From NCBI RefSeq assembly GCF_014596525.1, contig NZ_MSJP01000022.1, positions 124,001 through 188,000 on the forward strand: DNA of 64,000 bases. Reading direction: 5' to 3'. The stretch is from Streptomyces sp. CBMA291 (GTDB taxonomy: Bacteria; Actinomycetota; Actinomycetes; Streptomycetales; Streptomycetaceae). The notes under the pieces were generated by a model that had not been told where the DNA came from, did no database searches, and saw nothing but the letters and a program-made list of their open reading frames with translations. Shown in pieces: positions 1 through 64,000 of this stretch; position 1 is the stretch's first letter; every line of letters begins with the position of its first letter. The translations under genes and the position numbers were made by a program.

Positions 1-2
1 CC

Positions 3-1436
3 GGGACCGACCCGGACGCCCAGGAACGTCTGATCCGCTTCCTCAAGACCACGCTGGACGAGGGCGCGCCCGACCCGGTGCAGGAGGCGGCGGCGCGGGC
101 GGCGATGGGCGAGTACGTGGACGGGCGGGCGGCGCTGACCCGGCTGCTCGGCGGCTTCGACCACTTCACCGCCGGGCGCAAGCACCTGATGTTCCAGACC
201 GTCCTGGCCGAACTCGGCGCCCACCCCTTCCCCGAACTCCCCTCCCCCTGCGGCCTGTTCGCGGCACACGGCCAACAGCGCTGGCTGGTCACGGAGATGG
301 CCGCGCTGAAGGTCCTGTACGCCTTCGGCACCGGCTCGCCCCGGCTCGTCACCGAGGACGACTGGCGGACGCTCGCCCCTTCCGCGCGGCCGGGCCCTCC
401 CCCGTACGGCAATCATCTCGCCCGGATCCTCGCGCTGCTCGCGCTGCGGCACCGGCCCCGGTACGCCGATGCCGTACGGGGGCGGGCGCGGGAGCTGCGG
501 AGGTGGCTGCGTCCGGACGGCGGGCTGCCGTTCATCACGGGCATGGACGTGTTCGCGACGGCGACCGGCGGGCTGGCCCTGGCGGGCGCGGGGGCCCCCG
601 CACACACCCTCCGCGCGCTCGCCACCGATCTGACGACCCACCAGAACACGGACGGTGGCTGGGGTTTCGACCAGGATGTCACCCAGAGCGATGTCGACGA
701 CACCTCGTACTGCGTGGAGTTCCTGCGGACGGCGGCTCCGGAGCGGTGCGGGGCCGAGGTGGCGGCGGGTGAGCGGTATCTGCTCGCGCGGCGGGGCGCG
801 GACGGTGGTTTCCCCACCTTCGAGCGGGGCACGGCCTCCGAGGTCGCCATGACGGCGGCGGCCGTGAACGCGCTGGCCCCCGAGCCCGCGCATCGCGCCG
901 CGGTGACGGACGCCATCGGGTTCCTGGTGGCGCGGCAGGAGGCGACCGGGCCGTTCGAGCGCAGCTGGAGCCTGAACGAGAGCAACGCGCTCTTCCGTAC
1001 GGTCCTCGCCTACGACTCCTTCCTGACCGTCGCGGCGCCCGGCCACCCGGCACGCGCCGGGGTCGCGCGGGCCCGTTCCCGGGCGGTGGCGCGGCTCGTC
1101 GACACGCAGCACGCGGACGGCGGGTGGGGGCATGTGCCCGGCGACCCGAGCGACCCGATCAGCAGCGCGTACGCGCTGATCGTCCTCGCCCGGACGCCCG
1201 CGCTGCCCTCGGCGGTCGGCGCGGCGGAACGTGCGGTACGCCATCTGCTGGACCGGCAGCGCCCCGACGGCGGGTTCGTCTCCCGTCCCGACCAGGCGGG
1301 GCCCCGGCCGCTCGCCTACCACGTGCCGCTGCTCACCGACATCTGCGTCCTGCTCGGCCTGAACCAGGCGCGCGCGTCCGCCGCGCGCGCCCTGCCCCGC
1401 GCCCTGCCCACCCCCTGCGGACAAGGAACGTCATGA
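3..1436 (+). CDS. Class II terpene-cyclase-like / prenyltransferase-squalene oxidase repeat protein (5' end outside window)
   Basis: The reading frame is open from the first bases, so the gene starts upstream; the GTG at 78 is only an internal candidate. The protein has QW-type repeats (QNTDGGWGFDQD, QHADGGWG, QRPDGGF), the alpha/alpha-barrel signature of squalene-hopene and class II diterpene cyclases. Between them lies DVDDTSYC, a match to the DxDD proton-donor motif of class II cyclases. Such enzymes protonate and cyclise prenyl chains. Its stop overlaps the next start (ATGA at 1433), so it is co-translated with the small protein and ketosynthase downstream. Family is fairly sure. The substrate is unknown, and a non-cyclase repeat protein remains possible because only part of the gene is seen. 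Confidence 0.75.
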   Translation, partial: GTDPDAQERLIRFLKTTLDEGAPDPVQEAAARAAMGEYVDGRAALTRLLGGFDHFTAGRKHLMFQTVLAELGAHPFPELPSPCGLFAAHGQQRWLVTEMAALKVLYAFGTGSPRLVTEDDWRTLAPSARPGPPPYGNHLARILALLALRHRPRYADAVRGRARELRRWLRPDGGLPFITGMDVFATATGGLALAGAGAPAHTLRALATDLTTHQNTDGGWGFDQDVTQSDVDDTSYCVEFLRTAAPERCGAEVAAGERYLLARRGADGGFPTFERGTASEVAMTAAAVNALAPEPAHRAAVTDAIGFLVARQEATGPFERSWSLNESNALFRTVLAYDSFLTVAAPGHPARAGVARARSRAVARLVDTQHADGGWGHVPGDPSDPISSAYALIVLARTPALPSAVGAAERAVRHLLDRQRPDGGFVSRPDQAGPRPLAYHVPLLTDICVLLGLNQARASAARALPRALPTPCGQGTS

Positions 1437-1696
1437 GCTTCGAGGAAGTGAGGAACCGGCTCGTCCTGGACCCGACGGGGAGCACCCCGGACCCGAAAGG
1501 GAGCACCCCGGGCCCGAAGGGGACCACCCCGGACGTGACGCGGGAGGAAACCGGGCTCGGCTCGCCGCCCCTCGCGGACCTGCCGCTGTTCCCACGCGAG
1601 GGGCGGGGCTTGGCCGTCCCCGAGGAGGAGCTGTACGCGGCGCCGACCGTGCCCCCGATCGGGCGGCGGGTCGCGGCCCGCGCGGGAGCGGTCTGA
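1433..1696 (+). CDS. Small Pro/Gly-rich protein between cyclase and ketosynthase
   Basis: An 87-residue protein whose ATG (1433) overlaps the upstream stop and whose TGA (1694-1696) overlaps the next ATG at 1696, so it sits in a tightly coupled three-gene operon. The N-terminus MSFEEVRNRLVL is followed by a short repeat of Thr-Pro-x-Pro-Lys-Gly type (about residues 15-35), then an acidic-hydrophobic tail. No domain is recognised. The coupling argues that it is real and works with its neighbours, possibly as an adaptor or short accessory protein, but the function is unknown. Confidence 0.6.
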   Translation: MSFEEVRNRLVLDPTGSTPDPKGSTPGPKGTTPDVTREETGLGSPPLADLPLFPREGRGLAVPEEELYAAPTVPPIGRRVAARAGAV

Positions 1697-2928
1697 TGGC
1701 GGGCGCGGTGGCGGTCACCGGGATCGGCCTGTTCACCCCGGCGGGCGGCGACCGGGAGACGACCTGGGAGACCGTCCGCGCGGGGAAGCAGACGGCAGGG
1801 GTCGAGGAGTGGGAGGGGCTGCGGTACCTGACGTGCCGGGCGCCCGCCTTCCCGGGAAGCCCCGCAGGGCCCGCGGCCTCCCGACGCCCGGACCGCAGCG
1901 CGGGCCTCGCGCTGTGCGCGGCGCGGGAGGCGCTCGCCGACGCGGGATTCGCGCACGGCTCCCCGGGAGGCCCGTGGGGTGTCGCGGCGGACCCGGCGCG
2001 GGTCGGGGTGGTGGCCGGGATCGGGGTGGGCCCCGTCCTCACGTACGAGGAGCAGCGCGGGCTGCTCGGGCGGGGCGGGCCCTGGGGGATGTCGCCGTAC
2101 GCGGTGCCGGGGGCGTTGCCGAACGCGGTGGCGGCGCAGTTGTCGGTCGAGTTCGGGGCGCGGGGCCCGTCGATGACGGTGACGACGGCGTGCGCGGCGG
2201 GTGCGACGGCGATCGGCACGGCGCTGGACCTGCTGACGCTGGGCCGCTGCGACGTGGTCCTCGCGGGCGGTACGGACGCGCCGTTGAGCCCGTACTACCT
2301 CGCGGGCTTCGACCGGCTGGGCGCGCTGTCGCGCCGTTTCCACGACCCGGGCGGCGGGCTGCGCCCGTTCGACGTGGACCGGTCGGGCTTCGTGATGGGG
2401 GAAGGCGCGGGCTTCCTGGTCCTGGAGCGCCCGGCGGACGCGGCGGCCCGGGGCGCGAGGGTCCGGGCGCTGGTCAGGGGGTACGGGGCGACGTCCGACG
2501 CACACCATCTGGTGGCACCGCGCCCGGACGGCGAGGGCCTGTCGGAGGCGGTCCTGAACGCACTGTCGGAGGCGGGCGCGACACCGTCCGACGTGACCCT
2601 GGTGAACGCCCACGGCACGGGAACGCCCCTGGGGGACGCGGCGGAGGCGAAGGTCCTGGCGTCCCTGCTGCCGCACCACCCGCCGGTGACGTCGACGAAG
2701 GGCGTGACGGGCCATCTCCTGGGCGCGGCGGGCGCGGTGGAGGCGGCCCTGACGGTCCTGTCGGTCGAGGAGTCGACGATCCCGCCGACGGCGAACCACA
2801 CGGAACCCGGCGAGGGCATCACCCTGAACATCCCGACGGCCACCGGCCCGACCCGCCCCGGTCTGGCGGTGTCCACGTCGGTGGGGTTCGGGGGGCACAA
2901 TGCGGCGTTGGTGTTCGGGGCGGGGTGA
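1696..2928 (+). CDS. Beta-ketoacyl synthase (KAS II / FabF-like)
   Basis: A 410-residue thiolase-fold condensing enzyme of normal family length. The catalytic Cys is in TTACAAGA (about residue 165), the first His in NAHGTGTPLGD (about 303) and the second in STKGVTGHLLGAAGA (about 340), followed by the glycine-rich end SVGFGGHNAALVF. All three catalytic positions are present, so it should carry out decarboxylative Claisen condensation on an acyl-carrier-protein substrate. Coupling to a class II terpene-cyclase-like gene rather than to fabD/fabH/acpP suggests a specialised-metabolite or lipid-modifying role instead of housekeeping fatty acid synthesis. No acyl carrier protein is visible in the window. 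Confidence 0.88.
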   Translation: MAGAVAVTGIGLFTPAGGDRETTWETVRAGKQTAGVEEWEGLRYLTCRAPAFPGSPAGPAASRRPDRSAGLALCAAREALADAGFAHGSPGGPWGVAADPARVGVVAGIGVGPVLTYEEQRGLLGRGGPWGMSPYAVPGALPNAVAAQLSVEFGARGPSMTVTTACAAGATAIGTALDLLTLGRCDVVLAGGTDAPLSPYYLAGFDRLGALSRRFHDPGGGLRPFDVDRSGFVMGEGAGFLVLERPADAAARGARVRALVRGYGATSDAHHLVAPRPDGEGLSEAVLNALSEAGATPSDVTLVNAHGTGTPLGDAAEAKVLASLLPHHPPVTSTKGVTGHLLGAAGAVEAALTVLSVEESTIPPTANHTEPGEGITLNIPTATGPTRPGLAVSTSVGFGGHNAALVFGAG

Positions 2929-3050
2929 GGGGACCCGGGTGACGCGGGGCGGCACAGACCCCGGCCCCCGGCAGATGGCGATGCCACGCCACTGCCGGGG
3001 GCCGGGCTGTCAGGGCCAGAAGCTCGACGCGCCTTGGCCGGGGTCACCTG

Positions 3051-3560
3051 TCACTGCATGCAGTACATCCCCAGGTAGACCTCGCCCTTCCAGTTCTTCT
3101 CCTCCGGAATGATGGCCCGGTAGGTCAAGAGACACTCTCCGTTCCAGTCTCGGCCGGAAAAGCTCGTCAGATAGCGATCACTATCATTCAGATCCCACCC
3201 CTTCCCTTTGGGGTGGTAGAGCTGATCGATTTGCCGTGGTGGGACTTGAACGAACCTCTCCAACCGCATCCCCAGCGAGGAGAGATAGGCAGCAGCGACA
3301 TCGCTCGAATCCGCGACAAACGACATTTCTGCCGAGAAGCCGTCCCTGTCTTCTTTCTCGCAGAACTTGAGGGAAGTCACCTCCGGAATCTCACCCAGCG
3401 AATACTTCACTTTCAGCCGCTCCGGAAGCTCCCCGGTCAGGCACGACTGCGCCCTGCCGGACGAGAGCCCGGAACACGCCGACGCCGACAAGCCCAGGCT
3501 GAGCAGCAGGGCGACACCACCCCTGAACCGCACGCCGGACCACCCCATGAACCTCTGCAT
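3051..3560 (-). CDS. Putative lipoprotein, tandem paralog A
   Basis: A 169-residue protein with a basic N-terminus, a hydrophobic stretch and a Cys near residue 29 (LSLGLSASAC) that could be a lipidation site, though the lipobox is weak. The mature part holds conserved cysteines (QSCLTGELPERL, KFCEKEDRDGF, CLLTYRAIIPE, YCMQ end) that may form disulfides. It is closely similar along its length to the next gene upstream (3599-4081), with near-identical DNA at both gene ends, so the pair arose by tandem duplication. They are 38 bp apart and co-directional with cutA. No known function; probably an exported cell-surface protein. Confidence 0.75.
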   Translation of the reverse strand: MQRFMGWSGVRFRGGVALLLSLGLSASACSGLSSGRAQSCLTGELPERLKVKYSLGEIPEVTSLKFCEKEDRDGFSAEMSFVADSSDVAAAYLSSLGMRLERFVQVPPRQIDQLYHPKGKGWDLNDSDRYLTSFSGRDWNGECLLTYRAIIPEEKNWKGEVYLGMYCMQ

Positions 3561-3598
3561 CGAACTCCCCCACCCCTATGCCCGCCAGCGGCTATCCC

Positions 3599-4081
3599 TC
3601 ACTGCATGCAATACATCCCCAGGTAGACCTCACCCTTCCACTTCTTCTTCTCCGGAATGATGGCCCGGTAGTCCAAGAGACACTGCCCGTTCCAGTCCCG
3701 GCCGCCGGAGCTCGTCAGATAGCGCTGATCATCGTTCAGCTCCCACACCTTGCTCTTAGGGTGGTAGAATCGATCAATTTGCCTTGGCGTGACTGCAACG
3801 AAATCTTCCACATGCATCCCCATGGAAGAGATGTAGGCAGAAGCAGCATCGTTCGTATCCGCGACAAACGACACATCCGCCAGAAAGCCATCTCTGTCCT
3901 CCTTCTCGCAGAACTTGAAGGAAGTCACCTCCGGAAGCTCACCCAGCGAATACTTCACCCTCAACCGCTCCGGAAGCTCCCCGGTCAGACACGACTGTGT
4001 CCTGTCGGACAAGGGCACGGAACACGCCGACGACAGCAGCCCCAGACCGAGAACGAGGGCGGCAACACCTATGGATCGCAT
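3599..4081 (-). CDS. Putative lipoprotein, tandem paralog B
   Basis: A 160-residue paralog of the gene at 3051-3560. The signal peptide ends LGLLSSAC, with the Cys near residue 20 as the candidate lipidation site. Motifs shared with its paralog include TQSCLTGELPERL, CEKEDRDGF, PRQIDRFYHPK and WKGEVYLGMYCMQ. Divergence is greatest in the signal peptide and the middle, as expected for secreted duplicates. It lies 39 bp downstream of cutA on the same strand and may be co-transcribed. Function unknown. Confidence 0.75.
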   Translation of the reverse strand: MRSIGVAALVLGLGLLSSACSVPLSDRTQSCLTGELPERLRVKYSLGELPEVTSFKFCEKEDRDGFLADVSFVADTNDAASAYISSMGMHVEDFVAVTPRQIDRFYHPKSKVWELNDDQRYLTSSGGRDWNGQCLLDYRAIIPEKKKWKGEVYLGMYCMQ

Positions 4082-4120
4082 GCCGGTTCACCTTACGAGG
4101 TCGCGTTCGCCCCTCGGTGC

Positions 4121-4447
4121 TCAGGTGTTCGGAGTCGCCTCCTCGGCCACCCATGACAGATACGCCTCGGAGCCGCCGGTGACGGGCAGGGTGATCCACT
4201 CCGGGACCTCGTACGGGTGCCGCCCGTGCACCCATACCTGGAGTTCCGGCAGTCGTGTGACCGTCGTCTTGAAGGAGATCCGCCACTCCGTCGCCGTCTC
4301 GATCCGGCCCTCCCAGCGGTAGACCGCGGTGACGGGCGGGTCGATGTGCGCGCAGGCGGCGAGCCTCGCCTCCACCGCGCCCTTCGCCAGAGCGTGCGCG
4401 GCGCTCTCGTGGTCGACGGTCGTCTGCGCGATCAAAATCCCGGTCAT
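4121..4447 (-). CDS. cutA: Divalent-cation tolerance protein CutA
   Basis: A 108-residue protein starting MTGILIAQTTVDHES at the ATG 4447. The same frame runs upstream to 4552, but the internal start gives the usual CutA length. Family motifs are visible: GAVEARLAACAHI, the YRWEGRIE strand and the end HPYEVPEWITLPV. CutA forms a stable ferredoxin-like trimer in the cytoplasm; metal-tolerance and signalling roles have been proposed. It is the first gene of a minus-strand run with the two lipoproteins, and it marks the conserved flank immediately outside the genomic island. Confidence 0.9.
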   Translation of the reverse strand: MTGILIAQTTVDHESAAHALAKGAVEARLAACAHIDPPVTAVYRWEGRIETATEWRISFKTTVTRLPELQVWVHGRHPYEVPEWITLPVTGGSEAYLSWVAEEATPNT

Positions 4448-4575
4448 CCGCAGTGGCCTCTCGTTCGACGCCTCGTCAGGAAGCGTGCATATGGCGAGGG
4501 TCACAGGATCGCCCGGCCCGCCCGACTCGTGGCCGATTCCGGTCGGGGCCATCCGGGGGAACCTGTCACGTGTCG

Positions 4576-4606
4576 GAGTGGCACCCCCGCATCGGGTGCC
4601 ACTCCG
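4576..4606. terminator. Perfect 12-bp hairpin outside the island
   Basis: Arms 4576-4587 and 4595-4606 are perfectly complementary around a 7-nt loop. It lies between the tRNA-end repeat and cutA. Read on the minus strand it could be the original terminator of the tRNA gene, left behind when the island inserted at the tRNA 3' end. There is no clear T-run, so this is inference. Confidence 0.45.
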
Positions 4607-4653
4607 GCGCTACCGTGCAACCAGTGTCCCGCCTGGCTGCGACGTTGCTGCTG

Positions 4654-4678
4654 GGTGGGGCGGGTGGGACTCGAACCC
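4654..4678. repeat. Left attachment-like repeat (tRNA 3'-end copy)
   Basis: Identical over 25 bp to 23697-23721. On the minus strand it reads as a T-loop half plus acceptor 3' strand (TTCGAGTCCCACCCGCCCCA). The T-stem and everything 5' of it are not tRNA-like here, so it is a remnant end and not a tRNA gene. Best read as attL of the island. Confidence 0.65.
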
Positions 4679-4778
4679 CTTTCAGTGACGCGTCTCACCT
4701 GCGGCGATGCCGAAAGGTCGGACAAAACCATCCGACTCCATCCGGCTGCGTCCCCCTTCGATCCCCTTCGATCGAGAA

Positions 4779-4807
4779 CCGTGCAGCGTTCGCTGCACGG
4801 GCTTTTC
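4779..4807 (+). terminator. Rho-independent terminator (plus strand)
   Basis: A 9-bp perfect stem (CCGTGCAGC / GCTGCACGG) with a 4-nt loop is followed by GCTTTTCT. No recognisable plus-strand gene ends just before it, so it may be left from a gene lost at the island edge. Confidence 0.6.
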
Positions 4808-4984
4808 TGCGGCCCGGCCTCCTCGCAGCTGCGAAGCGCAGGAAAGCTCGGCACACCAAAAGCGCGAATCGGGCCTCGGATCGGCCCCGTCTGGGCGCGT
4901 GGCCGACCTCGGGCAGCAGTTACGTTGCGTAGTGCTGCACCTGTGAACCCAGGGGCCCTCATTGACAGTGCCGACGAACAGTTA

Positions 4985-5024
4985 TGCGGTCTGTGCGGTG
5001 GGCTGCTCCACCGTACAGACCGCA
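4985..5024 (-). terminator. Long hairpin downstream of the EEP hydrolase gene
   Basis: Arms 4985-5001 and 5008-5024 pair over 16 of 17 positions, 10 bp plus 6 bp with one mismatch. It lies about 34 bp beyond the stop of the minus-strand gene at 5058 and is the likely terminator for that gene. Confidence 0.55.
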
Positions 5025-5057
5025 CACTGTCGCCTTACTCACGGCACCTACCGGGGC

Positions 5058-6050
5058 TCAAGAGGCCCAGTTGGCTGCTCCGCGCAGGAGGCGGTGGTCG
5101 GAGACCTTGGTGTCGACAGGGAGTGAGTCGCCGACCACGTCCTTGAAGTGACGCGTACTGAAGAACAGATAATCGATCTTGCACCAGTACTCGTCGCCCG
5201 GCACGTTGACTTTGCCCTGGCTGTAGTAGGTGGGCTCGCCGGTACGGCACTCAACGGATCCCTCCGGGCACTGAAGGACGCTGTTCGGGATGTCGTTGGG
5301 GTTGGTGCCGGTGTCGCTCTGGTCCGCCTCGGTGAAGACCCCGTGCGAGTTCCCTCCCGCAGCAGGGCTGTAGACCCCGTCCATGAACGTGTCGCTCGGG
5401 AAGCCGTTGAAGTCACCGCCCAGGATGACGGGGATGCCGGCCCGCTCCCACGCCTCCACCTGCCAGAGGAGGTCGGCGGTTTCGGCGTCCCGTTCGGGGT
5501 TGTTGCCCTCGGTGTCACCCCAGAAAAGATGCACCGAACAGGCCCAGCTCAGCCTGTCCCTGAGGTAGCTCTTCACGCAGGGAACGCGGATCGGCTCGGT
5601 CTCCGTGCCCTGCGTCAGGTCCAGCGTCTTGGTCTGGACGATGGCCCCCTTGACGAAGAGGGCGTTGCCGTAGGGGTCACCGGCACAGGCATCGCTTCGT
5701 CCCGTGAGGGAGGCTGTGAAGCGGCCGTTGAATCCCAGCGGTGCAAGCTTGGTGCTGAGCTCGGTGTACTGGTCCTGACACACCTCTTGGAGGAATAGCT
5801 GGTCGGCCTTCCAGCCGGTGGAGTTGGCCTCCGCCACGATGCTGCTGATCCGGGCCGCGTTGCTGTAGCCGGTCGGCCCCTTGCCTTCCGCACACACGTT
5901 GCCGCACATGTTGTAGCTGATGAACCGCAGCGCCTGTGCGGTGTTGACGGGGACGGTGTCTGCGGCAGCGGGGGTCGGGGAAGCGAGGGTGGTGAGCAGC
6001 AGCGCTGTCGCTGTTCCCAGGGTCGCGGCGAGTGCCTTGAGACTTCTCAA
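5058..6050 (-). CDS. Secreted endonuclease/exonuclease/phosphatase-family hydrolase
   Basis: A 330-residue protein if started at the TTG 6050. That codon follows a good ribosome site (GAAGGA, about 6 nt upstream) and gives a standard signal peptide starting MRSLKALAATLG and ending near TPAAA. The ATG at 6134 would add 28 residues ahead of the signal and is less likely. EEP superfamily (DNase I-like) motifs are in order: FISYNMCG, LFLQEV, GGDFNGFPSD and SDHRLL, covering the usual Asn, Glu, Asp-x-Asn and Asp-His active-site residues. Many cysteines suggest extracellular disulfides. The substrate could be DNA, RNA, phosphodiester or sphingomyelin-like; the sequence does not decide. It lies at the left edge of the island. 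Confidence 0.82.
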   Translation of the reverse strand: MRSLKALAATLGTATALLLTTLASPTPAAADTVPVNTAQALRFISYNMCGNVCAEGKGPTGYSNAARISSIVAEANSTGWKADQLFLQEVCQDQYTELSTKLAPLGFNGRFTASLTGRSDACAGDPYGNALFVKGAIVQTKTLDLTQGTETEPIRVPCVKSYLRDRLSWACSVHLFWGDTEGNNPERDAETADLLWQVEAWERAGIPVILGGDFNGFPSDTFMDGVYSPAAGGNSHGVFTEADQSDTGTNPNDIPNSVLQCPEGSVECRTGEPTYYSQGKVNVPGDEYWCKIDYLFFSTRHFKDVVGDSLPVDTKVSDHRLLRGAANWAS

Positions 6051-6242
6051 CGGTGTTTCCTTCAAGGGGTGGTGTGGGTCTCTCACCGCGATGCCGGGTG
6101 TCCGCGGGTCAGGATGTGGCGGGCTGGTACTCATGCGCCTGAGGCCGGTTTCGCGGCGCCGGAGCGCAGGTGAGGAAGCCAGGGAAAAGCGCGCCGGGTC
6201 ATGGGCGCCCGGCGGGCTCTGTGACGAGGGGGCTGGGATCGC

Positions 6243-7874
6243 TCATGCGAGCAGAAGGTTGGTCTTCCAGGTGAGGTCGCCCAGAGGGATCCGCTTGTAC
6301 GTGTCGAGTTGGCCGTTGCCCTGGCTGGCGTAGCTGTTCAGGCTGCCCGCGTCCCAGATCGCGATGAGGTCCGCGAGGCCGTCGCCGTTGTAGTCGCCGC
6401 TGGCCAGATGCCGGACGCTTCCCCATGTGGCGAGACCTGTCGAGACCGGGACCTCCGTGCTGAGTGTGCCGTCGTTGCGGCCCTGGTAGTAGTGAAGGGT
6501 GCCGTTGGGCCAGACCGCCATCAGGTCCCCCACGCCGTCGCCGTTGTAGTCGCCGGCCGTCAGGTGCTTGGTGTCGCCCCAGGTGGTGCCACCGGTAGCG
6601 ATCGGGGTCTCCGGGTCGACGGTGCCGTCGCCTCTGCCACGGTAGTAGTGCAGGGTGCCGTTGGGCCAGACCGCGATGAGGTCGGCGATGCCGTCACCCG
6701 TGAGGTCCGCGGCCGTGAGGTACTGGAGGCTGCCCCAGGTCTTCCCGTTCAGAGCGATCGCTTTCTGCTCGTCGATGGTGCCGTCACCCTTGCCACGGTA
6801 GTAGTGGAGGCTGCCGTCGTCCCATACCGACATCACATCGGCGATGCCGTCGTTGGTGAAGTCGCCCTTGGCCAAGTGCTTGGTGTGGAGCCACGAGTTG
6901 AGCCCCGTCAGCTTGGTCCGGGCGTCGAGAAGCCCGCCCGCACCGTCGCCGGGGTAGGAGTGCAGACTGCCTTCGCTCCACACGGCCGTCAGGTCGGCGA
7001 TGCCGTCGCGCGTCAGGTCGTCCTGGGAGCGGACCATGGTCTCGTGCTTGACCTCGGTCCGGAACTCGGTCATCCGGGTGTACACGCCGTAGCCGATCGA
7101 GTTCTTGCAGCCGGGGTTGAAGGAAGCGATGCCGGCGAGGACACCGCCCACGACCAAGGGACCACCTTCGTCGTGGCTGCAGAAGGTGTTGGGCGAGTTC
7201 GGATGGCCCGCGCAGACCGCCTTGGCCGTGTCGAGCGAGATCCCGTTTGCCTGGTACTGATCAGAGCAGGTGGAATCGGCGACCATGGGTACCTGGGTGC
7301 TCAGCAGGAAGTTGTTGCCGTCGGCGTCACCGCTGTAGGTGCCGCCCCAGCCGTAGACGGTGCCCATCGTGCCCGGGCTGTAGACGGCGGTGCTGCTGGC
7401 GATGGGCAGCGGAGTGACGTCCTGCGGCAGGGGCTTGTGCAGACTCAGAAGGGCCAGGTCGTTGACGTATGAGCCGTCGCCGGCCTTCTTGTACTCGGGC
7501 TGCTTCCACTTCTTGGTGACGAACCGTTCCTGGCCCCCGGAGTCCAGGAGATTGGTACGTCCCGAAACGATCTTCAGATCGCCCGCCGCTCGCAGCTCGA
7601 CGCAGTTTGCCGCCGTCGCAACGTGGCTCGGGCCGACGAGGACACCTCCGCACCGGAAGGCGTAGCCGGTGCCGACCTTCTCGTAGACCGCCATCATCCA
7701 CGGCACCTGGGCGATGTCGGTGGGGTTCCCGCCGATGATGTACGGCGTGACATCGGGGCCGTCGTCGGCGGTCGCCTGGCTTGCTGTCGCGGTCGCACCG
7801 ATGGCCACGAGAAGGGCACCAGTGAAACCTGAGATAAGTCGGCGCCCTATTCTTCGGCGCGAATTTGTACCCAT
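6243..7874 (-). CDS. Secreted trypsin-fold pseudoprotease with FG-GAP/VCBS repeats
   Basis: A 543-residue secreted protein. The signal peptide ends near ASQATA. A chymotrypsin-fold domain (about residues 45-280) starts YIIGGNPTDIAQVPW. The catalytic-triad positions read TAANC where trypsins have TAAHC, and HDEGGPL where they have GDSGGPL, while the Asp region (NDLALL) remains. The DNA codons at the two changed sites are AAC and GAA, so both His and Ser are replaced without frameshift. The protein should not be a serine protease. The C-terminal half (about 285-543) carries five FG-GAP/VCBS-type repeats with DxxxDGxxD calcium-like loops (DLTGDGIADLIAVW). A binding or scaffolding role is inferred. 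Confidence 0.85.
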   Translation of the reverse strand: MGTNSRRRIGRRLISGFTGALLVAIGATATASQATADDGPDVTPYIIGGNPTDIAQVPWMMAVYEKVGTGYAFRCGGVLVGPSHVATAANCVELRAAGDLKIVSGRTNLLDSGGQERFVTKKWKQPEYKKAGDGSYVNDLALLSLHKPLPQDVTPLPIASSTAVYSPGTMGTVYGWGGTYSGDADGNNFLLSTQVPMVADSTCSDQYQANGISLDTAKAVCAGHPNSPNTFCSHDEGGPLVVGGVLAGIASFNPGCKNSIGYGVYTRMTEFRTEVKHETMVRSQDDLTRDGIADLTAVWSEGSLHSYPGDGAGGLLDARTKLTGLNSWLHTKHLAKGDFTNDGIADVMSVWDDGSLHYYRGKGDGTIDEQKAIALNGKTWGSLQYLTAADLTGDGIADLIAVWPNGTLHYYRGRGDGTVDPETPIATGGTTWGDTKHLTAGDYNGDGVGDLMAVWPNGTLHYYQGRNDGTLSTEVPVSTGLATWGSVRHLASGDYNGDGLADLIAIWDAGSLNSYASQGNGQLDTYKRIPLGDLTWKTNLLLA

Positions 7875-8282
7875 ACGATGCTCCAGCTTGAAAGCCAGGC
7901 GCAGGGCGGTGCCACGCAGGGAAGAATGAGCTTGCCAAATTGCGCCGCACCCGTGGAATCTGGTGCGGCGATAGATGTGAAGGCGATCCCCCCCCGACTC
8001 CTGTGGGCCCCCCAGCTTGGCAGAGTCGATTGATCAAGCTCACCGTATCCACAGGTCAGCGGTGCGTCAACGCGCAAATCCCGGCCAGATCCCCCACACC
8101 GTGAAACCCGTCACACCAATTCGTACACCATTCTCCTGGTACGCGAACAAGGGCCACGGAAAGGGTGGGTGTATTGCCCGCAAAGTGGACATCCCCCTAT
8201 GTGACTCATTCTTCGATAAGGAGCTTCTCAAGTGATCGAATTAGTGATATACCTCCAATCTTCCTGCGTCTGAAACCGGCGC
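7875..8282. other. Divergent promoter region between pseudoprotease and RHS gene
   Basis: About 400 bp, more A+T than its surroundings. It holds a dyad (GCCGCACC / GGTGCGGC, about 7948-7972) close to the start of the minus-strand gene. Candidate promoters for both divergent genes must lie here, but no confident -35/-10 pair is assigned. Short frames such as 8017-8235 show no coding character. Confidence 0.4.
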
Positions 8283-11200
8283 GTGGGGGGATTGAGAGAA
8301 AAAGTGAGAAGAAAAAGCCACCGCCTCCGAATGCGAATCCGGGGGCGCGCAGTTCAGCATCGTTTCAAGGTGGTCGCCGGGGCCGCCGCGCTCGCCGTCG
8401 CCGTGTCGTTGACGCCGGCGGCCGCACTCCAGCCCGATCCTCGGGGCGAGGCGCGAGCCGTCGGTAGTTCGACCGAGGTGATCGCCGCCGGTCGAACCCC
8501 TGAGCCGCTCGCCCCGCCCAAGGCGCTGCCCGACTCGCCAGTGAGACCCGCTCCTGTCTGGCCGAAGGCGCGCACCACGACGGTCGCACCCCAAACGGAG
8601 CAGAAGACGAGCACGGCCGACCCGGTGACGGTGGTCCCGGCCGAAGGTGCGGAACCCGAGCAGGTACGGATCAGCACCCTCGATCACGCCGCAGCACGCC
8701 GGCTCGGCGCGGGCGGCATCGCGTTCACCCTCACCCCCCAGGAAGCTGACGCCACCCCGGCGTCTGACCACGTTCCCGCAGCGGCCGGTGGGCCGATGGG
8801 GTTGTCGGCCCGTGTCGGCGGCGTGAAGAAGGCGGACCCCGGCGAGCACCAGCGGGCGCGGATCCGCGTGAACTACAACGGCGTCAAGGATGCCGCCGGA
8901 GCGAACTTCTCCGACCGCGTCCGTCTCGTGCGCTACCCCGGGTGCGTGCTGACCCGTCCGGACGACGCCACGTGTGCCAAGGCCGAGCCCGTGGTCACCC
9001 GCAACGACCGGCGTGCGGGGGAACTCGTCGCCGACGTCGACTTCGGTCCCACCACTTCCTCTGCCTCGTCCCCAGGGGCCACGTCCGCTGTGTCATCGAA
9101 GCCGACCGAGCCAGTGGTCTACGCGCTCTCCGCCGGGGCTTCCGGGGACACGGGCTCGTTCAAGGCCTCTGTCCTGCCCTCTTCGGGGTCGTGGCAGGCC
9201 GGCGGGAACACCGGCAACTTCTCGTATTCCTACCCGTTCACGCTCCCGGACGTCCCTGGTGGGTCCGACCCGGCGCTTGGCCTGTCGTACTCGTCCCAGG
9301 CCGTCGACGGCCGTACGTCCGCCAGCAACAACCAGGCTTCCGTGATCGGTACTGGCTGGGAGATCGGCCAGAGTTACATCGAGCGCCGGTATCAGTCCTG
9401 CAGTGAGCAGGGCGAGCCCACCTGGGGCGACCTGTGCTGGGCCAGTGACAACGCGACGATCTCGCTCAACGGCGTCTCGGGCGAGCTCATCAGGGTCGAC
9501 GCCGTCAACTGGCGGCTCAAGAACGACCAGGGCTGGAAGATCGAGCGCTGGAACGGCGAAGCCAACGGTGACGAGAACGGCGAGTACTGGATCGTCTCCA
9601 CCCCTGAGGGGTCCCGCTACCACTTCGGTCTCGCCGCACAGCCCACCACGGGCACCGCCACCAACTCCACCTGGACGGTCCCCGTCTTCGGCAAGAAGCC
9701 TGGCAGTCCCTGCGAGGGCCAGTTCTGCAACCAGGCATGGCGCTGGAACCTCACCCTGGTGAAGGATCGCCACGACACCGAGGCGACCTACTTCTACGGC
9801 AAGGACGCCAACCGCTACCACCAGAAGAGCGGAACCGCCTCCACGGTCCCCTACGACCGCGGCGGATACCTCAAGGCGATCGAGTACGGGCACCGCCCTG
9901 GAGGCGAGGCCGCCAAGGCTCCCGGACGTGTCGCTTTCACCTATGCCTATCGCTGCAAGGCACTGGACGGCACGTGTGCCGCCCCTACCGCGAGCAGCAC
10001 CGCGGCCTCGTACCCGGACGTGCCCGTCGACCTGATCTGCACGGCCACGTCCTGCCCGGACAAGTTCCAGCCGGCCTTCTTCGACACCCGGTTCCTGACG
10101 CGCGTCGAAGCCCAGGTCGCCGACCGCGACCCCAGCAAGGCCCACCGCACGGTGGACGCGTACACATTCGTCCACCAGTTCCCGACCACGGAAGAGGCGA
10201 ACTTCGACCCCAGCCTGTGGCTGTCGAAGGTCACACGCACGGGCTACGCCGCCGACGGCGCCACACTGGCGCTGCGCCCGACGGACTTCAACGGCACGCT
10301 CCTGCCCAACAGGGTGGACCCACCGGCCGGCACGCCGAAGATGAACTCCTGGCGGATCCAGACCGTCACCAACGAACTCGGCGGACGCACAAGCGTGACG
10401 TATGGCGTCGACGCCAACGGCGACGGCCAGGCCACCGAGGGGTGCACCCCTACTACCCTGCCGACCGACGAGTCGACGAACACCCGACTGTGCTACAAGG
10501 TCCACTACGTACCCGATGGCGGCACCGAGACCACTGGCTGGTTCCACAAGTACCTGACCCTCAAGGTCGCCACCCAGGACGGCGCCAGCGTCACCCGAGA
10601 GAGGCCCGTCACCTACCAATATCTGGGCGGCGGCGCCTGGCACTGGAGTGATGACCAGCTCACCCCGGTAGACAAGCAGTCCTGGTCGGACTGGCGCGGC
10701 TACTCCGAGGTCCTCGTCAAAGCCGGCACGGGCAGCTCCGCGGCGCTCTCCCGCTCCCGCTACCACCGCGGCATGAACGGCGACCGCACGGCGACGGGCG
10801 GCACCAAGTCGGTCAAGGTCGCGGCGGACTTCTTCGCCGACCTGTATCCGGCCGAGGACCTCACCGACTACATCTATCTCGCAGGCCAGGTCCGCAGCTC
10901 CGAGGACCTCACCAGCGACGGCGCCACCGTCCTGAAGGCCACGAAGACACAGCACTGGTACAAGCGGCTCGTCGACGGCACCGGCGACCACGACGCGTAC
11001 TTCGTGCGCCCGCAGACCAGCACCAGCAAGGCGCGCACCGCCGCAGGCGGGTACCGCACCACGCGTAACACCACCACGTACAACGGCACCTGGGGCATGC
11101 CGGAGAAGGTCGTCGACGAAGGCGATCTGGCCGTAAGCACCGACGCCAAGTGCACCGTGACCAGCTTCGCCGTCAACAACGCGAACTCCAAGTTCCTCCT

Positions 11201-14200
11201 CGTCACCCCGTACCGCGTCGAACTCCGGGACGCCACCGGCGCCACCTGTGGCACCACGCCCCACTCGCGCAGCGACAGCTACTACGACAAGAAGCACGGG
11301 CCGACCGACCTCGGTGCGCCGGCCACCCAGGCAGACGTGACCCGCGTCGACGTCTGGTTCAACGGCGAGACCTCCTCCAGGGCCTACACCACCTACGACG
11401 TGTACGGCCGCAGCCTCGACGCCACCGACCCCCAGGGCAGCAGGACCTCCACCCGCTACACCCCGACCACGGGGAACCCCTCACAGGTCGACGTCGTCAA
11501 CGCCAAGGGCTTCACGACCAACACGGAGCTGGATCCGCTGCGCGGAAGCCCCGTCAAGGTCGTCGACAGCAACGGCGGCACCACGACCACCACGTACGAC
11601 GCGCTCGGCCGAGTCACTGAGGCCCGTCTCCCCGGTGACCCCACCGCTGCCGAGTACCCGCCCAGCTACGCGTTCGAGTACCAGATGGCGGCCAACGCGG
11701 TCTCCCGCATCACCACACGGCAGCTGCTTGGCCTCAAGACGAAGGACGGCTCCCTCCAGCCCTACTTCGCCACCTCCTACGCCTATCTGGACACCCTCGG
11801 GACCACTGTCGAGACCCAGTCCCCCTCACCGCGCGGCGGACGCATCGTCACCACGGTCGCAACCGACGACCAGGGCCGCAGCATCAGCTCCTCCGGCCCG
11901 CTCTACGTGACGGGCGCCGCCGGCAGCGGACTGGCCTCGCCGCCCGCCGCCCAGTGGCCCTCGGAGACCCGAACCACCTACGACTCCCTCGGCAACGCCA
12001 CCGAGAACGCCCTGTACTCCAAGGGCGTCTTCCAGTGGAAGAGCACCAGCTCCTACGCCGCCGACCAGGCCACCGTCACCCCGCCGACCGGCGGCAGTGC
12101 CACCACTTACGTCAACGCGCTGGGACAGACCACCAAGACGGTCGGCCAGGTCGACACCGGAAAGACCTCCACCACCACGTTCGCGTACGACATCCGCGGC
12201 GAGATGGTTGCGAAGAAGGACGAGAACCTCAACGTCACATCGACGTACGCCCACGACTGGCAGGGCCGCCTGCTCGAAACGAGCGACCCCGACCGCGGGC
12301 GACAGTGGTTCTCCTACGACCTCGCGGGACGGCTGAAGTCCAGCACCGACGCTGAACTCCGCGAGACCGTCTACGCCTACGACGAACTCGGCCGCCCGCT
12401 CGACATCCAACGGATCAGCGGCGGCACCCAAACCCCTCTCGCCTCCTTCAGCTACGACACACTGCCGAACGGCCTGGGCAGGCCGGTCGAATCCACACGC
12501 TTCCACAACGGGCGCGCGTACACGACACGGATCCTCGGCTACGACGAGCACGGGCGCCCCACCGGCAAGCAGACCGTCGTCCCCGCGGAGGAAGGCCCGC
12601 TCGCCGGCACCTACTCCTACGCCTACGAGTACACCACCGGCGGCGCACCCACCTCCATCGTCTACCCGGCCGCCGGAGGGCTCCCAGAAGAGCGCGTCAA
12701 CACCAGCTACGACGACCTCGGCTTCGTCACCGGAGTCCGCAGCCCCCTGGCCGACTACACCTCGGCCCTCTCCTACGACGGCCTCGGCCGCCTCGCCACC
12801 CGCACCGCCGGCTCCGGCGACCACCGCGTCGACCGGGGCTACCGGTACGACGAAGTCACCGGTCGCCTGACCAACATGAACGCCGCCTCCTTCGGCGCCC
12901 TCGTCCAAGACGTCAGCTACCGCTACGACCAGGTCGGCAACGTCCTCGCCGTCAACGACGGCCTCACCGCCCAGCAGCAGTGCCACGCCTACGACCTCGG
13001 CCACCGGATGACCAGAGCGTGGACCCAGATGTGGCCCACCGGCGGCACCGGCTGCACGCAGGCAAGCACGTGGGGACCCGCGCCCTACGACGAGCAGTAC
13101 ACGTACGACGAGTCCGGCCGGATCCTGAACACCGTCAAGGACGGCGTCACCACCGCGCACTCCTACGGGGCCACCGGCGATACCGCGGCCCACTCGCACG
13201 CACCCGTCAAGGTCGGCGGCGCGACGTACCAGTACAACAAGGCCGGTCAGCTCACCAGCCGCACCACCGACAACAAGACGGACACCTTCACCTGGGAGTT
13301 CGAGCAGCTCACCAAGGTCGCCACAGCCGACGGCAAGGAGACCTCCTTCGTCTACGGCCCCGACGGTCAGCGCCTCATACGCAACGAACCCACCGGTTCA
13401 ACGCTGTATCTCGACGGCATGGAGGTCACCGCCTCCCCCGACGGAACGAAGGCCACGCGGTACTACGCCGGCGGCGTCGTCCGCATCAGCACGGGCGCCG
13501 GAACCAGCACCACCAGCATCCTGGTCAGCGATGCCCAGGGCAGTGCGTCCGTCGCCGTCGACCAGTCCACCGGGGCCGTGACGCGCCAGCGCTACACCCC
13601 GTTCGGCGCACCTCGCGGCGGCGAGAACCAGCTGGAGGACACCACCGACCGGGACTTCCTCGGACAGCCCAAGGACGACTCCACCGGCCTCATCGCCACC
13701 GGCGCCCGCTTCTACGACCCGGCCATCGCCTCCTTCATCTCCGTGGACCCGCTGCTCGACCAGACCGGCGACGCCTACGGCTACGGCAACAACAACCCGG
13801 CGACGTTCTCGGACCCGACGGGCCTGAAGCCCGACGACTGCGTTCTCGTCGGCGTCAGCTGCAAGCCCACCGGCAACGGCGGATTCGACGTCAAGGTCAG
13901 CGACACCTACTACGACTACTACGACATCGACAAGCCGACCGCCACGCACGCAGAGCGGCAGGCGAAGAAGGCCCGCAAGCAGAAGGAAGCGGCACACCGG
14001 GCGGTCGAGGAGATCAAGAAGGAGATCGTCAACATCATCGGCGATCTCATCGGCTACAACGACGCCCGCGACTGCTTCACCAAGGGCGACGTATGGGCCT
14101 GCATCAACACCGGCCTGAGTTTCGTCCCCTGGGGCAAACTCTTCAAGGTCGCCCAGGCCGGCTACAAGGCATGGAAGGCCTGGGGCCGCCTCTCCGAAGC

Positions 14201-15167
14201 CTGGGGCAACGTCCGGGCGGCCAGCAAGGCCTTCGCGGCAGCTGACGAAGCGGTGGCGGCGGAACGCCAGGCAGCAAAGCTCGCCGACGACGCGGCCGAG
14301 GCCAAAGTCTCGGACGACGCCTTGGACGGCATCTCCTGCAAAACCGACAACAGCTTCACACCAGGCACCCCAGTCCTGATGGCCGACGGCACGACCAAGC
14401 CCATCGAGGACGTCGCCAATGGCGACGAGGTCCTGGCCACCGACCCGGAAACCAACACGACCAAGTCGGAAGAAGTCGCCCACACCATCGCCCGCACGGG
14501 CGAGAAGCACCTCGTCGAGATCACGATCGACCTCGACGGCGCCAAGGGCAACAAGACCGGCAAGATCAAGGCCACGGACAACCACCCCTTCTGGGTGGCC
14601 AACACAAACCACTGGACCGACGCCACCGACCTCCGCCCCGGCGACACCCTCCGCACCTCCGCCGGCACGTACGTCCAGGTCACGTCAGTAGCTCGCTGGA
14701 CCCAGACCGCCAAGGTCCACAACCTGACGGTCAACAAACTGCACACGTACTATGTGCTGGCGGGGGCTACGCCGGTTCTGGTGCACAACTGCAACAACCT
14801 GACTGCTGATGACGCTCGATTCCCTGCTGCGCACGTTCTCGACGAGCATGTGAATGTAAGTGATCAGCGACTCATTCAGATGGCACAAACCTCGAAAGTG
14901 AAGTCTCGCTTTACTGATCTCCAGACTGCCCAGCAAGTCGTCGACTACGGTATCGCGTCAGATCAGAAGCGCATCGGCAACTGGCTTCGAGGTGGTGGCG
15001 TAGGGCCACATGAAATCAAAGGGAGATTCGGCGCCAATAACCCAATTGGAGTGAGGGCTGACGCGAGCGGAAATATTACCCCCACAAGTAACGCGTACAC
15101 AATAATCCTTCAGCGTGCGGCTGGGCACCCGGGGGGATATTACGTGTCGACCGCATACCCGAGATAG
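8283..15167 (+). CDS. RHS/YD-repeat polymorphic toxin with Hint domain and RNase A-like C-terminal toxin
   Basis: A 2294-residue secreted protein; GTG 8283 is used, though GTG at codon 8 is also possible. Order: a very basic N-terminus with a long signal (VVAGAAALAVAVSL, Ala-x-Ala near residue 48); an SpvB/TcdB-like region (about 330-400, GGSDPALGLSYSSQAVDGR); many YD repeats (about 1020-1800); the RHS core end DPLLDQTG...YGYGNNNPATFSDPTGL (about 1820-1845); a Lys/Ala-rich linker; a Hint/pretoxin domain (about 2019-2170) ending LAGATPVLVHNC; then a 124-residue tip. The tip (HVLDEHVNVSDQRL, RFTDLQTAQQVVDY, final GGYYVSTAYPR) matches the bacterial CdiA-CT RNase A-like toxin family, with candidate His and the Thr-x-Tyr pair. 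The shell should cage and the Hint domain release the ribonuclease. The cognate immunity gene follows directly. Confidence 0.9.
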   Translation: MGGLREKVRRKSHRLRMRIRGRAVQHRFKVVAGAAALAVAVSLTPAAALQPDPRGEARAVGSSTEVIAAGRTPEPLAPPKALPDSPVRPAPVWPKARTTTVAPQTEQKTSTADPVTVVPAEGAEPEQVRISTLDHAAARRLGAGGIAFTLTPQEADATPASDHVPAAAGGPMGLSARVGGVKKADPGEHQRARIRVNYNGVKDAAGANFSDRVRLVRYPGCVLTRPDDATCAKAEPVVTRNDRRAGELVADVDFGPTTSSASSPGATSAVSSKPTEPVVYALSAGASGDTGSFKASVLPSSGSWQAGGNTGNFSYSYPFTLPDVPGGSDPALGLSYSSQAVDGRTSASNNQASVIGTGWEIGQSYIERRYQSCSEQGEPTWGDLCWASDNATISLNGVSGELIRVDAVNWRLKNDQGWKIERWNGEANGDENGEYWIVSTPEGSRYHFGLAAQPTTGTATNSTWTVPVFGKKPGSPCEGQFCNQAWRWNLTLVKDRHDTEATYFYGKDANRYHQKSGTASTVPYDRGGYLKAIEYGHRPGGEAAKAPGRVAFTYAYRCKALDGTCAAPTASSTAASYPDVPVDLICTATSCPDKFQPAFFDTRFLTRVEAQVADRDPSKAHRTVDAYTFVHQFPTTEEANFDPSLWLSKVTRTGYAADGATLALRPTDFNGTLLPNRVDPPAGTPKMNSWRIQTVTNELGGRTSVTYGVDANGDGQATEGCTPTTLPTDESTNTRLCYKVHYVPDGGTETTGWFHKYLTLKVATQDGASVTRERPVTYQYLGGGAWHWSDDQLTPVDKQSWSDWRGYSEVLVKAGTGSSAALSRSRYHRGMNGDRTATGGTKSVKVAADFFADLYPAEDLTDYIYLAGQVRSSEDLTSDGATVLKATKTQHWYKRLVDGTGDHDAYFVRPQTSTSKARTAAGGYRTTRNTTTYNGTWGMPEKVVDEGDLAVSTDAKCTVTSFAVNNANSKFLLVTPYRVELRDATGATCGTTPHSRSDSYYDKKHGPTDLGAPATQADVTRVDVWFNGETSSRAYTTYDVYGRSLDATDPQGSRTSTRYTPTTGNPSQVDVVNAKGFTTNTELDPLRGSPVKVVDSNGGTTTTTYDALGRVTEARLPGDPTAAEYPPSYAFEYQMAANAVSRITTRQLLGLKTKDGSLQPYFATSYAYLDTLGTTVETQSPSPRGGRIVTTVATDDQGRSISSSGPLYVTGAAGSGLASPPAAQWPSETRTTYDSLGNATENALYSKGVFQWKSTSSYAADQATVTPPTGGSATTYVNALGQTTKTVGQVDTGKTSTTTFAYDIRGEMVAKKDENLNVTSTYAHDWQGRLLETSDPDRGRQWFSYDLAGRLKSSTDAELRETVYAYDELGRPLDIQRISGGTQTPLASFSYDTLPNGLGRPVESTRFHNGRAYTTRILGYDEHGRPTGKQTVVPAEEGPLAGTYSYAYEYTTGGAPTSIVYPAAGGLPEERVNTSYDDLGFVTGVRSPLADYTSALSYDGLGRLATRTAGSGDHRVDRGYRYDEVTGRLTNMNAASFGALVQDVSYRYDQVGNVLAVNDGLTAQQQCHAYDLGHRMTRAWTQMWPTGGTGCTQASTWGPAPYDEQYTYDESGRILNTVKDGVTTAHSYGATGDTAAHSHAPVKVGGATYQYNKAGQLTSRTTDNKTDTFTWEFEQLTKVATADGKETSFVYGPDGQRLIRNEPTGSTLYLDGMEVTASPDGTKATRYYAGGVVRISTGAGTSTTSILVSDAQGSASVAVDQSTGAVTRQRYTPFGAPRGGENQLEDTTDRDFLGQPKDDSTGLIATGARFYDPAIASFISVDPLLDQTGDAYGYGNNNPATFSDPTGLKPDDCVLVGVSCKPTGNGGFDVKVSDTYYDYYDIDKPTATHAERQAKKARKQKEAAHRAVEEIKKEIVNIIGDLIGYNDARDCFTKGDVWACINTGLSFVPWGKLFKVAQAGYKAWKAWGRLSEAWGNVRAASKAFAAADEAVAAERQAAKLADDAAEAKVSDDALDGISCKTDNSFTPGTPVLMADGTTKPIEDVANGDEVLATDPETNTTKSEEVAHTIARTGEKHLVEITIDLDGAKGNKTGKIKATDNHPFWVANTNHWTDATDLRPGDTLRTSAGTYVQVTSVARWTQTAKVHNLTVNKLHTYYVLAGATPVLVHNCNNLTADDARFPAAHVLDEHVNVSDQRLIQMAQTSKVKSRFTDLQTAQQVVDYGIASDQKRIGNWLRGGGVGPHEIKGRFGANNPIGVRADASGNITPTSNAYTIILQRAAGHPGGYYVSTAYPR

Positions 15168-15176
15168 GTGTTCTCT

Positions 15177-15809
15177 GTGGGGATCAGATTTACCGAGGAT
15201 GACTTCGGTATCACGCATCTAGCCTCTATGTTCCATCAAGACTGGAGGCTATCGGGGAGCGCGCGCGAGTTGGTCATGAGCTACGTCGCCCAAACGTCAG
15301 ACCCGTTCGTACTAGCGCTCGCCGAGGATGCACTCAGGATGGCAGCCAGCGGTGACGCTGACACTGTTGCCACCCTCTGGGAATGTGCAACTGGCTCCTA
15401 CCATCGCCTCAACGGTGATTCGGTCAGTGGATTGGGCTGGTTCCGGGAAGTTGCAGATATCTGCGAAAGGGGCCTCACTCAAGCCGGCGTGCACGCAAAC
15501 CTCGAAGTCGGCGAAAGTGCGTACGGCGCCTTCACGGGCAGGGTTGTTGCGGAAATCGACGAGCTTGAGCCTGCTCTGGATGAGGCGATCGCAAACAATC
15601 CAATGGCGAGTACCCCGGGCGCCGTATCGGCGCTGAGGGTGTGCGCCTCGGATATTTGCCCAGAACTCGCCTTTAGGGTCCTCCTGAGATTCCTCATGGA
15701 GTATTCTTGTGAGATCGACCATGATTTGTATGCGAGATTCGTAGAGCTGGGTCACGAATTTTCCTACGGAGAATTCGTGGTCTCGCGAATTTCGTTCCTG
15801 ATGCGCTAG
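15177..15809 (+). CDS. Immunity protein for the RNase A-like toxin (CdiI_2-like)
   Basis: A protein of about 210 residues starting right after the toxin stop (TAG 15165-15167). GTG 15177 is chosen because GGTG lies 6-7 nt upstream; GTG 15168 is in frame and would add three residues. No signal peptide or membrane segment is present, so it is cytoplasmic. The segment LASMFHQDWRLSGSARELVMSYV near the N-terminus resembles contact-dependent inhibition immunity proteins of the CdiI_2 type, and position immediately downstream of a polymorphic toxin tip is the standard place for the antidote. The DNA is visibly lower in G+C than flanking core genes, as is usual for exchanged toxin-immunity cassettes. 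Confidence 0.75.
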   Translation: MGIRFTEDDFGITHLASMFHQDWRLSGSARELVMSYVAQTSDPFVLALAEDALRMAASGDADTVATLWECATGSYHRLNGDSVSGLGWFREVADICERGLTQAGVHANLEVGESAYGAFTGRVVAEIDELEPALDEAIANNPMASTPGAVSALRVCASDICPELAFRVLLRFLMEYSCEIDHDLYARFVELGHEFSYGEFVVSRISFLMR

Positions 15810-15876
15810 CCCTCTCCGGGTGACGGCCCTTGGCTCTGGATTAATAGAGAGTCCTTGGGTAGGAAGCGTGCGGCAA

Positions 15877-15920
15877 GCCAAGAGGCCGCCATTGGCTAAT
15901 CCCGATGGCGGCCTCTTGGC
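15877..15920. terminator. 16-bp perfect hairpin between immunity gene and integrase
   Basis: Arms 15877-15892 and 15905-15920 are perfectly complementary with a 12-nt loop. It sits between two convergent genes and could act in both directions. No strong T-run is seen. Confidence 0.65.
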
Positions 15921-15924
15921 GTCT

Positions 15925-15947
15925 TGACGGCAACGGTGACGGCAACG
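15925..15947. repeat. Direct repeat TGACGGCAACG x2 beside integrase
   Basis: Two exact copies (15925-15935 and 15937-15947) 12 bp apart abut the integrase stop. A related block (TGACGGCA...ACGGCAACG) occurs at 18776-18798, on the other side of the int-xis-rep module. They could be integrase arm-type sites or former element ends; this is inference. Confidence 0.4.
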
Positions 15948-17216
15948 TCAGCGGACGGCTGCCATGGCAGGTGGGTCTTCGGGGTCTTCCTCGGTGGGGC
16001 CGAGGGCGTTGCCGAGGGTGTCGATGGCTTGGCGTTGCAGGCGGAGGCGTACGTGGGCGTAGACGCCGGCGGTGACGCCGATGTGGGCGTGGCCGAGGAG
16101 TTCCTTGATGACGACGAGGTCGACTCCCTGTTCCAGGAGCAGGGTGGCGGTCGAGTGGCGGAGGTCGTGGAAGCGGATGCGGCGGAGTCCGGCCCGGCCG
16201 AGGAAGCTGCGGAAGCGGCGGGTGAGGTTGGCCGGGTCGAGAGGCCGCCCTGTGGGCGTGGCGAAGACGAGGCCGCTGTCTGTCCAGGCCGATCCTGCTG
16301 TCTCTCGCTCTTTGTCCTGGCGTTCCTGGTGCTTCTTGAGGGAGCGGAGGCATTCGGTGGGGAGGGCGATGCGGCGTTCGGATGCGCGGGTCTTGGTGGG
16401 CAGGTGGGTGAGGCCGCCGCTGCGGGTGCGCTGGAGTGAGCGGCGGATGCTGGCCGTTCCGGTGGTGAGGTCGAGGTCTTCCCAGTGGAGGCCGAGGAGT
16501 TCGCCTTTGCGGAGTCCGGTGCGGAGGGCGAGTTCGTACAATGCGTGGAGCCAGTCGGCGCGTGCCGCGTCGAGGAACTTGCGGGCCTCTGCCGCAGTGA
16601 GCGGACGGAAGCGCCTGGGCTGGTGCGTGGTGGTCTTGACGTTGCGCGCGACGTTCCGGGGCAGCTCGTCCTCCCGGACGGCGTGCTCCAGTGCCGACTT
16701 GAGCACGGAGTGCACGTAGGCCACGGTCAAAGCGGACAGATGCTTCTGGCAGCACTCGCCGACCGCACAGCACTGCTTCCGTTCGATGTCCAGCCCCTGG
16801 GCGCAGCACTGGCAAGCGGTGCGGAGCCGGTCGAGGAAGGTGCGCACGTCCTTGGCGGTGAGGCGGGCGATCTTCTTGGTGCCGAGGCCGGGGATGAGGT
16901 GGAGACGGACGCAGGTGGCGTAGCGGGTGTGGGTGTTCTCGCGGAGCCGGTGGACGGCGACACTGCCGAGCCAGTAGGTGAGGTATTCACCGACGGTGCT
17001 GTCGGCGGTGGCGATGGGCAGGCCGCGGTTGCTGTTGGCGATCTTCTCGGCGAGTTTGTCGGCGGCTTCCCTCCGTGTGCTGCCGTAGACGCGGACGCGT
17101 TTGCGGGTGCCGTTGGCGGCGAGGACGTAGCCGGCGGCTTCCCAGCGGCCGTCCTTGCGCTGGTAGATGGTGCCTTCGCCGTTGGCGCGGGCCTTCTTGC
17201 GCTTGGGGGCGGTCAT
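15948..17216 (-). CDS. int: Tyrosine recombinase (integrase), pSAM2-type
   Basis: A 422-residue integrase with complete catalytic features: RTGLRKGELLGLHW (Arg I), a Lys-containing strand before the second box (THLPTKTRASERRI), HDLRHSTATLLLEQG (His-x-x-Arg) and LLGHAHIGVTAGVYAHV (His and nucleophile Tyr). The N-terminus has the AP2-like arm-binding region (GTIYQRKDGRWEA) and a SAM-like core-binding region that carries a Cys cluster (CQCCAQG...CCAVGECC) often seen in Streptomyces element integrases. Its ATG overlaps the xis stop, the usual operon order in actinomycete integrative elements. The gene appears intact and could still act on the tRNA-end repeats, but it lies 6.5 kb and 11 kb from them. 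Confidence 0.92.
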   Translation of the reverse strand: MTAPKRKKARANGEGTIYQRKDGRWEAAGYVLAANGTRKRVRVYGSTRREAADKLAEKIANSNRGLPIATADSTVGEYLTYWLGSVAVHRLRENTHTRYATCVRLHLIPGLGTKKIARLTAKDVRTFLDRLRTACQCCAQGLDIERKQCCAVGECCQKHLSALTVAYVHSVLKSALEHAVREDELPRNVARNVKTTTHQPRRFRPLTAAEARKFLDAARADWLHALYELALRTGLRKGELLGLHWEDLDLTTGTASIRRSLQRTRSGGLTHLPTKTRASERRIALPTECLRSLKKHQERQDKERETAGSAWTDSGLVFATPTGRPLDPANLTRRFRSFLGRAGLRRIRFHDLRHSTATLLLEQGVDLVVIKELLGHAHIGVTAGVYAHVRLRLQRQAIDTLGNALGPTEEDPEDPPAMAAVR

Positions 17217-17398
17217 CGGGCGGCCTCTTCCAGGTGGTGCTGGACGTAGTCAGCGAGGGCGTGGGCGGGGATGCGGCGGGCGCGACCGATAGTCAGGGAG
17301 GCCAGGCGGCGGGTGTGCAGGAGGTCGTAGAGGGCGGAGCGGCCGATCTTGAGGCGGGCCATTGCCTCGGGGACGGTGAGGAGTTCGTCGTCACGCAC
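17213..17398 (-). CDS. xis: Excisionase (MerR-like helix-turn-helix)
   Basis: A 61-residue DNA-binding protein, LLTVPEAMARLKIGRSALYDLLHTRRLASLTIG, typical of AlpA/Xis winged-helix excisionases. Its TGA overlaps the integrase ATG (17213-17216), and its own start overlaps the end of the replication initiator remnant. It would bend the attachment DNA and direct excision with the integrase. Confidence 0.85.
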   Translation of the reverse strand: MRDDELLTVPEAMARLKIGRSALYDLLHTRRLASLTIGRARRIPAHALADYVQHHLEEAAR

Positions 17399-18150
17399 GA
17401 GTCGCTACCTCCTGTTCGCCCGTCGGGCCGCCGTGGATGAGTGCGGCGAGGCGTTCGAGGTCGGGGGTGAGGGCGGTGCCGTCGTAGGCCCAGCGGGCGA
17501 GGACGAGGGCGGTCGGTGAGGGCGGAGGGGTGTGGCGGCGATGCCAGGCGGCTCGGGCGGTCCGGAGCGCGCTGAGGGTGGTGGAGTAGGCGCGGGACCT
17601 GGTGGAGAAGTGGCCGCGGAAGCCGCGCATGTGCGCCCACTTCCACAGCTTGAGGTCGGCGAACTCTGGCAGCTTGCCGAGCTCCCAGCAGGAGCGGATC
17701 ATCTGCCGTACATGCCGGGCGACCGCGAGGCGGGGCAAGGGCCGGGCCTGTCCGGTGCCGTTGCAGGCGGTGCACGGGAGCGGGGTTCCGTGACGCAGGA
17801 GCATGGCGCCGCGTCCTTGGCAGGGGCGGCAGAACAGAGCGCGGTCGAGGGTGCCCCCGGTGTCTGCGGATTTGGTGGCGTACTTGGCCACGTAGGCGGC
17901 GACGGCCTGGTCGGTCAGTTCGTCGTCGGTGCCGAAGGCGGCGATCTCGCGTACGTCGAGCTGTTCTCCCCAGGCGAGTTCGCGTTCCCCGATCGCGTCC
18001 GACACGACGGTTGCACGTACGCGGGCGGCGGCAGCCCGGATGGCATCGGCAAGCAAGGTGACGGTGGCGGACGGCGGTGGGGGCTGGGTGTTGCCGTCTG
18101 GGCCGTCGAGCCGGATCACGGCGTGGAAGTGGACCAGGCGGATGGCAGCC
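17391..18150 (-). pseudogene. Truncated RepSA-type replication initiator
   Basis: The frame encodes the C-terminal half of a pSAM2-like replication initiator: RLVHFHAVIRLDGPDG, WGEQLDVREIA, LTDQAVAAYVAKYATKSAD, a CxxCxGxG pair (CRPCQGRG, CTACNGTG), and WAHMRGFRGHFSTRSRAYSTTL. Family members have a long N-terminal half before the HFHAV motif; here homology stops at about 18150 and the upstream codons read as unrelated sequence. The gene is therefore 5'-truncated and the element cannot replicate by this protein. The break probably marks a deletion or recombination junction. Its end overlaps xis as in intact elements. Confidence 0.8.
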
Positions 18151-18240
18151 GAGACCATGCAGGAGATCCTGAAGAAGCGCAAGCGGACCCTCACGGCCGA
18201 GATGCGCGACACGGCTGCCTACCTGACCGTCGTCGGATAG
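18146..18240 (+). pseudogene. Possible gene tail at the rep deletion junction
   Basis: Beyond the point where rep homology stops, the plus strand carries a short frame ending AETMQEILKKRKRTL...AAYLTVVG followed by TAG at 18240. Amphipathic, charged residue use looks like the C-terminus of a real protein fused to the rep remnant by deletion. Family not recognised; low certainty. Confidence 0.25.
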
Positions 18241-18395
18241 CTGCCACGCAACGCGATAGTTCGTACGCCCTCCGTTGCCAACTGGCATGTTCCATGGATG
18301 GAGTGACAGATCGCCGGCCCCTACGGTCTCCGTGTTCCCAATCGGCGACCCAGGCGGGGGTGCACAGTGAGCACGTCCAGGAGGACGCGGACCGC

Positions 18396-18734
18396 ATGCG
18401 TCGCAGGGATCTATACGACGCGGCGGCCGGGGTGACAGGACCCCGCTCGCTGCCGTGGACCACCCAGGACGGGAACCCTTGCTACCTGAGTACCGACGAC
18501 AGGGGCTGCCTCTCCTTCCTCGCCGACAGCATCGAAGAGGTCCAACTCGACATGGGCGAAGAGCTCCTGGAGTACGCCCGAAAGGCCGTGGCCCCAGGAG
18601 CCCGGGAGCTGTCAGCCGTCGAGTACCGCTGGCTGGCCCACCGGCTGACCGAAGCACTGGCCGACGCGCTCAGGGTCGCGGAATCGCGTGGGAAACACAT
18701 CCCGAACCCGCCTGAGACGATTGAAGGCGACTGA
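18396..18734 (+). CDS. Conserved hypothetical protein of actinomycete accessory loci
   Basis: A 112-residue protein starting MRRRDLYDAAAG at ATG 18396, with AGGAGG about 11 nt upstream. The middle (RGCLSFLADSIEEVQLDMGEELL) and end (YRWLAHRLTEALADALRVAESRG) are helical and conserved in many Streptomyces small hypotheticals. There is no signal peptide or known domain. It lies between the rep remnant and an orphan toxin fragment, so it may be element cargo. Function unknown. Confidence 0.6.
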   Translation: MRRRDLYDAAAGVTGPRSLPWTTQDGNPCYLSTDDRGCLSFLADSIEEVQLDMGEELLEYARKAVAPGARELSAVEYRWLAHRLTEALADALRVAESRGKHIPNPPETIEGD

Positions 18735-18886
18735 CGCCGGAAGCACCGCGACATGCAACGCGGCGTACGGATCCTGACGGCAGTAGCAACGGCAACGACC
18801 ACGGATTCCCGCGCACTACGACAGACGCCAGCGGAACGCCAAACCCCCACCCACCTGCATATACGCAGTTGAGGATGTGTCAGCCA

Positions 18887-19166
18887 GCACACGCACTATG
18901 TGCTGGCGGGCGCCACTCCCGTCCTCGTCCACAATTGCGACACGACCTACCGTGAAATGGAGATGGCCGAGGACGGTCTCCCGGCAATGGGGCCTTCCGC
19001 GAAGAAGCTCGGCGTGCGCGGCAGCCACTCCGTTGAGGCCAGCGGCTACCAACGGCATGACCTTGGTCACCTGTGCTCGCGTGAAGTGCCGCGCAAATTA
19101 AGACATTTTTCGCCTTTCCCTCGAATTGGTGGCCTGGACTCCATTGAGCATCCGAGATTCCTGTGA
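18887..19166 (+). pseudogene. Orphan Hint-tail plus toxin fragment (polymorphic toxin cassette remnant)
   Basis: From 18887 the sequence resumes the Hint C-terminal end seen in the RHS protein: THYVLAGATPVLVHNC, paralleling TYYVLAGATPVLVHNC at 14746-14792. It continues into a different tip, DTTYREMEMAEDGLPAMG then PSAKKLGVRG, which resembles the start of a Streptomyces polymorphic-toxin domain I associate tentatively with ADP-ribosyltransferase-type (Tse2-like) tips. There is no start codon or RBS of its own, an in-frame stop lies just upstream (18870-18872), and the tip appears to degrade after about residue 40. It is a displaced or decayed toxin cassette that could recombine onto the RHS gene. 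Confidence 0.65.
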
Positions 19167-19483
19167 GATTCCTTTGACCATTCGACATCGGTATGGCATC
19201 TTTTTCAGACGTGCTCGCGCTAGCTAGAAGAATCCCATTCGGTACCAGGGTCTGGCGCTATTGGCGAATCATGATGATGGAACAGTGCAGATGAGCCTCC
19301 GAAGCTGCTCTGGAAACCACGTCGAAGCCTGAAATTCTCGGGTCATGGCGGGGTGACCTGCGTCGCAGCGTGCACGAACCGGCTCAGCGCCAGCGCGGCC
19401 TGTATGTTCGCGCGTCCTGTAAGTCAACGGTCGAGCCAGTTTCGTTCTCAACATGCCCCTGTTCACATCGGAGCGTTCTCGTC
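19167..19483. other. Gene-poor, lower-G+C stretch
   Basis: About 317 bp between the toxin remnant and the SGNH hydrolase. It is noticeably richer in A+T. No RNA gene, convincing promoter or coding frame is seen; the frame of the downstream gene extends back to 19370, but without protein-like content. Confidence 0.4.
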
Positions 19484-21454
19484 ATGGCCCCCACCCCCGC
19501 GCAGGATTCCAGAATATCGGCTGCCAGTAAGGCGAATTCTGAAGCGAAAGCCGCTGAGCCAACTACTGCGACTGAAACCCTTCGTGATGCATCGTCGCAC
19601 TGTGTGAGCAGGCCGCGTCTTCTTGTTCTGGGCGACTCGACGGCTGCGGTGAACCCCAAGCAGCGTCCCTTGCAGGGATGGGGTCAGGCGCTTACCGAGG
19701 TGCTCGCCGGGCACACCGAGGTTCTCAACTTCGCGCTCTACAACGCCTCAAGCCGAAGCTTCTACACCCATCCCTTCATTCGCGTGCTCAACGAAGCGCG
19801 GCCGGGTGACATCGCGCTCATCTCCTTCGGGCACAACGATCAGAACATGATGGAGCCCGACAAATACACGAGTGCCGAGGAATACCGGGCGTACCTGGAG
19901 CTGTTCACGGAGGCGCTGCAGGAGCTCGGGGTGTCGCCGGTGTTCGTGACGTCGCTGGCCCGTGGGACCTTCCACGCGGACGGGCGGGTCGCCAACGGTC
20001 TGCGCGAGCGCGCTGACCTCATGGTGAAGGCTGCCGCCGATGCGGACGTGCCGCTGGTGGACCTCAACCGGTGGTCCGAGGAGCTGTGGCAGGATCTCGG
20101 CCCGATTGCAGCCGTACGCCTGCTGGGCTGGTTCGAACCCGGCGAGCATTCTGAACACCCGCAGGGCAAACGGGACTGGACCCATCTCAACATCCGCGGC
20201 GCCGAGACCACTGCTGCCTGGCTGCTGAACCAGCTCGTGGAGCACGACCTGCTCACCGCGGCCGACATTCCGCAGCGAGTGCTGGATGCCGTCCTGACCG
20301 ACGCCGAGGTCGGCGCCCTGAAGAGCGCAGCCGCCGAGCAGGAAGCCCACCTTGTCCGGGTCGGATCGTGGTTGGGGCAGAAGCCTGTGCCGCAGCGCAA
20401 GCGGCAGTGGCTGCGGCGTGCCCAGCCTGAACCGGAGCCCGCCGATCCGCAGCAGCCGGTGACGATCACGGCCCCTCGCACGCAGGCGATCGTCGGCCCG
20501 CTCGTCTCCCTGTCCGGCGCCTGCCCGCCGGACACGGACGCCCTCTACTTCTTCGCCGGTACACGCTGCATAGGCACCACCCGCCCCGGGCCGAACGGTG
20601 TCTGGAACTGGCGCCGCGAGAGCGGCTGGCCGGCCGGTGAGAACACCCTGCTCGTCGCCGCGGGCCGAGGCGAGGACCTGACCAACACCGCGACCGTCAC
20701 CTTCGTCGTGGTCACCCACGTCGAGCCCCCGGTGATCGAAGCGCCGTTGGACAGCTCGTACACACACCCCCGGCCCGAGTTCCGCGGCACTGCCCCGAAG
20801 GGCGTGCGCGCCGTCCACCTCCTCGACGACGGCATCCGTGTCGGCGAAGCCCCGGTGAACGCCGAAGGCAAGTGGAGCTGGAGCCCGCCCCAGACCTGGT
20901 CCCCCGGTCCCCGCAAGATCGAAGCCGTCGCCTGGGTCGCGAGCAACCACTCCGAGCCCGCGACCGTACGCTTCCAGGTGCACGGGATACCCGCAGGGCA
21001 CCCCGCCGAACAGCTGCGCCGGCAGGCCGATGCTCCCTTCACCGAAGGAACGCACCGCCCCCCGCTGTTGGTCTCAAGCCAGCAGACCGCCCCGGCCCTG
21101 GACCGGCTGGAGACCTCTGTGGACTTCCCCGCCGCCGCCTGGGCCCCTGTCACCTTCACAGTGCCGTCGTCCGGTGCGGCCTACGTCACCATCTCCGCGG
21201 CCCTCCACACCACCGCCGGCCCCACCGCCACGGTATGGGCGCTGTGGCGGGCCAGCGGCGGATACACGCCCACAAGCCCCGCCCGTGGACTCTCTGCCCA
21301 CGGCCCCAGCCGCGTCTACGCCTCCCGCCGCCACCTGCTCACCGGTATGAAGCCCGGCGAACGCGTCACCATCACGCCGCAGTGGAACATCAACACCGGT
21401 ACCAAGACCCAGGTCCACTTCAGTGGCGGTCAACTTCTCGTCGAACCCGCGTGA
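19484..21454 (+). CDS. SGNH/GDSL esterase-like protein with Ig-like repeats
   Basis: A protein of about 656 residues from ATG 19484 (GGAG about 9 nt upstream). The open frame reaches back to 19370, but those codons look non-coding. The SGNH domain (about residues 45-240) has block I LLVLGDSTAA, an Asn in ALYNASS, block III SFGHNDQ and block V DWTHLNIRG, the arrangement of rhamnogalacturonan-acetylesterase-like enzymes. After a linker come two Ig-like or adhesion-type repeats (about 325-410 and 415-500, each with GxWxW-like strands) and a beta-rich C-terminal domain. No signal peptide is visible, which is odd for such an architecture. Substrate unknown; polysaccharide deacetylation is the likeliest activity. 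Confidence 0.75.
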   Translation: MAPTPAQDSRISAASKANSEAKAAEPTTATETLRDASSHCVSRPRLLVLGDSTAAVNPKQRPLQGWGQALTEVLAGHTEVLNFALYNASSRSFYTHPFIRVLNEARPGDIALISFGHNDQNMMEPDKYTSAEEYRAYLELFTEALQELGVSPVFVTSLARGTFHADGRVANGLRERADLMVKAAADADVPLVDLNRWSEELWQDLGPIAAVRLLGWFEPGEHSEHPQGKRDWTHLNIRGAETTAAWLLNQLVEHDLLTAADIPQRVLDAVLTDAEVGALKSAAAEQEAHLVRVGSWLGQKPVPQRKRQWLRRAQPEPEPADPQQPVTITAPRTQAIVGPLVSLSGACPPDTDALYFFAGTRCIGTTRPGPNGVWNWRRESGWPAGENTLLVAAGRGEDLTNTATVTFVVVTHVEPPVIEAPLDSSYTHPRPEFRGTAPKGVRAVHLLDDGIRVGEAPVNAEGKWSWSPPQTWSPGPRKIEAVAWVASNHSEPATVRFQVHGIPAGHPAEQLRRQADAPFTEGTHRPPLLVSSQQTAPALDRLETSVDFPAAAWAPVTFTVPSSGAAYVTISAALHTTAGPTATVWALWRASGGYTPTSPARGLSAHGPSRVYASRRHLLTGMKPGERVTITPQWNINTGTKTQVHFSGGQLLVEPA

Positions 21455-21552
21455 CCCTGGTTGAGTCTCTTGCGTCGAGGTAGCGAGGCTGTCGCTTCGG
21501 CGCGGACACGCTGACGATCGCCACCAGGGACGTGCTGCTCTCCACCGAGTTC

Positions 21553-21593
21553 CTCCCGGGACCTGAGGCCGGAAGGCGCTCAGATCCCGGGAG
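21553..21593. terminator. Hairpin between convergent SGNH genes
   Basis: A stem of about 14 bp, CTCCCGGGA.CTGAG pairing with CTCAG.TCCCGGGAG across an 11-nt loop, lies between the plus-strand gene ending at 21454 and the minus-strand gene ending at 21600. Probably a bidirectional terminator. Confidence 0.55.
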
Positions 21594-21599
21594 CTGCGG

Positions 21600-22580
21600 T
21601 CATCCGACGGTCTGGGCGGCCCACTTCTGGTTGGAACCGCCGTGACAGGCCCAGAGCTGCACCTTGGTGCCGTTGGCGGTACCCCGGCCCGGGGCGTCGA
21701 GGCACTTGCCCACGGAGCGCAGGGTGCCGTCGGTGTAGGCGGACCAGAACTGGTTGGCGCCGCCGTCGCAGCTTCACGTCCGGACGGCGGTCCCGTCGGC
21801 GTTGCCGGCGCCGCTGACGTCCAGGCACTTGCCGGCGATGCCGGAATGTACGCGCGCCGGGGCGGGAGCGGGGTTCTTCAGCCACCCGGCGCTGTCCGCG
21901 GCCTGGATGCCGCCATGGAAGGCGTCGGCCATCTTCCGGTAGCCCGCGTCGTTGGGGTGCAGGGCGTCGGCCAGGTCGGCCGTGGTCAGGCTGCTCATGT
22001 CGACGTACGCGACACGCTTGCCCGCGGTCTGCGCCTCGCGCACGATGCCAGGAATGGCCTGGTTGTACGCCGCCCGGTACTGCTCCTCGGATGCGCTGGT
22101 GGACACGACCAGGGAGGCCACGAGGACGGTGGCGTCGGGGGCGGCGGCGGTGATCCGCCCCACCAAGGCCTTCAGCCGGGCGGTGGCGGTGGAGACCTGG
22201 TGGGAGCGGTCGAGATCGTTGGTGCCGATGTGCAGCGTCACGACGTTGGGACGGTAACGCGTGAGTGAGGCGTCGGTGAGGGCGTCGATCTGCTCGATGA
22301 GGTATCCGGAGTGTCCTTCGTTGTCGGGGTCGGACATCGAGCCGGCCCGCCCCGTACCAACGAAGTCCACCGGGTGGCCATCCGCCACGATCCTGTCCCA
22401 CAGCGGCCCCCGGTAGCCGTTGCCCGTACTGCTTCCCACGCCCCAGGTGATCGAGTCGCCCAACGGCATGACTCGCAAAGGCATGTCGGAGGCTGTGGAG
22501 GCGGGGATCGCCCCTGCCGCCGTCATCGCGAGAACGGCGGCGGCAAGCGTGCCCAAGGGGCGAATCCAGGACCTTCTCAT
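21600..22580 (-). pseudogene. Secreted SGNH/GDSL hydrolase with ricin-B lectin tail, interrupted by in-frame TGA
   Basis: The start at ATG 22580 has AGAGGGA upstream and gives a clean signal peptide. The SGNH domain has MPLGDSITWG, HIGTNDLD and DALHPNDAGY (Ser, Gly/Asn and Asp-x-x-His). A ricin-B-type lectin region follows (GKCLDVSGAGNADGTAV). The frame meets TGA at 21774-21776 exactly where a lectin repeat expects Trp. It then continues without shift through CDGGANQFW and a second repeat, GKCLDAPGRGTANGTKVQLW, to a stop at 21600. One G-to-A change in a TGG codon explains it. The catalytic domain would still be made (268 residues), without most of the lectin. Confidence 0.8.
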
Positions 22581-22659
22581 GGGACGTCCCTCTCTTGCTT
22601 GAGCGAGTGGTTGCTGGATCGGCGCGGCTGGTCGCCGTACGTGGAGGAGGGGCGGCGCG

Positions 22660-23423
22660 TCACGGGAGCGTGTTCCACTGCTGGTTGTTCCGGTCGTTGC
22701 AGGTCCACAGTACGGCGGGGGTACCGTCGGCGGTGCCGGCCCCGTTCGCGTCGAGGCACGGACCGAGGTGGATGCCGCGGATCGACCCGTCGGCGCGAGG
22801 CGTCCACTTCTGGTTGTCTTCTGGCCGTTGCAGGGCCAGATGACGACCGACGTGCCCTTCGTGGTGCCCTGGCCAGGCCTCCAGAAACTTGTCGCCGTAG
22901 ACGCGGATCCCGCAACACGGCGGCACCGGGCGCGCGGTGGCTCGCGCAGAACTGACCGGAGGTGCTCGATGTGCCGCCGGTTCACGGGTCGGTGAGGGCG
23001 AACGACGCGCCGGTGAGGCTGATCTGCGCGGCCGTGGCGATGACGGTCGTGATGCTCCCTCCCCTGTTGAGCAGGCCCACGGCGACCGAGCCGTCGGCCA
23101 GGGCTTGGCGAACACCTCGGTGCTGCCGTCGTCGCGCACCCTGCGTCCGCCCGCGCCCAGCGGATCCTGGTTCACCGGCAGCAGGTCGGGTTGCCCCGGA
23201 TGGCGCTCCCGTCGGCTGCCATGGTGCGGATGTCGTTCCCGCGCATTCGCGGGTCGCTCCGCAGCGCCCGAAGGGCGAAGTAGGTGCGGAACTCGGTCAG
23301 GGACAGGTCGGCGGCCTCGGCCCAGTCGTAGGTGGCGCTGGTGGGGGCGTGGAAGCCCGGCACGGACAGCCGCTGGAGGGGCCCGGGGGAACAACAGCTG
23401 ACGTCGTGTACTCCGCGGCCCAC
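22660..23423 (-). pseudogene. Decayed GH27 alpha-galactosidase with ricin-B lectin tail
   Basis: Pieces of one gene are spread over several minus-strand frames: LSLTEFRTYFALRALRSDP then RMRGNDIRTMAADGSA (23220-23320), then NQDPLGAGGRRVRDDGSTEVF in a shifted frame, then a further shift before a lectin end, GPCLDANGAGTADGTPAVLW up to NNQQWNTLP. These are the C-terminal catalytic part of GH27 alpha-galactosidases and a ricin-B domain. The N-terminal two thirds are missing and at least two frameshifts are present, so this is a dead fragment near the right island end. Confidence 0.75.
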
Positions 23424-23643
23424 CCTGTCGGCAGCGCTACGCCGGAGACGGCACCCCGAGGGGCGGCGTGGATATTCGGCGCAATGTGCGGCGTGTCACA
23501 CCCGGGAGCCGTGGGATCGCCGTGGGATCATCTTCGTGATTCCGCACTGACGCTCCACCCAAAACCCCAGGTCACGACGGCTGGAGTTCGGCGAGGCAGA
23601 CCACAGGCGTCCGTTTCGCCACGACGATGAGGGGCGAGCGTCG

Positions 23644-23690
23644 CCTGCGGAAACACCCCTCCAGGGGCGTTTCCGCAGGTCCGAACGTTT
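23644..23690 (+). terminator. Hairpin next to the tRNA 3' end
   Basis: An 11-bp perfect outer stem (CCTGCGGAAAC / GTTTCCGCAGG, 23644-23679) with an inner CCCT/AGGG stem is followed on the plus strand by CGTTTTTC (23685-23692). It works best as a plus-strand terminator, and it also lies directly beyond the 3' end of the minus-strand tRNA gene. Confidence 0.55.
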
Positions 23691-23696
23691 TTCTTC

Positions 23697-23721
23697 GGTG
23701 GGGCGGGTGGGACTCGAACCC
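23697..23721. repeat. Right attachment-like repeat (within tRNA 3' end)
   Basis: Identical over 25 bp to 4654-4678. It covers the T-loop half and acceptor 3' strand of the tRNA gene plus two flanking bases; best read as attR of the island. Confidence 0.65.
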
Positions 23722-23772
23722 ACGGCCGACGGATTATGAGTCCGCTGCTCTAACCGGCTGAGCTACCGCCCC
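23699..23772 (-). tRNA. tRNA with CAT anticodon (elongator Met or lysidine-modified Ile)
   Basis: A 74-nt cloverleaf with a 7-bp acceptor (GGGGCGG/CCGCCCC), D-arm GCTC/GAGC, anticodon loop CTCATAA and T-arm GTGGG-TTCGAGT-CCCAC; discriminator A, CCA not encoded. Sequence alone does not decide between tRNA-Met and tRNA-Ile2. Its 3' end is the insertion site of the island. Confidence 0.93.
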
Positions 23773-23904
23773 GGACGGTGAAGCGTGTACATGTGTGCGC
23801 GCCGTCTGCCGCAGCATAGCCGCTCATACGATCTACTGCTTCGGGTGATCGGCCCTGCCGCCCATGAAGACCCCGCAGGGCCCCGCGTGGTTCCCGTAGA
23901 CGCG

Positions 23905-23925
23905 AAAAAGGACCCCGAAGGGTCC
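23905..23925 (-). terminator. Terminator of the tRNA-Asn pair
   Basis: On the minus strand GGACCC-TTCG-GGGTCC is followed by TTTTT (23909-23905), a textbook rho-independent terminator just after the second tRNA-Asn to be transcribed. Confidence 0.8.
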
Positions 23926-23937
23926 TCTTCCGTCTGG

Positions 23938-24010
23938 CTCCCCCGACTGGACTCGAACCAGTAACCCTCCGGTTAACAGCCGAATGCTCTGCCAATTGAG
24001 CTACAGGGGA
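23938..24010 (-). tRNA. tRNA-Asn (GTT)
   Basis: A 73-nt cloverleaf: acceptor TCCCCTG/CGGGGGA, anticodon loop CTGTTAA, T-arm ACTGG-TTCGAGT-CCAGT, discriminator G. Nearly identical to the neighbour at 24016-24088, but the anticodon stem differs and includes a T-G pair. Confidence 0.94.
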
Positions 24011-24015
24011 TCGCG

Positions 24016-24088
24016 CTCCCCCGACTGGACTCGAACCAGTAACCTGCCGGTTAACAGCCGGCTGCTCTGCCAATTGAGCTACAGGGGA
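24016..24088 (-). tRNA. tRNA-Asn (GTT), second copy
   Basis: A 73-nt cloverleaf with anticodon stem GCCGG/CCGGC (fully paired) and anticodon GTT. It lies 5 bp from the other tRNA-Asn; the two are clearly a tandem duplicate transcribed together. Confidence 0.95.
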
Positions 24089-24244
24089 TTGCTGCGTCGC
24101 AACGATCGTACCCAGTCCGGCTGAACCGGGAGGGCGCTCGCTCGCTGCGAGACATACATTAGCGCAAGCAGGGGGGTGCTCCGCCAATCGGTATCGCCGT
24201 GGGCACCAGCGATCCATCAGGAACCTCCAGGAAGGATGGTGGCC

Positions 24245-24556
24245 GTGCGCTACAAGCTGACGTTCGTCGTGGGACTTGCCCTCGGTTACGTGATCGGCAC
24301 GCGGGCCGGACGCGAGCGCTACGAGCAGATGAAGAAGTCCGCCAAGGACCTGGCACAGAACCCGGCCGTCCGCAACGCGGCCGAGTCCGCCGCCCAGACG
24401 GGCCGGCAGGTCGCGGGCAAGGCGGCGCACGCCGTGGGCGACAAGGTCGGCGACCGGCTGCCGTCCTCCGTGACCGACCGGATCCAGGGACTCCGCGAGC
24501 GGAGCGCGGGCAACGGGAAGGTCGAAGACGACGACTGGGGCACCAGCAACACCTGA
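24245..24556 (+). CDS. YtxH-like small membrane-anchored protein
   Basis: A 103-residue protein starting MRYKLTFVVGLALGYVIGTRAGRERY at GTG 24245, placed 9 nt after AGGAAGG; ATG 24236 sits directly on the ribosome site and is less likely. A single N-terminal membrane helix with GxxxG spacing is followed by a charged Ala/Lys-rich amphipathic region like YtxH proteins. Its role is unknown; stress or envelope association is known for the family in other bacteria. Confidence 0.75.
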   Translation: MRYKLTFVVGLALGYVIGTRAGRERYEQMKKSAKDLAQNPAVRNAAESAAQTGRQVAGKAAHAVGDKVGDRLPSSVTDRIQGLRERSAGNGKVEDDDWGTSNT

Positions 24557-24587
24557 AACCTTCCGGCGTGCGGCAGAATCGGATGTC

Positions 24588-26027
24588 ATGGGGATAGTCG
24601 CCGGACTCGACAGCTCTGCGGAGTTCACACGCATCGTCGTCTGTGACACGGACACGGGTGCCGTACTGAGACAGGGGTACGCCCCCCATCCGGGCGAACC
24701 GAAAGCAGTGGACGTCGACCCGCAGAACTGGCTGCTCTCGCTCGGGGAGGCCGCCACCGGTGGCCTCCTGGAAGGCGTGGAGGCCATCGGCGTCTCCGCG
24801 CAGCAGCACGGGGTCGTGCCGCTCGACGCGCGGGGCGGGCTCGTCCGGCCCGCGCTCGTCCGCAACGACAAACGAGCCCAGATCGCCGCCGCCGACCTCG
24901 TCGACTCGCTCGGCGGGCGCCAGGCCTGGGCCGAGGCCGTCGGCTCCGTGCCCGCCTCCGGACAGCCCGTCGCCAAGCTCCGCTGGCTCGCCCGCACCGA
25001 ACCCGAGCAGGCCCGCCGGATCGCCATGGTCCTCCAGCCGCACGACTGGCTGGTCTGGCAGCTCCTCGGCAGGCCCGTCCGCCGCACCACCGACCGGGGC
25101 GCGGCCTCCGGCACCGGCTACTGGTCGGCCCGCACCGGCACCTACCGCCCCGACCTCGTCGAACTGGCCCTCGGGCACCGGGCCGCGCTGCCCGAGGTCC
25201 TCGGGCCCGCCGACCCGGCCGGCACCACCCCCGAGGGCCTCCTCATCTCCGCCGGGACCGGCGAGACGATGGCCGCCGCCCTCGGCCTCGGGGTCGGCCC
25301 CGGCGACGCGGTCGTCTCGCTCGGCGCCTCCGGCTCCGTGATGGCCGTCCACCACGAGGCACTCGCCGACCCCGACGGCACGATCACCGCCTTCGCCGAC
25401 GCCACCGGCATGCACCTGCCGGTCGTCCACACCTCCAACGCGGTGCGGGCCCTGCGCGGCACCGCCGAGATGCTGGGCGCCGACTCCCTCGAAGAGCTGT
25501 CCGCACTGGCCCTGAAGTCCACCCCGGGTGCCTCCGGGCTCGTCCTGCTGCCCTATCTGGAGGGCGAGCGGACCCCGAACCTGCCGGGCGCCGCCGGCAC
25601 CCTCAGCGGGCTGCGCAGGGCCTCGATGAAGCCCGAGCACCTGGCGCGGGCCGCGTTCGAGGGGATGATCTGCTCGCTCGCCGACGCGATGGACGTCCTG
25701 CGCGGCCGGGGCGTCGAGGTCCGGCGGGTCTTCCTGCTCGGTGCCGCCGCCGCGCTCCCCGCCGTACAGGCACTCGCGCCTGCCCTGCTCGGCGTGCGGG
25801 TCGTCGTCCCGCAGCCCGCCGACTACGCGGCCCTCGGCGCCGCCCGGCAGGCCGCCTGGTCCCTCGGGGTCGCCCGGGGCACGCTCTCCCCGGCCGCTCC
25901 CCCGGCCTGGCAGGGCGCCGCCGCGCAGCTCCTGGAGCCCGGCGACGAGCTGGCGGAGGGCCGCGCGGTACGGCAGCAGTACACGGCGACGCGCGACCAG
26001 CTCCACCCCGGGGCCTTCGGCTCGTAG
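24588..26027 (+). CDS. xylB: FGGY-family carbohydrate kinase (xylulokinase-like)
   Basis: A 479-residue sugar kinase starting MGIVAGLDSSAEFTRIVVCD with the phosphate-1 loop of the actin-like ATPase fold. Further signatures are GVSAQQHGVVPLD, SLGASGSVMAVH, and the C-terminal GLRRASMKPEHLARAAFEGM and FLLGAAAALP boxes. Length and order fit xylulokinase, which phosphorylates D-xylulose for the pentose phosphate pathway. No xylA or sugar transporter is beside it, so the exact sugar is uncertain. Confidence 0.82.
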   Translation: MGIVAGLDSSAEFTRIVVCDTDTGAVLRQGYAPHPGEPKAVDVDPQNWLLSLGEAATGGLLEGVEAIGVSAQQHGVVPLDARGGLVRPALVRNDKRAQIAAADLVDSLGGRQAWAEAVGSVPASGQPVAKLRWLARTEPEQARRIAMVLQPHDWLVWQLLGRPVRRTTDRGAASGTGYWSARTGTYRPDLVELALGHRAALPEVLGPADPAGTTPEGLLISAGTGETMAAALGLGVGPGDAVVSLGASGSVMAVHHEALADPDGTITAFADATGMHLPVVHTSNAVRALRGTAEMLGADSLEELSALALKSTPGASGLVLLPYLEGERTPNLPGAAGTLSGLRRASMKPEHLARAAFEGMICSLADAMDVLRGRGVEVRRVFLLGAAAALPAVQALAPALLGVRVVVPQPADYAALGAARQAAWSLGVARGTLSPAAPPAWQGAAAQLLEPGDELAEGRAVRQQYTATRDQLHPGAFGS

Positions 26028-26069
26028 AACCGGACGGCCGCCCTCCGCCGCCCCGGACGCCTCGGCGCG

Positions 26070-26108
26070 TGGAAACCGGACGGATCGGCGCTGGAAACCG
26101 GACGGATC
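26070..26108 (+). repeat. 17-bp direct repeat upstream of ABC exporter
   Basis: TGGAAACCGGACGGATC occurs at 26070-26086 and 26092-26108 (22-bp period, two helical turns), about 150 bp before the exporter start. The period would suit a regulator binding on one face of the DNA; inference only. Confidence 0.4.
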
Positions 26109-26259
26109 CGGCTCGCGGGGCCCGCCCGGCTTCCCCTGGTGAACCCGGGCGCCTCCCCCTCCCCCCGGCGCCTTCGGTTCGTAAAGTCTTGCCCAGGGTC
26201 GCGCTCCCGCCCCGAAACCCGGTCGTAACGCTCCGGCGGTGCGGGCGATAGTAGGACCC

Positions 26260-27993
26260 GTGCTCACAAGACTTCTCCGAACCCACCTCGGGCCCTACCG
26301 AAAACCGATAGCGCTGCTCGTGCTGCTGCAATTCCTGCAGACCTGCGCGAGCCTCTACCTGCCGACCCTGAACGCGGACATCATCGACAACGGCGTCGTC
26401 GCCGGGGACACCGGTTACATCCTGCGGGCCGGCGGCCTGATGATCGGCGTCTCCGTCGTCCAGGTCGTCTGCAACGTCGGCGCCGTGTACTACGGCGCGC
26501 GGACCGCCTCCGCGCTCGGGCGGGACGTACGCGGCGCGGTCTTCGACCGGGTGCAGTCGTTCTCCGCGCGAGAGCTGGGCAACTTCGGCGCGCCCTCGCT
26601 GATCACCCGTACGACCAACGACGTCCAGCAGGTCCAGATGCTGGTCCTGATGGCGTTCACGCTGATGGTCTCCGCGCCGATCATGTGCGTCGGCGGCATC
26701 GTGATGGCCCTCGGGCAGGACGTGCCGCTGTCGGGCGTGCTGCTCGCGGTGGTGCCGGTGCTCGCGATCGCGGTCTCCCTGATCGTCCGGCGGATGCGCC
26801 CGCTGTTCCGCACCATGCAGACGCGCCTCGACACGGTGAACCGGGTGCTGCGCGAGCAGATCACCGGCAACCGGGTCATCCGTGCCTTCGTCCGGGACGA
26901 CTACGAGGCGGAACGGTTCCGCGGTGCCAACGGTGAGCTGACCGACGTGTCGATGGCCACCGGCCGGCTGATGGCGCTGATGTTCCCGACGGTGATGACC
27001 GTGGTGAACATCTCCAGCGTCGCCGTCGTCTGGTTCGGCGCGCACCGCATCGACAGCGGCGGGATGCAGATCGGCGCGCTGACCGCGTTCCTCGCCTATC
27101 TGATGCAGATCGTGATGGCGGTCATGATGGCCACCTTCATGTTCATGATGGTGCCGCGCGCCGAGGTCTGCGCCGAGCGCATCGAGGAGGTCCTCGGGAC
27201 CGAGTCCAGCGTGGTGCCGCCGTCGAAGCCGGTGACCACCCTCGACCGGCGCGGCCATCTGGAGATCAAGGGCGCCGACTTCCGCTACCCCGGCGCCGAG
27301 GAGTCCGTCCTCAAGGACGTCGGGCTGGTCGCGCGCCCCGGTGAGACCACCGCCGTGATCGGCTCCACCGGCAGCGGCAAGTCCACCCTCCTGGGGCTCG
27401 TCCCGAGGCTCTTCGACGCGACCGGCGGCGAGGTCCTCGTCGACGGCGTGGACGTCCGCTCGCTCGACCCCGCCCTCATGGCGAGGACCGTCGGGCTCGT
27501 CCCCCAGAAGCCGTACCTCTTCTCCGGGACCGTCGCCACCAACCTGCGCTACGGCAAGCCGGACGCCACCGACGAGGAACTGTGGCACGCCCTCGAAGTG
27601 GCCCAGGCGGCCGACTTCGTACGGAAGCTGGAGAACGGTCTGGACGCGCCGATCGCCCAGGGCGGCACCAATGTCTCCGGCGGCCAGCGCCAGCGCCTCG
27701 CCATCGCGCGGACCCTGGTGCAGCGGCCGGAGATCTATCTGTTCGACGACTCGTTCTCCGCCCTCGACTACGAGACGGACGCGCTGCTGCGCGCCGCGCT
27801 CTCCGAGGAGACGGCGGACGCGACCGTGGTGATCGTCGCCCAGCGGGTCTCCACCATCCGTGACGCCGACCGGATCATCGTCCTCGACGAGGGCCGGGTC
27901 GTCGGCACCGGGCGGCACCGGGAGCTGATGGCGGAGAACGAGACGTACCGGGAGATCGTCCTCTCCCAGCTCACCGAGGCGGAGGCAGCCTGA
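26260..27993 (+). CDS. ABC exporter half-transporter, degenerate ATPase site subunit
   Basis: A 577-residue fused membrane/ATPase subunit. GTG 26260 follows GTAGGA and gives the family N-terminus MLTRLLRTHL; GTG 26239 would add seven residues. Six membrane helices lie in the first half. The nucleotide domain has Walker A GSTGSGKST, Q-loop LVPQKPYLF and a canonical signature VSGGQRQR. Walker B ends LFDDS instead of LLDEA, and the H-loop reads VAQRVST with Gln for His. These changes are typical of the non-hydrolysing partner in asymmetric heterodimeric exporters. Stop and next start overlap (27993), so the two halves are made together. Confidence 0.9.
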   Translation: MLTRLLRTHLGPYRKPIALLVLLQFLQTCASLYLPTLNADIIDNGVVAGDTGYILRAGGLMIGVSVVQVVCNVGAVYYGARTASALGRDVRGAVFDRVQSFSARELGNFGAPSLITRTTNDVQQVQMLVLMAFTLMVSAPIMCVGGIVMALGQDVPLSGVLLAVVPVLAIAVSLIVRRMRPLFRTMQTRLDTVNRVLREQITGNRVIRAFVRDDYEAERFRGANGELTDVSMATGRLMALMFPTVMTVVNISSVAVVWFGAHRIDSGGMQIGALTAFLAYLMQIVMAVMMATFMFMMVPRAEVCAERIEEVLGTESSVVPPSKPVTTLDRRGHLEIKGADFRYPGAEESVLKDVGLVARPGETTAVIGSTGSGKSTLLGLVPRLFDATGGEVLVDGVDVRSLDPALMARTVGLVPQKPYLFSGTVATNLRYGKPDATDEELWHALEVAQAADFVRKLENGLDAPIAQGGTNVSGGQRQRLAIARTLVQRPEIYLFDDSFSALDYETDALLRAALSEETADATVVIVAQRVSTIRDADRIIVLDEGRVVGTGRHRELMAENETYREIVLSQLTEAEAA

Positions 27994-29918
27994 TGGCCGG
28001 TCCTGGCGGACGCATGATGGCCGGTGGCGGCCCCGACCAGCGGTCGATGGACTTCAAGGGGTCGGGCAAGCGGCTGCTGCGGCAGCTGGCGCCCGAACGC
28101 GGCGCGCTCTGGGTGATGCTGATCGCCGGTGTGCTGTCGGTGGCCGCCTCGGTGGTCGGTCCGAAGGTGCTCGGCAAGGCGACCGACCTCGTCTTCGCGG
28201 GGGTGCTCGGACGTCAGATCCAGGGCGGCACGAAGGCGGAGGCGATCGAACGCCTGCGGGCTTCGGGCGACTCCGGCATGGCGGACATGCTGTCCGGGGT
28301 CGACTTCACCCCCGGGCAGGGGATCGACTTCGGCGCCGTCGGTTCGGTGCTGCTCGTGGTCCTCGGCGTGTACGTGGCGGCGGGCCTGCTCATGCTGGTC
28401 TCGACGCGCATGTCGATCAAGGTGATCAACCGGACGGTCTACCGGATGCGGGAGGACGTCCAGACGAAGCTGGCGCGGCTCCCCCTGTCGTACTTCGACA
28501 AGGCGCAGCGCGGCGAGGTGCTCTCACGGGCGACCAACGACATCGACAACATCTCGCAGACGCTCCAGCAGTCGATGGGGCAGCTGATCAACTCGCTGCT
28601 CACCATCGTGGGCGTCCTCGCGATGATGTTCTGGATCTCGCCGCTGCTCGCCCTGGTGGCCCTGGTGACGGTGCCGGTGTCGGTGTTCGTCGCGGCGAAG
28701 ATCGGCAAGCGCTCGCAACCGCACTTCGTCCAGCAGTGGAAGTCCACGGGCACGCTCAACGCGCACGTGGAGGAGATGTACAGCGGACACGCCCTGGTCA
28801 AGGTCTTCGGCCGGCAGGAGGAGTCCGCGCGGGACTTCCGCGAGCAGAACGAGGCGCTGTACGAGGCCGGGTTCAAGGCCCAGTTCAACAGCGGTGTCAT
28901 GCAGCCGGTGATGTTCTTCATCTCGAACCTCAACTACGTCCTGGTGGCCGTGGTCGGCGGTCTGCGGGTGGCGAGCGGCACGCTCTCCATCGGTGACGTG
29001 CAGGCGTTCATCCAGTACTCGCGCCAGTTCTCGATGCCGCTGACGCAGGTCGCCTCGATGGCGAACCTGGTGCAGTCGGGCGTCGCCTCGGCCGAGCGGA
29101 TCTTCGAGCTGCTCGACGCCGAGGAGCAGGAGCCGGACGCGCCGACGAGCGAGAAGCCGGTGGACCTCAAGGGCAAGGTGGCCCTGGAGAAGGTGTCCTT
29201 CCGCTACGAGGAGGACAAGCCGCTCATCGAGGACCTGTCGCTCGTCGTGGAGCCGGGCCAGACGGTCGCGATCGTCGGCCCGACGGGTGCGGGCAAGACG
29301 ACCCTGGTGAACCTGCTGATGCGGTTCTACGAGGTGACGGGCGGCCGGATCACCCTGGACGGGGTGGACATCGCGAGGATGTCCAGGGAGGGGCTGCGGT
29401 CCGGGATCGGCATGGTCCTCCAGGACACCTGGCTGTTCGGCGGGACCATCGCGGAGAACATCGCGTACGGCGCGACCCGGGAGGTGACCCGGGAGGAGAT
29501 CGAGGCGGCGGCGCGCGCGGCGCACGCCGACCGGTTCGTCCGGACCCTGCCCGAGGGGTACGACACCGTCATCGACGACGACGGCGCGGGGGTGAGCGCG
29601 GGTGAGAAGCAGCTGATCACGATCGCCCGCGCGTTCCTGTCCGACCCGGTGATCCTCGTCCTCGACGAGGCGACCAGTTCGGTGGACACCCGGACCGAGG
29701 TCCTGATCCAGAAGGCGATGGCGCGGCTCGCGCACGGGCGGACCTCGTTCGTGATCGCGCACCGGCTCTCCACGATCCGGGACGCGGACGTGATCCTGGT
29801 GATGGAGAACGGTTCGATCGTCGAGCAGGGCACCCACGAGGAGCTGCTGACGTCCGGCGGGGCGTACGCCCGGCTGTACGCGGCGCAGTTCGCGCAGGCG
29901 GTGGCGGAGGTCGACTGA
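27993..29918 (+). CDS. ABC exporter half-transporter, catalytic partner
   Basis: A 641-residue partner starting at ATG 27993, overlapping the upstream stop. It has a Gly/Met-rich cytosolic N-terminus, then the type IV exporter membrane domain with an insertion of about 50 residues between the first helices. The ATPase domain has Walker A GPTGAGKTT, Walker B VLDEATSSVD with catalytic Glu, and an H-loop IAHRLST with His. Its signature reads VSAGEKQ instead of SGGQ. Together with the upstream half it makes one competent and one degenerate site, as in TM287/288-type exporters. The substrate is probably a lipid or drug-like molecule; not determinable here. Confidence 0.9.
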   Translation: MAGPGGRMMAGGGPDQRSMDFKGSGKRLLRQLAPERGALWVMLIAGVLSVAASVVGPKVLGKATDLVFAGVLGRQIQGGTKAEAIERLRASGDSGMADMLSGVDFTPGQGIDFGAVGSVLLVVLGVYVAAGLLMLVSTRMSIKVINRTVYRMREDVQTKLARLPLSYFDKAQRGEVLSRATNDIDNISQTLQQSMGQLINSLLTIVGVLAMMFWISPLLALVALVTVPVSVFVAAKIGKRSQPHFVQQWKSTGTLNAHVEEMYSGHALVKVFGRQEESARDFREQNEALYEAGFKAQFNSGVMQPVMFFISNLNYVLVAVVGGLRVASGTLSIGDVQAFIQYSRQFSMPLTQVASMANLVQSGVASAERIFELLDAEEQEPDAPTSEKPVDLKGKVALEKVSFRYEEDKPLIEDLSLVVEPGQTVAIVGPTGAGKTTLVNLLMRFYEVTGGRITLDGVDIARMSREGLRSGIGMVLQDTWLFGGTIAENIAYGATREVTREEIEAAARAAHADRFVRTLPEGYDTVIDDDGAGVSAGEKQLITIARAFLSDPVILVLDEATSSVDTRTEVLIQKAMARLAHGRTSFVIAHRLSTIRDADVILVMENGSIVEQGTHEELLTSGGAYARLYAAQFAQAVAEVD

Positions 29919-29968
29919 GCCTCGGCCTTCCTGGTGGCGGGGGGCGTCGGCCTTCCGTACGACGGGAC

Positions 29969-30012
29969 GGGACCGGACCGGCCGCGTGTGCGGCGGGTCC
30001 GGTCCCGTTTCC
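29969..30012 (+). terminator. Rho-independent terminator after the ABC exporter
   Basis: A long stem, GGGACCGGACC-g-GCCGC pairing with GCGGC-g-GGTCCGGTCCC (29969-30006), is followed by GTTTCCGTTTCC. It separates the exporter from the convergent DUF11 gene. Confidence 0.8.
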
Positions 30013-30043
30013 GTTTCCTTGTGTGCGGGTGGGTGGGTTCAGG

Positions 30044-32932
30044 TCAGCCGCGGGCCGCCTTGCCGGGGCTCTTGGCCCGGTCGTGGCCGTAGCCGTCGCC
30101 GTAGCCGTGGTCGCCGTTCGGGCAGCCTTCCTCGCCGTACTCCCCGGGCGGGCAGGCGGCGGGGACGCGGAGGGTGACCGGGGGGCTTTCGACGGTGGTG
30201 CCGCCGGGTCCGGTGCCGGTGGCCTTGGCGGTGTTGGTGACGTGTCCGGCGACTGCGTCGGCTTCGGTGACCGTGTAGCTCGCGTGGCAGGTGGCGCTCG
30301 CGCCGGGAGTCAGGGTCGTCGGCTCGCAGACGACGTCGTCGGCCCGGTCGTCGGTGACCGTGATGCCGGTGAGGGTCGTGGTGCCGGTGTTGGTCACGGT
30401 GTACGTGTAGGCGATCCGGTCGCCCGGTTCGACGGGTCCCGCGGTGTCGGCCCTCTTCGTCACGGTCAGCCTGGACGTCGGGGCGGTGACGTCGAGGGTG
30501 ACCTCGGCGACCGGGCTCCGGACGTCCTCGCCGCCCGGTCCCGTGCCGCTCGCCCGTGCCTGGTTGGTGACGTGTCCGGCGGTGCCGTCGGCCTCGGTGA
30601 CCGTGTAGGTCGCGTGGCAGGTGGCGCTCGTGCCGGGAGCGAGGGTCGTCGGGTCGCAGGTGACGTCGGTGGCGTGGTCGTCCTCGACCGTGATGCCGGT
30701 GAGGGTCGTGGTGCCGGTGTTGGTCACGGTGTACGTGTAGGCGACGCTCTGGCCGACGCTGACCGGGCCCGGGGTGTCGGCCCGCTTGGTGAGGCCGAGG
30801 GAGGAGGTGCCGATGACGTCCAGGGTGACTTCGGCGAAGGGGCTGAGGACGGGCTCGCCGCCCGGGTCGGCGGCGGTGGCGCGTGCCTGGTTGGTGAGGT
30901 GGCCGAGGGCGAGGTCCGCCTGGGTGACCGTGTAGGTCGCGTGGCAGGTGGCGCTCGCGCCGGGGGCCAGGGTCGTCGGGTCGCAGGTGACGTGGGTGGC
31001 GTGGTCGTCCGTGACGGTGAGACCGGTGAGGGTGGTGTGGCCGGTGTTGGTCACGGTGTACGTGTAGGCGACGCTCTGGCCGACGTTCACCGGGCCGGGG
31101 GTGTCGGCGCTCTTGGTGAGGCCGAGGGAGGAGGTGCCGACGATGGGGACGGTGGCGTCGGTCGGCGGGGACTCGATGGGGCCGCCGCCGGAGGTGCCGG
31201 TGGCCTTGGCCGTATTGGTGACGTGTCCGGTCTGGGCGTCGGCGGCGGTCACGACGTAGCCGCCCCGGCAGGTGGTGTGGTCGCCGGGGCTGCCGGACGG
31301 GGCCAGGGTGGTGGCGTCGCAGGTGATGCCGGTGACGCGGTCGTCGACGATGGCGAGGCCGGTGATCTCGGTGCCGCCCTCGTTGGTGACGAGGTAGCTG
31401 TAGGGCACGGTGTCGCCGACGCCGAACGGTCCTTCGGTGTCGACGCTCTTGACGACGCTGATGCCGGGGGGCGCGTCGATGGGCACGGTGACGGTGGAGT
31501 CGGGCGACTCGACCGGGTCGCCGCCGGAGGTGCCGGTGGCGCGCGCGGTGTTGGTGACGTGGCCCCGGGCGACATCGGCGGCGGTGATCCGGTAGGTGCC
31601 GGTGCAGGTGACCGTCTGTCCCGGCGCCAGGACGGTGACCGGGCAGTCGACGGTTCCGACCGTCGGGTCGTGCACGGCGAGGTCGTTGACCGGGGTGTTG
31701 CCGGAGTTGGTGACCACGAAGTCGTACGCGGCGGGGGTGCCGACGACGAGTTCGCCGGGCCTCGGCTCGTGGACCTGCTTGACCAGGTTCAGCTCGGGCA
31801 GCGGCTGGTCGGTGCCGACCGTGAGGTTGCGGATCAGGTGCACGTCGGTGAAGAGGCCGGTGGATCCGGCGAATCCGAACTTGTAGGTGGCGGGCACGGG
31901 GGTGGGGGCCGGGGTCTGGAGGACCTGGCGCGAGCCCTGGCCGTCGTTGAAGTCGACGGAGACGGTGAGCACCGGGTCGGGGGCCGGGGTCATGTGGACG
32001 TTCACCCGGCGCCGGGAGGGTTCGAGCAGGGTCTCCGCCTGGGCCGGGGTGACGCCGGGCGGCATCAGGGTGAGCGGGCCCTGGAGGGTGCCGGGCAGGG
32101 TGGAGGGCCAGGGCCCGGTGGTGGTGAGGTTGCCAGTGGTGGCGGTCATGAAGCAGTAGCCGACGGTGCCGTCGCCGGGCCCGCGCAGGGTGACCATGTT
32201 GGCGCCGGGGGCCGGGACGCGGATGCCGGTACCGGCCGGGGAGCGGGTGGGGCAGCCGTCGCCCCGGTGCTCCCAGTCTCCGAAGTAGTTGCCGAGGACG
32301 TCGAGTCCGACGCCGAGGTAGCCGCGGTCGACGCCGGGCAGGAACGCGAGACCGGGATCGTCGTCGGGGAGTTTCTGGGCGTAGCCGAGGCTGCCGCCGA
32401 AGGCTCCGGGGTGGGTGAGGGTGACGTCTCCGTTGACCAGGAAGAAGGAGATGCCGTCGGCCGGTGTGTTCGGCGTGGTGCTGCCGTACTGCCACTGGTC
32501 GAAGGTGACGTCGAGGCCGTTTCCGGCCGGGAGTGCCTGGTCGAAGAGGACGGCGCCGCTCTTGTCGTTGCCGGAGTCGGTGAGCCGGAGGTAGCCGTGG
32601 GGTGCGGCGTCCATGGGGGGTACGGGGCCGGTGCCGGGGGTCGCGCAGCCGCCGAGCGGATGGTTGCCGGGGCCTTCGGGCTCCGGGGCCGCGCCGGTGA
32701 GGCAGGCGGCGCCGACGGTGGTGAACCGGGGGTCGGCGGTGGCTCCGGTGAAGGTCTCGTCGAGCAGGGGGACCCCGGCGCGGGGCGCGGCGGGGCGGGG
32801 GACGGGACCGGCGGCACGGGCCAGGGCGCTCGGGGTCAGGGCGGCGCCGAGCAGGCCGAGGGTGGCGGCGGCGGCCACGAGGCGGCGGGCCCGGGAACGC
32901 GGGACCGGAGGCCCGCAGTCGCTTCTCTTCAT
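30044..32932 (-). CDS. Secreted lectin-like protein with five DUF11 repeats
   Basis: A 962-residue exported protein whose signal peptide ends near residue 41 (SALARAAG). Residues about 55-390 form a legume-lectin-like beta domain (LLDETFTG, DGISFFLVNGD, FGGSLGYAQ, GYLGVGLDVLGNY). Five DUF11 Ig-like repeats follow, each starting like LTKxADTxGPVxVGQ and ending HVTNxAxATGTxxGG, with repeats 3-5 nearly identical at the DNA level. The tail is short and Gly/Tyr/His-rich, with no LPxTG or membrane helix. A cell-surface adhesive or matrix role is inferred. The identical repeats make copy-number change by recombination likely. Confidence 0.82.
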   Translation of the reverse strand: MKRSDCGPPVPRSRARRLVAAAATLGLLGAALTPSALARAAGPVPRPAAPRAGVPLLDETFTGATADPRFTTVGAACLTGAAPEPEGPGNHPLGGCATPGTGPVPPMDAAPHGYLRLTDSGNDKSGAVLFDQALPAGNGLDVTFDQWQYGSTTPNTPADGISFFLVNGDVTLTHPGAFGGSLGYAQKLPDDDPGLAFLPGVDRGYLGVGLDVLGNYFGDWEHRGDGCPTRSPAGTGIRVPAPGANMVTLRGPGDGTVGYCFMTATTGNLTTTGPWPSTLPGTLQGPLTLMPPGVTPAQAETLLEPSRRRVNVHMTPAPDPVLTVSVDFNDGQGSRQVLQTPAPTPVPATYKFGFAGSTGLFTDVHLIRNLTVGTDQPLPELNLVKQVHEPRPGELVVGTPAAYDFVVTNSGNTPVNDLAVHDPTVGTVDCPVTVLAPGQTVTCTGTYRITAADVARGHVTNTARATGTSGGDPVESPDSTVTVPIDAPPGISVVKSVDTEGPFGVGDTVPYSYLVTNEGGTEITGLAIVDDRVTGITCDATTLAPSGSPGDHTTCRGGYVVTAADAQTGHVTNTAKATGTSGGGPIESPPTDATVPIVGTSSLGLTKSADTPGPVNVGQSVAYTYTVTNTGHTTLTGLTVTDDHATHVTCDPTTLAPGASATCHATYTVTQADLALGHLTNQARATAADPGGEPVLSPFAEVTLDVIGTSSLGLTKRADTPGPVSVGQSVAYTYTVTNTGTTTLTGITVEDDHATDVTCDPTTLAPGTSATCHATYTVTEADGTAGHVTNQARASGTGPGGEDVRSPVAEVTLDVTAPTSRLTVTKRADTAGPVEPGDRIAYTYTVTNTGTTTLTGITVTDDRADDVVCEPTTLTPGASATCHASYTVTEADAVAGHVTNTAKATGTGPGGTTVESPPVTLRVPAACPPGEYGEEGCPNGDHGYGDGYGHDRAKSPGKAARG

Positions 32933-33130
32933 GCCAGAGGTATGGACACAGAGAGCGACCCATTATCACATTGAGCTATCGATCCAGGTGAATTCGCCCT
33001 TACGAGCGACCGCGTGTCCGGCCGACCGGGTAGCACCGGCCGGGGGGAGTCGGGCCCGAACGGCACGGCTCAGCGGTCCGGCCGCGAGCCCGGCCTGATC
33101 CGGAAGACCCAAGCGGCCCAAGAAACCCAA

Positions 33131-33202
33131 GCGACCCAAGCGACCCAAGCGACCCAAGCGACCCAAGCGACCCAAGCGACCCAAGCGACCCAAGCGACCC
33201 AG
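33131..33202. repeat. 9-bp tandem repeat (VNTR-like) after the sigma factor gene
   Basis: GCGACCCAA is repeated seven times perfectly, with degenerate units on both sides (33110-33215), starting about 20 bp beyond the sigma gene stop at 33222. It lies in the 289-bp gap between that gene and the DUF11 gene. The unit length keeps reading frame, but no gene reads through it. Confidence 0.9.
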
Positions 33203-33221
33203 GAAACCCAGAAGACACGGT

Positions 33222-34241
33222 CTAGTCGAGATAGCCGCGTAACTGGTCCGCGTAGGCGTGGTCGCGGAGCTTGGCGAGGGTCTTGGACTCGATCTGGCGG
33301 ATGCGTTCCCTGGTGACCCCGAAGATGCGGCCTATCTCCTCCAGGGTGCGGGGGCGGCCGTCGGCGAGGCCGTAGCGGAGCTGGACCACCTTGCGTTCGC
33401 GCTCGCCGAGGGTGGAGAGGACGTCCTCCAGGTGCCGGCGCAGCAGCAGGAAGGCGGCCGACTCCACCGGGGAGGCGGCGTCGCCGTCCTCGATGAGGTC
33501 GCCGAGGGCGACGTCGTCCTCCTCGCCGACGGGGGCGTGCAGCGAGACGGGTTCCTGGGCGAGCCGCAGCACCTCGCCGACCCGCTCGGGCGCCAGGTCG
33601 AGCCGGGCGGCGACCTCCTCGGCGGTGGGTTCCTGCCCCTGTTCCTGGAGCATCCGGCGCTGGACCCGGACGACCCGGTTGATCAGCTCCACGACGTGCA
33701 CCGGAACCCGGATGGTCCGCGCCTGGTCGGCCAGGGCCCGGGACATCGCCTGGCGGATCCACCAGGTGGCGTAGGTGGAGAACTTGTAGCCGCGTGCGTA
33801 GTCGAACTTCTCCACGGCCCTGATGAGGCCGAGATTGCCCTCCTGGACGAGGTCCAGCATGGTCAGGCCCCGGCCCACGTACCGCTTGGCGACGGAGACG
33901 ACGAGCCGCAGATTGGCCTCGATGAGGCGGCGCTTGGCGATCCGGCCGAGGACGACGAGCCGGTCCAGGTCGCCCGCGAGCCGGGAATCGAGGTCGGGGG
34001 TCCCGGCGAGTTTCTCCTCCGCGAAGAGACCGGCCTCGATCCGGCGGGCGAGGTCGACCTCGTCCGCCGCGGTGAGCAGCGGGATGCGGCCGATCTCCCG
34101 GAGGTACTGGCGGAACAGGTCCGAGGAGGGCCCGTTGCCGCCGAGGTCTCCGGTGCGGCGGCGCTGGGGCGGTACCTGCGCCTCCGCCGTACTGTCCCCT
34201 TCGGGTTCGGCCGGTTCCTGCGACACGGTCTGGGTCTGCAC
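33222..34241 (-). CDS. hrdA: Group 2 sigma-70 factor (HrdA-like)
   Basis: A 339-residue sigma factor without region 1.1. Region 1.2 ([17 protein letters not shown]), 2.1-2.4 ([46 protein letters not shown]), region 3 and region 4 ([33 protein letters not shown]) are all present. Region 2.4 and the 4.2 helix match the principal-sigma type, so it should read HrdB-like promoters. Lying 148 bp downstream of dnaG, as in Streptomyces hrdA loci, gives the name; HrdC or HrdD cannot be excluded by sequence alone. A GC-rich N-terminal extension of about 40 residues is low-complexity. Confidence 0.85.
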
Positions 34242-34389
34242 GGCGGGCGACCTCCAGGGAGGGGCGGAACGGCTCCGTCACCCAGTGTGGGGTACGACAC
34301 ATCTCCGCCACGAGGGGCGTGCGGTGACTTTTTGGGACCGGTGGGTGACGGTACGTACGGCGGTGGGGGCGGGGCCGTGCGCGGGTGCG

Positions 34390-36279
34390 TCAGAGGGCGG
34401 CGGCGCCGTGCGTCTTGAGGGCCGTCTTGTACTGCTGGAGGACGAAGACCTCCTGCTGTGCGGCCGCCTGCTGCTCCGGAGGCACCGCGCCCAGTCGCTT
34501 CAGGGCGGAGTTCAGCTGGTCGATGCGGCGGTCGACGGCGCGGAGCCGGACGGCGACGAGCTGATCGGCGGCGTAGACCTCGTCGGCGGCCTTGGCGGCG
34601 AAGATGGCCTCCACCGCCAGCTCCGTGACGAGGGAGCGGACCGTGTCGTCGGGCGCGGCCTCGCGGACGGCGTCGAGGTAGTCGGCGGGCGCCCCGTCGG
34701 CCCCTCCCGCGTCCTGCACGCATTTCCGGACGGCCGCGTACGGAGGCGCGGTGAACTCGTCGATGCCGTACGCGTCGAAGAAGGGCGAGACCAACTCGGG
34801 GCGCTGGAGGGCCAGTTTGAGGAGTTCCCGCTCGGTGCGGTGGGCGGGGCTGCGCAGGTTGAGCGCGGGTCCTGCGGGTGCCGTAGGTGCCTGGATCTGC
34901 GCCATCTCGCGGCGCGGTGCGGCGGACGCCGGTCCGCGTCCGCCCCGGTCGCGCTGCCATTGGGAGATCCGGCTCACCCGCTGGACCACGAACCGCTCGT
35001 CCATGATGCCGAGCATGCCGGCGAGCTGTACCGCGACGCCGTGCCGCACGGCCAGGTTCTTGAGCTTGGCGACGATCGGGGCGGCCTCGTCCAGGGCGGC
35101 GGCCTGGCCTCCGGCGGTGTCCAGGTCGTACCGCTTGACGATCTGCCGGAGGGCGAACTCGAACAGCGGGGTACGAGGCTCCGCCAGCTCCGCGACGGCC
35201 TCGTCCCCCTTGGCGAGCCGCAGTTCGCAGGGGTCCATGCCGTCGGGGGCGACGGCGATGTACGTCTCGGCGGCGAACTTCTGGTCGTCCTCGAAGGCGC
35301 GCAGGGCGGCTTTCTGTCCGGCGGCGTCGCCGTCGAAGGTGAAGATGACCCGGGCCGAGCCGTTGTCCATGAGGAGCCGGCGGAGGATCTTGATGTGGTC
35401 GCCGCCGAAGGCGGTGCCGCAGGTGGCGATGGCGGTGGTGACCCCGGCGAGGTGGCAGGCCATGACGTCGGTGTAGCCCTCGACGACGACGGCGCGGCTG
35501 ACCTTGGCGATGTCCTTCTTGGCCAGGTCGATGCCGTAGAGCACCTGGGACTTCTTGTAGATCGGGGTCTCGGGGGTGTTGAGGTACTTGGGGCCGTTGT
35601 CGTCGTCGCGGAGCTTGCGCGCGCCGAAGCCGACGATCTCGCCGCCGACGTCCTTGATCGGCCACATCAGGCGGCCCCGGAAGCGGTCGATGGGGCCCCG
35701 GCGGCCGTCCTGGGAGAGTCCGGAGAGGATCAGTTCCTTGTCGGAGAAGCCCTTGCCGCGCAGGAAGCGGGTGAGGTGGTCCCAGCCCGCCGGGGAGTAG
35801 CCGACGCCGAAGTGGGCGGCGGCTGCCTGGTCGAAGCCGCGCTCGGCGAGGAACTTGCGGCCGATCTCGGCCTCGGGCGAGTCGAGTCGTTCGATGTAGA
35901 ACCGGGCGGCGGCCTGGTGCGCCTCGATCAGGCGGATGCGCTCGCCGCGCTGGTGGCCGGGGTTGTAGCCGCCTTCCTCGTACCGCAGGGTGATGCCCGC
36001 CTTGGCGGCGAGGCGCTCGACCGTCTCCGAGAAGGAGAGGTGGTCGATCTTCATCACGAAGGCGATGGTGTCGCCGCCCTCCTGGCAGCCGAAGCAGTGG
36101 AACAGGCCCTTGCTCGGGCTGACCTGGAAGGAGGGCGACTTCTCGTCGTGGAAGGGGCAGAGGCCCTTGAGGTTCCCGCCGCCCGCGTTGCGGAGCTGGA
36201 GGTACTCGGACACGACGGCGTCGATCGGGACCGCGTCCCGTACCGCCTTCACGTCGTCATCGTTGATCCTGCCTGCCAC
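34390..36279 (-). CDS. dnaG: DNA primase DnaG
   Basis: A 629-residue primase. The N-terminal CHC2 zinc finger has Cys and His in LCPFHDEKSPSF and Cys pairs in LFHCFGCQEGG. The catalytic core has the conserved GFGARKLRDDDNGPKYLN motif, and the TOPRIM centre has VVVEGYTDVMA and FTFDGDAAGQKA, which provide the metal-binding acidic residues. The C-terminal helical domain should bind the DnaB helicase. It makes RNA primers for replication forks. It starts 13 bp after the FAD reductase gene and precedes the sigma gene. Confidence 0.96.
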   Translation of the reverse strand: MAGRINDDDVKAVRDAVPIDAVVSEYLQLRNAGGGNLKGLCPFHDEKSPSFQVSPSKGLFHCFGCQEGGDTIAFVMKIDHLSFSETVERLAAKAGITLRYEEGGYNPGHQRGERIRLIEAHQAAARFYIERLDSPEAEIGRKFLAERGFDQAAAAHFGVGYSPAGWDHLTRFLRGKGFSDKELILSGLSQDGRRGPIDRFRGRLMWPIKDVGGEIVGFGARKLRDDDNGPKYLNTPETPIYKKSQVLYGIDLAKKDIAKVSRAVVVEGYTDVMACHLAGVTTAIATCGTAFGGDHIKILRRLLMDNGSARVIFTFDGDAAGQKAALRAFEDDQKFAAETYIAVAPDGMDPCELRLAKGDEAVAELAEPRTPLFEFALRQIVKRYDLDTAGGQAAALDEAAPIVAKLKNLAVRHGVAVQLAGMLGIMDERFVVQRVSRISQWQRDRGGRGPASAAPRREMAQIQAPTAPAGPALNLRSPAHRTERELLKLALQRPELVSPFFDAYGIDEFTAPPYAAVRKCVQDAGGADGAPADYLDAVREAAPDDTVRSLVTELAVEAIFAAKAADEVYAADQLVAVRLRAVDRRIDQLNSALKRLGAVPPEQQAAAQQEVFVLQQYKTALKTHGAAAL

Positions 36280-36292
36280 GCACAGAGTCTAC

Positions 36293-37555
36293 CTACCGGG
36301 CGAGGCTCTCCAGGGGGACGGAGGAGTCGCCGAGGGCCTCGGGGTCCACGGGGGTACGGGAGCGGATGAGGCGCTGGACGGGGTCTGTGACGTCCCACAC
36401 GTTGACGTTCATCCCGGCGAGGACCCGGCCTTCCTTCAGCCAGAAGGCGATGAACTCGCGCTTGCCGGTGGAGCCGCGGACGACGACCTGGTCGTACGAG
36501 CCCGGGGGCGCCCAGCCGGAGCACTCCATGCCCAGGTCGTACTGGTCGGTGAAGAAGTAGGGGACGCGGTCGTAGGAGACCGTCCGGCCGAGCATGGCGC
36601 GGGCGGCGGCGGGTCCGCCGTGGAGGGCGTTGGCCCAGTGCTCGACGCGGAGGCGGGTGTGGAGCAGCGGGTGGTGGGCGGCGGCCACGTCCCCGGCGGC
36701 GTAGACGTCGGGGTCGGAGGTGCGCAGCGACTCGTCGACGGCGATGCCGCCGCCGTCGGCCCGGTCGACGAGGGCGAGCCCGGAGTTCTCGGCGAGGGCG
36801 GTGCGGGGGGCGGCGCCGATCGCGGCGAGCACCGCGTGCGCCGGGTGCTCCTCGCCGTCGTCGGTGCGGACCGCGAGGACCATGCCGTCCTGGCCGACGA
36901 TCTCGGTGAGCCGGGCGCCGAAGTGGAAGCGGACGCCGTGGGCGGTGTGCAGATCGGCGAAGATCTGGCCGAGTTCGGGGCCGAGGACCCGGTGCAGCGG
37001 GGTGGGGTCGGATTCGACGACGGTGACCTCGGCGCCGTAGCCGCGGGCGGCGGCGGCGACCTCAAGGCCGATCCACCCGGCTCCGGCGATGACCAGGTGT
37101 CCGTTGTCCCGGCCGAGTCCCGCGAGGACCTGGCGGAGCCGGTCGGCGTGGGCGAGGCGGCGCAGGTGGTGGACGCCCGCGAGGTCGGTGCCGGGGACGT
37201 CGAGGCGGCGGGGCTCGGCGCCGGTGGCGAGGAGGAGCTTGTCGTAGCGGATGACGGTGCCGTCGCCGAGCCGCACGGTGCGGGCTTCGCGGTCGACGGC
37301 GGTGACGGGCTGCCCGAGGTGCAGTTCGACGTCGTTGCGCGCGTACCAGGCGGCTTCGTGGACGAAGACCTTGTCGCGGTCCTCGCCGCCGGTCAGATAG
37401 CCCTTGGAGAGGGGCGGGCGCTCGTAGGGGTGCTCGCGTTCGTCGCCGATGAGGATCACCCGGCCGTTGAACCCTTCGGCGCGCAGGGTCTCCGCCGCTT
37501 TGGCCCCTGCCAGGCCCCCGCCGACGATGACAAAGGTCTGATCTGCGTCGACCAC
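36293..37555 (-). CDS. FAD/NAD(P)H-dependent ferredoxin-reductase-type oxidoreductase
   Basis: A 420-residue protein from GTG 37555, preceded by GAGGAGG 7-8 nt upstream; the longer frame to 37675 lacks support. It has an N-terminal FAD Rossmann motif VIVGGGLAGAKAAETL, the LLATGAEPRRLDVPG loop, a second NAD(P) Rossmann motif IAGAGWIGLEVAAAA, and the FAD-closing SDPDVYAAGDVA. The family reduces ferredoxin or rubredoxin partners for P450s and dioxygenases. It sits between dgt and dnaG with short gaps; the partner is not visible here. Confidence 0.88.
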   Translation of the reverse strand: MVDADQTFVIVGGGLAGAKAAETLRAEGFNGRVILIGDEREHPYERPPLSKGYLTGGEDRDKVFVHEAAWYARNDVELHLGQPVTAVDREARTVRLGDGTVIRYDKLLLATGAEPRRLDVPGTDLAGVHHLRRLAHADRLRQVLAGLGRDNGHLVIAGAGWIGLEVAAAARGYGAEVTVVESDPTPLHRVLGPELGQIFADLHTAHGVRFHFGARLTEIVGQDGMVLAVRTDDGEEHPAHAVLAAIGAAPRTALAENSGLALVDRADGGGIAVDESLRTSDPDVYAAGDVAAAHHPLLHTRLRVEHWANALHGGPAAARAMLGRTVSYDRVPYFFTDQYDLGMECSGWAPPGSYDQVVVRGSTGKREFIAFWLKEGRVLAGMNVNVWDVTDPVQRLIRSRTPVDPEALGDSSVPLESLAR

Positions 37556-37722
37556 GTCTTTCCTCCTCTTTGCGACCGGTTCCAACCTACGCCCCCGCGA
37601 CGGCCTCGGGCCGTACCGCCCCGGGGGTGCGCATGCGAGGGTCCCGCACGGAGAGGGGCGGCGGAAGAGGGCCATCGGCCCCCGGTGCCCGGCCCGGGGG
37701 CGCCGGGGGGGCGGTCGGTGGT

Positions 37723-39135
37723 TCAGCCGTGGTGGGGGCGCAGGCGGGTGTGCAGGGCGCGGGCGGAGGCGTCGGTGAGGGAGGCGATCTGGTCGACGAT
37801 CACCCGCTTGCGCGCCCGGTCGTCGGGGGCCGCGTCGAACAGGGAACGGAACTGGGGTTCGAGCCCGTCAGGGGCGCGGAGGGTCATGGCCTCGGCGAGT
37901 TCGGCGACGACGATCCGCTGGTCGGCGCGGAGGGCCTCCTGCTCGGCGCGCTGCATGACGTACCGGTCGGCGACGGCCTTGAGGACGGCGCATTCGTTGC
38001 GGGTCTCGCGGGGGACGACCAGCTCGGCGGCGTAGCGGGTGAGCCGGCCGGGGCCCCAGGCGCGGCGGGTGGCGGTCTCTGCGGCGAGGCAGAAGCGGCC
38101 GATGAGCTGGCTGGTGGCGTCCTTGAGGCGGGCCTGGGCGACGGCGGAGCCGTCGTAGCCGTGCGGCCACCAGTCCTGGTCGAGGAGCCGGTCCAGGGCT
38201 TCGGCCAGCTCCGCCGGGTCGGTGTCCTCGGGGACGTAACGGCCGATGGCGACGGCGGCGATGTCGGCCCGTTCGGGCTCGGCGAGGAGCAGGTTGGGGT
38301 CGATGTGCCCGGCGTGCAGTCCGTCCTCCAGGTCGTGCACCGAGTAGGCCACGTCGTCGGCCCAGTCCATGACCTGGGCCTCGAAGCACTTGCGGTGGGC
38401 GGGTGCGCCGCGCCGGATCCAGTCGAAGACCGGCAGGTCGTCCTCGTAGACGCCGAACTTGGGCGAGCCGGGGTCGCCGGGGTGTCCGCCGCGCGTCCAC
38501 GGGTACTTGGTGGCGGCGTCGAGGGCGGCCCGGGTGAGGTTGAGCCCGACGCTGACGGGCTCGCCGTCCGCGTCCTTCACGAACCGCTTGGGCTCGATGC
38601 GGGTGAGGAGGCGGAGCGACTGGGCGTTCCCCTCGAAGCCGCCGCAGTCCTTGGCGACGTCGTTGAGCGCCTGCTCGCCGTTGTGCCCGAACGGCGGGTG
38701 GCCCATGTCGTGGGAGAGGCAGGCGGTCTCGACGAGATCGGGGTCGCAGCCGAGGGCGGCGCCCAGCTCCCGCCCGACCTGGGCGCACTCCAGGGAGTGG
38801 GTGAGCCGGGTGCGGGGGCTGGCGTCCCAGACCTGGCCCCGGGTGCCGGGCGTGACGACCTGGGTCTTCCCGGCGAGCCTGCGGAGCGCGGCGGAGTGCA
38901 GGACACGGGCCCGGTCGCGCTGGAAGGCGGTCCGCCCCGGCCGCTTGTCGGGCTCGACGGCCCAGCGCTCGGTGGCGGCGGAGTCGTAGCCGGGGGCGCC
39001 GGAGGGGTGGTGGCCGGGGTCACCCGAAGGGATGTGGCCGGGGTAGTGACCGGGCTCCTCGGGGGTGGAGCCGGGGGCCGTGTCGTGACCGATGACGCCG
39101 GTGGTGCGGTCCGTGCCGTTCTCGTTGCCTGCCAT
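37723..39135 (-). CDS. dgt: Deoxyguanosinetriphosphate triphosphohydrolase
   Basis: A 470-residue HD-domain enzyme from ATG 39135 (MAGNENG). The frame continues to 39612 only because of base composition and repeats. A variable Pro/Gly/His-rich N-terminus of about 45 residues precedes [34 protein letters not shown] and the metal site [16 protein letters not shown]. The later [15 protein letters not shown] is the usual second acidic site. It hydrolyses dNTPs to nucleoside and triphosphate, tuning replication pools, which fits its place in a block with dnaG. Confidence 0.93.
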
Positions 39136-39253
39136 GCCCCGAAGGTAACCGGAGGGACTGACGGAAGCGCTCGTACGGAGGAGGGCTCCCGCGCGGGGTA
39201 CGGCTCGCGCGCGTACGACGGGGGTCCGCCCGCCGGACGTGGACGTGGACGTG

Positions 39254-39450
39254 TGCGTGGACGTGTGCGTGGACGTGCCCGCACGGGGGAAGGTCCCGTG
39301 TCGGTCGTGGACGTGCTCGGGGGCGAGGAGGGTCCCGGGTCGGACACGGGCTTGCCCGTACGGGGGAAGGCCCCGTGTCCGGACACAGGCATGCTCGCAG
39401 GGGGGAGGGTCCGGTGTCGGTCGTGGGCGTGCTCGTGCGGCGGAAGGTCC
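39254..39450. repeat. 38-39 bp tandem degenerate repeat upstream of dgt
   Basis: Five units, anchored by GGTCC(C) at 39292, 39331, 39369, 39408 and 39446 (alternating 39 and 38 bp period), fill most of the roughly 345-bp gap between dgt and the next gene. Each holds a GTGGACGTGCTCG-like stretch and GGGGGAAGGTCC. Long frames crossing it are artefacts of the repeat. Confidence 0.75.
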
Positions 39451-39479
39451 TCGCCCCGGGGCCGGGGGGCCGGTCGGGC

Positions 39480-40166
39480 TCAGGCATCCAGCCAGACGCG
39501 GAGCGGGCCCGTCGTGCGGAAGCCCGCCATGAGGGCCGGGGGCAGGTCGTCGCCGGACTCGTAGCCGACGACCGGTTTCGTCGGGTCCGCGAGGCCGAGG
39601 CAGCCGGTCCACACCTCGGCCGGGTCGGCCCCCTCCGCCGCGAAGAGGTTGGAGACGCCGGTGACGGTGGCGCTCGCGCTGAGGACGGCGCCGCCGAGGA
39701 GGCGCCCGCCGGGCCCGTACCCCGCGATCACGGTCGTCGTCGGGCCGGCGAGGAGCCCGGGGCGGAACAGGGCCGCGTCCGCCGGGTCACCGCCGCTCCA
39801 GGCCAGGGCCCAGGAGGCCAGTTCCGCCGGGGTGCGGACGGGCCGCCACCGCCCGGGACCCGGGGCGGCCGGGGGCCCGGCGGGACGGTGGATCCAGGTG
39901 GCCTCGAAGAGGAGGCGGAAGCCGTGGGGGGCCAGGTCGAGGCGGGCGTGACCGTCCTTGACCGAGGCGCCGGGGGTGGCGCGGTCGATGCCGGTCAGGA
40001 CGTCCTCGGCCGTCGCGTCCTCGGTGAGGGTCACCGCGTCCGGGTAGTACGGCGGGGTGCGGCGGTCGCTGGTCCAGGCGCGGGGCCCGAAGGTGCCCGG
40101 GTGCCCGTGGGCGGCGCACATCGCCTGGCACCACTCGGCGTTGTTACGGACGGCGTCTTCGATCAC
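39480..40166 (-). CDS. Conserved hypothetical protein (GNAT-like C-terminal half)
   Basis: A 228-residue cytoplasmic protein. The N-terminal part includes [11 protein letters not shown], and [16 protein letters not shown] is followed by a two-strand region. The C-terminal half, with [11 protein letters not shown], a Trp-x-Gly step and [17 protein letters not shown] then LRVWLD, resembles the last strands of acetyltransferase-fold proteins. No acetyl-CoA P-loop is clear, so the function is unknown. It is co-directional with dgt but separated from it by the tandem repeat. Confidence 0.65.
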
Positions 40167-40204
40167 GCGCGGATCGTACGGGCCCGCGCGCCGCCCCCGC
40201 CCCC

Positions 40205-40343
40205 TGTTTTACGCGCGGGAGCGTCCCCGTTCCACGCGCGAGACCGTCCCCGGCTCTCCGCGCGAGGCCGTCTCCGGTTTCCACGCGGAACCCTCCCCGG
40301 TTTCCCGCGCGAGACCCTCCTTTCCCGCGCAAGACCCTCCCCA
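40205..40343. repeat. About 23-bp tandem degenerate repeat upstream of MIP channel
   Basis: Six units of the type TTTCCACGCGCGAGACCGTCCCCG, with anchors at 40222, 40245, 40269, 40292, 40316 and 40336 (period 23-24, last 20). It fills the divergent promoter region between the gene ending its 5' side at 40166 and the MIP gene at 40375. Confidence 0.7.
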
Positions 40344-40355
40344 GACTTCCGATGC

Positions 40356-40373
40356 GCGGAATATCTTTTCCGC
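40356..40373. promoter_or_regulatory. Dyad GCGGAA-N6-TTCCGC overlapping the MIP gene ribosome site
   Basis: A perfect 6-bp inverted repeat with a 6-bp spacer (GCGGAATATCTTTTCCGC) ends 2 nt before ATG 40375. No other Shine-Dalgarno is visible, so the dyad could be an operator or RNA hairpin that hides the start. Confidence 0.45.
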
Positions 40374-40374
40374 C

Positions 40375-41145
40375 ATGAGAATACCTTTGCAGCCGTCGTC
40401 CCCCCAGGGAACACCCTCGCTCCCCCGTCGTGCCCTGGCCGAGTTCACCGGCACCGGGGCCCTCGTCGCCGTCGTCGTCGGCTCCGGCATCCGCGCCGAC
40501 ACCCTGAGCCGGGACCTCGGCGTCCGGCTGCTCGCCAACGCCGGTGCCTCCGCGCTGGGGCTCGGGCTGCTCATCACCCTCCTCGGACCAATCTCCGGCG
40601 CCCACCTCAACCCCGTCGTGACGCTCTCCACGTGGTGGGCCGAACGTCCCCGGGGCGGCGGGCGCGAAGCCGCCGCCCACCTCCGGGGCGGCGGGCGCGA
40701 GATCGCCGCCTATCTCGGCGCCCAGTGCGCCGGGGCGCTCGCGGGCGCCCTGCTCGCCGAGGCGATGTTCGGGCGGGCGCCCGGTCACTGGGGCTCCGCC
40801 CCGCTCGCGACGCCCCCGCTGCTCCTCGGCGAGACCGTCGCCACCGCCGGACTCGTCCTGGTCGTCCGGGGGCTCGGGCACATCGGGCGCCCCTCCCTCG
40901 CCCCGGTCGCGGTCGGCGCGTACATCGGCGCGGCGATCTGGTCCACCTCGTCCGGCTCCTTCGCCAATCCGGCGGCCACCCTCGGCCGGAGCCTCACCGA
41001 CTCCCTCACCGGCATCGCCCCCTCCTCCGTACCCGCCTTCGTCCTCGCGCAGTTCCTCGGGGCGGTGGCCGGTACCGCCCTCGCCGGGGCCCTCTACGGA
41101 AAGAGCCGAACAGGGAAGGAACCGGACAATCCAATGAACAGGTGA
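40375..41145 (+). CDS. MIP/aquaporin-family channel
   Basis: A 256-residue membrane protein starting MRIPLQPSS at ATG 40375. It has six predicted membrane helices and two half-helix NPA loops: HLNPVVTL (NPV variant) and SFANPAATLGR. The Arg after the second NPA, part of the selectivity filter, is present (LGR). Family members conduct water, glycerol or metalloids such as arsenite. The first NPA to NPV change occurs in some metalloid and bacterial channels, but no ars genes lie nearby, so the substrate is open. A repeated ARG-rich stretch (RGGGREAAAHLRGGGREI) lies in a loop. Confidence 0.85.
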   Translation: MRIPLQPSSPQGTPSLPRRALAEFTGTGALVAVVVGSGIRADTLSRDLGVRLLANAGASALGLGLLITLLGPISGAHLNPVVTLSTWWAERPRGGGREAAAHLRGGGREIAAYLGAQCAGALAGALLAEAMFGRAPGHWGSAPLATPPLLLGETVATAGLVLVVRGLGHIGRPSLAPVAVGAYIGAAIWSTSSGSFANPAATLGRSLTDSLTGIAPSSVPAFVLAQFLGAVAGTALAGALYGKSRTGKEPDNPMNR

Positions 41146-41213
41146 ACCAAATCCGGCCGAAAATCGTCGGAGAGGGTGACAGCGGACCATTCGTCGCCCC
41201 AGGAGGCTCCCGT

Positions 41214-41906
41214 ATGCCGGCACGGCTCCCCCGGCTGTTCCCCCGCACCACCCGGGCCAAGCGCCGTACCGTCCAGGCCGTGATGCTGGGCGCCGTCCTC
41301 GCCCTCGCCCCCGTCACCTGGCTGCACACCGCCGCCGCGGGGAAGCTCCGTACCACCGCCGACGCGCCCGTCCGGGACGTCGGCGTGGTGTTCGGCGCGG
41401 GGTTGTGGCAGGGGCGCCCCACCCCGTATCTCGCGCACCGGCTCGACGCCGCCGCCGAGTTGTACCGGACGGGCAAGGTGCGGGTCCTCCTCGTCACCGG
41501 GGACAACAGCCGGACCTCGTACGACGAGCCCAGCGCCATGCGCGCCTACCTCACCGCGCGCGGGGTGCCCGACGAGCGGATCGTCAGCGACTACGCGGGC
41601 TTCGACACCTGGGACTCCTGCGTCCGCGCCCGGAAGGTCTTCGGGGTCGACCGGGCCGTGCTCGTCACCCAGGACTTCCACATCAAGCGGGCGGTGGCGC
41701 TCTGCGGCCGGGCGGGCGTCGACGCCTACGGGGTCGGGGTCCCCGAACCGCACGACCGCACCTGGTACTACGGCACCACCCGGGAGATGTTCGCCGCGGG
41801 AAAGGCCGCCCTCGACGCCGGGCTGCGCCCCGACCCGCACTTCCTCGGCCCCCGCGAGGAGGGCGTCACCGAGGCACTGGCCTTGCCCTCCGGCGTCCGG
41901 CCGTGA
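41214..41906 (+). CDS. ElyC/SanA/YdcF-family (DUF218) envelope protein
   Basis: A 230-residue protein from ATG 41214 with AGGAGG 7 nt upstream. One N-terminal membrane helix (VMLGAVLALAPVTWL) is followed by a DUF218 domain: VVFGAGLWQGRPTPYLAHRL, LLVTGDNSRTSYDEPSAM, SDYAGFDTWDSCVRA and VTQDFHIKRAVALC. SanA-type proteins in other bacteria influence envelope barrier and vancomycin sensitivity. Located 68 bp downstream of the MIP gene with its own ribosome site. Confidence 0.85.
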   Translation: MPARLPRLFPRTTRAKRRTVQAVMLGAVLALAPVTWLHTAAAGKLRTTADAPVRDVGVVFGAGLWQGRPTPYLAHRLDAAAELYRTGKVRVLLVTGDNSRTSYDEPSAMRAYLTARGVPDERIVSDYAGFDTWDSCVRARKVFGVDRAVLVTQDFHIKRAVALCGRAGVDAYGVGVPEPHDRTWYYGTTREMFAAGKAALDAGLRPDPHFLGPREEGVTEALALPSGVRP

Positions 41907-41948
41907 GCCCTCCCGGCCGGACGCCGGATCAGTCCGGCTGACAGCCGC

Positions 41949-42689
41949 TCACGAGCCGTACGGGCGGACCGCCTTGGCGTCCTTGAGGGCCCGGCCCCAC
42001 CAGGCCAGCTGGTCGAAGAGGGTCTTGGCGGCGCCCTCGGCCCCCGCCGGGTCCTTGGGACGCCCGTCCTCGTCGAACTGCCCGTGGGCATGGTGGAAGG
42101 AGACGGTGTCGCGGACCGTGACGGCGTGCAACTCGGCGAAGACCTGACGCAGGTGCTCGACCGCCCGCAGACCGCCGGAGACGCCTCCGTAGCAGACGAA
42201 GCCGACGGGCTTGGCCTGCCATTCCGTGTAGTGCCGGTCGATCAGGTTCTTGAGGGAGGCGGGGTAGGAGTGGTTGTACTCGGGGGTGAGGACGACGAAG
42301 GCGTCGGCGGCGGCCAGCACCGGGGAGACCTTGGCGAGTTCGGCGCGGACCGCCGGGGACGGGTCGTAGGAGAGGGAGGTGGGCAGGTCGAGATCGGCGA
42401 GATCGACGACGGTGACGGCGAAGTCCTCCCGCTCGGCGAGCCGGGAGCGGAGCCAGTCCGCGACGACGGGGGCGAACCGCCCCTCGCGGTCGCTCCCCAC
42501 GACGAGAGCGAGCGCAAGCGGCTCGGCGGCGGAGCCGGAAGAGACGACGGATTCGGAAGAGACGGCAGACTCGGAGGAGACGGTGGATTCGGAAGAGGCG
42601 GTGGATTCGGAGGAAGCCGCAGCCGTCGAAGAGGCGAGAGAGGCCGAAGAGGCGGAAGCGGAGGCCTTGTTGGCGTCATTGATGTCCAT
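41949..42689 (-). CDS. NADPH-dependent FMN reductase with Ser-rich N-terminal extension
   Basis: A 246-residue flavodoxin-fold reductase. Residues 1-55 are almost only Ser, Ala, Glu and Val, built from a 6-residue repeat (SSESTV/SSESAV/SSESVV). The conserved domain follows: LALVVGSDREGRFAPVVADWL for the phosphate loop and LTPEYNHSYPASLKNLIDRH, with CYGGVSGGLRAVEHLR later. It reduces free FMN or quinones using NADPH. A SoxR-like box lies 17-34 bp upstream, so it is likely induced by redox-active compounds; Streptomyces coelicolor SoxR is known to control a reductase of this type in this region. The extension may not be translated if a later start is used. Confidence 0.85.
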   Translation of the reverse strand: MDINDANKASASASSASLASSTAAASSESTASSESTVSSESAVSSESVVSSGSAAEPLALALVVGSDREGRFAPVVADWLRSRLAEREDFAVTVVDLADLDLPTSLSYDPSPAVRAELAKVSPVLAAADAFVVLTPEYNHSYPASLKNLIDRHYTEWQAKPVGFVCYGGVSGGLRAVEHLRQVFAELHAVTVRDTVSFHHAHGQFDEDGRPKDPAGAEGAAKTLFDQLAWWGRALKDAKAVRPYGS

Positions 42690-42705
42690 GCAGAGAAGCG
42701 TGCTA

Positions 42706-42723
42706 CCTCAAGCTTGGTCGAGG
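42706..42723 (-). promoter_or_regulatory. SoxR-box-like operator
   Basis: On the minus strand CCTCGACCAAGCTTGAGG is an 18-bp dyad matching the SoxR box form CCTCAAG-N4-CTTGAGG at 16 of 18 positions, with the right half exact. A TTGACC -35 element (42727-42722) overlaps its edge, as in MerR-family promoters. Confidence 0.65.
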
Positions 42724-42781
42724 TCAAGCACGAGTCCGGACGACTTTTCCCGCCCCCTTGGCCCGGCCGTACGGTGAGGGG

Positions 42782-43552
42782 ATGACGACCCCGCCCGAAC
42801 ACCTCGCGATCGACGGCACCCCGAGCGCCGATCCCGCCCTGCTCGCCACCCTCATGAGCGGCTACGGCCACTTCACGGCGATGCAGGTCAGGGGCGGACG
42901 GGTGAAGGGCCTCGGCGCGCACCTCACCCGGCTCGACCGCGCCACCCGTGAACTCTTCGGCCGGGAACTGCCCGGCGAGCAGATCCGCGAACAGGTCGCG
43001 GGCGCCCTGAAGGCCACCGGCCGACAGGACGCCTCGGTCCGGGTGTACGTGTACGAGGGCGCCCGCACCGTCGTGACCGTCGCCCCGCCCGCGCCCGACG
43101 GCCCGGGCACCCCGCAGCGTCTGACGGCCGTCGACTACGCGCGCCCCGCACCGCACCTCAAGCACTTGGGCGGCTTCGGGCAGGCCTACCACCGGGCGGC
43201 GGCCCACCGGGCCGGATTCGACGAGGCTCTGCTGACCCTCCCGGACGGCGAGATCTCCGAGGGCGCGGTCGCCAACATCGGCTTCTGGGACGGCACGTCC
43301 CTGGTCTGGCCTTCGGCCCCCTGTCTCGAAGGGATCACCATGTCCCTCCTCGCGGGCCCCCTCGGCTCGGTCCGGCGCCGGATCACCCTGGCCGACCTGC
43401 CGGACTACCGCGCCGCCCTGGTCGTCAACGCGCGGGGCATCGCACCGGTGACCGCGATCGACGAGATCCCCTTCGCCGTGGACGAGTCGCTGATGGCACG
43501 GGTGCACGCGGCGTACGAGGGGGTGGAGGCGGAGGACGTGGGGGCGGTCTGA
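42782..43552 (+). CDS. Class IV aminotransferase family protein
   Basis: A 256-residue protein from ATG 42782. Fold-type IV PLP features include GLGAHLTRLDRATRELFG, the substrate-loop area YARPAPHLKHLGGFGQAY (with the likely Lys), EALLTLPDGEISEGAVANI and LEGITMSLL. Members include D-amino acid or branched-chain aminotransferases and aminodeoxychorismate lyase (PabC). Neither partner genes nor a diagnostic motif fixes the substrate. Divergent from the FMN reductase, sharing its upstream region. Confidence 0.8.
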   Translation: MTTPPEHLAIDGTPSADPALLATLMSGYGHFTAMQVRGGRVKGLGAHLTRLDRATRELFGRELPGEQIREQVAGALKATGRQDASVRVYVYEGARTVVTVAPPAPDGPGTPQRLTAVDYARPAPHLKHLGGFGQAYHRAAAHRAGFDEALLTLPDGEISEGAVANIGFWDGTSLVWPSAPCLEGITMSLLAGPLGSVRRRITLADLPDYRAALVVNARGIAPVTAIDEIPFAVDESLMARVHAAYEGVEAEDVGAV

Positions 43553-43813
43553 GACCAGGCGTCCCGCCCTGCCGCGCCCGCCCCGGTCACCCGTTCGGCA
43601 GCGCCGCCCGCACCCCGCCTCCGTACCGGCTCCCACCTGCGCGAACGCACGAATTCCGGGGGTCCGGCCGGGCCACACGGGCCCTTCCTGATGCTCCATC
43701 AGGAGGCGGGGCGCGGCGCGCGGCTCTTATCTCGGTCCTATGAGGTCGCTCCCGGGACGGTCCCGCCCGGGAGGACCGACCGGCATGACCGCTCGCGCGC
43801 CCCGGAGGCCCCC

Positions 43814-44329
43814 ATGCGCACCCCCGTCCGTCTCCTCACCGGTACCGCGCTGACGGTGGTCGCGCTCGGGGTGTTCGCCGCCCCGACGGCGTACGCCAAC
43901 GAGCACGAGCGTCCCGAGCCCCTGGAGATCTACCCGGCCACGGCCTCCCCCGGCACCACCGTCAACGTCCACACCCGCGCCTGCGGCAAGCACGGGCACG
44001 GCGTCGGCGACGCGAACGCGCTGGGCGCGGGCGAGTTCCAGCTGCACCCGAGCGGCCGCGAGGAAGTCGTGGTCGGAGAGTTCCGGGTGCCGGAGCACGT
44101 CCGGCCCGGCACCTACGGCATCAGCGTGGCCTGCGACAACGGCAAGACGGCCCGGGGTGACCTGGAGGTCGCCCGCCGGGGTCCGAGCGGCCATGTACCG
44201 ACCGGAGTCGGCGGCAGCGTCGGCCCCGACATCACCCAGGTCACGGCGGGTGCGGCGGTGCTGGCCGCGACCGCCGTCGGCGGGGTCTGGCTCCTGCGCC
44301 GCCGGGCGAGCGGCGCGCAGGGCCACTGA
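43814..44329 (+). CDS. Secreted protein with C-terminal membrane anchor
   Basis: A 171-residue protein from ATG 43814 (GGAGG about 6 nt upstream). The signal peptide ends near TAYA. A beta-rich extracellular domain of about 100 residues (LEIYPATASPGTTVNVHTRAC then FRVPEHVRPGTYGISVAC) has a Cys pair, and a single C-terminal helix is followed by LLRRRASG, the pattern of cell-wall or membrane-anchored surface proteins. There is no LPxTG. The class F sortase 85 bp downstream makes a functional pair plausible, although the sorting signal is not canonical. Confidence 0.75.
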   Translation: MRTPVRLLTGTALTVVALGVFAAPTAYANEHERPEPLEIYPATASPGTTVNVHTRACGKHGHGVGDANALGAGEFQLHPSGREEVVVGEFRVPEHVRPGTYGISVACDNGKTARGDLEVARRGPSGHVPTGVGGSVGPDITQVTAGAAVLAATAVGGVWLLRRRASGAQGH

Positions 44330-44414
44330 GACCGACCGCCCCCCTGCCCCCGCCGGGCCCCGTGCGTGACCGGCGGGGGCAGGCCACAGCCACGCGCCGA
44401 CCGAGGGGAGCCAG

Positions 44415-45032
44415 GTGAGCAACAGGAGCAAGGGGTGGGGTCTCGCCGTCGCCGCCTGCGTGGGGCTCTGGCTCGTCCAGAACGGCTCGGAGCAGGTCAC
44501 CCCGCCCGTACCGTCAGCGGCCCAGGCCTTCGCCGCCGGGCCCAGCGTGCACACCGACGCCGCCGCCGACCCGCTGCCGCCTTCGCCGCCGGTCCGGCTG
44601 CGCATCCCCGAGACCGACGTGGACACCCCGCTGACCCCGCTCGGGCTCTCGGCGGGCGGTTCGCTCGACGTGCCACCGGCCGGGAACCGGAACCTGGCCG
44701 GCTGGTACCGGGACGGCACGGCGCCCGGCGCCAAGGGCACCGCGATCGTCGCGGGGCACGTCGACAACGCCGAGGGACCGGCCGTCTTCTACACGCTCGG
44801 CGCGCTGCGCAAGGGGCACCGTGTGGAGGTGGACCGGCGGGACGGGCGTACGGCCGTGTTCACGATCGACGCGGTCGAGGTGTACGCGAACGAGGACTTC
44901 CCCGACCGGCGGGTGTACGACGAGGCCGACCGCGCCGAGATCCGGCTCATCACCTGCGGCGGCGGCTTCTCGAAGAAGAACGGCTACCAGGGGAACGTGG
45001 TCGCCTTCGGGCACCTCATCGGGGTGCGGTGA
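44415..45032 (+). CDS. Class F sortase
   Basis: A 205-residue protein; GTG 44415 follows GAGGGGA. It has one N-terminal membrane helix, a Pro/Ala linker, and a sortase beta-barrel beginning RLRIPETDVDTPLTPLGL. The catalytic His is in IVAGHVDN and the Cys in RLITCGGGF. The usual catalytic Arg after the Cys strand is not obvious (GYQGNVVAFGHL). Class F sortases are extracytoplasmic transpeptidases or related hydrolases whose substrates in Streptomyces are poorly known. Likely partner: the secreted protein just upstream. Confidence 0.87.
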   Translation: MSNRSKGWGLAVAACVGLWLVQNGSEQVTPPVPSAAQAFAAGPSVHTDAAADPLPPSPPVRLRIPETDVDTPLTPLGLSAGGSLDVPPAGNRNLAGWYRDGTAPGAKGTAIVAGHVDNAEGPAVFYTLGALRKGHRVEVDRRDGRTAVFTIDAVEVYANEDFPDRRVYDEADRAEIRLITCGGGFSKKNGYQGNVVAFGHLIGVR

Positions 45033-45101
45033 CCGGCACCCGGCGGCGCGGCACGGCCCCGGTCCTGGCCCGGTGACGCCCGGCGGCGCGGCCCCCGCGG
45101 C

Positions 45102-45887
45102 TCATCCCCACTGGTCGAACGCGAGCTTCGCGACCAGGGACAGGACCACGACCAGCAGCACTCCGCGGACGAACTCGGCGCCCCTGCTCAGCGCCATCCG
45201 CGCCCCGACGGTCCCGCCGACCAGGTTGAAGACGGCCATCACGGCGGCCAGCTGCCAGAACACGCTGCCCTGGTAGGCGAACATGGCGAGCGCGCCCGCG
45301 TTGGTGCAGACGTTGACGATCTTCGCGGTCGCGGAGGCCGTCACCAGGTCGAGATGGAGTACGGCGGTCAGCGCGAGGACCAGGAAGGTGCCGGTGCCGG
45401 GCCCGAACAGGCCGTCGTAGAAACCGATGCCGCCGCCCACCACGACGATCGCGGTCACGACCCGCGCCCGGGTCAGCGGCGCCCGCTCGGCCCCCTCGGC
45501 CCGCGCCCCGAAGGACGGCCGCAGCACCACGAAGCCCGCCACCGCGAGCAGCACCACCATGATGACCGGGCGCAGCACGTCACTGCTGATCCCGGCCGCG
45601 AAGAAGGCACCGGCCATGGAGCCCGCGAGGGCCGCGAGGCCGATGCGGAAGGCTCTGCCCACCCGCACCGGGGCCTTGCGGACGTAGGTGACGGCGGCGC
45701 CGGTGGTCCCCACTATGGCGACGGCCTTGTTGGTGCCGAGGATGTGGGCGGCGGGGACGTGCGGGAGGCCGAGCAGCAGGGCGGGCAGCAGGAGCAGCCC
45801 TCCACCGCCGACCACGGCGTCGATCCAGCCCGCCACCAGCGCGGCGAGGCACAGCAGGACGAGTGCGGTCAGCGAGATGTCGGGCAT
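45102..45887 (-). CDS. TauE/SafE-family sulfite/organosulfonate exporter-like permease
   Basis: A 261-residue integral membrane protein with about eight helices. The family's two repeats start GWIDAVVGGGGLLLLPALLL and GGGIGFYDGLFGPGTGTFL, the conserved Gly-rich loops of TauE/SafE. ILGTNKAVAIVGTTGA and ATAKIVNVCTNAGAL are the matching second motifs. Members move sulfite, taurine breakdown products or other anions. No sulfur genes are adjacent. Confidence 0.85.
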   Translation of the reverse strand: MPDISLTALVLLCLAALVAGWIDAVVGGGGLLLLPALLLGLPHVPAAHILGTNKAVAIVGTTGAAVTYVRKAPVRVGRAFRIGLAALAGSMAGAFFAAGISSDVLRPVIMVVLLAVAGFVVLRPSFGARAEGAERAPLTRARVVTAIVVVGGGIGFYDGLFGPGTGTFLVLALTAVLHLDLVTASATAKIVNVCTNAGALAMFAYQGSVFWQLAAVMAVFNLVGGTVGARMALSRGAEFVRGVLLVVVLSLVAKLAFDQWG

Positions 45888-46014
45888 GCCGGTGAGCCTA
45901 GGGAGGCTCCTGTGGCGCCGTCCATCGATCTCGGGAGAGTTGAGCTAGGTCTGAGCTTGCCATGTCAGGTCCGAGCCGGCCGTGCCGGATCAGGGCAGGT
46001 CAGGGCGGGTCGGG

Positions 46015-46209
46015 TCAGGGCGCGGGCGCCGGGCTCGTCGCGTGCGTTTCGCGGTCCGGGGCCGGTGGGGCGGCTGGGCTGACGGAGGCGGTGAGCAGGG
46101 TCGCGGCGAGCGCCCCGGCACCGGCGAGGGCGACCGCGAGCCGCCGCCTGGCCCGCCCGACGGCGACGGCGGAGCCGGGAGCGGGCGGGGTACGGCGTTG
46201 CCTACGCAT
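46015..46209 (-). CDS. Short signal-peptide-only protein, possibly a truncated FMN-binding partner
   Basis: A 64-residue frame whose ATG 46209 overlaps the end of the ferric-reductase-like gene by 8 bp. It is a basic N-terminus, a hydrophobic core (AVALAGAGALAATLLTASV) and a Pro/Ala tail, then stop. In many actinomycetes this reductase is followed by an exported FMN-binding protein; here only the signal and linker remain, so the gene may be truncated. Could also be non-coding. Confidence 0.35.
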   Translation of the reverse strand: MRRQRRTPPAPGSAVAVGRARRRLAVALAGAGALAATLLTASVSPAAPPAPDRETHATSPAPAP

Positions 46210-47854
46210 GGTCGAAGTCCTCGCTGTGGATACGGGAGGCCGGGACCCCGGCCCGGATCAGGGCGGCGGTGGCGGCCCGTGCCATCGCGGGCGGCCCGCA
46301 CAGATAGACGTCGTGGGCGGCGAGGTCCGGCACCAGATGGCGCAGGGCGCGCGGGGCCAGCGGGTCGTAGGGGCCGTCCGAGGGTCCCAGGAGGAAGTGG
46401 AGCGCGGCCCGCCGTTCCCGGGCGATGTCTTCCAGTTCGGCGCGCAGGACGAGCCCCGTCGCGTCGGACGCCCGGTAGAGCAGGGTCACGTCGCCGGGCC
46501 CGCCGGGCAGGGTCTCGAAGAGGGCCCGCAGCGGGGTGATGCCGACGCCCCCGGCGAGCAGCAGCACCTTGCGGCGGGTGCGGCGGTGGGCGGTGAGCGC
46601 GCCGAACGGGCCCGAGGCGAGCACCCGGGTGCCGGGCTTGAGGCGGCGGATGCGGCGGGTGTGGTCGCCGAGTTCCTTGACGGTGATGCGGAGGGTGTCG
46701 TCGCGGACGGGCGCGGAGAGCGAGAAGGGCAGCGCGGTCGCCCGGAGTCCGGGCCGCAGGAAACGCCAGCGGAAGAACTGGCCGGGTTCGGCGCGCAGTC
46801 CGGCCACTCCCCGGCCCCGGACGAGGACGGAGACGACGCCGGGGCCCTCGTCGCGGACCTCGACGACCCGCAGGTCGTGGCGGAGGGCGGCGCGGACGGG
46901 GACGACGATCCGGTACCAGACGAGGAGGACGGCGACGGTGGTGTGGGCCATCGACCAGAGCCAGCGGGTGAGGAGTCCGCCGACGAGGTCGGGGCCGACG
47001 AGCTGATGGGCGAAGCCGAGGGCGGCGGCGAGGAGGGCGCCGAGGTGGACGGCCCGCCAGGTCTCGTGCCGGACCCGGCGGCGCACGGCCCGCGCGGAGG
47101 TGACGCCCACGGCGACGAAGAGGGCGGTGCCCGCGGTGGCGGCGGCGATGGCCCCGTACGCGAGGAGGTCGGCGGAGGCGGTGACGAGGTCGGTACGGGC
47201 GTGCACGGCGTAGCCGCAGAGGGCGAGGGCCGCGTGCGCGCCGACGAGCCCGAGGGCGTACCGGCCGCCCCGGGCGTGCCAGCGGGCGAGCCGGTCGGCG
47301 CCGACACCGTGCTCGATCGCCGGGACCCTGGCCATGAGCAGCAGCAGGACGAGGACGCCGTATCCGGCGAGGAGACCCGCGAGATGGGCGCCGCCGGCGA
47401 AGAGGATGTCGGGCCGGGCGGAGAGCCGGGCCTGGACGCCCCACAGGAGGGTGACCGCACCGGCTCCGACGAGGATGCCGACCCGCATCCGGTCGGGGGC
47501 GAGCCGCAGGGCGGGGACGTCGGGGATCCCGGGGGCGGGGGCGGCCGGGACCGGTGTGACGGAGGGGGCTTCCGGGGCGGGGGAGGCGGCTTCCGGGGCG
47601 GGGGTGCCGTAGGGGTCCGGGGTGCCGGAAGGAGCCGGGGCGCCGGAAGAGGCCGGGGTGCCGGAAGAGGCCGGGGGGCGGACCGGGCGCGCGGTGGGGG
47701 CCGGGAAGGGGACGGCCGCCGGGAAGGGGACGGGGGCCGGGTGTCCGGGCAGTCGCACACGGAGGGGCTGAGAGGGCGGAGGGACAAGGGAGTTGGGGTG
47801 GGGATGGGGGTGGGGATGGGGGTGGGGGCGGGCCTCGGGGGTCACATCCGGCAC
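46202..47854 (-). CDS. Ferric-reductase-like membrane flavocytochrome
   Basis: A frame of up to 550 residues. The first 120 are low-complexity (HPHPHPHPHP from a simple GGGGAT/GGGGT repeat, then Pro/Ala/Ser), so the true start may be nearer MRVGILVGAG (residue 122). Next come six membrane helices with paired His (ARWHARGGRYALGLVGAHAA, TWRAVHLGALL, FAHQLV), typical haem ligands. The cytosolic FAD/NAD(P)H ferredoxin-reductase domain has ALPFSLSAP, LLLAGGVGITPLRAL and VYLCGPPAM. Electrons would pass from NAD(P)H through FAD and haem across the membrane to an exported acceptor. Confidence 0.85.
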   Translation of the reverse strand: MPDVTPEARPHPHPHPHPHPNSLVPPPSQPLRVRLPGHPAPVPFPAAVPFPAPTARPVRPPASSGTPASSGAPAPSGTPDPYGTPAPEAASPAPEAPSVTPVPAAPAPGIPDVPALRLAPDRMRVGILVGAGAVTLLWGVQARLSARPDILFAGGAHLAGLLAGYGVLVLLLLMARVPAIEHGVGADRLARWHARGGRYALGLVGAHAALALCGYAVHARTDLVTASADLLAYGAIAAATAGTALFVAVGVTSARAVRRRVRHETWRAVHLGALLAAALGFAHQLVGPDLVGGLLTRWLWSMAHTTVAVLLVWYRIVVPVRAALRHDLRVVEVRDEGPGVVSVLVRGRGVAGLRAEPGQFFRWRFLRPGLRATALPFSLSAPVRDDTLRITVKELGDHTRRIRRLKPGTRVLASGPFGALTAHRRTRRKVLLLAGGVGITPLRALFETLPGGPGDVTLLYRASDATGLVLRAELEDIARERRAALHFLLGPSDGPYDPLAPRALRHLVPDLAAHDVYLCGPPAMARAATAALIRAGVPASRIHSEDFDHA

Positions 47855-48256
47855 CCTAGGGTCCGGTTCCGGCCGGCGTCCCCCGGCTCGGTCCCGTCCC
47901 CATGATCCTTAAGGCGGGCTTGAGCCGAGGCTGACCACGGGTTAACCCCGGCGGACCCCACGGCGGCGAGCGGTGTGCCTCGCGGCACCGGACGGTCGAC
48001 TTCACGCCACCCGGACAGCCGGGCCTCACCGCACCCCACGACCGACTTCACGCCACCCCGGCAGCTCCCCTCACAGCCCCCGAACCGGCGCCCGGAGACC
48101 GGTGTTCCACGCGGGAAACAGCCGGGGTGCACTCGGGTAACACCGGCCGCGCAGGCTTCCGTACGAGGGCGGGAACCGCTCGCCCCCGCCCTTCCGGCGG
48201 GAACCGTCCGCCCCGCCCTGCCCACTCGCCCGCCCGCCCATCACGGAGGCATCGAC
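47855..48256. other. Divergent upstream region of nirB
   Basis: About 400 bp between the ferric-reductase-like gene and nirB. It contains a 15-bp direct repeat GACTTCACGCCACCC (near 47999 and 48044) and a GlnR-like site at 48104-48119. No coding frame is credible. Confidence 0.45.
48104..48141 (+). promoter_or_regulatory. Candidate GlnR-binding region of nirB
   Basis: GTTCC-N6-GAAAC (48104-48119) fits the actinomycete GlnR box gTnAC-N6-GaAAC except for one position, and a further GTAAC half-site lies at 48137. It is about 140 bp upstream of nirB, a known GlnR target in Streptomyces; the site itself is my inference. Confidence 0.45.
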
Positions 48257-50863
48257 ATGAGCGCCGCCCCGAACACCGCCCCGGACTCCCCCGGAACCCC
48301 GCGCGTACCGACGATCGTCCTGGTCGGCCATGGGATGGTCGGCCAGCGGTTCCTGGAGGAGCTGGCCCGTCGGGGCGTCGCGGCGCGGGCCAGGATCGTC
48401 GTGCTCTGCGAGGAGCCGCGCCCCGCCTACGACCGCGTCCGGCTCAGCTCGTACTTCTCCGGCAGGACGCCCGAGGAGCTTTCGGTGGTCGAGGACGGCT
48501 TCCTCGACGAGCACGGCATCGAGCTGTACGTGGGCGATCCGGCGGAGACGGTGGACCGCGAAGCCCGTACGGTCACGGCTCGTTCGGGCCGGACCTTCGG
48601 CTACGACACGCTCGTCCTCGCCACCGGCTCGTACCCCTTCGTGCCCCCGGTGCCCGGCAAGGACGCCCGGGGCTGCTTCGTCTACCGGACGATCGAGGAC
48701 CTGCTCGCGATCGAGGAGTACGCGAAGACGGCGAGGACCGGCGCGGTCGTCGGCGGCGGGCTGCTCGGACTCGAAGCGGCGGGCGCGCTCCAGGGACTCG
48801 GACTCGGCACGCACATCGTGGAGTTCGCCCCGCGTCTGATGCCGGTGCAGGTCGACGAGGGCGGCGGCGCGGTGCTGCGGCGCACGATCGAGCGGCGGGG
48901 GCTGACCGTGCACACCGGGACGGGCACCCGGGAGGTGCTGGCCGAGGACGGCGCCGTGACGGGCATGGTCCTGACGGACGGAGCCGAACTGGCCGTGGAC
49001 ATGGTCGTGTTCTCGGCGGGGGTACGCCCCCGGGACGGGCTGGCGCGGGAGTGCGGGCTGGCCGTCGGGGAGCGCGGCGGGGTCGCGGTCGACGCGTGGT
49101 GCCGCACCTCCGACCCGGCGGTCTTCGCGATCGGCGAGTGCGCGCTGGCCACCGACGGGCGGGTGTACGGACTGGTGGCGCCGGGGTACGAGATGGCACG
49201 GACGGTGGCCGCCGTCCTCGCGGGCGAGCCGGACGGCGAGGGCTTCACGGGCGCCGACACCTCGGCGAGCCTGAAGCTGCTCGGGGTGGACGTGGCCTCG
49301 TTCGGCGACGCGCACGGCACGACGGAGGGCTGTCTCGACGTGGTGTACGCGGACGCCCGCGCGGGTGTCTACAAGAAGCTGGTGGTGGACGGCGAGGGCG
49401 TGCTGCTCGGCGGTGTCCTGGTCGGCGACGCCGAGGCGTACGGGCTGCTGCGGCCCCTCACCGGCACCGTGCCGCCGGTCGCCCCCGAACAGCTGGTGCT
49501 GCCCCCGGGCGCGGGGGCGCCGGTGGCGCTCGGTCCCGGGGCGCTGCCGGACGAGGCGGTGATCTGTTCCTGCCACAACGTGTCGAAGCGGGAGATCGCC
49601 GCCCGCTCCTCACTGGCCGAGGTGAAGCGGGACACCAAGGCGGGCACGGGATGCGGCAGCTGTCTGAAAATGATCGGGAAGCTGCTGCCGCCCGCCGCCG
49701 ACCAGGGGCTCTGCGGCTGCTTCCCGTACGGGCGGAGCGAGTTGTACGAGATCGCCCGCACCCGGCGGATCGGCTCCTTCGCCGCACTGCTCGACGCCCA
49801 CGGGCGGCCGGAGGCGCGTGGCGGCGAGGGCTGCGAGGTGTGCAAGCCGGCCGTCGGCTCGATCCTGGCCTCCCTCGCTCCCGGCTACATCCTGGACGGC
49901 GAGCAGGCCGCGCTCCAGGACACCAACGATCATTTCCTCGCCAACTTGCAGCGCAACGGCTCCTATTCGGTCGTGCCGCGCGTCCCGGGCGGCGAGATCA
50001 CCCCGGAGAAGCTGATCGTGATCGGGGAGGTGGCCCGGGACTTCGGCCTCTACACGAAGATCACCGGCGGGCAGCGGATCGACCTCTTCGGCGCCCGGGT
50101 GGACCAACTCCCCACGATCTGGGCCCGTCTGGTCGAAGCGGGCTTCGAGTCGGGGCACGCGTACGGCAAGGCACTGCGCACGGTGAAGTCCTGCGTGGGG
50201 CAGACCTGGTGCCGGTACGGCGTCCAGGACTCGATGCGGATGGCGATCCGGCTCGAACTGCGCTACCGGGGACTTCGCGCCCCGCACAAGCTGAAGTCGG
50301 CGGTCTCGGGGTGCGCCCGCGAGTGCGCCGAGGCCCAGTCGAAGGACTTCGGGGTCATCGCGACGGCCCACGGCTGGAACCTCCACGTGGGCGGGAACGG
50401 GGGCGCGACCCCGCGCCACGCGGACCTGCTCGCCCAGGACCTCTCGGACGCCGAACTGGTGCGGCTGATCGACCGGTTCCTGATGTTCTACATCCGGACG
50501 GCGGACCGGCTCGAACGGACCTCGACCTGGCTGGAACGCCTGGACGGCGGGCTCGACCACCTCAAGGACGTCCTCGTACGCGACTCGCTCGGACTCTGCG
50601 CCGAGCTGGAGGCGCTGATGACGGAGCACGTCGGCGGCTACCGGGACGAGTGGGCGCAGACCCTGGACGATCCGGAGCGGCTCGCGCGCTTCGTCTCCTT
50701 CGTGAACGCGCCGGAGGCACCCGACCCCTCGGTCCGGTTCGTGCCCGAGCGCGACCAGATCAAGCCCGACCTCGTCTCGCTCACCGCCGGGCCGCCGAAC
50801 GCCGGACCGCTGGCCGCCGGAACCCCTGCCGCCGGAACCCTGGAAGGGGCCACCTCCCGATGA
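48257..50863 (+). CDS. nirB: Assimilatory nitrite reductase large subunit
   Basis: An 868-residue enzyme from ATG 48257 with GGAGG 8 nt upstream; the frame extends upstream without support. The N-terminal FAD/NAD(P)H domains have VLVGHGMVGQRFLEEL, GAVVGGGLLGLEAAGAL and SDPAVFAIGECA. A BFD-like [2Fe-2S] domain has CSCHNVSKREI and TKAGTGCGSC. The C-terminal sirohaem/[4Fe-4S] part has CVGQTWC and SGCARECAEAQSKDFG, the four cluster cysteines. It reduces nitrite to ammonium in the cytoplasm. The stop overlaps the nirD start. Confidence 0.95.
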   Translation: MSAAPNTAPDSPGTPRVPTIVLVGHGMVGQRFLEELARRGVAARARIVVLCEEPRPAYDRVRLSSYFSGRTPEELSVVEDGFLDEHGIELYVGDPAETVDREARTVTARSGRTFGYDTLVLATGSYPFVPPVPGKDARGCFVYRTIEDLLAIEEYAKTARTGAVVGGGLLGLEAAGALQGLGLGTHIVEFAPRLMPVQVDEGGGAVLRRTIERRGLTVHTGTGTREVLAEDGAVTGMVLTDGAELAVDMVVFSAGVRPRDGLARECGLAVGERGGVAVDAWCRTSDPAVFAIGECALATDGRVYGLVAPGYEMARTVAAVLAGEPDGEGFTGADTSASLKLLGVDVASFGDAHGTTEGCLDVVYADARAGVYKKLVVDGEGVLLGGVLVGDAEAYGLLRPLTGTVPPVAPEQLVLPPGAGAPVALGPGALPDEAVICSCHNVSKREIAARSSLAEVKRDTKAGTGCGSCLKMIGKLLPPAADQGLCGCFPYGRSELYEIARTRRIGSFAALLDAHGRPEARGGEGCEVCKPAVGSILASLAPGYILDGEQAALQDTNDHFLANLQRNGSYSVVPRVPGGEITPEKLIVIGEVARDFGLYTKITGGQRIDLFGARVDQLPTIWARLVEAGFESGHAYGKALRTVKSCVGQTWCRYGVQDSMRMAIRLELRYRGLRAPHKLKSAVSGCARECAEAQSKDFGVIATAHGWNLHVGGNGGATPRHADLLAQDLSDAELVRLIDRFLMFYIRTADRLERTSTWLERLDGGLDHLKDVLVRDSLGLCAELEALMTEHVGGYRDEWAQTLDDPERLARFVSFVNAPEAPDPSVRFVPERDQIKPDLVSLTAGPPNAGPLAAGTPAAGTLEGATSR

Positions 50864-51192
50864 CGACCCTCGAACTCTCCCCGTCCCCCGGCTCGTGGCT
50901 GCCGGTCTGCGAGACGGCCCTGCTGACCCCGGGCCGGGGCGTGGCGGCGCTGCTCCCGGATGGCAGGCAGGCGGCGGTCTTCCGGGACCGCTCGGGCCGG
51001 GCGTACGCGATCGACAACCGCGACCCCTTCACGGGGGCGCAGGTCCTCTCCCGGGGGCTGGTCGGCTCGGCGGACGGGCGCCCGTTCGTGGCGTCGCCGC
51101 TCCTGAAGCAGCGCTTCGACCTGGAGACGGGCCGCTGCCTGGACGAGGAGGGGGTGACGGTGGCCGTCTATCCGGTACGGACCCTCGGGTAG
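50860..51192 (+). CDS. nirD: Nitrite reductase small subunit
   Basis: A 110-residue Rieske-fold protein, with its ATG overlapping the nirB stop (ATGA). As usual for NirD, the Cys and His cluster ligands of true Rieske proteins are absent (AIDNRDPFTGAQVLSRGLVG, SPLLKQRFDLETG). It is a structural partner of NirB. Confidence 0.92.
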   Translation: MTTLELSPSPGSWLPVCETALLTPGRGVAALLPDGRQAAVFRDRSGRAYAIDNRDPFTGAQVLSRGLVGSADGRPFVASPLLKQRFDLETGRCLDEEGVTVAVYPVRTLG

Positions 51193-51211
51193 CCGGGGCG
51201 GACGGGGGCGG

Positions 51212-51673
51212 TCAGGCGGCCGTGCGCAGTTCCAGGGCGGCCAGCGGGATGAACCCGCCGGCAGTGCCGCCGGAGCCCGCCTCGGCCACCGCGCCGGGTC
51301 CGGCGAGCCGCTTGAGCAGGGCGAGGGCGATCCGCTCGCCCTGCGCCTTGGCCCGCTCGGCGAGCGGCCCTGCGTACAGCCCGTCGACGTCGGCGTGCCA
51401 GAGCTGCACCCAGCGTCCGAAGTGGGCGGCGGTCAGGGGGCGCGCGGAGTGCAGCGCGGCGTGCGGGGCGAAGGCGTCGCGCCGGTACTCGGCGCCCCGC
51501 AGCAGGGCCCGCTCCCAGAAGTCCGTGATGTGCGGCAGATGGGCTTCGAGGTCGGTCCCGGCGATCTCGGTGAAGAAGGGACCGATGAGCGGATCGGCGA
51601 AGGCGGCGGTGTAGAAGCGGCGCAGCAGTACGTCGAGATCGGCACGGTCGCGGATGTCCCGGGTGGCACGCAT
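51212..51673 (-). CDS. Truncated hemoglobin (group III-like)
   Basis: A 153-residue globin from ATG 51673 (MRATRDIRDRADL). It has the 2-on-2 features: VLLRRFYTAAFADPLIGPFF with a distal Tyr, HLPHITDFWERALL, a His-containing F region (FAPHAALHS) and HFGRWVQLWHADVD. The last part is an Ala/Gly tail. Such globins bind O2 and NO. Lying convergent to nirBD with a 20-bp gap suggests a role in nitrogen-oxide handling, although it is not in the same transcript. Confidence 0.85.
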   Translation of the reverse strand: MRATRDIRDRADLDVLLRRFYTAAFADPLIGPFFTEIAGTDLEAHLPHITDFWERALLRGAEYRRDAFAPHAALHSARPLTAAHFGRWVQLWHADVDGLYAGPLAERAKAQGERIALALLKRLAGPGAVAEAGSGGTAGGFIPLAALELRTAA

Positions 51674-51960
51674 GCTCCCAGTGTCCCCGCCGACCCCGCC
51701 TCCCCCAAGAGCCGAAGGTCCCCGGGGCGCCCCGGGCCATGCCTCCCGGACCTCCAGCCCGCCCCCGTGGAACAGCAGGGCGCGGGGCGGGCGCCCGGAC
51801 CGGACCTCCCAGGCACTGCCGTGCACCAGGTCCCGGCCACCGGGGAGCCGTACCGAGCCGAGGGAACGCGCGAGGATCGACATGGCCCCGAAGCCGGCGG
51901 GCGGCACCGGCAACGGGGCGGGGCGTCGGACGCGGGCGGGACGGGCGGGGCCGGGGCGGA

Positions 51961-52190
51961 CGGGTACGGGGGCGGGGGCCTTCCGGGCGGGCCCGGGGGG
52001 CGGGTGGGGCGGGGGCCTTCCGGGCGGGCCCTGGGACGGGCGGGGCGGGTCCCGTGCCGGTGCCGTCGGCCCGCACACCCGGCCTCCACCCGGAAGGCCC
52101 CGACCCCCACGTCCAGCCCCGCCCGGAAGGTTCCGCCCCCGCACCCGGCCCCCGCCCGGAAGGCCCCGGCCCCGTCGCCGGGTGACCGCC
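51961..52190. repeat. GC-rich inverted repeat block upstream of the globin gene
   Basis: The motif GGGGCCTTCCGGGCGGG occurs twice (51975, 52012), and its inverse CCCGGAAGG(CC/TT)CC three times (52089, 52122, 52156). They form a large imperfect inverted repeat in a roughly 640-bp gene-free gap between divergent genes (51673 and 52312). A strong secondary structure or repeat-expansion locus; no gene is seen in it. Confidence 0.6.
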
Positions 52191-52208
52191 GTCTCCCCTT
52201 CATTACTT

Positions 52209-52225
52209 GTTGATGCTCAGTCAAC
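52209..52225. promoter_or_regulatory. Dyad upstream of PhoX-like gene
   Basis: GTTGA-N7-TCAAC lies about 90 bp before the GTG start. The two GTxxA-like 11-mers around it (GTTGATGCTCA, GTCAACTCTGT) faintly resemble direct repeats of a PHO box, but the match is weak. Confidence 0.3.
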
Positions 52226-52311
52226 TCTGTGCTCCTAGGTTCCGGAAGCGCGCGACCCCGTCGCCCGACCGGCGCGGCGGGGCGGATCACCATCCTTCTC
52301 GGGAGTGAGAC

Positions 52312-53469
52312 GTGGAGCGACGCGGTTTCCTGCGTGGAGCGGTCATCGGCACCTCGGCCGCCGCCTTCGGCGGCAGCCTCTGGCACGGGGCGGCCCTCGC
52401 CGCCCCCGCCCAGCCCGGCACCGGCCCCTACGGCGCCCTCGGCGCGGCCGACGCCAACGGCATCCTGCTGCCCGCCGGGTTCACCAGCCGGGTGATCGCC
52501 CGGTCCGGCCAGTCGGTCCCCGGCACCTCGTACGCCTGGCACAGCGCCCCCGACGGCGGCGCCTGCTTCGTCGACGGCACGGGCTGGATCTACGTGTCGA
52601 ACTCGGAGGTCAACCCCGGCGGCGGCGCGAGCGCGGTGCGGTTCGACGCGGCGGGCACGATCACCGGCGCGTACCGCATCCTCTCCGGCACCCGGCAGAA
52701 CTGTGCGGGCGGCGCCACCCCCTGGAACACCTGGCTCTCCTGCGAGGAGGTCTCCCTCGGCTACGTCTACGAGTCGAACCCGTGGGGCGGCACCGCCTAC
52801 CGCCGGGACGCGATGGGCCGGTTCAAGCACGAGGCGGCCGCCGCCGACCCGGTCCGCAAGGTGGTCTACCTGACCGAGGACGAGACGGACGGCTGCTTCT
52901 ACCGCTTCATCCCCACCACCTGGGGCAACCTCTCCGCCGGCACGCTCCAGGTGCTCGTCGCCTCCACCGCCGCCTCGGGCACCTTCACCTGGCAGAACGT
53001 GCCGGACCCGGACGGCTCGCCGACCACCACGCGCGGCCAGGTCTCCGGCGCCAAGCACTTCAACGGCGGCGAGGGCTGCCACTACGCCGACGACACCGTC
53101 TGGTTCACCACCAAGGGCGACAACCGGGTCTGGCAGCTCGACCTGGTCGCCGGGACCTACGAGCTGGCCTACGACGACTCGCTCGTCCCCGGCGGCGCCG
53201 CCCCGCTGACCGGCGTCGACAACATCACCGGCAGTTCCTCCGGCGACCTGTTCGTCGCCGAGGACGGCGGCAACATGGAGATCTGCCTCATCACCCCGGC
53301 CGACACCGTCGCCCCGTTCCTGCGGATCAACGGCCAGTCCGGCTCGGAGATCACCGGACCGGCCTTCTCCCCCGACGGCAGGCGGCTGTACTTCTCCAGC
53401 CAGCGCGGCACCAGCGGCAGCTCGTCCGGCGGCATCACCTACGAGGTCACCGGCCCGTTCCGCGCCTGA
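52312..53469 (+). CDS. PhoX-like (DUF839) secreted phosphatase family protein
   Basis: A 385-residue exported protein starting at GTG 52312. It has a twin-arginine signal MERRGFLRGAVIGTSAAAF ending near LAA. A six-bladed propeller of the alkaline phosphatase PhoX type follows: NTWLSCEEVSLGYVYE, YLTEDETDGCFYRF, FNGGEGCHYADDTVWFTTKGD and DLFVAEDGGNMEI, holding the acidic residues that bind calcium and iron in PhoX. It is much shorter than typical PhoX (about 600 or more residues), so the activity is likely but not proven. Confidence 0.82.
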   Translation: MERRGFLRGAVIGTSAAAFGGSLWHGAALAAPAQPGTGPYGALGAADANGILLPAGFTSRVIARSGQSVPGTSYAWHSAPDGGACFVDGTGWIYVSNSEVNPGGGASAVRFDAAGTITGAYRILSGTRQNCAGGATPWNTWLSCEEVSLGYVYESNPWGGTAYRRDAMGRFKHEAAAADPVRKVVYLTEDETDGCFYRFIPTTWGNLSAGTLQVLVASTAASGTFTWQNVPDPDGSPTTTRGQVSGAKHFNGGEGCHYADDTVWFTTKGDNRVWQLDLVAGTYELAYDDSLVPGGAAPLTGVDNITGSSSGDLFVAEDGGNMEICLITPADTVAPFLRINGQSGSEITGPAFSPDGRRLYFSSQRGTSGSSSGGITYEVTGPFRA

Positions 53470-53488
53470 GGCCGTACGCGCCCGAGGC

Positions 53489-53529
53489 CGGTGGCGGGCC
53501 CCGCCCTTCCCCTGCGGGGCCCGCCACCG
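53489..53529. terminator. Bidirectional terminator (16-bp perfect stem)
   Basis: Arms 53489-53504 and 53514-53529 are perfectly complementary with a 9-nt loop, between the convergent PhoX-like and regulator genes. Confidence 0.75.
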
Positions 53530-53530
53530 C

Positions 53531-54544
53531 TCACCGGTCCGTGCGCGCGAAGCACTCCGGGTCGGGCATCCGCCGGGCGCCGCCGAGCAGGGCGGCGCCC
53601 AGCGGGGTCAGGGTGTGCAGGACCGCGTTCCCGTTGCGCAGGGTCGCGATGAGGCCCGCCTCGCGCAGGACGCCCGCGTGCTGGCTCGCGGAGGCGAGCG
53701 AGACTCCGGCACGACGGGCCAGCTCGCTCGTCGTACCGCCGTCGCCGATCGCGTGGAGGACCGTCGAGCGGGTCTGGCCGACCAGCTTGGCCAGCGAGGA
53801 GCCGCCGGGCGCGCGGACGGTCGGCGCCTCGCCGTGGGTGACGGGGTAGACCAGGACCGGCGGCAGCCGGGGATCGCGCAGCACGACGGGGGTCCCCCGG
53901 CAGAAGTACGAGGGCTGGAGGAGCAGCCCCCGCCCGTCCAGGTACACGTCCCGGTCGACGGGGTAGTCCGCTTCCAGGACGGGTGCGCGCCAGCGCATCA
54001 TCGGCGGCAGCGAGGCGAGGAGTTCCTCCGCGCCGCCGTCCAGGAGGGCGCGGCCCCGGCGCGCCCGGTCGGCTTCGACGCGGGCCCTGATGTGGGGCCA
54101 GTAGGGCTCGATGGCCGCGCGGTGATAGCTTCGCAGGGCTCCGGTCAGCCGGTCGAAGGGCTGGGCGCCGCCGTCGGCGAGGGCCCGCAGCGAGTGCGGC
54201 ACGGTCCGTCCGCCGGACCGGTCGGCGGCGAGCAGGGAGAGTTCCTCGCGCAGCCGGTCGGTGCCGGTCGCGCGGATCGCCTGGAGTCCCTCGTCCAGAC
54301 CCTGGATGCCCTCGGCGGGCGTCAGGAAGTCCGGGAAATAACCCCGGCTGGGAACGAGCGCGGCAAGGATGCGGGTCTCACCGCCGAGCCTCATCCGCGT
54401 TTCCGAGCGCCATTCCCCGTACACGCCGAGGCCGCGCCGGTCCCTTAAACGGTGAAAGCTCAGAATCGTTTCCCATAGAACATCCGGCCGCGCGGCCGTA
54501 CGCACCCCCGCCAAGTCGTTTCCGGTGAAATGAATCCGCAGCAT
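53531..54544 (-). CDS. ArsR-like winged-helix regulator with N-terminal DUF5937-type domain
   Basis: A 337-residue protein. The N-terminal 230 residues (MLRIHFTGNDLAGVRTAARP, ETILSFHRLRDRRG) are typical of large actinomycete ArsR-type regulators. The C-terminal winged helix has the LVGQTRSTVLHAIGDGGTTSELARRAGVS helix pair and SLASASQHAGVLREAGLI recognition helix. No metal-binding Cys cluster is visible, so the ligand is unknown. Its stop is next to the shared terminator. Divergent target genes are not evident upstream. Confidence 0.8.
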   Translation of the reverse strand: MLRIHFTGNDLAGVRTAARPDVLWETILSFHRLRDRRGLGVYGEWRSETRMRLGGETRILAALVPSRGYFPDFLTPAEGIQGLDEGLQAIRATGTDRLREELSLLAADRSGGRTVPHSLRALADGGAQPFDRLTGALRSYHRAAIEPYWPHIRARVEADRARRGRALLDGGAEELLASLPPMMRWRAPVLEADYPVDRDVYLDGRGLLLQPSYFCRGTPVVLRDPRLPPVLVYPVTHGEAPTVRAPGGSSLAKLVGQTRSTVLHAIGDGGTTSELARRAGVSLASASQHAGVLREAGLIATLRNGNAVLHTLTPLGAALLGGARRMPDPECFARTDR

Positions 54545-54953
54545 GACGTCCCCACCTGTGCACGATCATCCTCCCCCCGACACCGAGTATGCACAGCATC
54601 ACTGCACGTTACCAGGGTGTTTCAGCCACAGTTGAAAAGCATCGCGGCAATCCAGCGGAAACGAAAAGCTGTACGGGTCGGGGAGGAAACCTTCAGGACC
54701 GAGGTGGCGGCGAAGACCGTGGGGGGCTTTGTCCGTCCGGCGGCGGTCGGCGAGGTTACGGCTCACCTGCCCGGCACCGGTAAAGGGCGCGGCCTCCGGG
54801 TGGGGATCCGGGGGTCGCGCCCGCTCCATTTCCGGACCTCTTCCGACCGCTTACCTGACCACTCCGGAAAAGTTCAACGGCGAATAATTCAATCAGCCGT
54901 ATTTGAACGTCGCCGCACATCCCGGCGACCGACTTCCCGACACCGGACGAACG
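54545..54953. other. Gene-free region upstream of the regulator
   Basis: About 410 bp with lower G+C, promoter-like for the minus-strand regulator. Short frames here (such as 54599-54829) have no coding signature. No RNA gene was recognised. Confidence 0.4.
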
Positions 54954-54990
54954 ACGGGACGGACACCTCCGCACGAGGTGTCCGTCCCGT
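54954..54990. terminator. 15-bp perfect hairpin downstream of ppdK
   Basis: ACGGGACGGACACCT (54954-54968) pairs with AGGTGTCCGTCCCGT (54976-54990). It lies about 100 bp beyond the ppdK stop on the minus strand and is probably its terminator. Confidence 0.7.
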
Positions 54991-55091
54991 TCCTCGGTGC
55001 CGGGGCCGCCGCCCGCCGGTGAGGGTGGAGGTGACCGGCGGCGGTCCCGGAAGCCGTACCGGAGGCACGGGGCCTTCCGGGGCGGCGGGGT

Positions 55092-57803
<2,712 letters not shown>

Positions 57804-58039
57804 GGGTCTCGACTCCTCGACGACTCGGTTGGCTGCCCTGACGGCGAGGAACATACCCAGATCGAAGGCTTCTGGGGAGGTACGCCTGACGGTCGCCTGG
57901 CCTTAACCACCCGTCCGCCAGCACTTCGAAAGTTAACGAGCCGAAGTTTCCGGTTTCACGCCCCGAAGGCCGCATGACCCAAACCAGAAGCGATCCGCTC
58001 GAATGAGCGCCCCTTAGGCACATTTGCGTTCAACCTTTG

Positions 58040-58072
58040 AAGACAAAATGGGTGGCACTCCGTGCCACCCAT
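58040..58072 (-). terminator. Rho-independent terminator of dusB
   Basis: On the minus strand ATGGGTGGCAC and its perfect 11-bp complement are separated by 3 nt and followed by TTTTGTCTT. It lies about 90 bp past the dusB stop. Confidence 0.8.
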
Positions 58073-58160
58073 CCATCTCCTGAAGTCACCCCCGATATGC
58101 TCATCTGAGCATCCACCCCCTCAAGGGTGGCGAGGATCACTCCCTGAAAACGCCCGTATC

Positions 58161-59345
58161 TCAGCCGCCGGACGTGTCCAGCTCGGCTTCCTCGCTCACT
58201 CCGGCGCAGTCGTAGGGGTCCTTCAGCCAGCCGTCCGGCAGGACAACTCGGTTGTTTCCGGACGTACGACCCCGGGGGCCGTCCGCACCCACCGGCCACG
58301 ACTGATCAAGGTCCAGCTCGCTCAACTGAGCGCGCAGCTCCTCCAGGGACGAGGTGATCGCCAGCTTCTTGCGCATCTCGGAGCCCACCGAGAAGCCCTT
58401 CAGATACCAGGCCACGTGCTTCCGGAAGTCGATGACACCCCGTGCCTCGTCGCCCAGCCACTCCCCGAGGAGCCGCGCGTGCCGGACCATCGCGTCCGCC
58501 ACCTCCCGGAGCCCCGGCTGCGCGTAGGCGCCGGTGCCCTCGAAGCCCGCCACCAGGTCGCCGAAGAGCCACGGGCGGCCCAGGCAGCCGCGCCCCACGA
58601 CCACGCCGTCACAGCCCGTCTCCCGCATCATCCGCAGGGCGTCGTCGGCGGACCAGATGTCGCCGTTGCCGAGCACCGGGATCTCCGGCACGTGCTCCTT
58701 GAGACGCGCGATCGCGTCCCAGTCCGCCGTGCCGCCGTAGTGCTGCGCTGCCGTCCGCCCGTGCAGGGCGATCGCCGTGACGCCCTCCTCCACCGCGATC
58801 CGGCCCGCGTCCAGATAGGTGATGTGGTCGTCGTCGATGCCCTTGCGCATCTTCATGGTGACCGGCAGCTCACCCGCGTTGGTCACCGCCTCGTGCAGGA
58901 TCGCGCGCAGCAGCGGGCGCTTGTAGGGCAGGGCCGAGCCGCCGCCCTTGCGGGTCACCTTGGGGACCGGGCAGCCGAAGTTCAGGTCGATGTGATCGGC
59001 CAGGTCCTCGTCGACGATCATCCGCACCGCCTTGCCGACCGTGACCGGGTCCACCCCGTACAGCTGGATCGAACGAGGCTGCTCGGTCGCGTCGAACCGG
59101 ATGAGCTGCATCGTCTTCTCGTTGCGCTCGACCAGCGCCCGAGTCGTGATCATCTCGCTCACGAACAGCCCCTTGCCGCCGCTGAACTCGCGGCAGAGGG
59201 TGCGGAAGGGGGCGTTGGTGATGCCGGCCATGGGGGCGAGCACCACCGGGGGCTGCACGATGTGCGGCCCGATGGCCAGGGGCGTGAACGAGGAGAGCGG
59301 GGAGAGCACGGTCATGGCGCCATTGTCGCGCACTGCGTCGGTCAT
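58161..59345 (-). CDS. dusB: tRNA-dihydrouridine synthase
   Basis: A protein of 384-394 residues; ATG 59345 or 59315 (MTVLSPLSSF) may be the start. FMN TIM-barrel motifs are LAPMAGITNAPFRTLCREF, HIDLNFGCPVPKVTRKGGGSAL with the catalytic Cys, ALHGRTAAQHYGG, VLGNGDIWSADDALRMM and VVVGRGCLGRPWLF. It reduces specific uridines in the D-loop of tRNAs. Divergent from the MFS gene with only 22 bp between outermost starts. Confidence 0.94.
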   Translation of the reverse strand: MTDAVRDNGAMTVLSPLSSFTPLAIGPHIVQPPVVLAPMAGITNAPFRTLCREFSGGKGLFVSEMITTRALVERNEKTMQLIRFDATEQPRSIQLYGVDPVTVGKAVRMIVDEDLADHIDLNFGCPVPKVTRKGGGSALPYKRPLLRAILHEAVTNAGELPVTMKMRKGIDDDHITYLDAGRIAVEEGVTAIALHGRTAAQHYGGTADWDAIARLKEHVPEIPVLGNGDIWSADDALRMMRETGCDGVVVGRGCLGRPWLFGDLVAGFEGTGAYAQPGLREVADAMVRHARLLGEWLGDEARGVIDFRKHVAWYLKGFSVGSEMRKKLAITSSLEELRAQLSELDLDQSWPVGADGPRGRTSGNNRVVLPDGWLKDPYDCAGVSEEAELDTSGG

Positions 59346-59367
59346 TAGTTAGCCGTACTATCCGAGC

Positions 59368-60819
59368 ATGTCCGAGGCCACCCGCTCGCCCCTCCCCCGG
59401 CGCAGGCAACTCCTCGTCCTGGCGATCTGCTGTATGAGCCTGCTCATCGTCAGCCTGGACAACACCGCGCTCAATGTCGCCCTGCCCTCCCTCCGGCGCG
59501 AACTGGGAGCCTCCGTCTCCGGGCTCCAGTGGACGATCGACTCCTACACCCTGGTCATCGCCTCCCTCCTGATGCTCTCCGGCTCCACCGCCGACCGGCT
59601 CGGCCGCCGCAAGGTCTTCACCACCGGACTCGTCGTCTTCGCCCTCGGCTCGCTGCTCTGCTCCCTCGCCCCGAACCTGGAGACCCTGATCGCCTTCCGG
59701 GCGCTCCAGGCCGTGGGCGGCTCGATGCTCAACCCGGTCGCCATGTCGATCATCACCAACACCTTCACCGAGCCCGCCGCCCGCGCGCGGGCCATCGGCG
59801 TCTGGGGCGGGGTCGTCGGCGTCTCCATGGCGGCGGGGCCCCTGGTCGGCGGGGCGCTCGTGGAGTCCGTCGGCTGGCGGGCCATCTTCTGGGTGAACCT
59901 GCCGGTCGCCGTCACCGCCCTGATCCTCACCCTGCGGTACGTCCCCGAGTCCCGGGCGCCCCGGCCCCGGCGCCCCGACCCCGTCGGACAGCTCCTGGTG
60001 GCGGCCTTCCTCGGCTCCCTCACCTACGCGATCATCGAGACCGACCCGCTCTTCGCCGGGATCTCCGCCGCCGCGCTCATCGGCCTCCTCCTGTACGAGC
60101 CCCGGCGCCGCGAGCCCCTGATCGACCTGCGGTTCTTCCACAGCGCGCCGTTCAGCGGGGCCACCGTGATAGCGGTCTGCGCCTTCGCGGCCCTGGGCGG
60201 CTTCCTCTTCCTGAACACCCTGTACCTCCAGGGGGTGCGCGGGCTCTCCCCCCTGCACGCGGGGCTCTTCACCCTGCCCATGGCGGGCATGACCCTCGTC
60301 TTCGCCCCGCTGTCGGGACGCCTGACGGGGGCGCGCGGACCCCGGCTCCCGCTGCTGCTCGCCGGGACGGCGATGTCGGCGGGAGCGCTGCTCTTCGCCG
60401 CCTTCGGGGCCGAGACGCGCAATCCGCTGCTCTTCACCGGTTACGTGGTCTTCGGCATCGGCTTCGGCCTGGTGAACGCGCCCATCACCGACACGGCCGT
60501 CGCGGGGATGCCCCGCGCGCAGGCCGGAGTGGCGGCGGCGGTGGCGTCGACGAGCCGGCAGGTGGGGACGACCCTCGGGGTGGCGGTCGTGGGCGCGGTG
60601 CTGGCGGCCGGGGCGGGCGGCGGCAGGTCCCTGGACGGTTTCGAGGCGGCGGCCCGGCCGGGGTACTGGGTGGTGACGGCGTGCGGGCTCGCGGTGCTCG
60701 GCATGGGGGCGCTGACCACCGGGAAGTGGGGCCGGGGCACGGCGGAGCGCACGGCACGGCGTCTGGCGGAGGAGGAGCCGCAGCCGCCCGCGAGGACGGC
60801 ACGGGCCGGGAAGGCCTGA
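59368..60819 (+). CDS. MFS drug exporter, DHA2 (14-helix) family
   Basis: A 483-residue permease with about 14 membrane helices. Diagnostic motifs: LDNTALNVALPSLRREL (motif D1 of DHA2), GSTADRLGRRKVFTTGL (motif A) and GVWGGVVGVSMAAGPLVGG (motif C, antiporter). It should export a toxic or self-made compound by proton antiport. The short divergent gap with dusB leaves very little room for a leader; the start could be leaderless or nearly so. Confidence 0.9.
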   Translation: MSEATRSPLPRRRQLLVLAICCMSLLIVSLDNTALNVALPSLRRELGASVSGLQWTIDSYTLVIASLLMLSGSTADRLGRRKVFTTGLVVFALGSLLCSLAPNLETLIAFRALQAVGGSMLNPVAMSIITNTFTEPAARARAIGVWGGVVGVSMAAGPLVGGALVESVGWRAIFWVNLPVAVTALILTLRYVPESRAPRPRRPDPVGQLLVAAFLGSLTYAIIETDPLFAGISAAALIGLLLYEPRRREPLIDLRFFHSAPFSGATVIAVCAFAALGGFLFLNTLYLQGVRGLSPLHAGLFTLPMAGMTLVFAPLSGRLTGARGPRLPLLLAGTAMSAGALLFAAFGAETRNPLLFTGYVVFGIGFGLVNAPITDTAVAGMPRAQAGVAAAVASTSRQVGTTLGVAVVGAVLAAGAGGGRSLDGFEAAARPGYWVVTACGLAVLGMGALTTGKWGRGTAERTARRLAEEEPQPPARTARAGKA

Positions 60820-61025
60820 GGGGCCGGGAGCCAGGGGTTCCGGAGGGTCCGGGGTCCGGCGGCCGGGCCGGGCCCTGCCGTCTGGTGCCTCCCCCTCCCC
60901 ACCGGGCCCGCCCGTTTCCGTCCGGACGCGTTTTGAAGATCATTTGGCTTGGACTTTTCCGTTCCCTGTCCGGGGCGTGGCTACCGTTCTCCCGCACCGC
61001 GCTTGAGGAAACACCAGGGGGAACC

Positions 61026-61739
61026 ATGTCCACAGACAACCGCTCACCAGCGGAAACGACAGAGACGGCAGGGACGGCCGAGACAGCGGGGACGGCGGCA
61101 GGGGACGCCGGGAAGCGGCCCGCGCGGTCCAAGGGAGCTTCGGTACTCGGCTGGATCCTGACCATCGGGCTCACCGTCGTCGCGCCGATCCTCACCTACG
61201 ACACACTGACCGACCGCGGCTGGTCCGAGTTCGCCGCGCTGCTCGCCGGGAGCGTCTGGCCCGTCCTGGACAGCGCCGTCATGATCGCCTGGCGCCGCAA
61301 GGTCGACGAGTTCGCCGTGGTCACCCTGGTCTTCCTGGTGATCACGGCGGTGGTCTCGCTCCTCGGCGCGCACACCGCCCGCGCGCTGCTCGTGAAGGAC
61401 TCGGGGGTGACCGGGCTGTTCGGGCTGCTCTGTCTGGGCACCCTGCTCGCGCCCCGCCCGCTGATGTTCTACTTCGGGCGCAAGTTCGCCACCGACGGCA
61501 CCCCGGCGAGCACCGCCTGGTGGAACGGGATGTGGCAGTACGAGGGGTTCCGGTCGACCCTGCGCACGATGACCCTGGTGTGGGGTGTGGCGTACGTGGT
61601 GGAGGCGCTGGTGCGGATCGCCCTGGCGTACACGCTGAGCACCTCGGCCATGGTGGTGCTCAGCCCCGTCATGATCTACACGGTCCTGGGGGCGCTGGCG
61701 GTGTGGACCGCCTGGTTCGGCAGGCGCCGGGCGGCCTGA
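61026..61739 (+). CDS. VC0807-family-like membrane protein
   Basis: A 237-residue protein from ATG 61026 (AGGGGG just upstream). A Thr/Ala/Gly-rich repeat (TETAGTAETAGTAAG) makes the cytosolic N-terminus. Six or so membrane helices follow, with the family-like pattern LAGSVWPVLDSAVMIAWRRKVDEFA, FYFGRKFATDG and FRSTLRTMTLVWGVAYVVEA. The function of this family is unknown. Confidence 0.75.
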   Translation: MSTDNRSPAETTETAGTAETAGTAAGDAGKRPARSKGASVLGWILTIGLTVVAPILTYDTLTDRGWSEFAALLAGSVWPVLDSAVMIAWRRKVDEFAVVTLVFLVITAVVSLLGAHTARALLVKDSGVTGLFGLLCLGTLLAPRPLMFYFGRKFATDGTPASTAWWNGMWQYEGFRSTLRTMTLVWGVAYVVEALVRIALAYTLSTSAMVVLSPVMIYTVLGALAVWTAWFGRRRAA

Positions 61740-61765
61740 CCACTTTCACGACACGGCCCATGGGG

Positions 61766-61800
61766 AAGCCCCCGGTTCCGAGGTGCGGAACCGGGGGCTT
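61766..61800. terminator. Bidirectional terminator (14-bp perfect stem)
   Basis: AAGCCCCCGGTTCC pairs with GGAACCGGGGGCTT (61787-61800), with a 7-nt loop; it ends in CTTCTCC on the plus strand. It separates the convergent membrane protein gene and glyS. Confidence 0.85.
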
Positions 61801-61819
61801 CTCCGTACGGCGAGCGGGC

Positions 61820-63202
61820 TCAGCAGCCGAGGAGGCGGCTGCCCAGGTAGCTCTGGATCTGGTCGAGCGAGACGCGCTCCTGCTTCATGGTGTCGCGCTC
61901 GCGCACCGTCACCGCGTTGTCGTCGAGGGTGTCGAAGTCGACGGTGACGCAGAACGGGGTGCCGATCTCGTCCTGGCGACGGTAGCGGCGGCCGATGGCG
62001 CCGGCGTCGTCGAACTCGATGTTCCAGTTCTGGCGCAGGTCCGCCGCCAGGCCCTTGGCCTTCGGGGAGAGCTGCGGGTTGCGGGAGAGCGGCAGGACCG
62101 CGGCCTTGATCGGGGCGAGGCGCGGGTCGAGGCGCAGCACGGCGCGCTTCTCCATGACGCCCTTGGCGTTGGGGGCCTCGTCCTCGGTGTAGGCGTCGAG
62201 CAGGAAGGCCAGCATCGTACGGCCGACACCGGCGGCGGGCTCGATGACGAACGGCGTCCAGCGCTCGCCGGTCTCCTGGTCCAGGTAGGTCAGGTTGGCG
62301 CCGGAGGCCTTGGAGTGGGCGCTCAGGTCGTAGTCGGTGCGGTTGGCGACGCCCTCCAGCTCGCCCCACTCGCTGCCGCCGAACTGGAAGCGGTACTCGA
62401 TGTCGGCGGTGCGCTTGGAGTAGTGGGAGAGCTTCTCCTGCGCGTGCTCGTACCAGCGCATGTTCTCCTCGCGCATGCCCAGGCCGGTGTACCAGTTCCA
62501 GCGCTGCTGCATCCAGTACTCCTGCCACTCCTCGTCCTCGCCCGGCTTGACGAAGAACTCCATCTCCATCTGCTCGAACTCGCGGGTGCGGAAGATGAAG
62601 TTGCCCGGAGTGATCTCGTTCCGGAACGACTTGCCCATCTGGGCGATGCCGAACGGGGGCTTCTTGCGCGAGGTCTGGAGGACCTGGCCGAAGTTGGTGA
62701 AGATGCCCTGGGCGGTCTCGGGGCGCAGGTAGGCGACGGAGCCGGAGTCCTGCGTCGGGCCGAGGTGGGTGGCGAGCAGGCCGGAGAACTGCTTGGGCTC
62801 GGTGAAGGTGCCCTTGTTGCCGCAGTTGGGGCAGTTGAGGCCGGCGAGGCCGTTCTCGGGGAGACGGCCGTGCTTCTCCTCGTATGCCTCCTCCAGGTGG
62901 TCCGCGCGGAAGCGCTTGTGGCAGGAGGTGCACTCGGTGAGCGGGTCGCTGAAGGTCGCGACGTGGCCGGAGGCCTCCCAGACCTCGGTGGCCAGGATGA
63001 CCGACGAGTCGATGCCGACGACGTCCTCGCGCGCGGTGACCATGTAACGCCACCACTGGCGCTTGATGTTCTCCTTCAGCTCGACACCCAGCGGCCCGTA
63101 GTCCCAGGCGGCACGCTGGCCGCCGTAGATCTCGCTGCACGGGTAGACGAAGCCACGGCGCTTGCTCAGGCTGACGATGGTGTCGATCTTGTCGGCGGCC
63201 AC
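61820..63202 (-). CDS. glyS: Glycyl-tRNA synthetase (class II, alpha2 type)
   Basis: A 460-residue synthetase of the eukaryote-like single-chain type. Class II motifs: the motif 1 region with [21 protein letters not shown], motif 2 [23 protein letters not shown] and motif 3 [15 protein letters not shown] zinc-ribbon-like Cys set (CTSCHKRF...CPNCGNKG) lies around residues 90-130. The C-terminus has the anticodon-binding domain. It charges tRNA-Gly and is expected to be essential. Confidence 0.96.
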
Positions 63203-63352
63203 GGTGCTCTCTTCATTACGACGACGAAGTGCGAATGCCTCAGGTTACCGGCGCCCGCACCCCCTGTATCAAATCGGTTCGGCGATCGGACGGTACGCGG
63301 GCCTTCGGCGGGTCGTGTGGCCCGTCCCTCACCCGGGCGACCGCAAGGACAA

Positions 63353-63390
63353 TTGACAATCGTTTCCAGTTTTGTTGAAAATGAGTGTCA
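63353..63390 (+). promoter_or_regulatory. Promoter with two Zur-box-like sites
   Basis: TTGACA (63353-63358) and TGAAAA (63376-63381) are 17 bp apart, a good sigma-70-type promoter. Over them lie TGACAATCGTTTCCA (63354-63368) and TGAAAATGAGTGTCA (63376-63390). Both resemble the Streptomyces Zur box TGAAAATGATTTTCA, centred 22 bp apart. Binding of zinc-loaded Zur would block this promoter. Confidence 0.7.
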
Positions 63391-64000
63391 TGAACATACG
63401 CCGTCCGATACCCAGCGCCGCCCTCGCCGGAGCCGTCGCACTCGGTGTGCTGACCCTCTCCGCCTGCGCCGGAACCTCCGACGCGGCCGACAAGGGCGGC
63501 GGCGGCAAGCTGGAGGTCGTGGCGTCGTTCTACCCGCTCCAGTACCTGGCCGAGGAGATAGGCGGCGACCACATAACCGTCGACACCCTCACCAAGCCCG
63601 GCGTCGAGCCCCATGACCTGGAGCTCAAGCCCCGCCAGATCGGGGCGCTCGGCAAGGCCGACGTCCTCCTCTACCTCAAGGGCATCCAGCCCGCCGTCGA
63701 CGAGGCCATCGCCCTCGCCGAGGTGAAGAACACGGTCGACGCGGCCACCCTCACCACCCTCGAACGGCACGGCACCGGCGCGGGCCACGACCACGGCCAC
63801 GCCGACGAGGAAGCCGGCCACGACCACGGCTCCGAGGCGGGCTCCGACCCCCACGTCTGGCTCGACCCGGTGAAGTACGCCGAGATCGCCCGGGGCGTCG
63901 GCGCCGTCCTGGAGAAGGCCGACCCCGGCCACGCGGCCGACTACGCGAAGAACACCACCGCCCTGGTGGCGAAGCTCGACGCGCTGGACGCCGACTTCGC
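63390..64000 (+). CDS. znuA: Zinc ABC transporter substrate-binding lipoprotein (3' end outside window)
   Basis: The N-terminal 203 residues of a cluster A-I metal-binding protein, MNIRRPIPSA from ATG 63390 (ATG 63381 in frame three codons earlier). It has lipobox LTLSACAG, then VVASFYPLQYLAEEIGGD, TKPGVEPHDLELKP with the first zinc His, a His-rich loop (GHDHGHADEEAGHDHG) typical of zinc rather than manganese proteins, and DPHVWLDP with the next ligand. The gene runs past the window end. Predicted transcription start is at or near the ATG, so the mRNA may be leaderless. Repression by Zur is likely. Confidence 0.92.
   Translation, partial: MNIRRPIPSAALAGAVALGVLTLSACAGTSDAADKGGGGKLEVVASFYPLQYLAEEIGGDHITVDTLTKPGVEPHDLELKPRQIGALGKADVLLYLKGIQPAVDEAIALAEVKNTVDAATLTTLERHGTGAGHDHGHADEEAGHDHGSEAGSDPHVWLDPVKYAEIARGVGAVLEKADPGHAADYAKNTTALVAKLDALDADF

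Follow-up and report, generated by a model that had tools for sequence, protein, structure and literature searches.

A gene coding for an NADPH-dependent FMN reductase-family protein of 246 aa (41949–42689, minus strand) and a divergently oriented class IV aminotransferase gene (PF01063; 42782–43552, plus strand) lie in the window, a 64,000-nucleotide stretch of a contig of Streptomyces sp. CBMA291. The original prediction placed a SoxR operator ahead of the reductase gene. The designation “FMN reductase” holds at the Pfam level (PF03358, FMN_red; E=5.4e-40, residues 61–202), but the solved structures matching the protein are, besides a yeast protein, those of chromate reductases, azoreductases and a quinone reductase. 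Its first 50–60 residues form a Ser/Ala/Glu-rich linker. An 18-bp tandem repeat of 4.7 copies (42527–42611) encodes the Ser/Glu-rich linker at the N-terminus, and the linkers of reductase homologues are very different in length and make-up. Elsewhere in the window (43814–45032), the gene of a GVDTG sorting-domain protein adjoins that of a class F sortase, the two products probably forming a sortase/substrate pair.

Read on the minus strand, the promoter region has the order TTGACC-TCGACCAAGCTTGAGGTAG-CACGCT-TCTCTGC-ATG, with the start codon at 42689. The −35 element TTGACC (42722–42727), recognized from the sequence and from its invariance in homologues, overlaps the predicted SoxR operator CCTCGACCAAGCTTGAGG (42706–42723), in which a G for the nearly invariant A at the fifth base is the sole departure listed. 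In the direction of transcription the two run from 42727 to 42722 and from 42723 to 42706, respectively, confirming the observation as to place and strand and bearing out the proposed overlap of −35 element and dyad on the reductase strand. The −10 element CACGCT (nAnnnT; 42697–42702) is separated from the −35 element by 19 bp and from the reductase ATG by 7 nt. An overlong 19-bp spacer is characteristic of MerR/SoxR promoters. A reading with a conventional 16-bp spacer, from TTGACC to TAGCAC, was rejected, because in the promoter-bearing loci among the best 80 of at least 554 homologous ones nAnnnT occurs at 16, 17 or 18 bp in 0/76 and at 19 bp in 76/76 cases; a sigma-70 scan considering only spacers of 16–18 nt found no promoter at the site. 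The match of the dyad at 16 of 18 positions, as given in the original prediction, is reproduced with the consensus of the homologues (17/18 with the locus L012), but not with the E. coli soxS box, with which only 13/18 bases are shared. Six of the nine half-site pairs within the dyad are self-complementary.

Within three mismatches, the window holds no second match to the dyad, as compared with 5 of 100 shuffled sequences that had one, and the significance of the single window sequence is only moderate. When the pattern TTGACCTCRASN4STTGAGG was searched for in the strain's own genome (G000), the window site was the only exact match, the next best site having one mismatch; the R was, however, chosen to admit the G of the window, and with A at this position the window site would count one mismatch as well. 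Allowing up to three mismatches, the genome yielded 15 rows compared with 5 for the reversed control, a background which would leave some room for a dyad arising by chance in GC-rich DNA. The reality of the site is settled by its conservation. The reductase core, used as query, gave matches to at least 594 stretches, at least 554 of which were confirmed, and among the best 80 loci, which were kept, 76 have a TTGAC-plus-dyad promoter of fixed geometry; 76/80 upstream regions scored ≥15/20, but only 1/800 dinucleotide shuffles of such regions did so. With the genome pattern counts and this comparison of homologues with shuffles, a chance match could be discarded, its residual probability being negligible.

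Two sites of the strain's own genome (C18:27847 and C3:21899) were dismissed as further candidates, since TTGAC is missing ahead of their dyad matches. The site at C54:10565 (L090), which precedes the gene of a small helix-turn-helix-like protein (with a match to Pfam HTH_67 below its cut-off), is a probable second SoxR target judging from its sequence. Proteins resembling the L090 product by eye follow CTTNAA-type sites elsewhere (L170, L188, L189).

Loss of the site in orthologs had been named as the outcome that would speak against a SoxR operator; instead, the site is kept in the 76 loci mentioned above, the upstream flanks around it being poorly conserved. Considering only loci without an adjacent soxR gene (best 80 of at least 554), the site is present in 56/60, with TTGACC invariant in 56/56. 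The promoter is absent at four of the best 80 loci (L064, L072, L075, and L085), and SoxR is present in all four genomes. A further 29 loci of relatives, the window locus excluded, divide into 14 with and 15 without the promoter, the latter comprising 14 matches of ≤63% identity and a split gene (L126). In L126 (G010), the reductase homologue extends over two reading frames, and the genome lacks an exact canonical SoxR box. The ATG follows the −10 element by 6–8 nt in 72/76 homologous sites, by 10 nt in one, and is not found within reach in three; because of this short distance, the reductase transcript is probably leaderless, with a 5′ end that coincides with the ATG at 42689 or lies close to it.

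Base 9 of the 22-mer comprising −35 element and dyad deserves attention: it is G in the window, but A in 56/56 site-bearing loci without adjacent soxR (best 80 of at least 554). Due to this substitution, genome G000 contains no match to the strict pattern TTGACCTNAAN6TTNAGG, and SoxR binding may be weak. If the change had cost tight binding altogether, the site would be a decayed operator and the reductase would now be expressed constitutively or not at all. We regard this as unlikely: the remaining promoter geometry of the window is intact, another reductase promoter (L114) carries this G, too, and its spacing is preserved, and two one-mismatch sites in other genomes (G065 C1:615006 and G069 C150:4198) also read TTGACCTCGA.

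The genome (6.9 Mb, 116 contigs) codes for a single protein above the SoxR cut-off of TIGR01950 (233.6 bits; cut-off, 116.9 bits). Its translation contains the cluster motif CX2CXCX5C (CIGCGCLSLETC) with its four cysteines, and the recognition-helix stretch AVSALHFYE.KGLITS is nearly identical to that of E. coli SoxR (PDB 2ZHG), which likewise is HFYE. Of 44 SoxR proteins placed in a tree, 19 with HFYE (H-type), including that of the strain itself, lie on one side of a branch with support 99/96; the other 25 are RFYE (R-type) and comprise the SoxRs encoded next to reductase genes as well as L152, L161, and L162. The canonical box (≤1 mismatch), searched for in 29 genomes, occurs in 18/18 of those whose best SoxR is H-type and, among the others, in G069, which has an R-type relative (FYESKG), and in 3/10 of the rest (G050, G052, and G054), while its reversed control gave one match over all 29. 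A set of 121 genomes of the same genus, which overlaps the set of 29 (e.g., coordinates in G006, G098, and G116 recur in G060, G065, and G066), contains 101 with a SoxR of ≥222 bits (33 typed, all H) and 15 with only a lower-scoring SoxR (all 15 typed, all R); G108, with a partial H-type protein, and four genomes without a SoxR match at E ≤ 1e-45 were left out of the comparison. Exact TTGACCTNAAN6TTNAGG sites were found in 95/101 H-type genomes compared with 7/15 R-type-only genomes (p 2e-5), and exact TTGACTTNAAN6TTNAAG sites in 23/101 compared with 11/15 (p 2e-4); the reversed controls of both patterns gave no match in the 121-genome set. The H-type SoxR of G108 (L276, C123:980237–980572) covers model positions 1–113 only and is possibly truncated, no cluster cysteines being present in the stretch read. 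SoxR matches at E ≤ 1e-30 are missing from 13 of 15 genomes of the same order.

These data also bear on the idea that a MerR-family regulator other than SoxR acts at the window site. The genome does encode 13 additional proteins with weaker matches to the SoxR model, and other SoxR-like proteins seem to use other dyads, but CCTNAA boxes track the high-scoring H-type SoxR in the comparison just described, and the reductase family has been shown to be controlled by SoxR in S. coelicolor (PMC4146615); we consider such a regulator very unlikely.

Most probably, the site serves as operator in a MerR-class reductase promoter, on which the single SoxR encoded in the genome acts in trans. The proposal of a SoxR operator ahead of the reductase is thus supported by the single SoxR with its E. 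coli-like helix, the retention of the site, the invariant 19-bp spacer and the precedent of SCO2478 (see below). From what can be read directly, i.e., site, spacing, conservation and the soxR gene, we infer binding, activation, a leaderless start and the type of substrate as follows. Reduced SoxR would occupy the overlong 19-bp spacer without activating transcription. As established for SoxR in general, activation involves the oxidized 2Fe-2S cluster and distortion of the DNA; redox-active compounds would accordingly oxidize the cluster, and the resulting distortion would align the −35 and −10 elements. The aligned promoter would then give rise to a leaderless reductase mRNA, and the enzyme might reduce flavin, quinone or similar substrates. 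A role in self-protection, as originally suggested, is plausible by analogy; coping with compounds from outside fits, too, because SCO2478 also answers to foreign phenazine methosulfate (PMC4146615, PMC5288332).

Among the best 80 loci, 20 have a soxR gene that adjoins the reductase gene and is divergent from it, and in several relatives, most clearly L035, L042, and L048, soxR is placed between the reductase and aminotransferase genes. The operator of these loci is CTTNAAC / CCTGAACC ... GTTTAA. Leaving out the four site-less loci, the left half-site CCTC occurs in 48/56 loci without and 0/20 with adjacent soxR (Fisher p 3e-12, uncorrected for kinship), and TTTA in the right half in 1/56 and 17/20, respectively (Fisher p 5e-13, likewise uncorrected for kinship). 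When all 80 loci are typed by two bases of the right half, 16 are mixed and four have no site. Individual exceptions comprise L022, with TTTA in the right half and no soxR beside the reductase; L051, with the hybrid operator CCTGAACC...GGTTCAGG and no adjacent soxR; L078, with a TTGAGG right half despite an adjacent soxR; L030 and L048, with adjacent soxR and no TTTA; and L117 (G025), with an R-type operator and no adjacent soxR, in a genome that yielded no SoxR match at E ≤ 1e-30. A frame upstream of the L117 reductase appears transposase-like by eye, and the local soxR may therefore have gone through insertion.

On the best tree, which is unrooted, the label “adjacent soxR” requires eight changes, only two of which are forced by well-supported branches. 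The 20 loci consequently do not represent 20 independent events, and an independent-pairs test could not reach significance. As four of the five non-Streptomyces loci have an adjacent soxR (L047, L058, L078, and L079, but not L085), the soxR-reductase pair may be the older state. A dedicated R-type soxR may once have lain beside the window reductase as well and been lost as the operator turned into one of the canonical CCTCAA kind.

CTTNAA-type sites occur within 250 bp of the SoxR gene in 0/101 cases for SoxRs of ≥222 bits, 9/24 for those of 195–222 bits, and 4/8 for those of 181–189 bits. The last mentioned constitute a third group (G081, G093, G103, and G114), in which TTGACTTCAAGNNNNCTTGAAG sites were found near 4/8. 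In genomes with no SoxR above the cut-off other than an R-type one (G049, G053, and G057), CTTNAA-type sites lie ahead of further genes. One of these, at L190, codes for a transketolase according to Pfam, and the gene at L186 reads as a transketolase by eye; the product of L191 is a probable ABC transporter falling slightly short of the Pfam cut-off, and that of L183 resembles an alcohol dehydrogenase. The product of L187 was read as a monooxygenase by eye only, Pfam giving no match, and behind L184 and other CTTNAA-type sites no nameable gene was found.

Regulator and operator thus seem to have switched together. Taking these observations jointly, we lean towards the view that actinobacteria have at least two predicted types of SoxR DNA specificity: an H-type (SALHFYE) acting in trans, which would read CCTCAA/TTGAGG, and an R-type (SALRFYE), often divergent from the reductase gene, which would read CTTNAAC/GTTTAA. 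Loss or replacement of a type would rewrite operators, with capture of a single gene into the trans regulon in the lineage of the window and, in R-type-only lineages, what looks like a change of operator at several targets, among them the transketolase and ABC transporter genes; a third, more distant group (181–188 bits) is often found beside CTTCAAG...CTTGAAG. The correlations of MerR residues with bases listed in PMC5045206 do not directly match the operator differences, most of which concern half-site positions absent from its table, the register being that of our own alignment. Within the open-access papers covered, we found no prior account of an R-type SoxR beside a reductase or of operator switching. 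Combining one enzyme family and one promoter geometry with two SoxR types and two operators, the loci amount to a natural experiment in the co-change of sensor and DNA site, and in several lineages the neighboring gene is constant across the two types, too. They yield a testable prediction as to the SoxR residues that determine operator choice and would aid prediction of SoxR regulons where a search for the canonical box fails.

The core finding is known in kind, because SCO2478 is a published SoxR target (PMC4146615, PMC5288332), and the window site would add one more strain to a known SoxR regulon. The SCO2478 gene of S. coelicolor, annotated as “flavoprotein reductase”, depends on SoxR, and a putative SoxR site precedes its homologues in six other Streptomyces (PMC4146615); its transcripts serve as a readout of SoxR activity (PMC5288332). 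The regulon, which also includes an ABC transporter, a quinone oxidoreductase and a monooxygenase (PMC4146615), responds to actinorhodin; for SCO2478, a response to the foreign compound phenazine methosulfate is described as well (PMC4146615, PMC5288332). PMC4146615 further mentions a predicted SoxR site at a transketolase gene of S. avermitilis, and a box upstream of about 13 percent of the soxR homologues in other Streptomyces. The window promoter agrees with the description of SCO2478 in that a predicted SoxR box precedes a flavoprotein reductase gene, a putative counterpart of SCO2478; it differs by having G in place of a nearly invariant A. With the E. coli soxS promoter it shares an overlong 19-bp spacer that holds a dyad of the form CCTCAAG...CTTGAGG, with 13/18 bases in common, but its target is an enzyme, whereas soxS codes for a second regulator. 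Also close are the divergent soxR-reductase modules of other actinobacteria (20 of the best 80 loci, e.g., L042, L073, and L047), which have the reductase family, the 19-bp MerR-type promoter and, in several cases, the neighboring aminotransferase in common with the window, but possess their own R-type SoxR and the corresponding operator.
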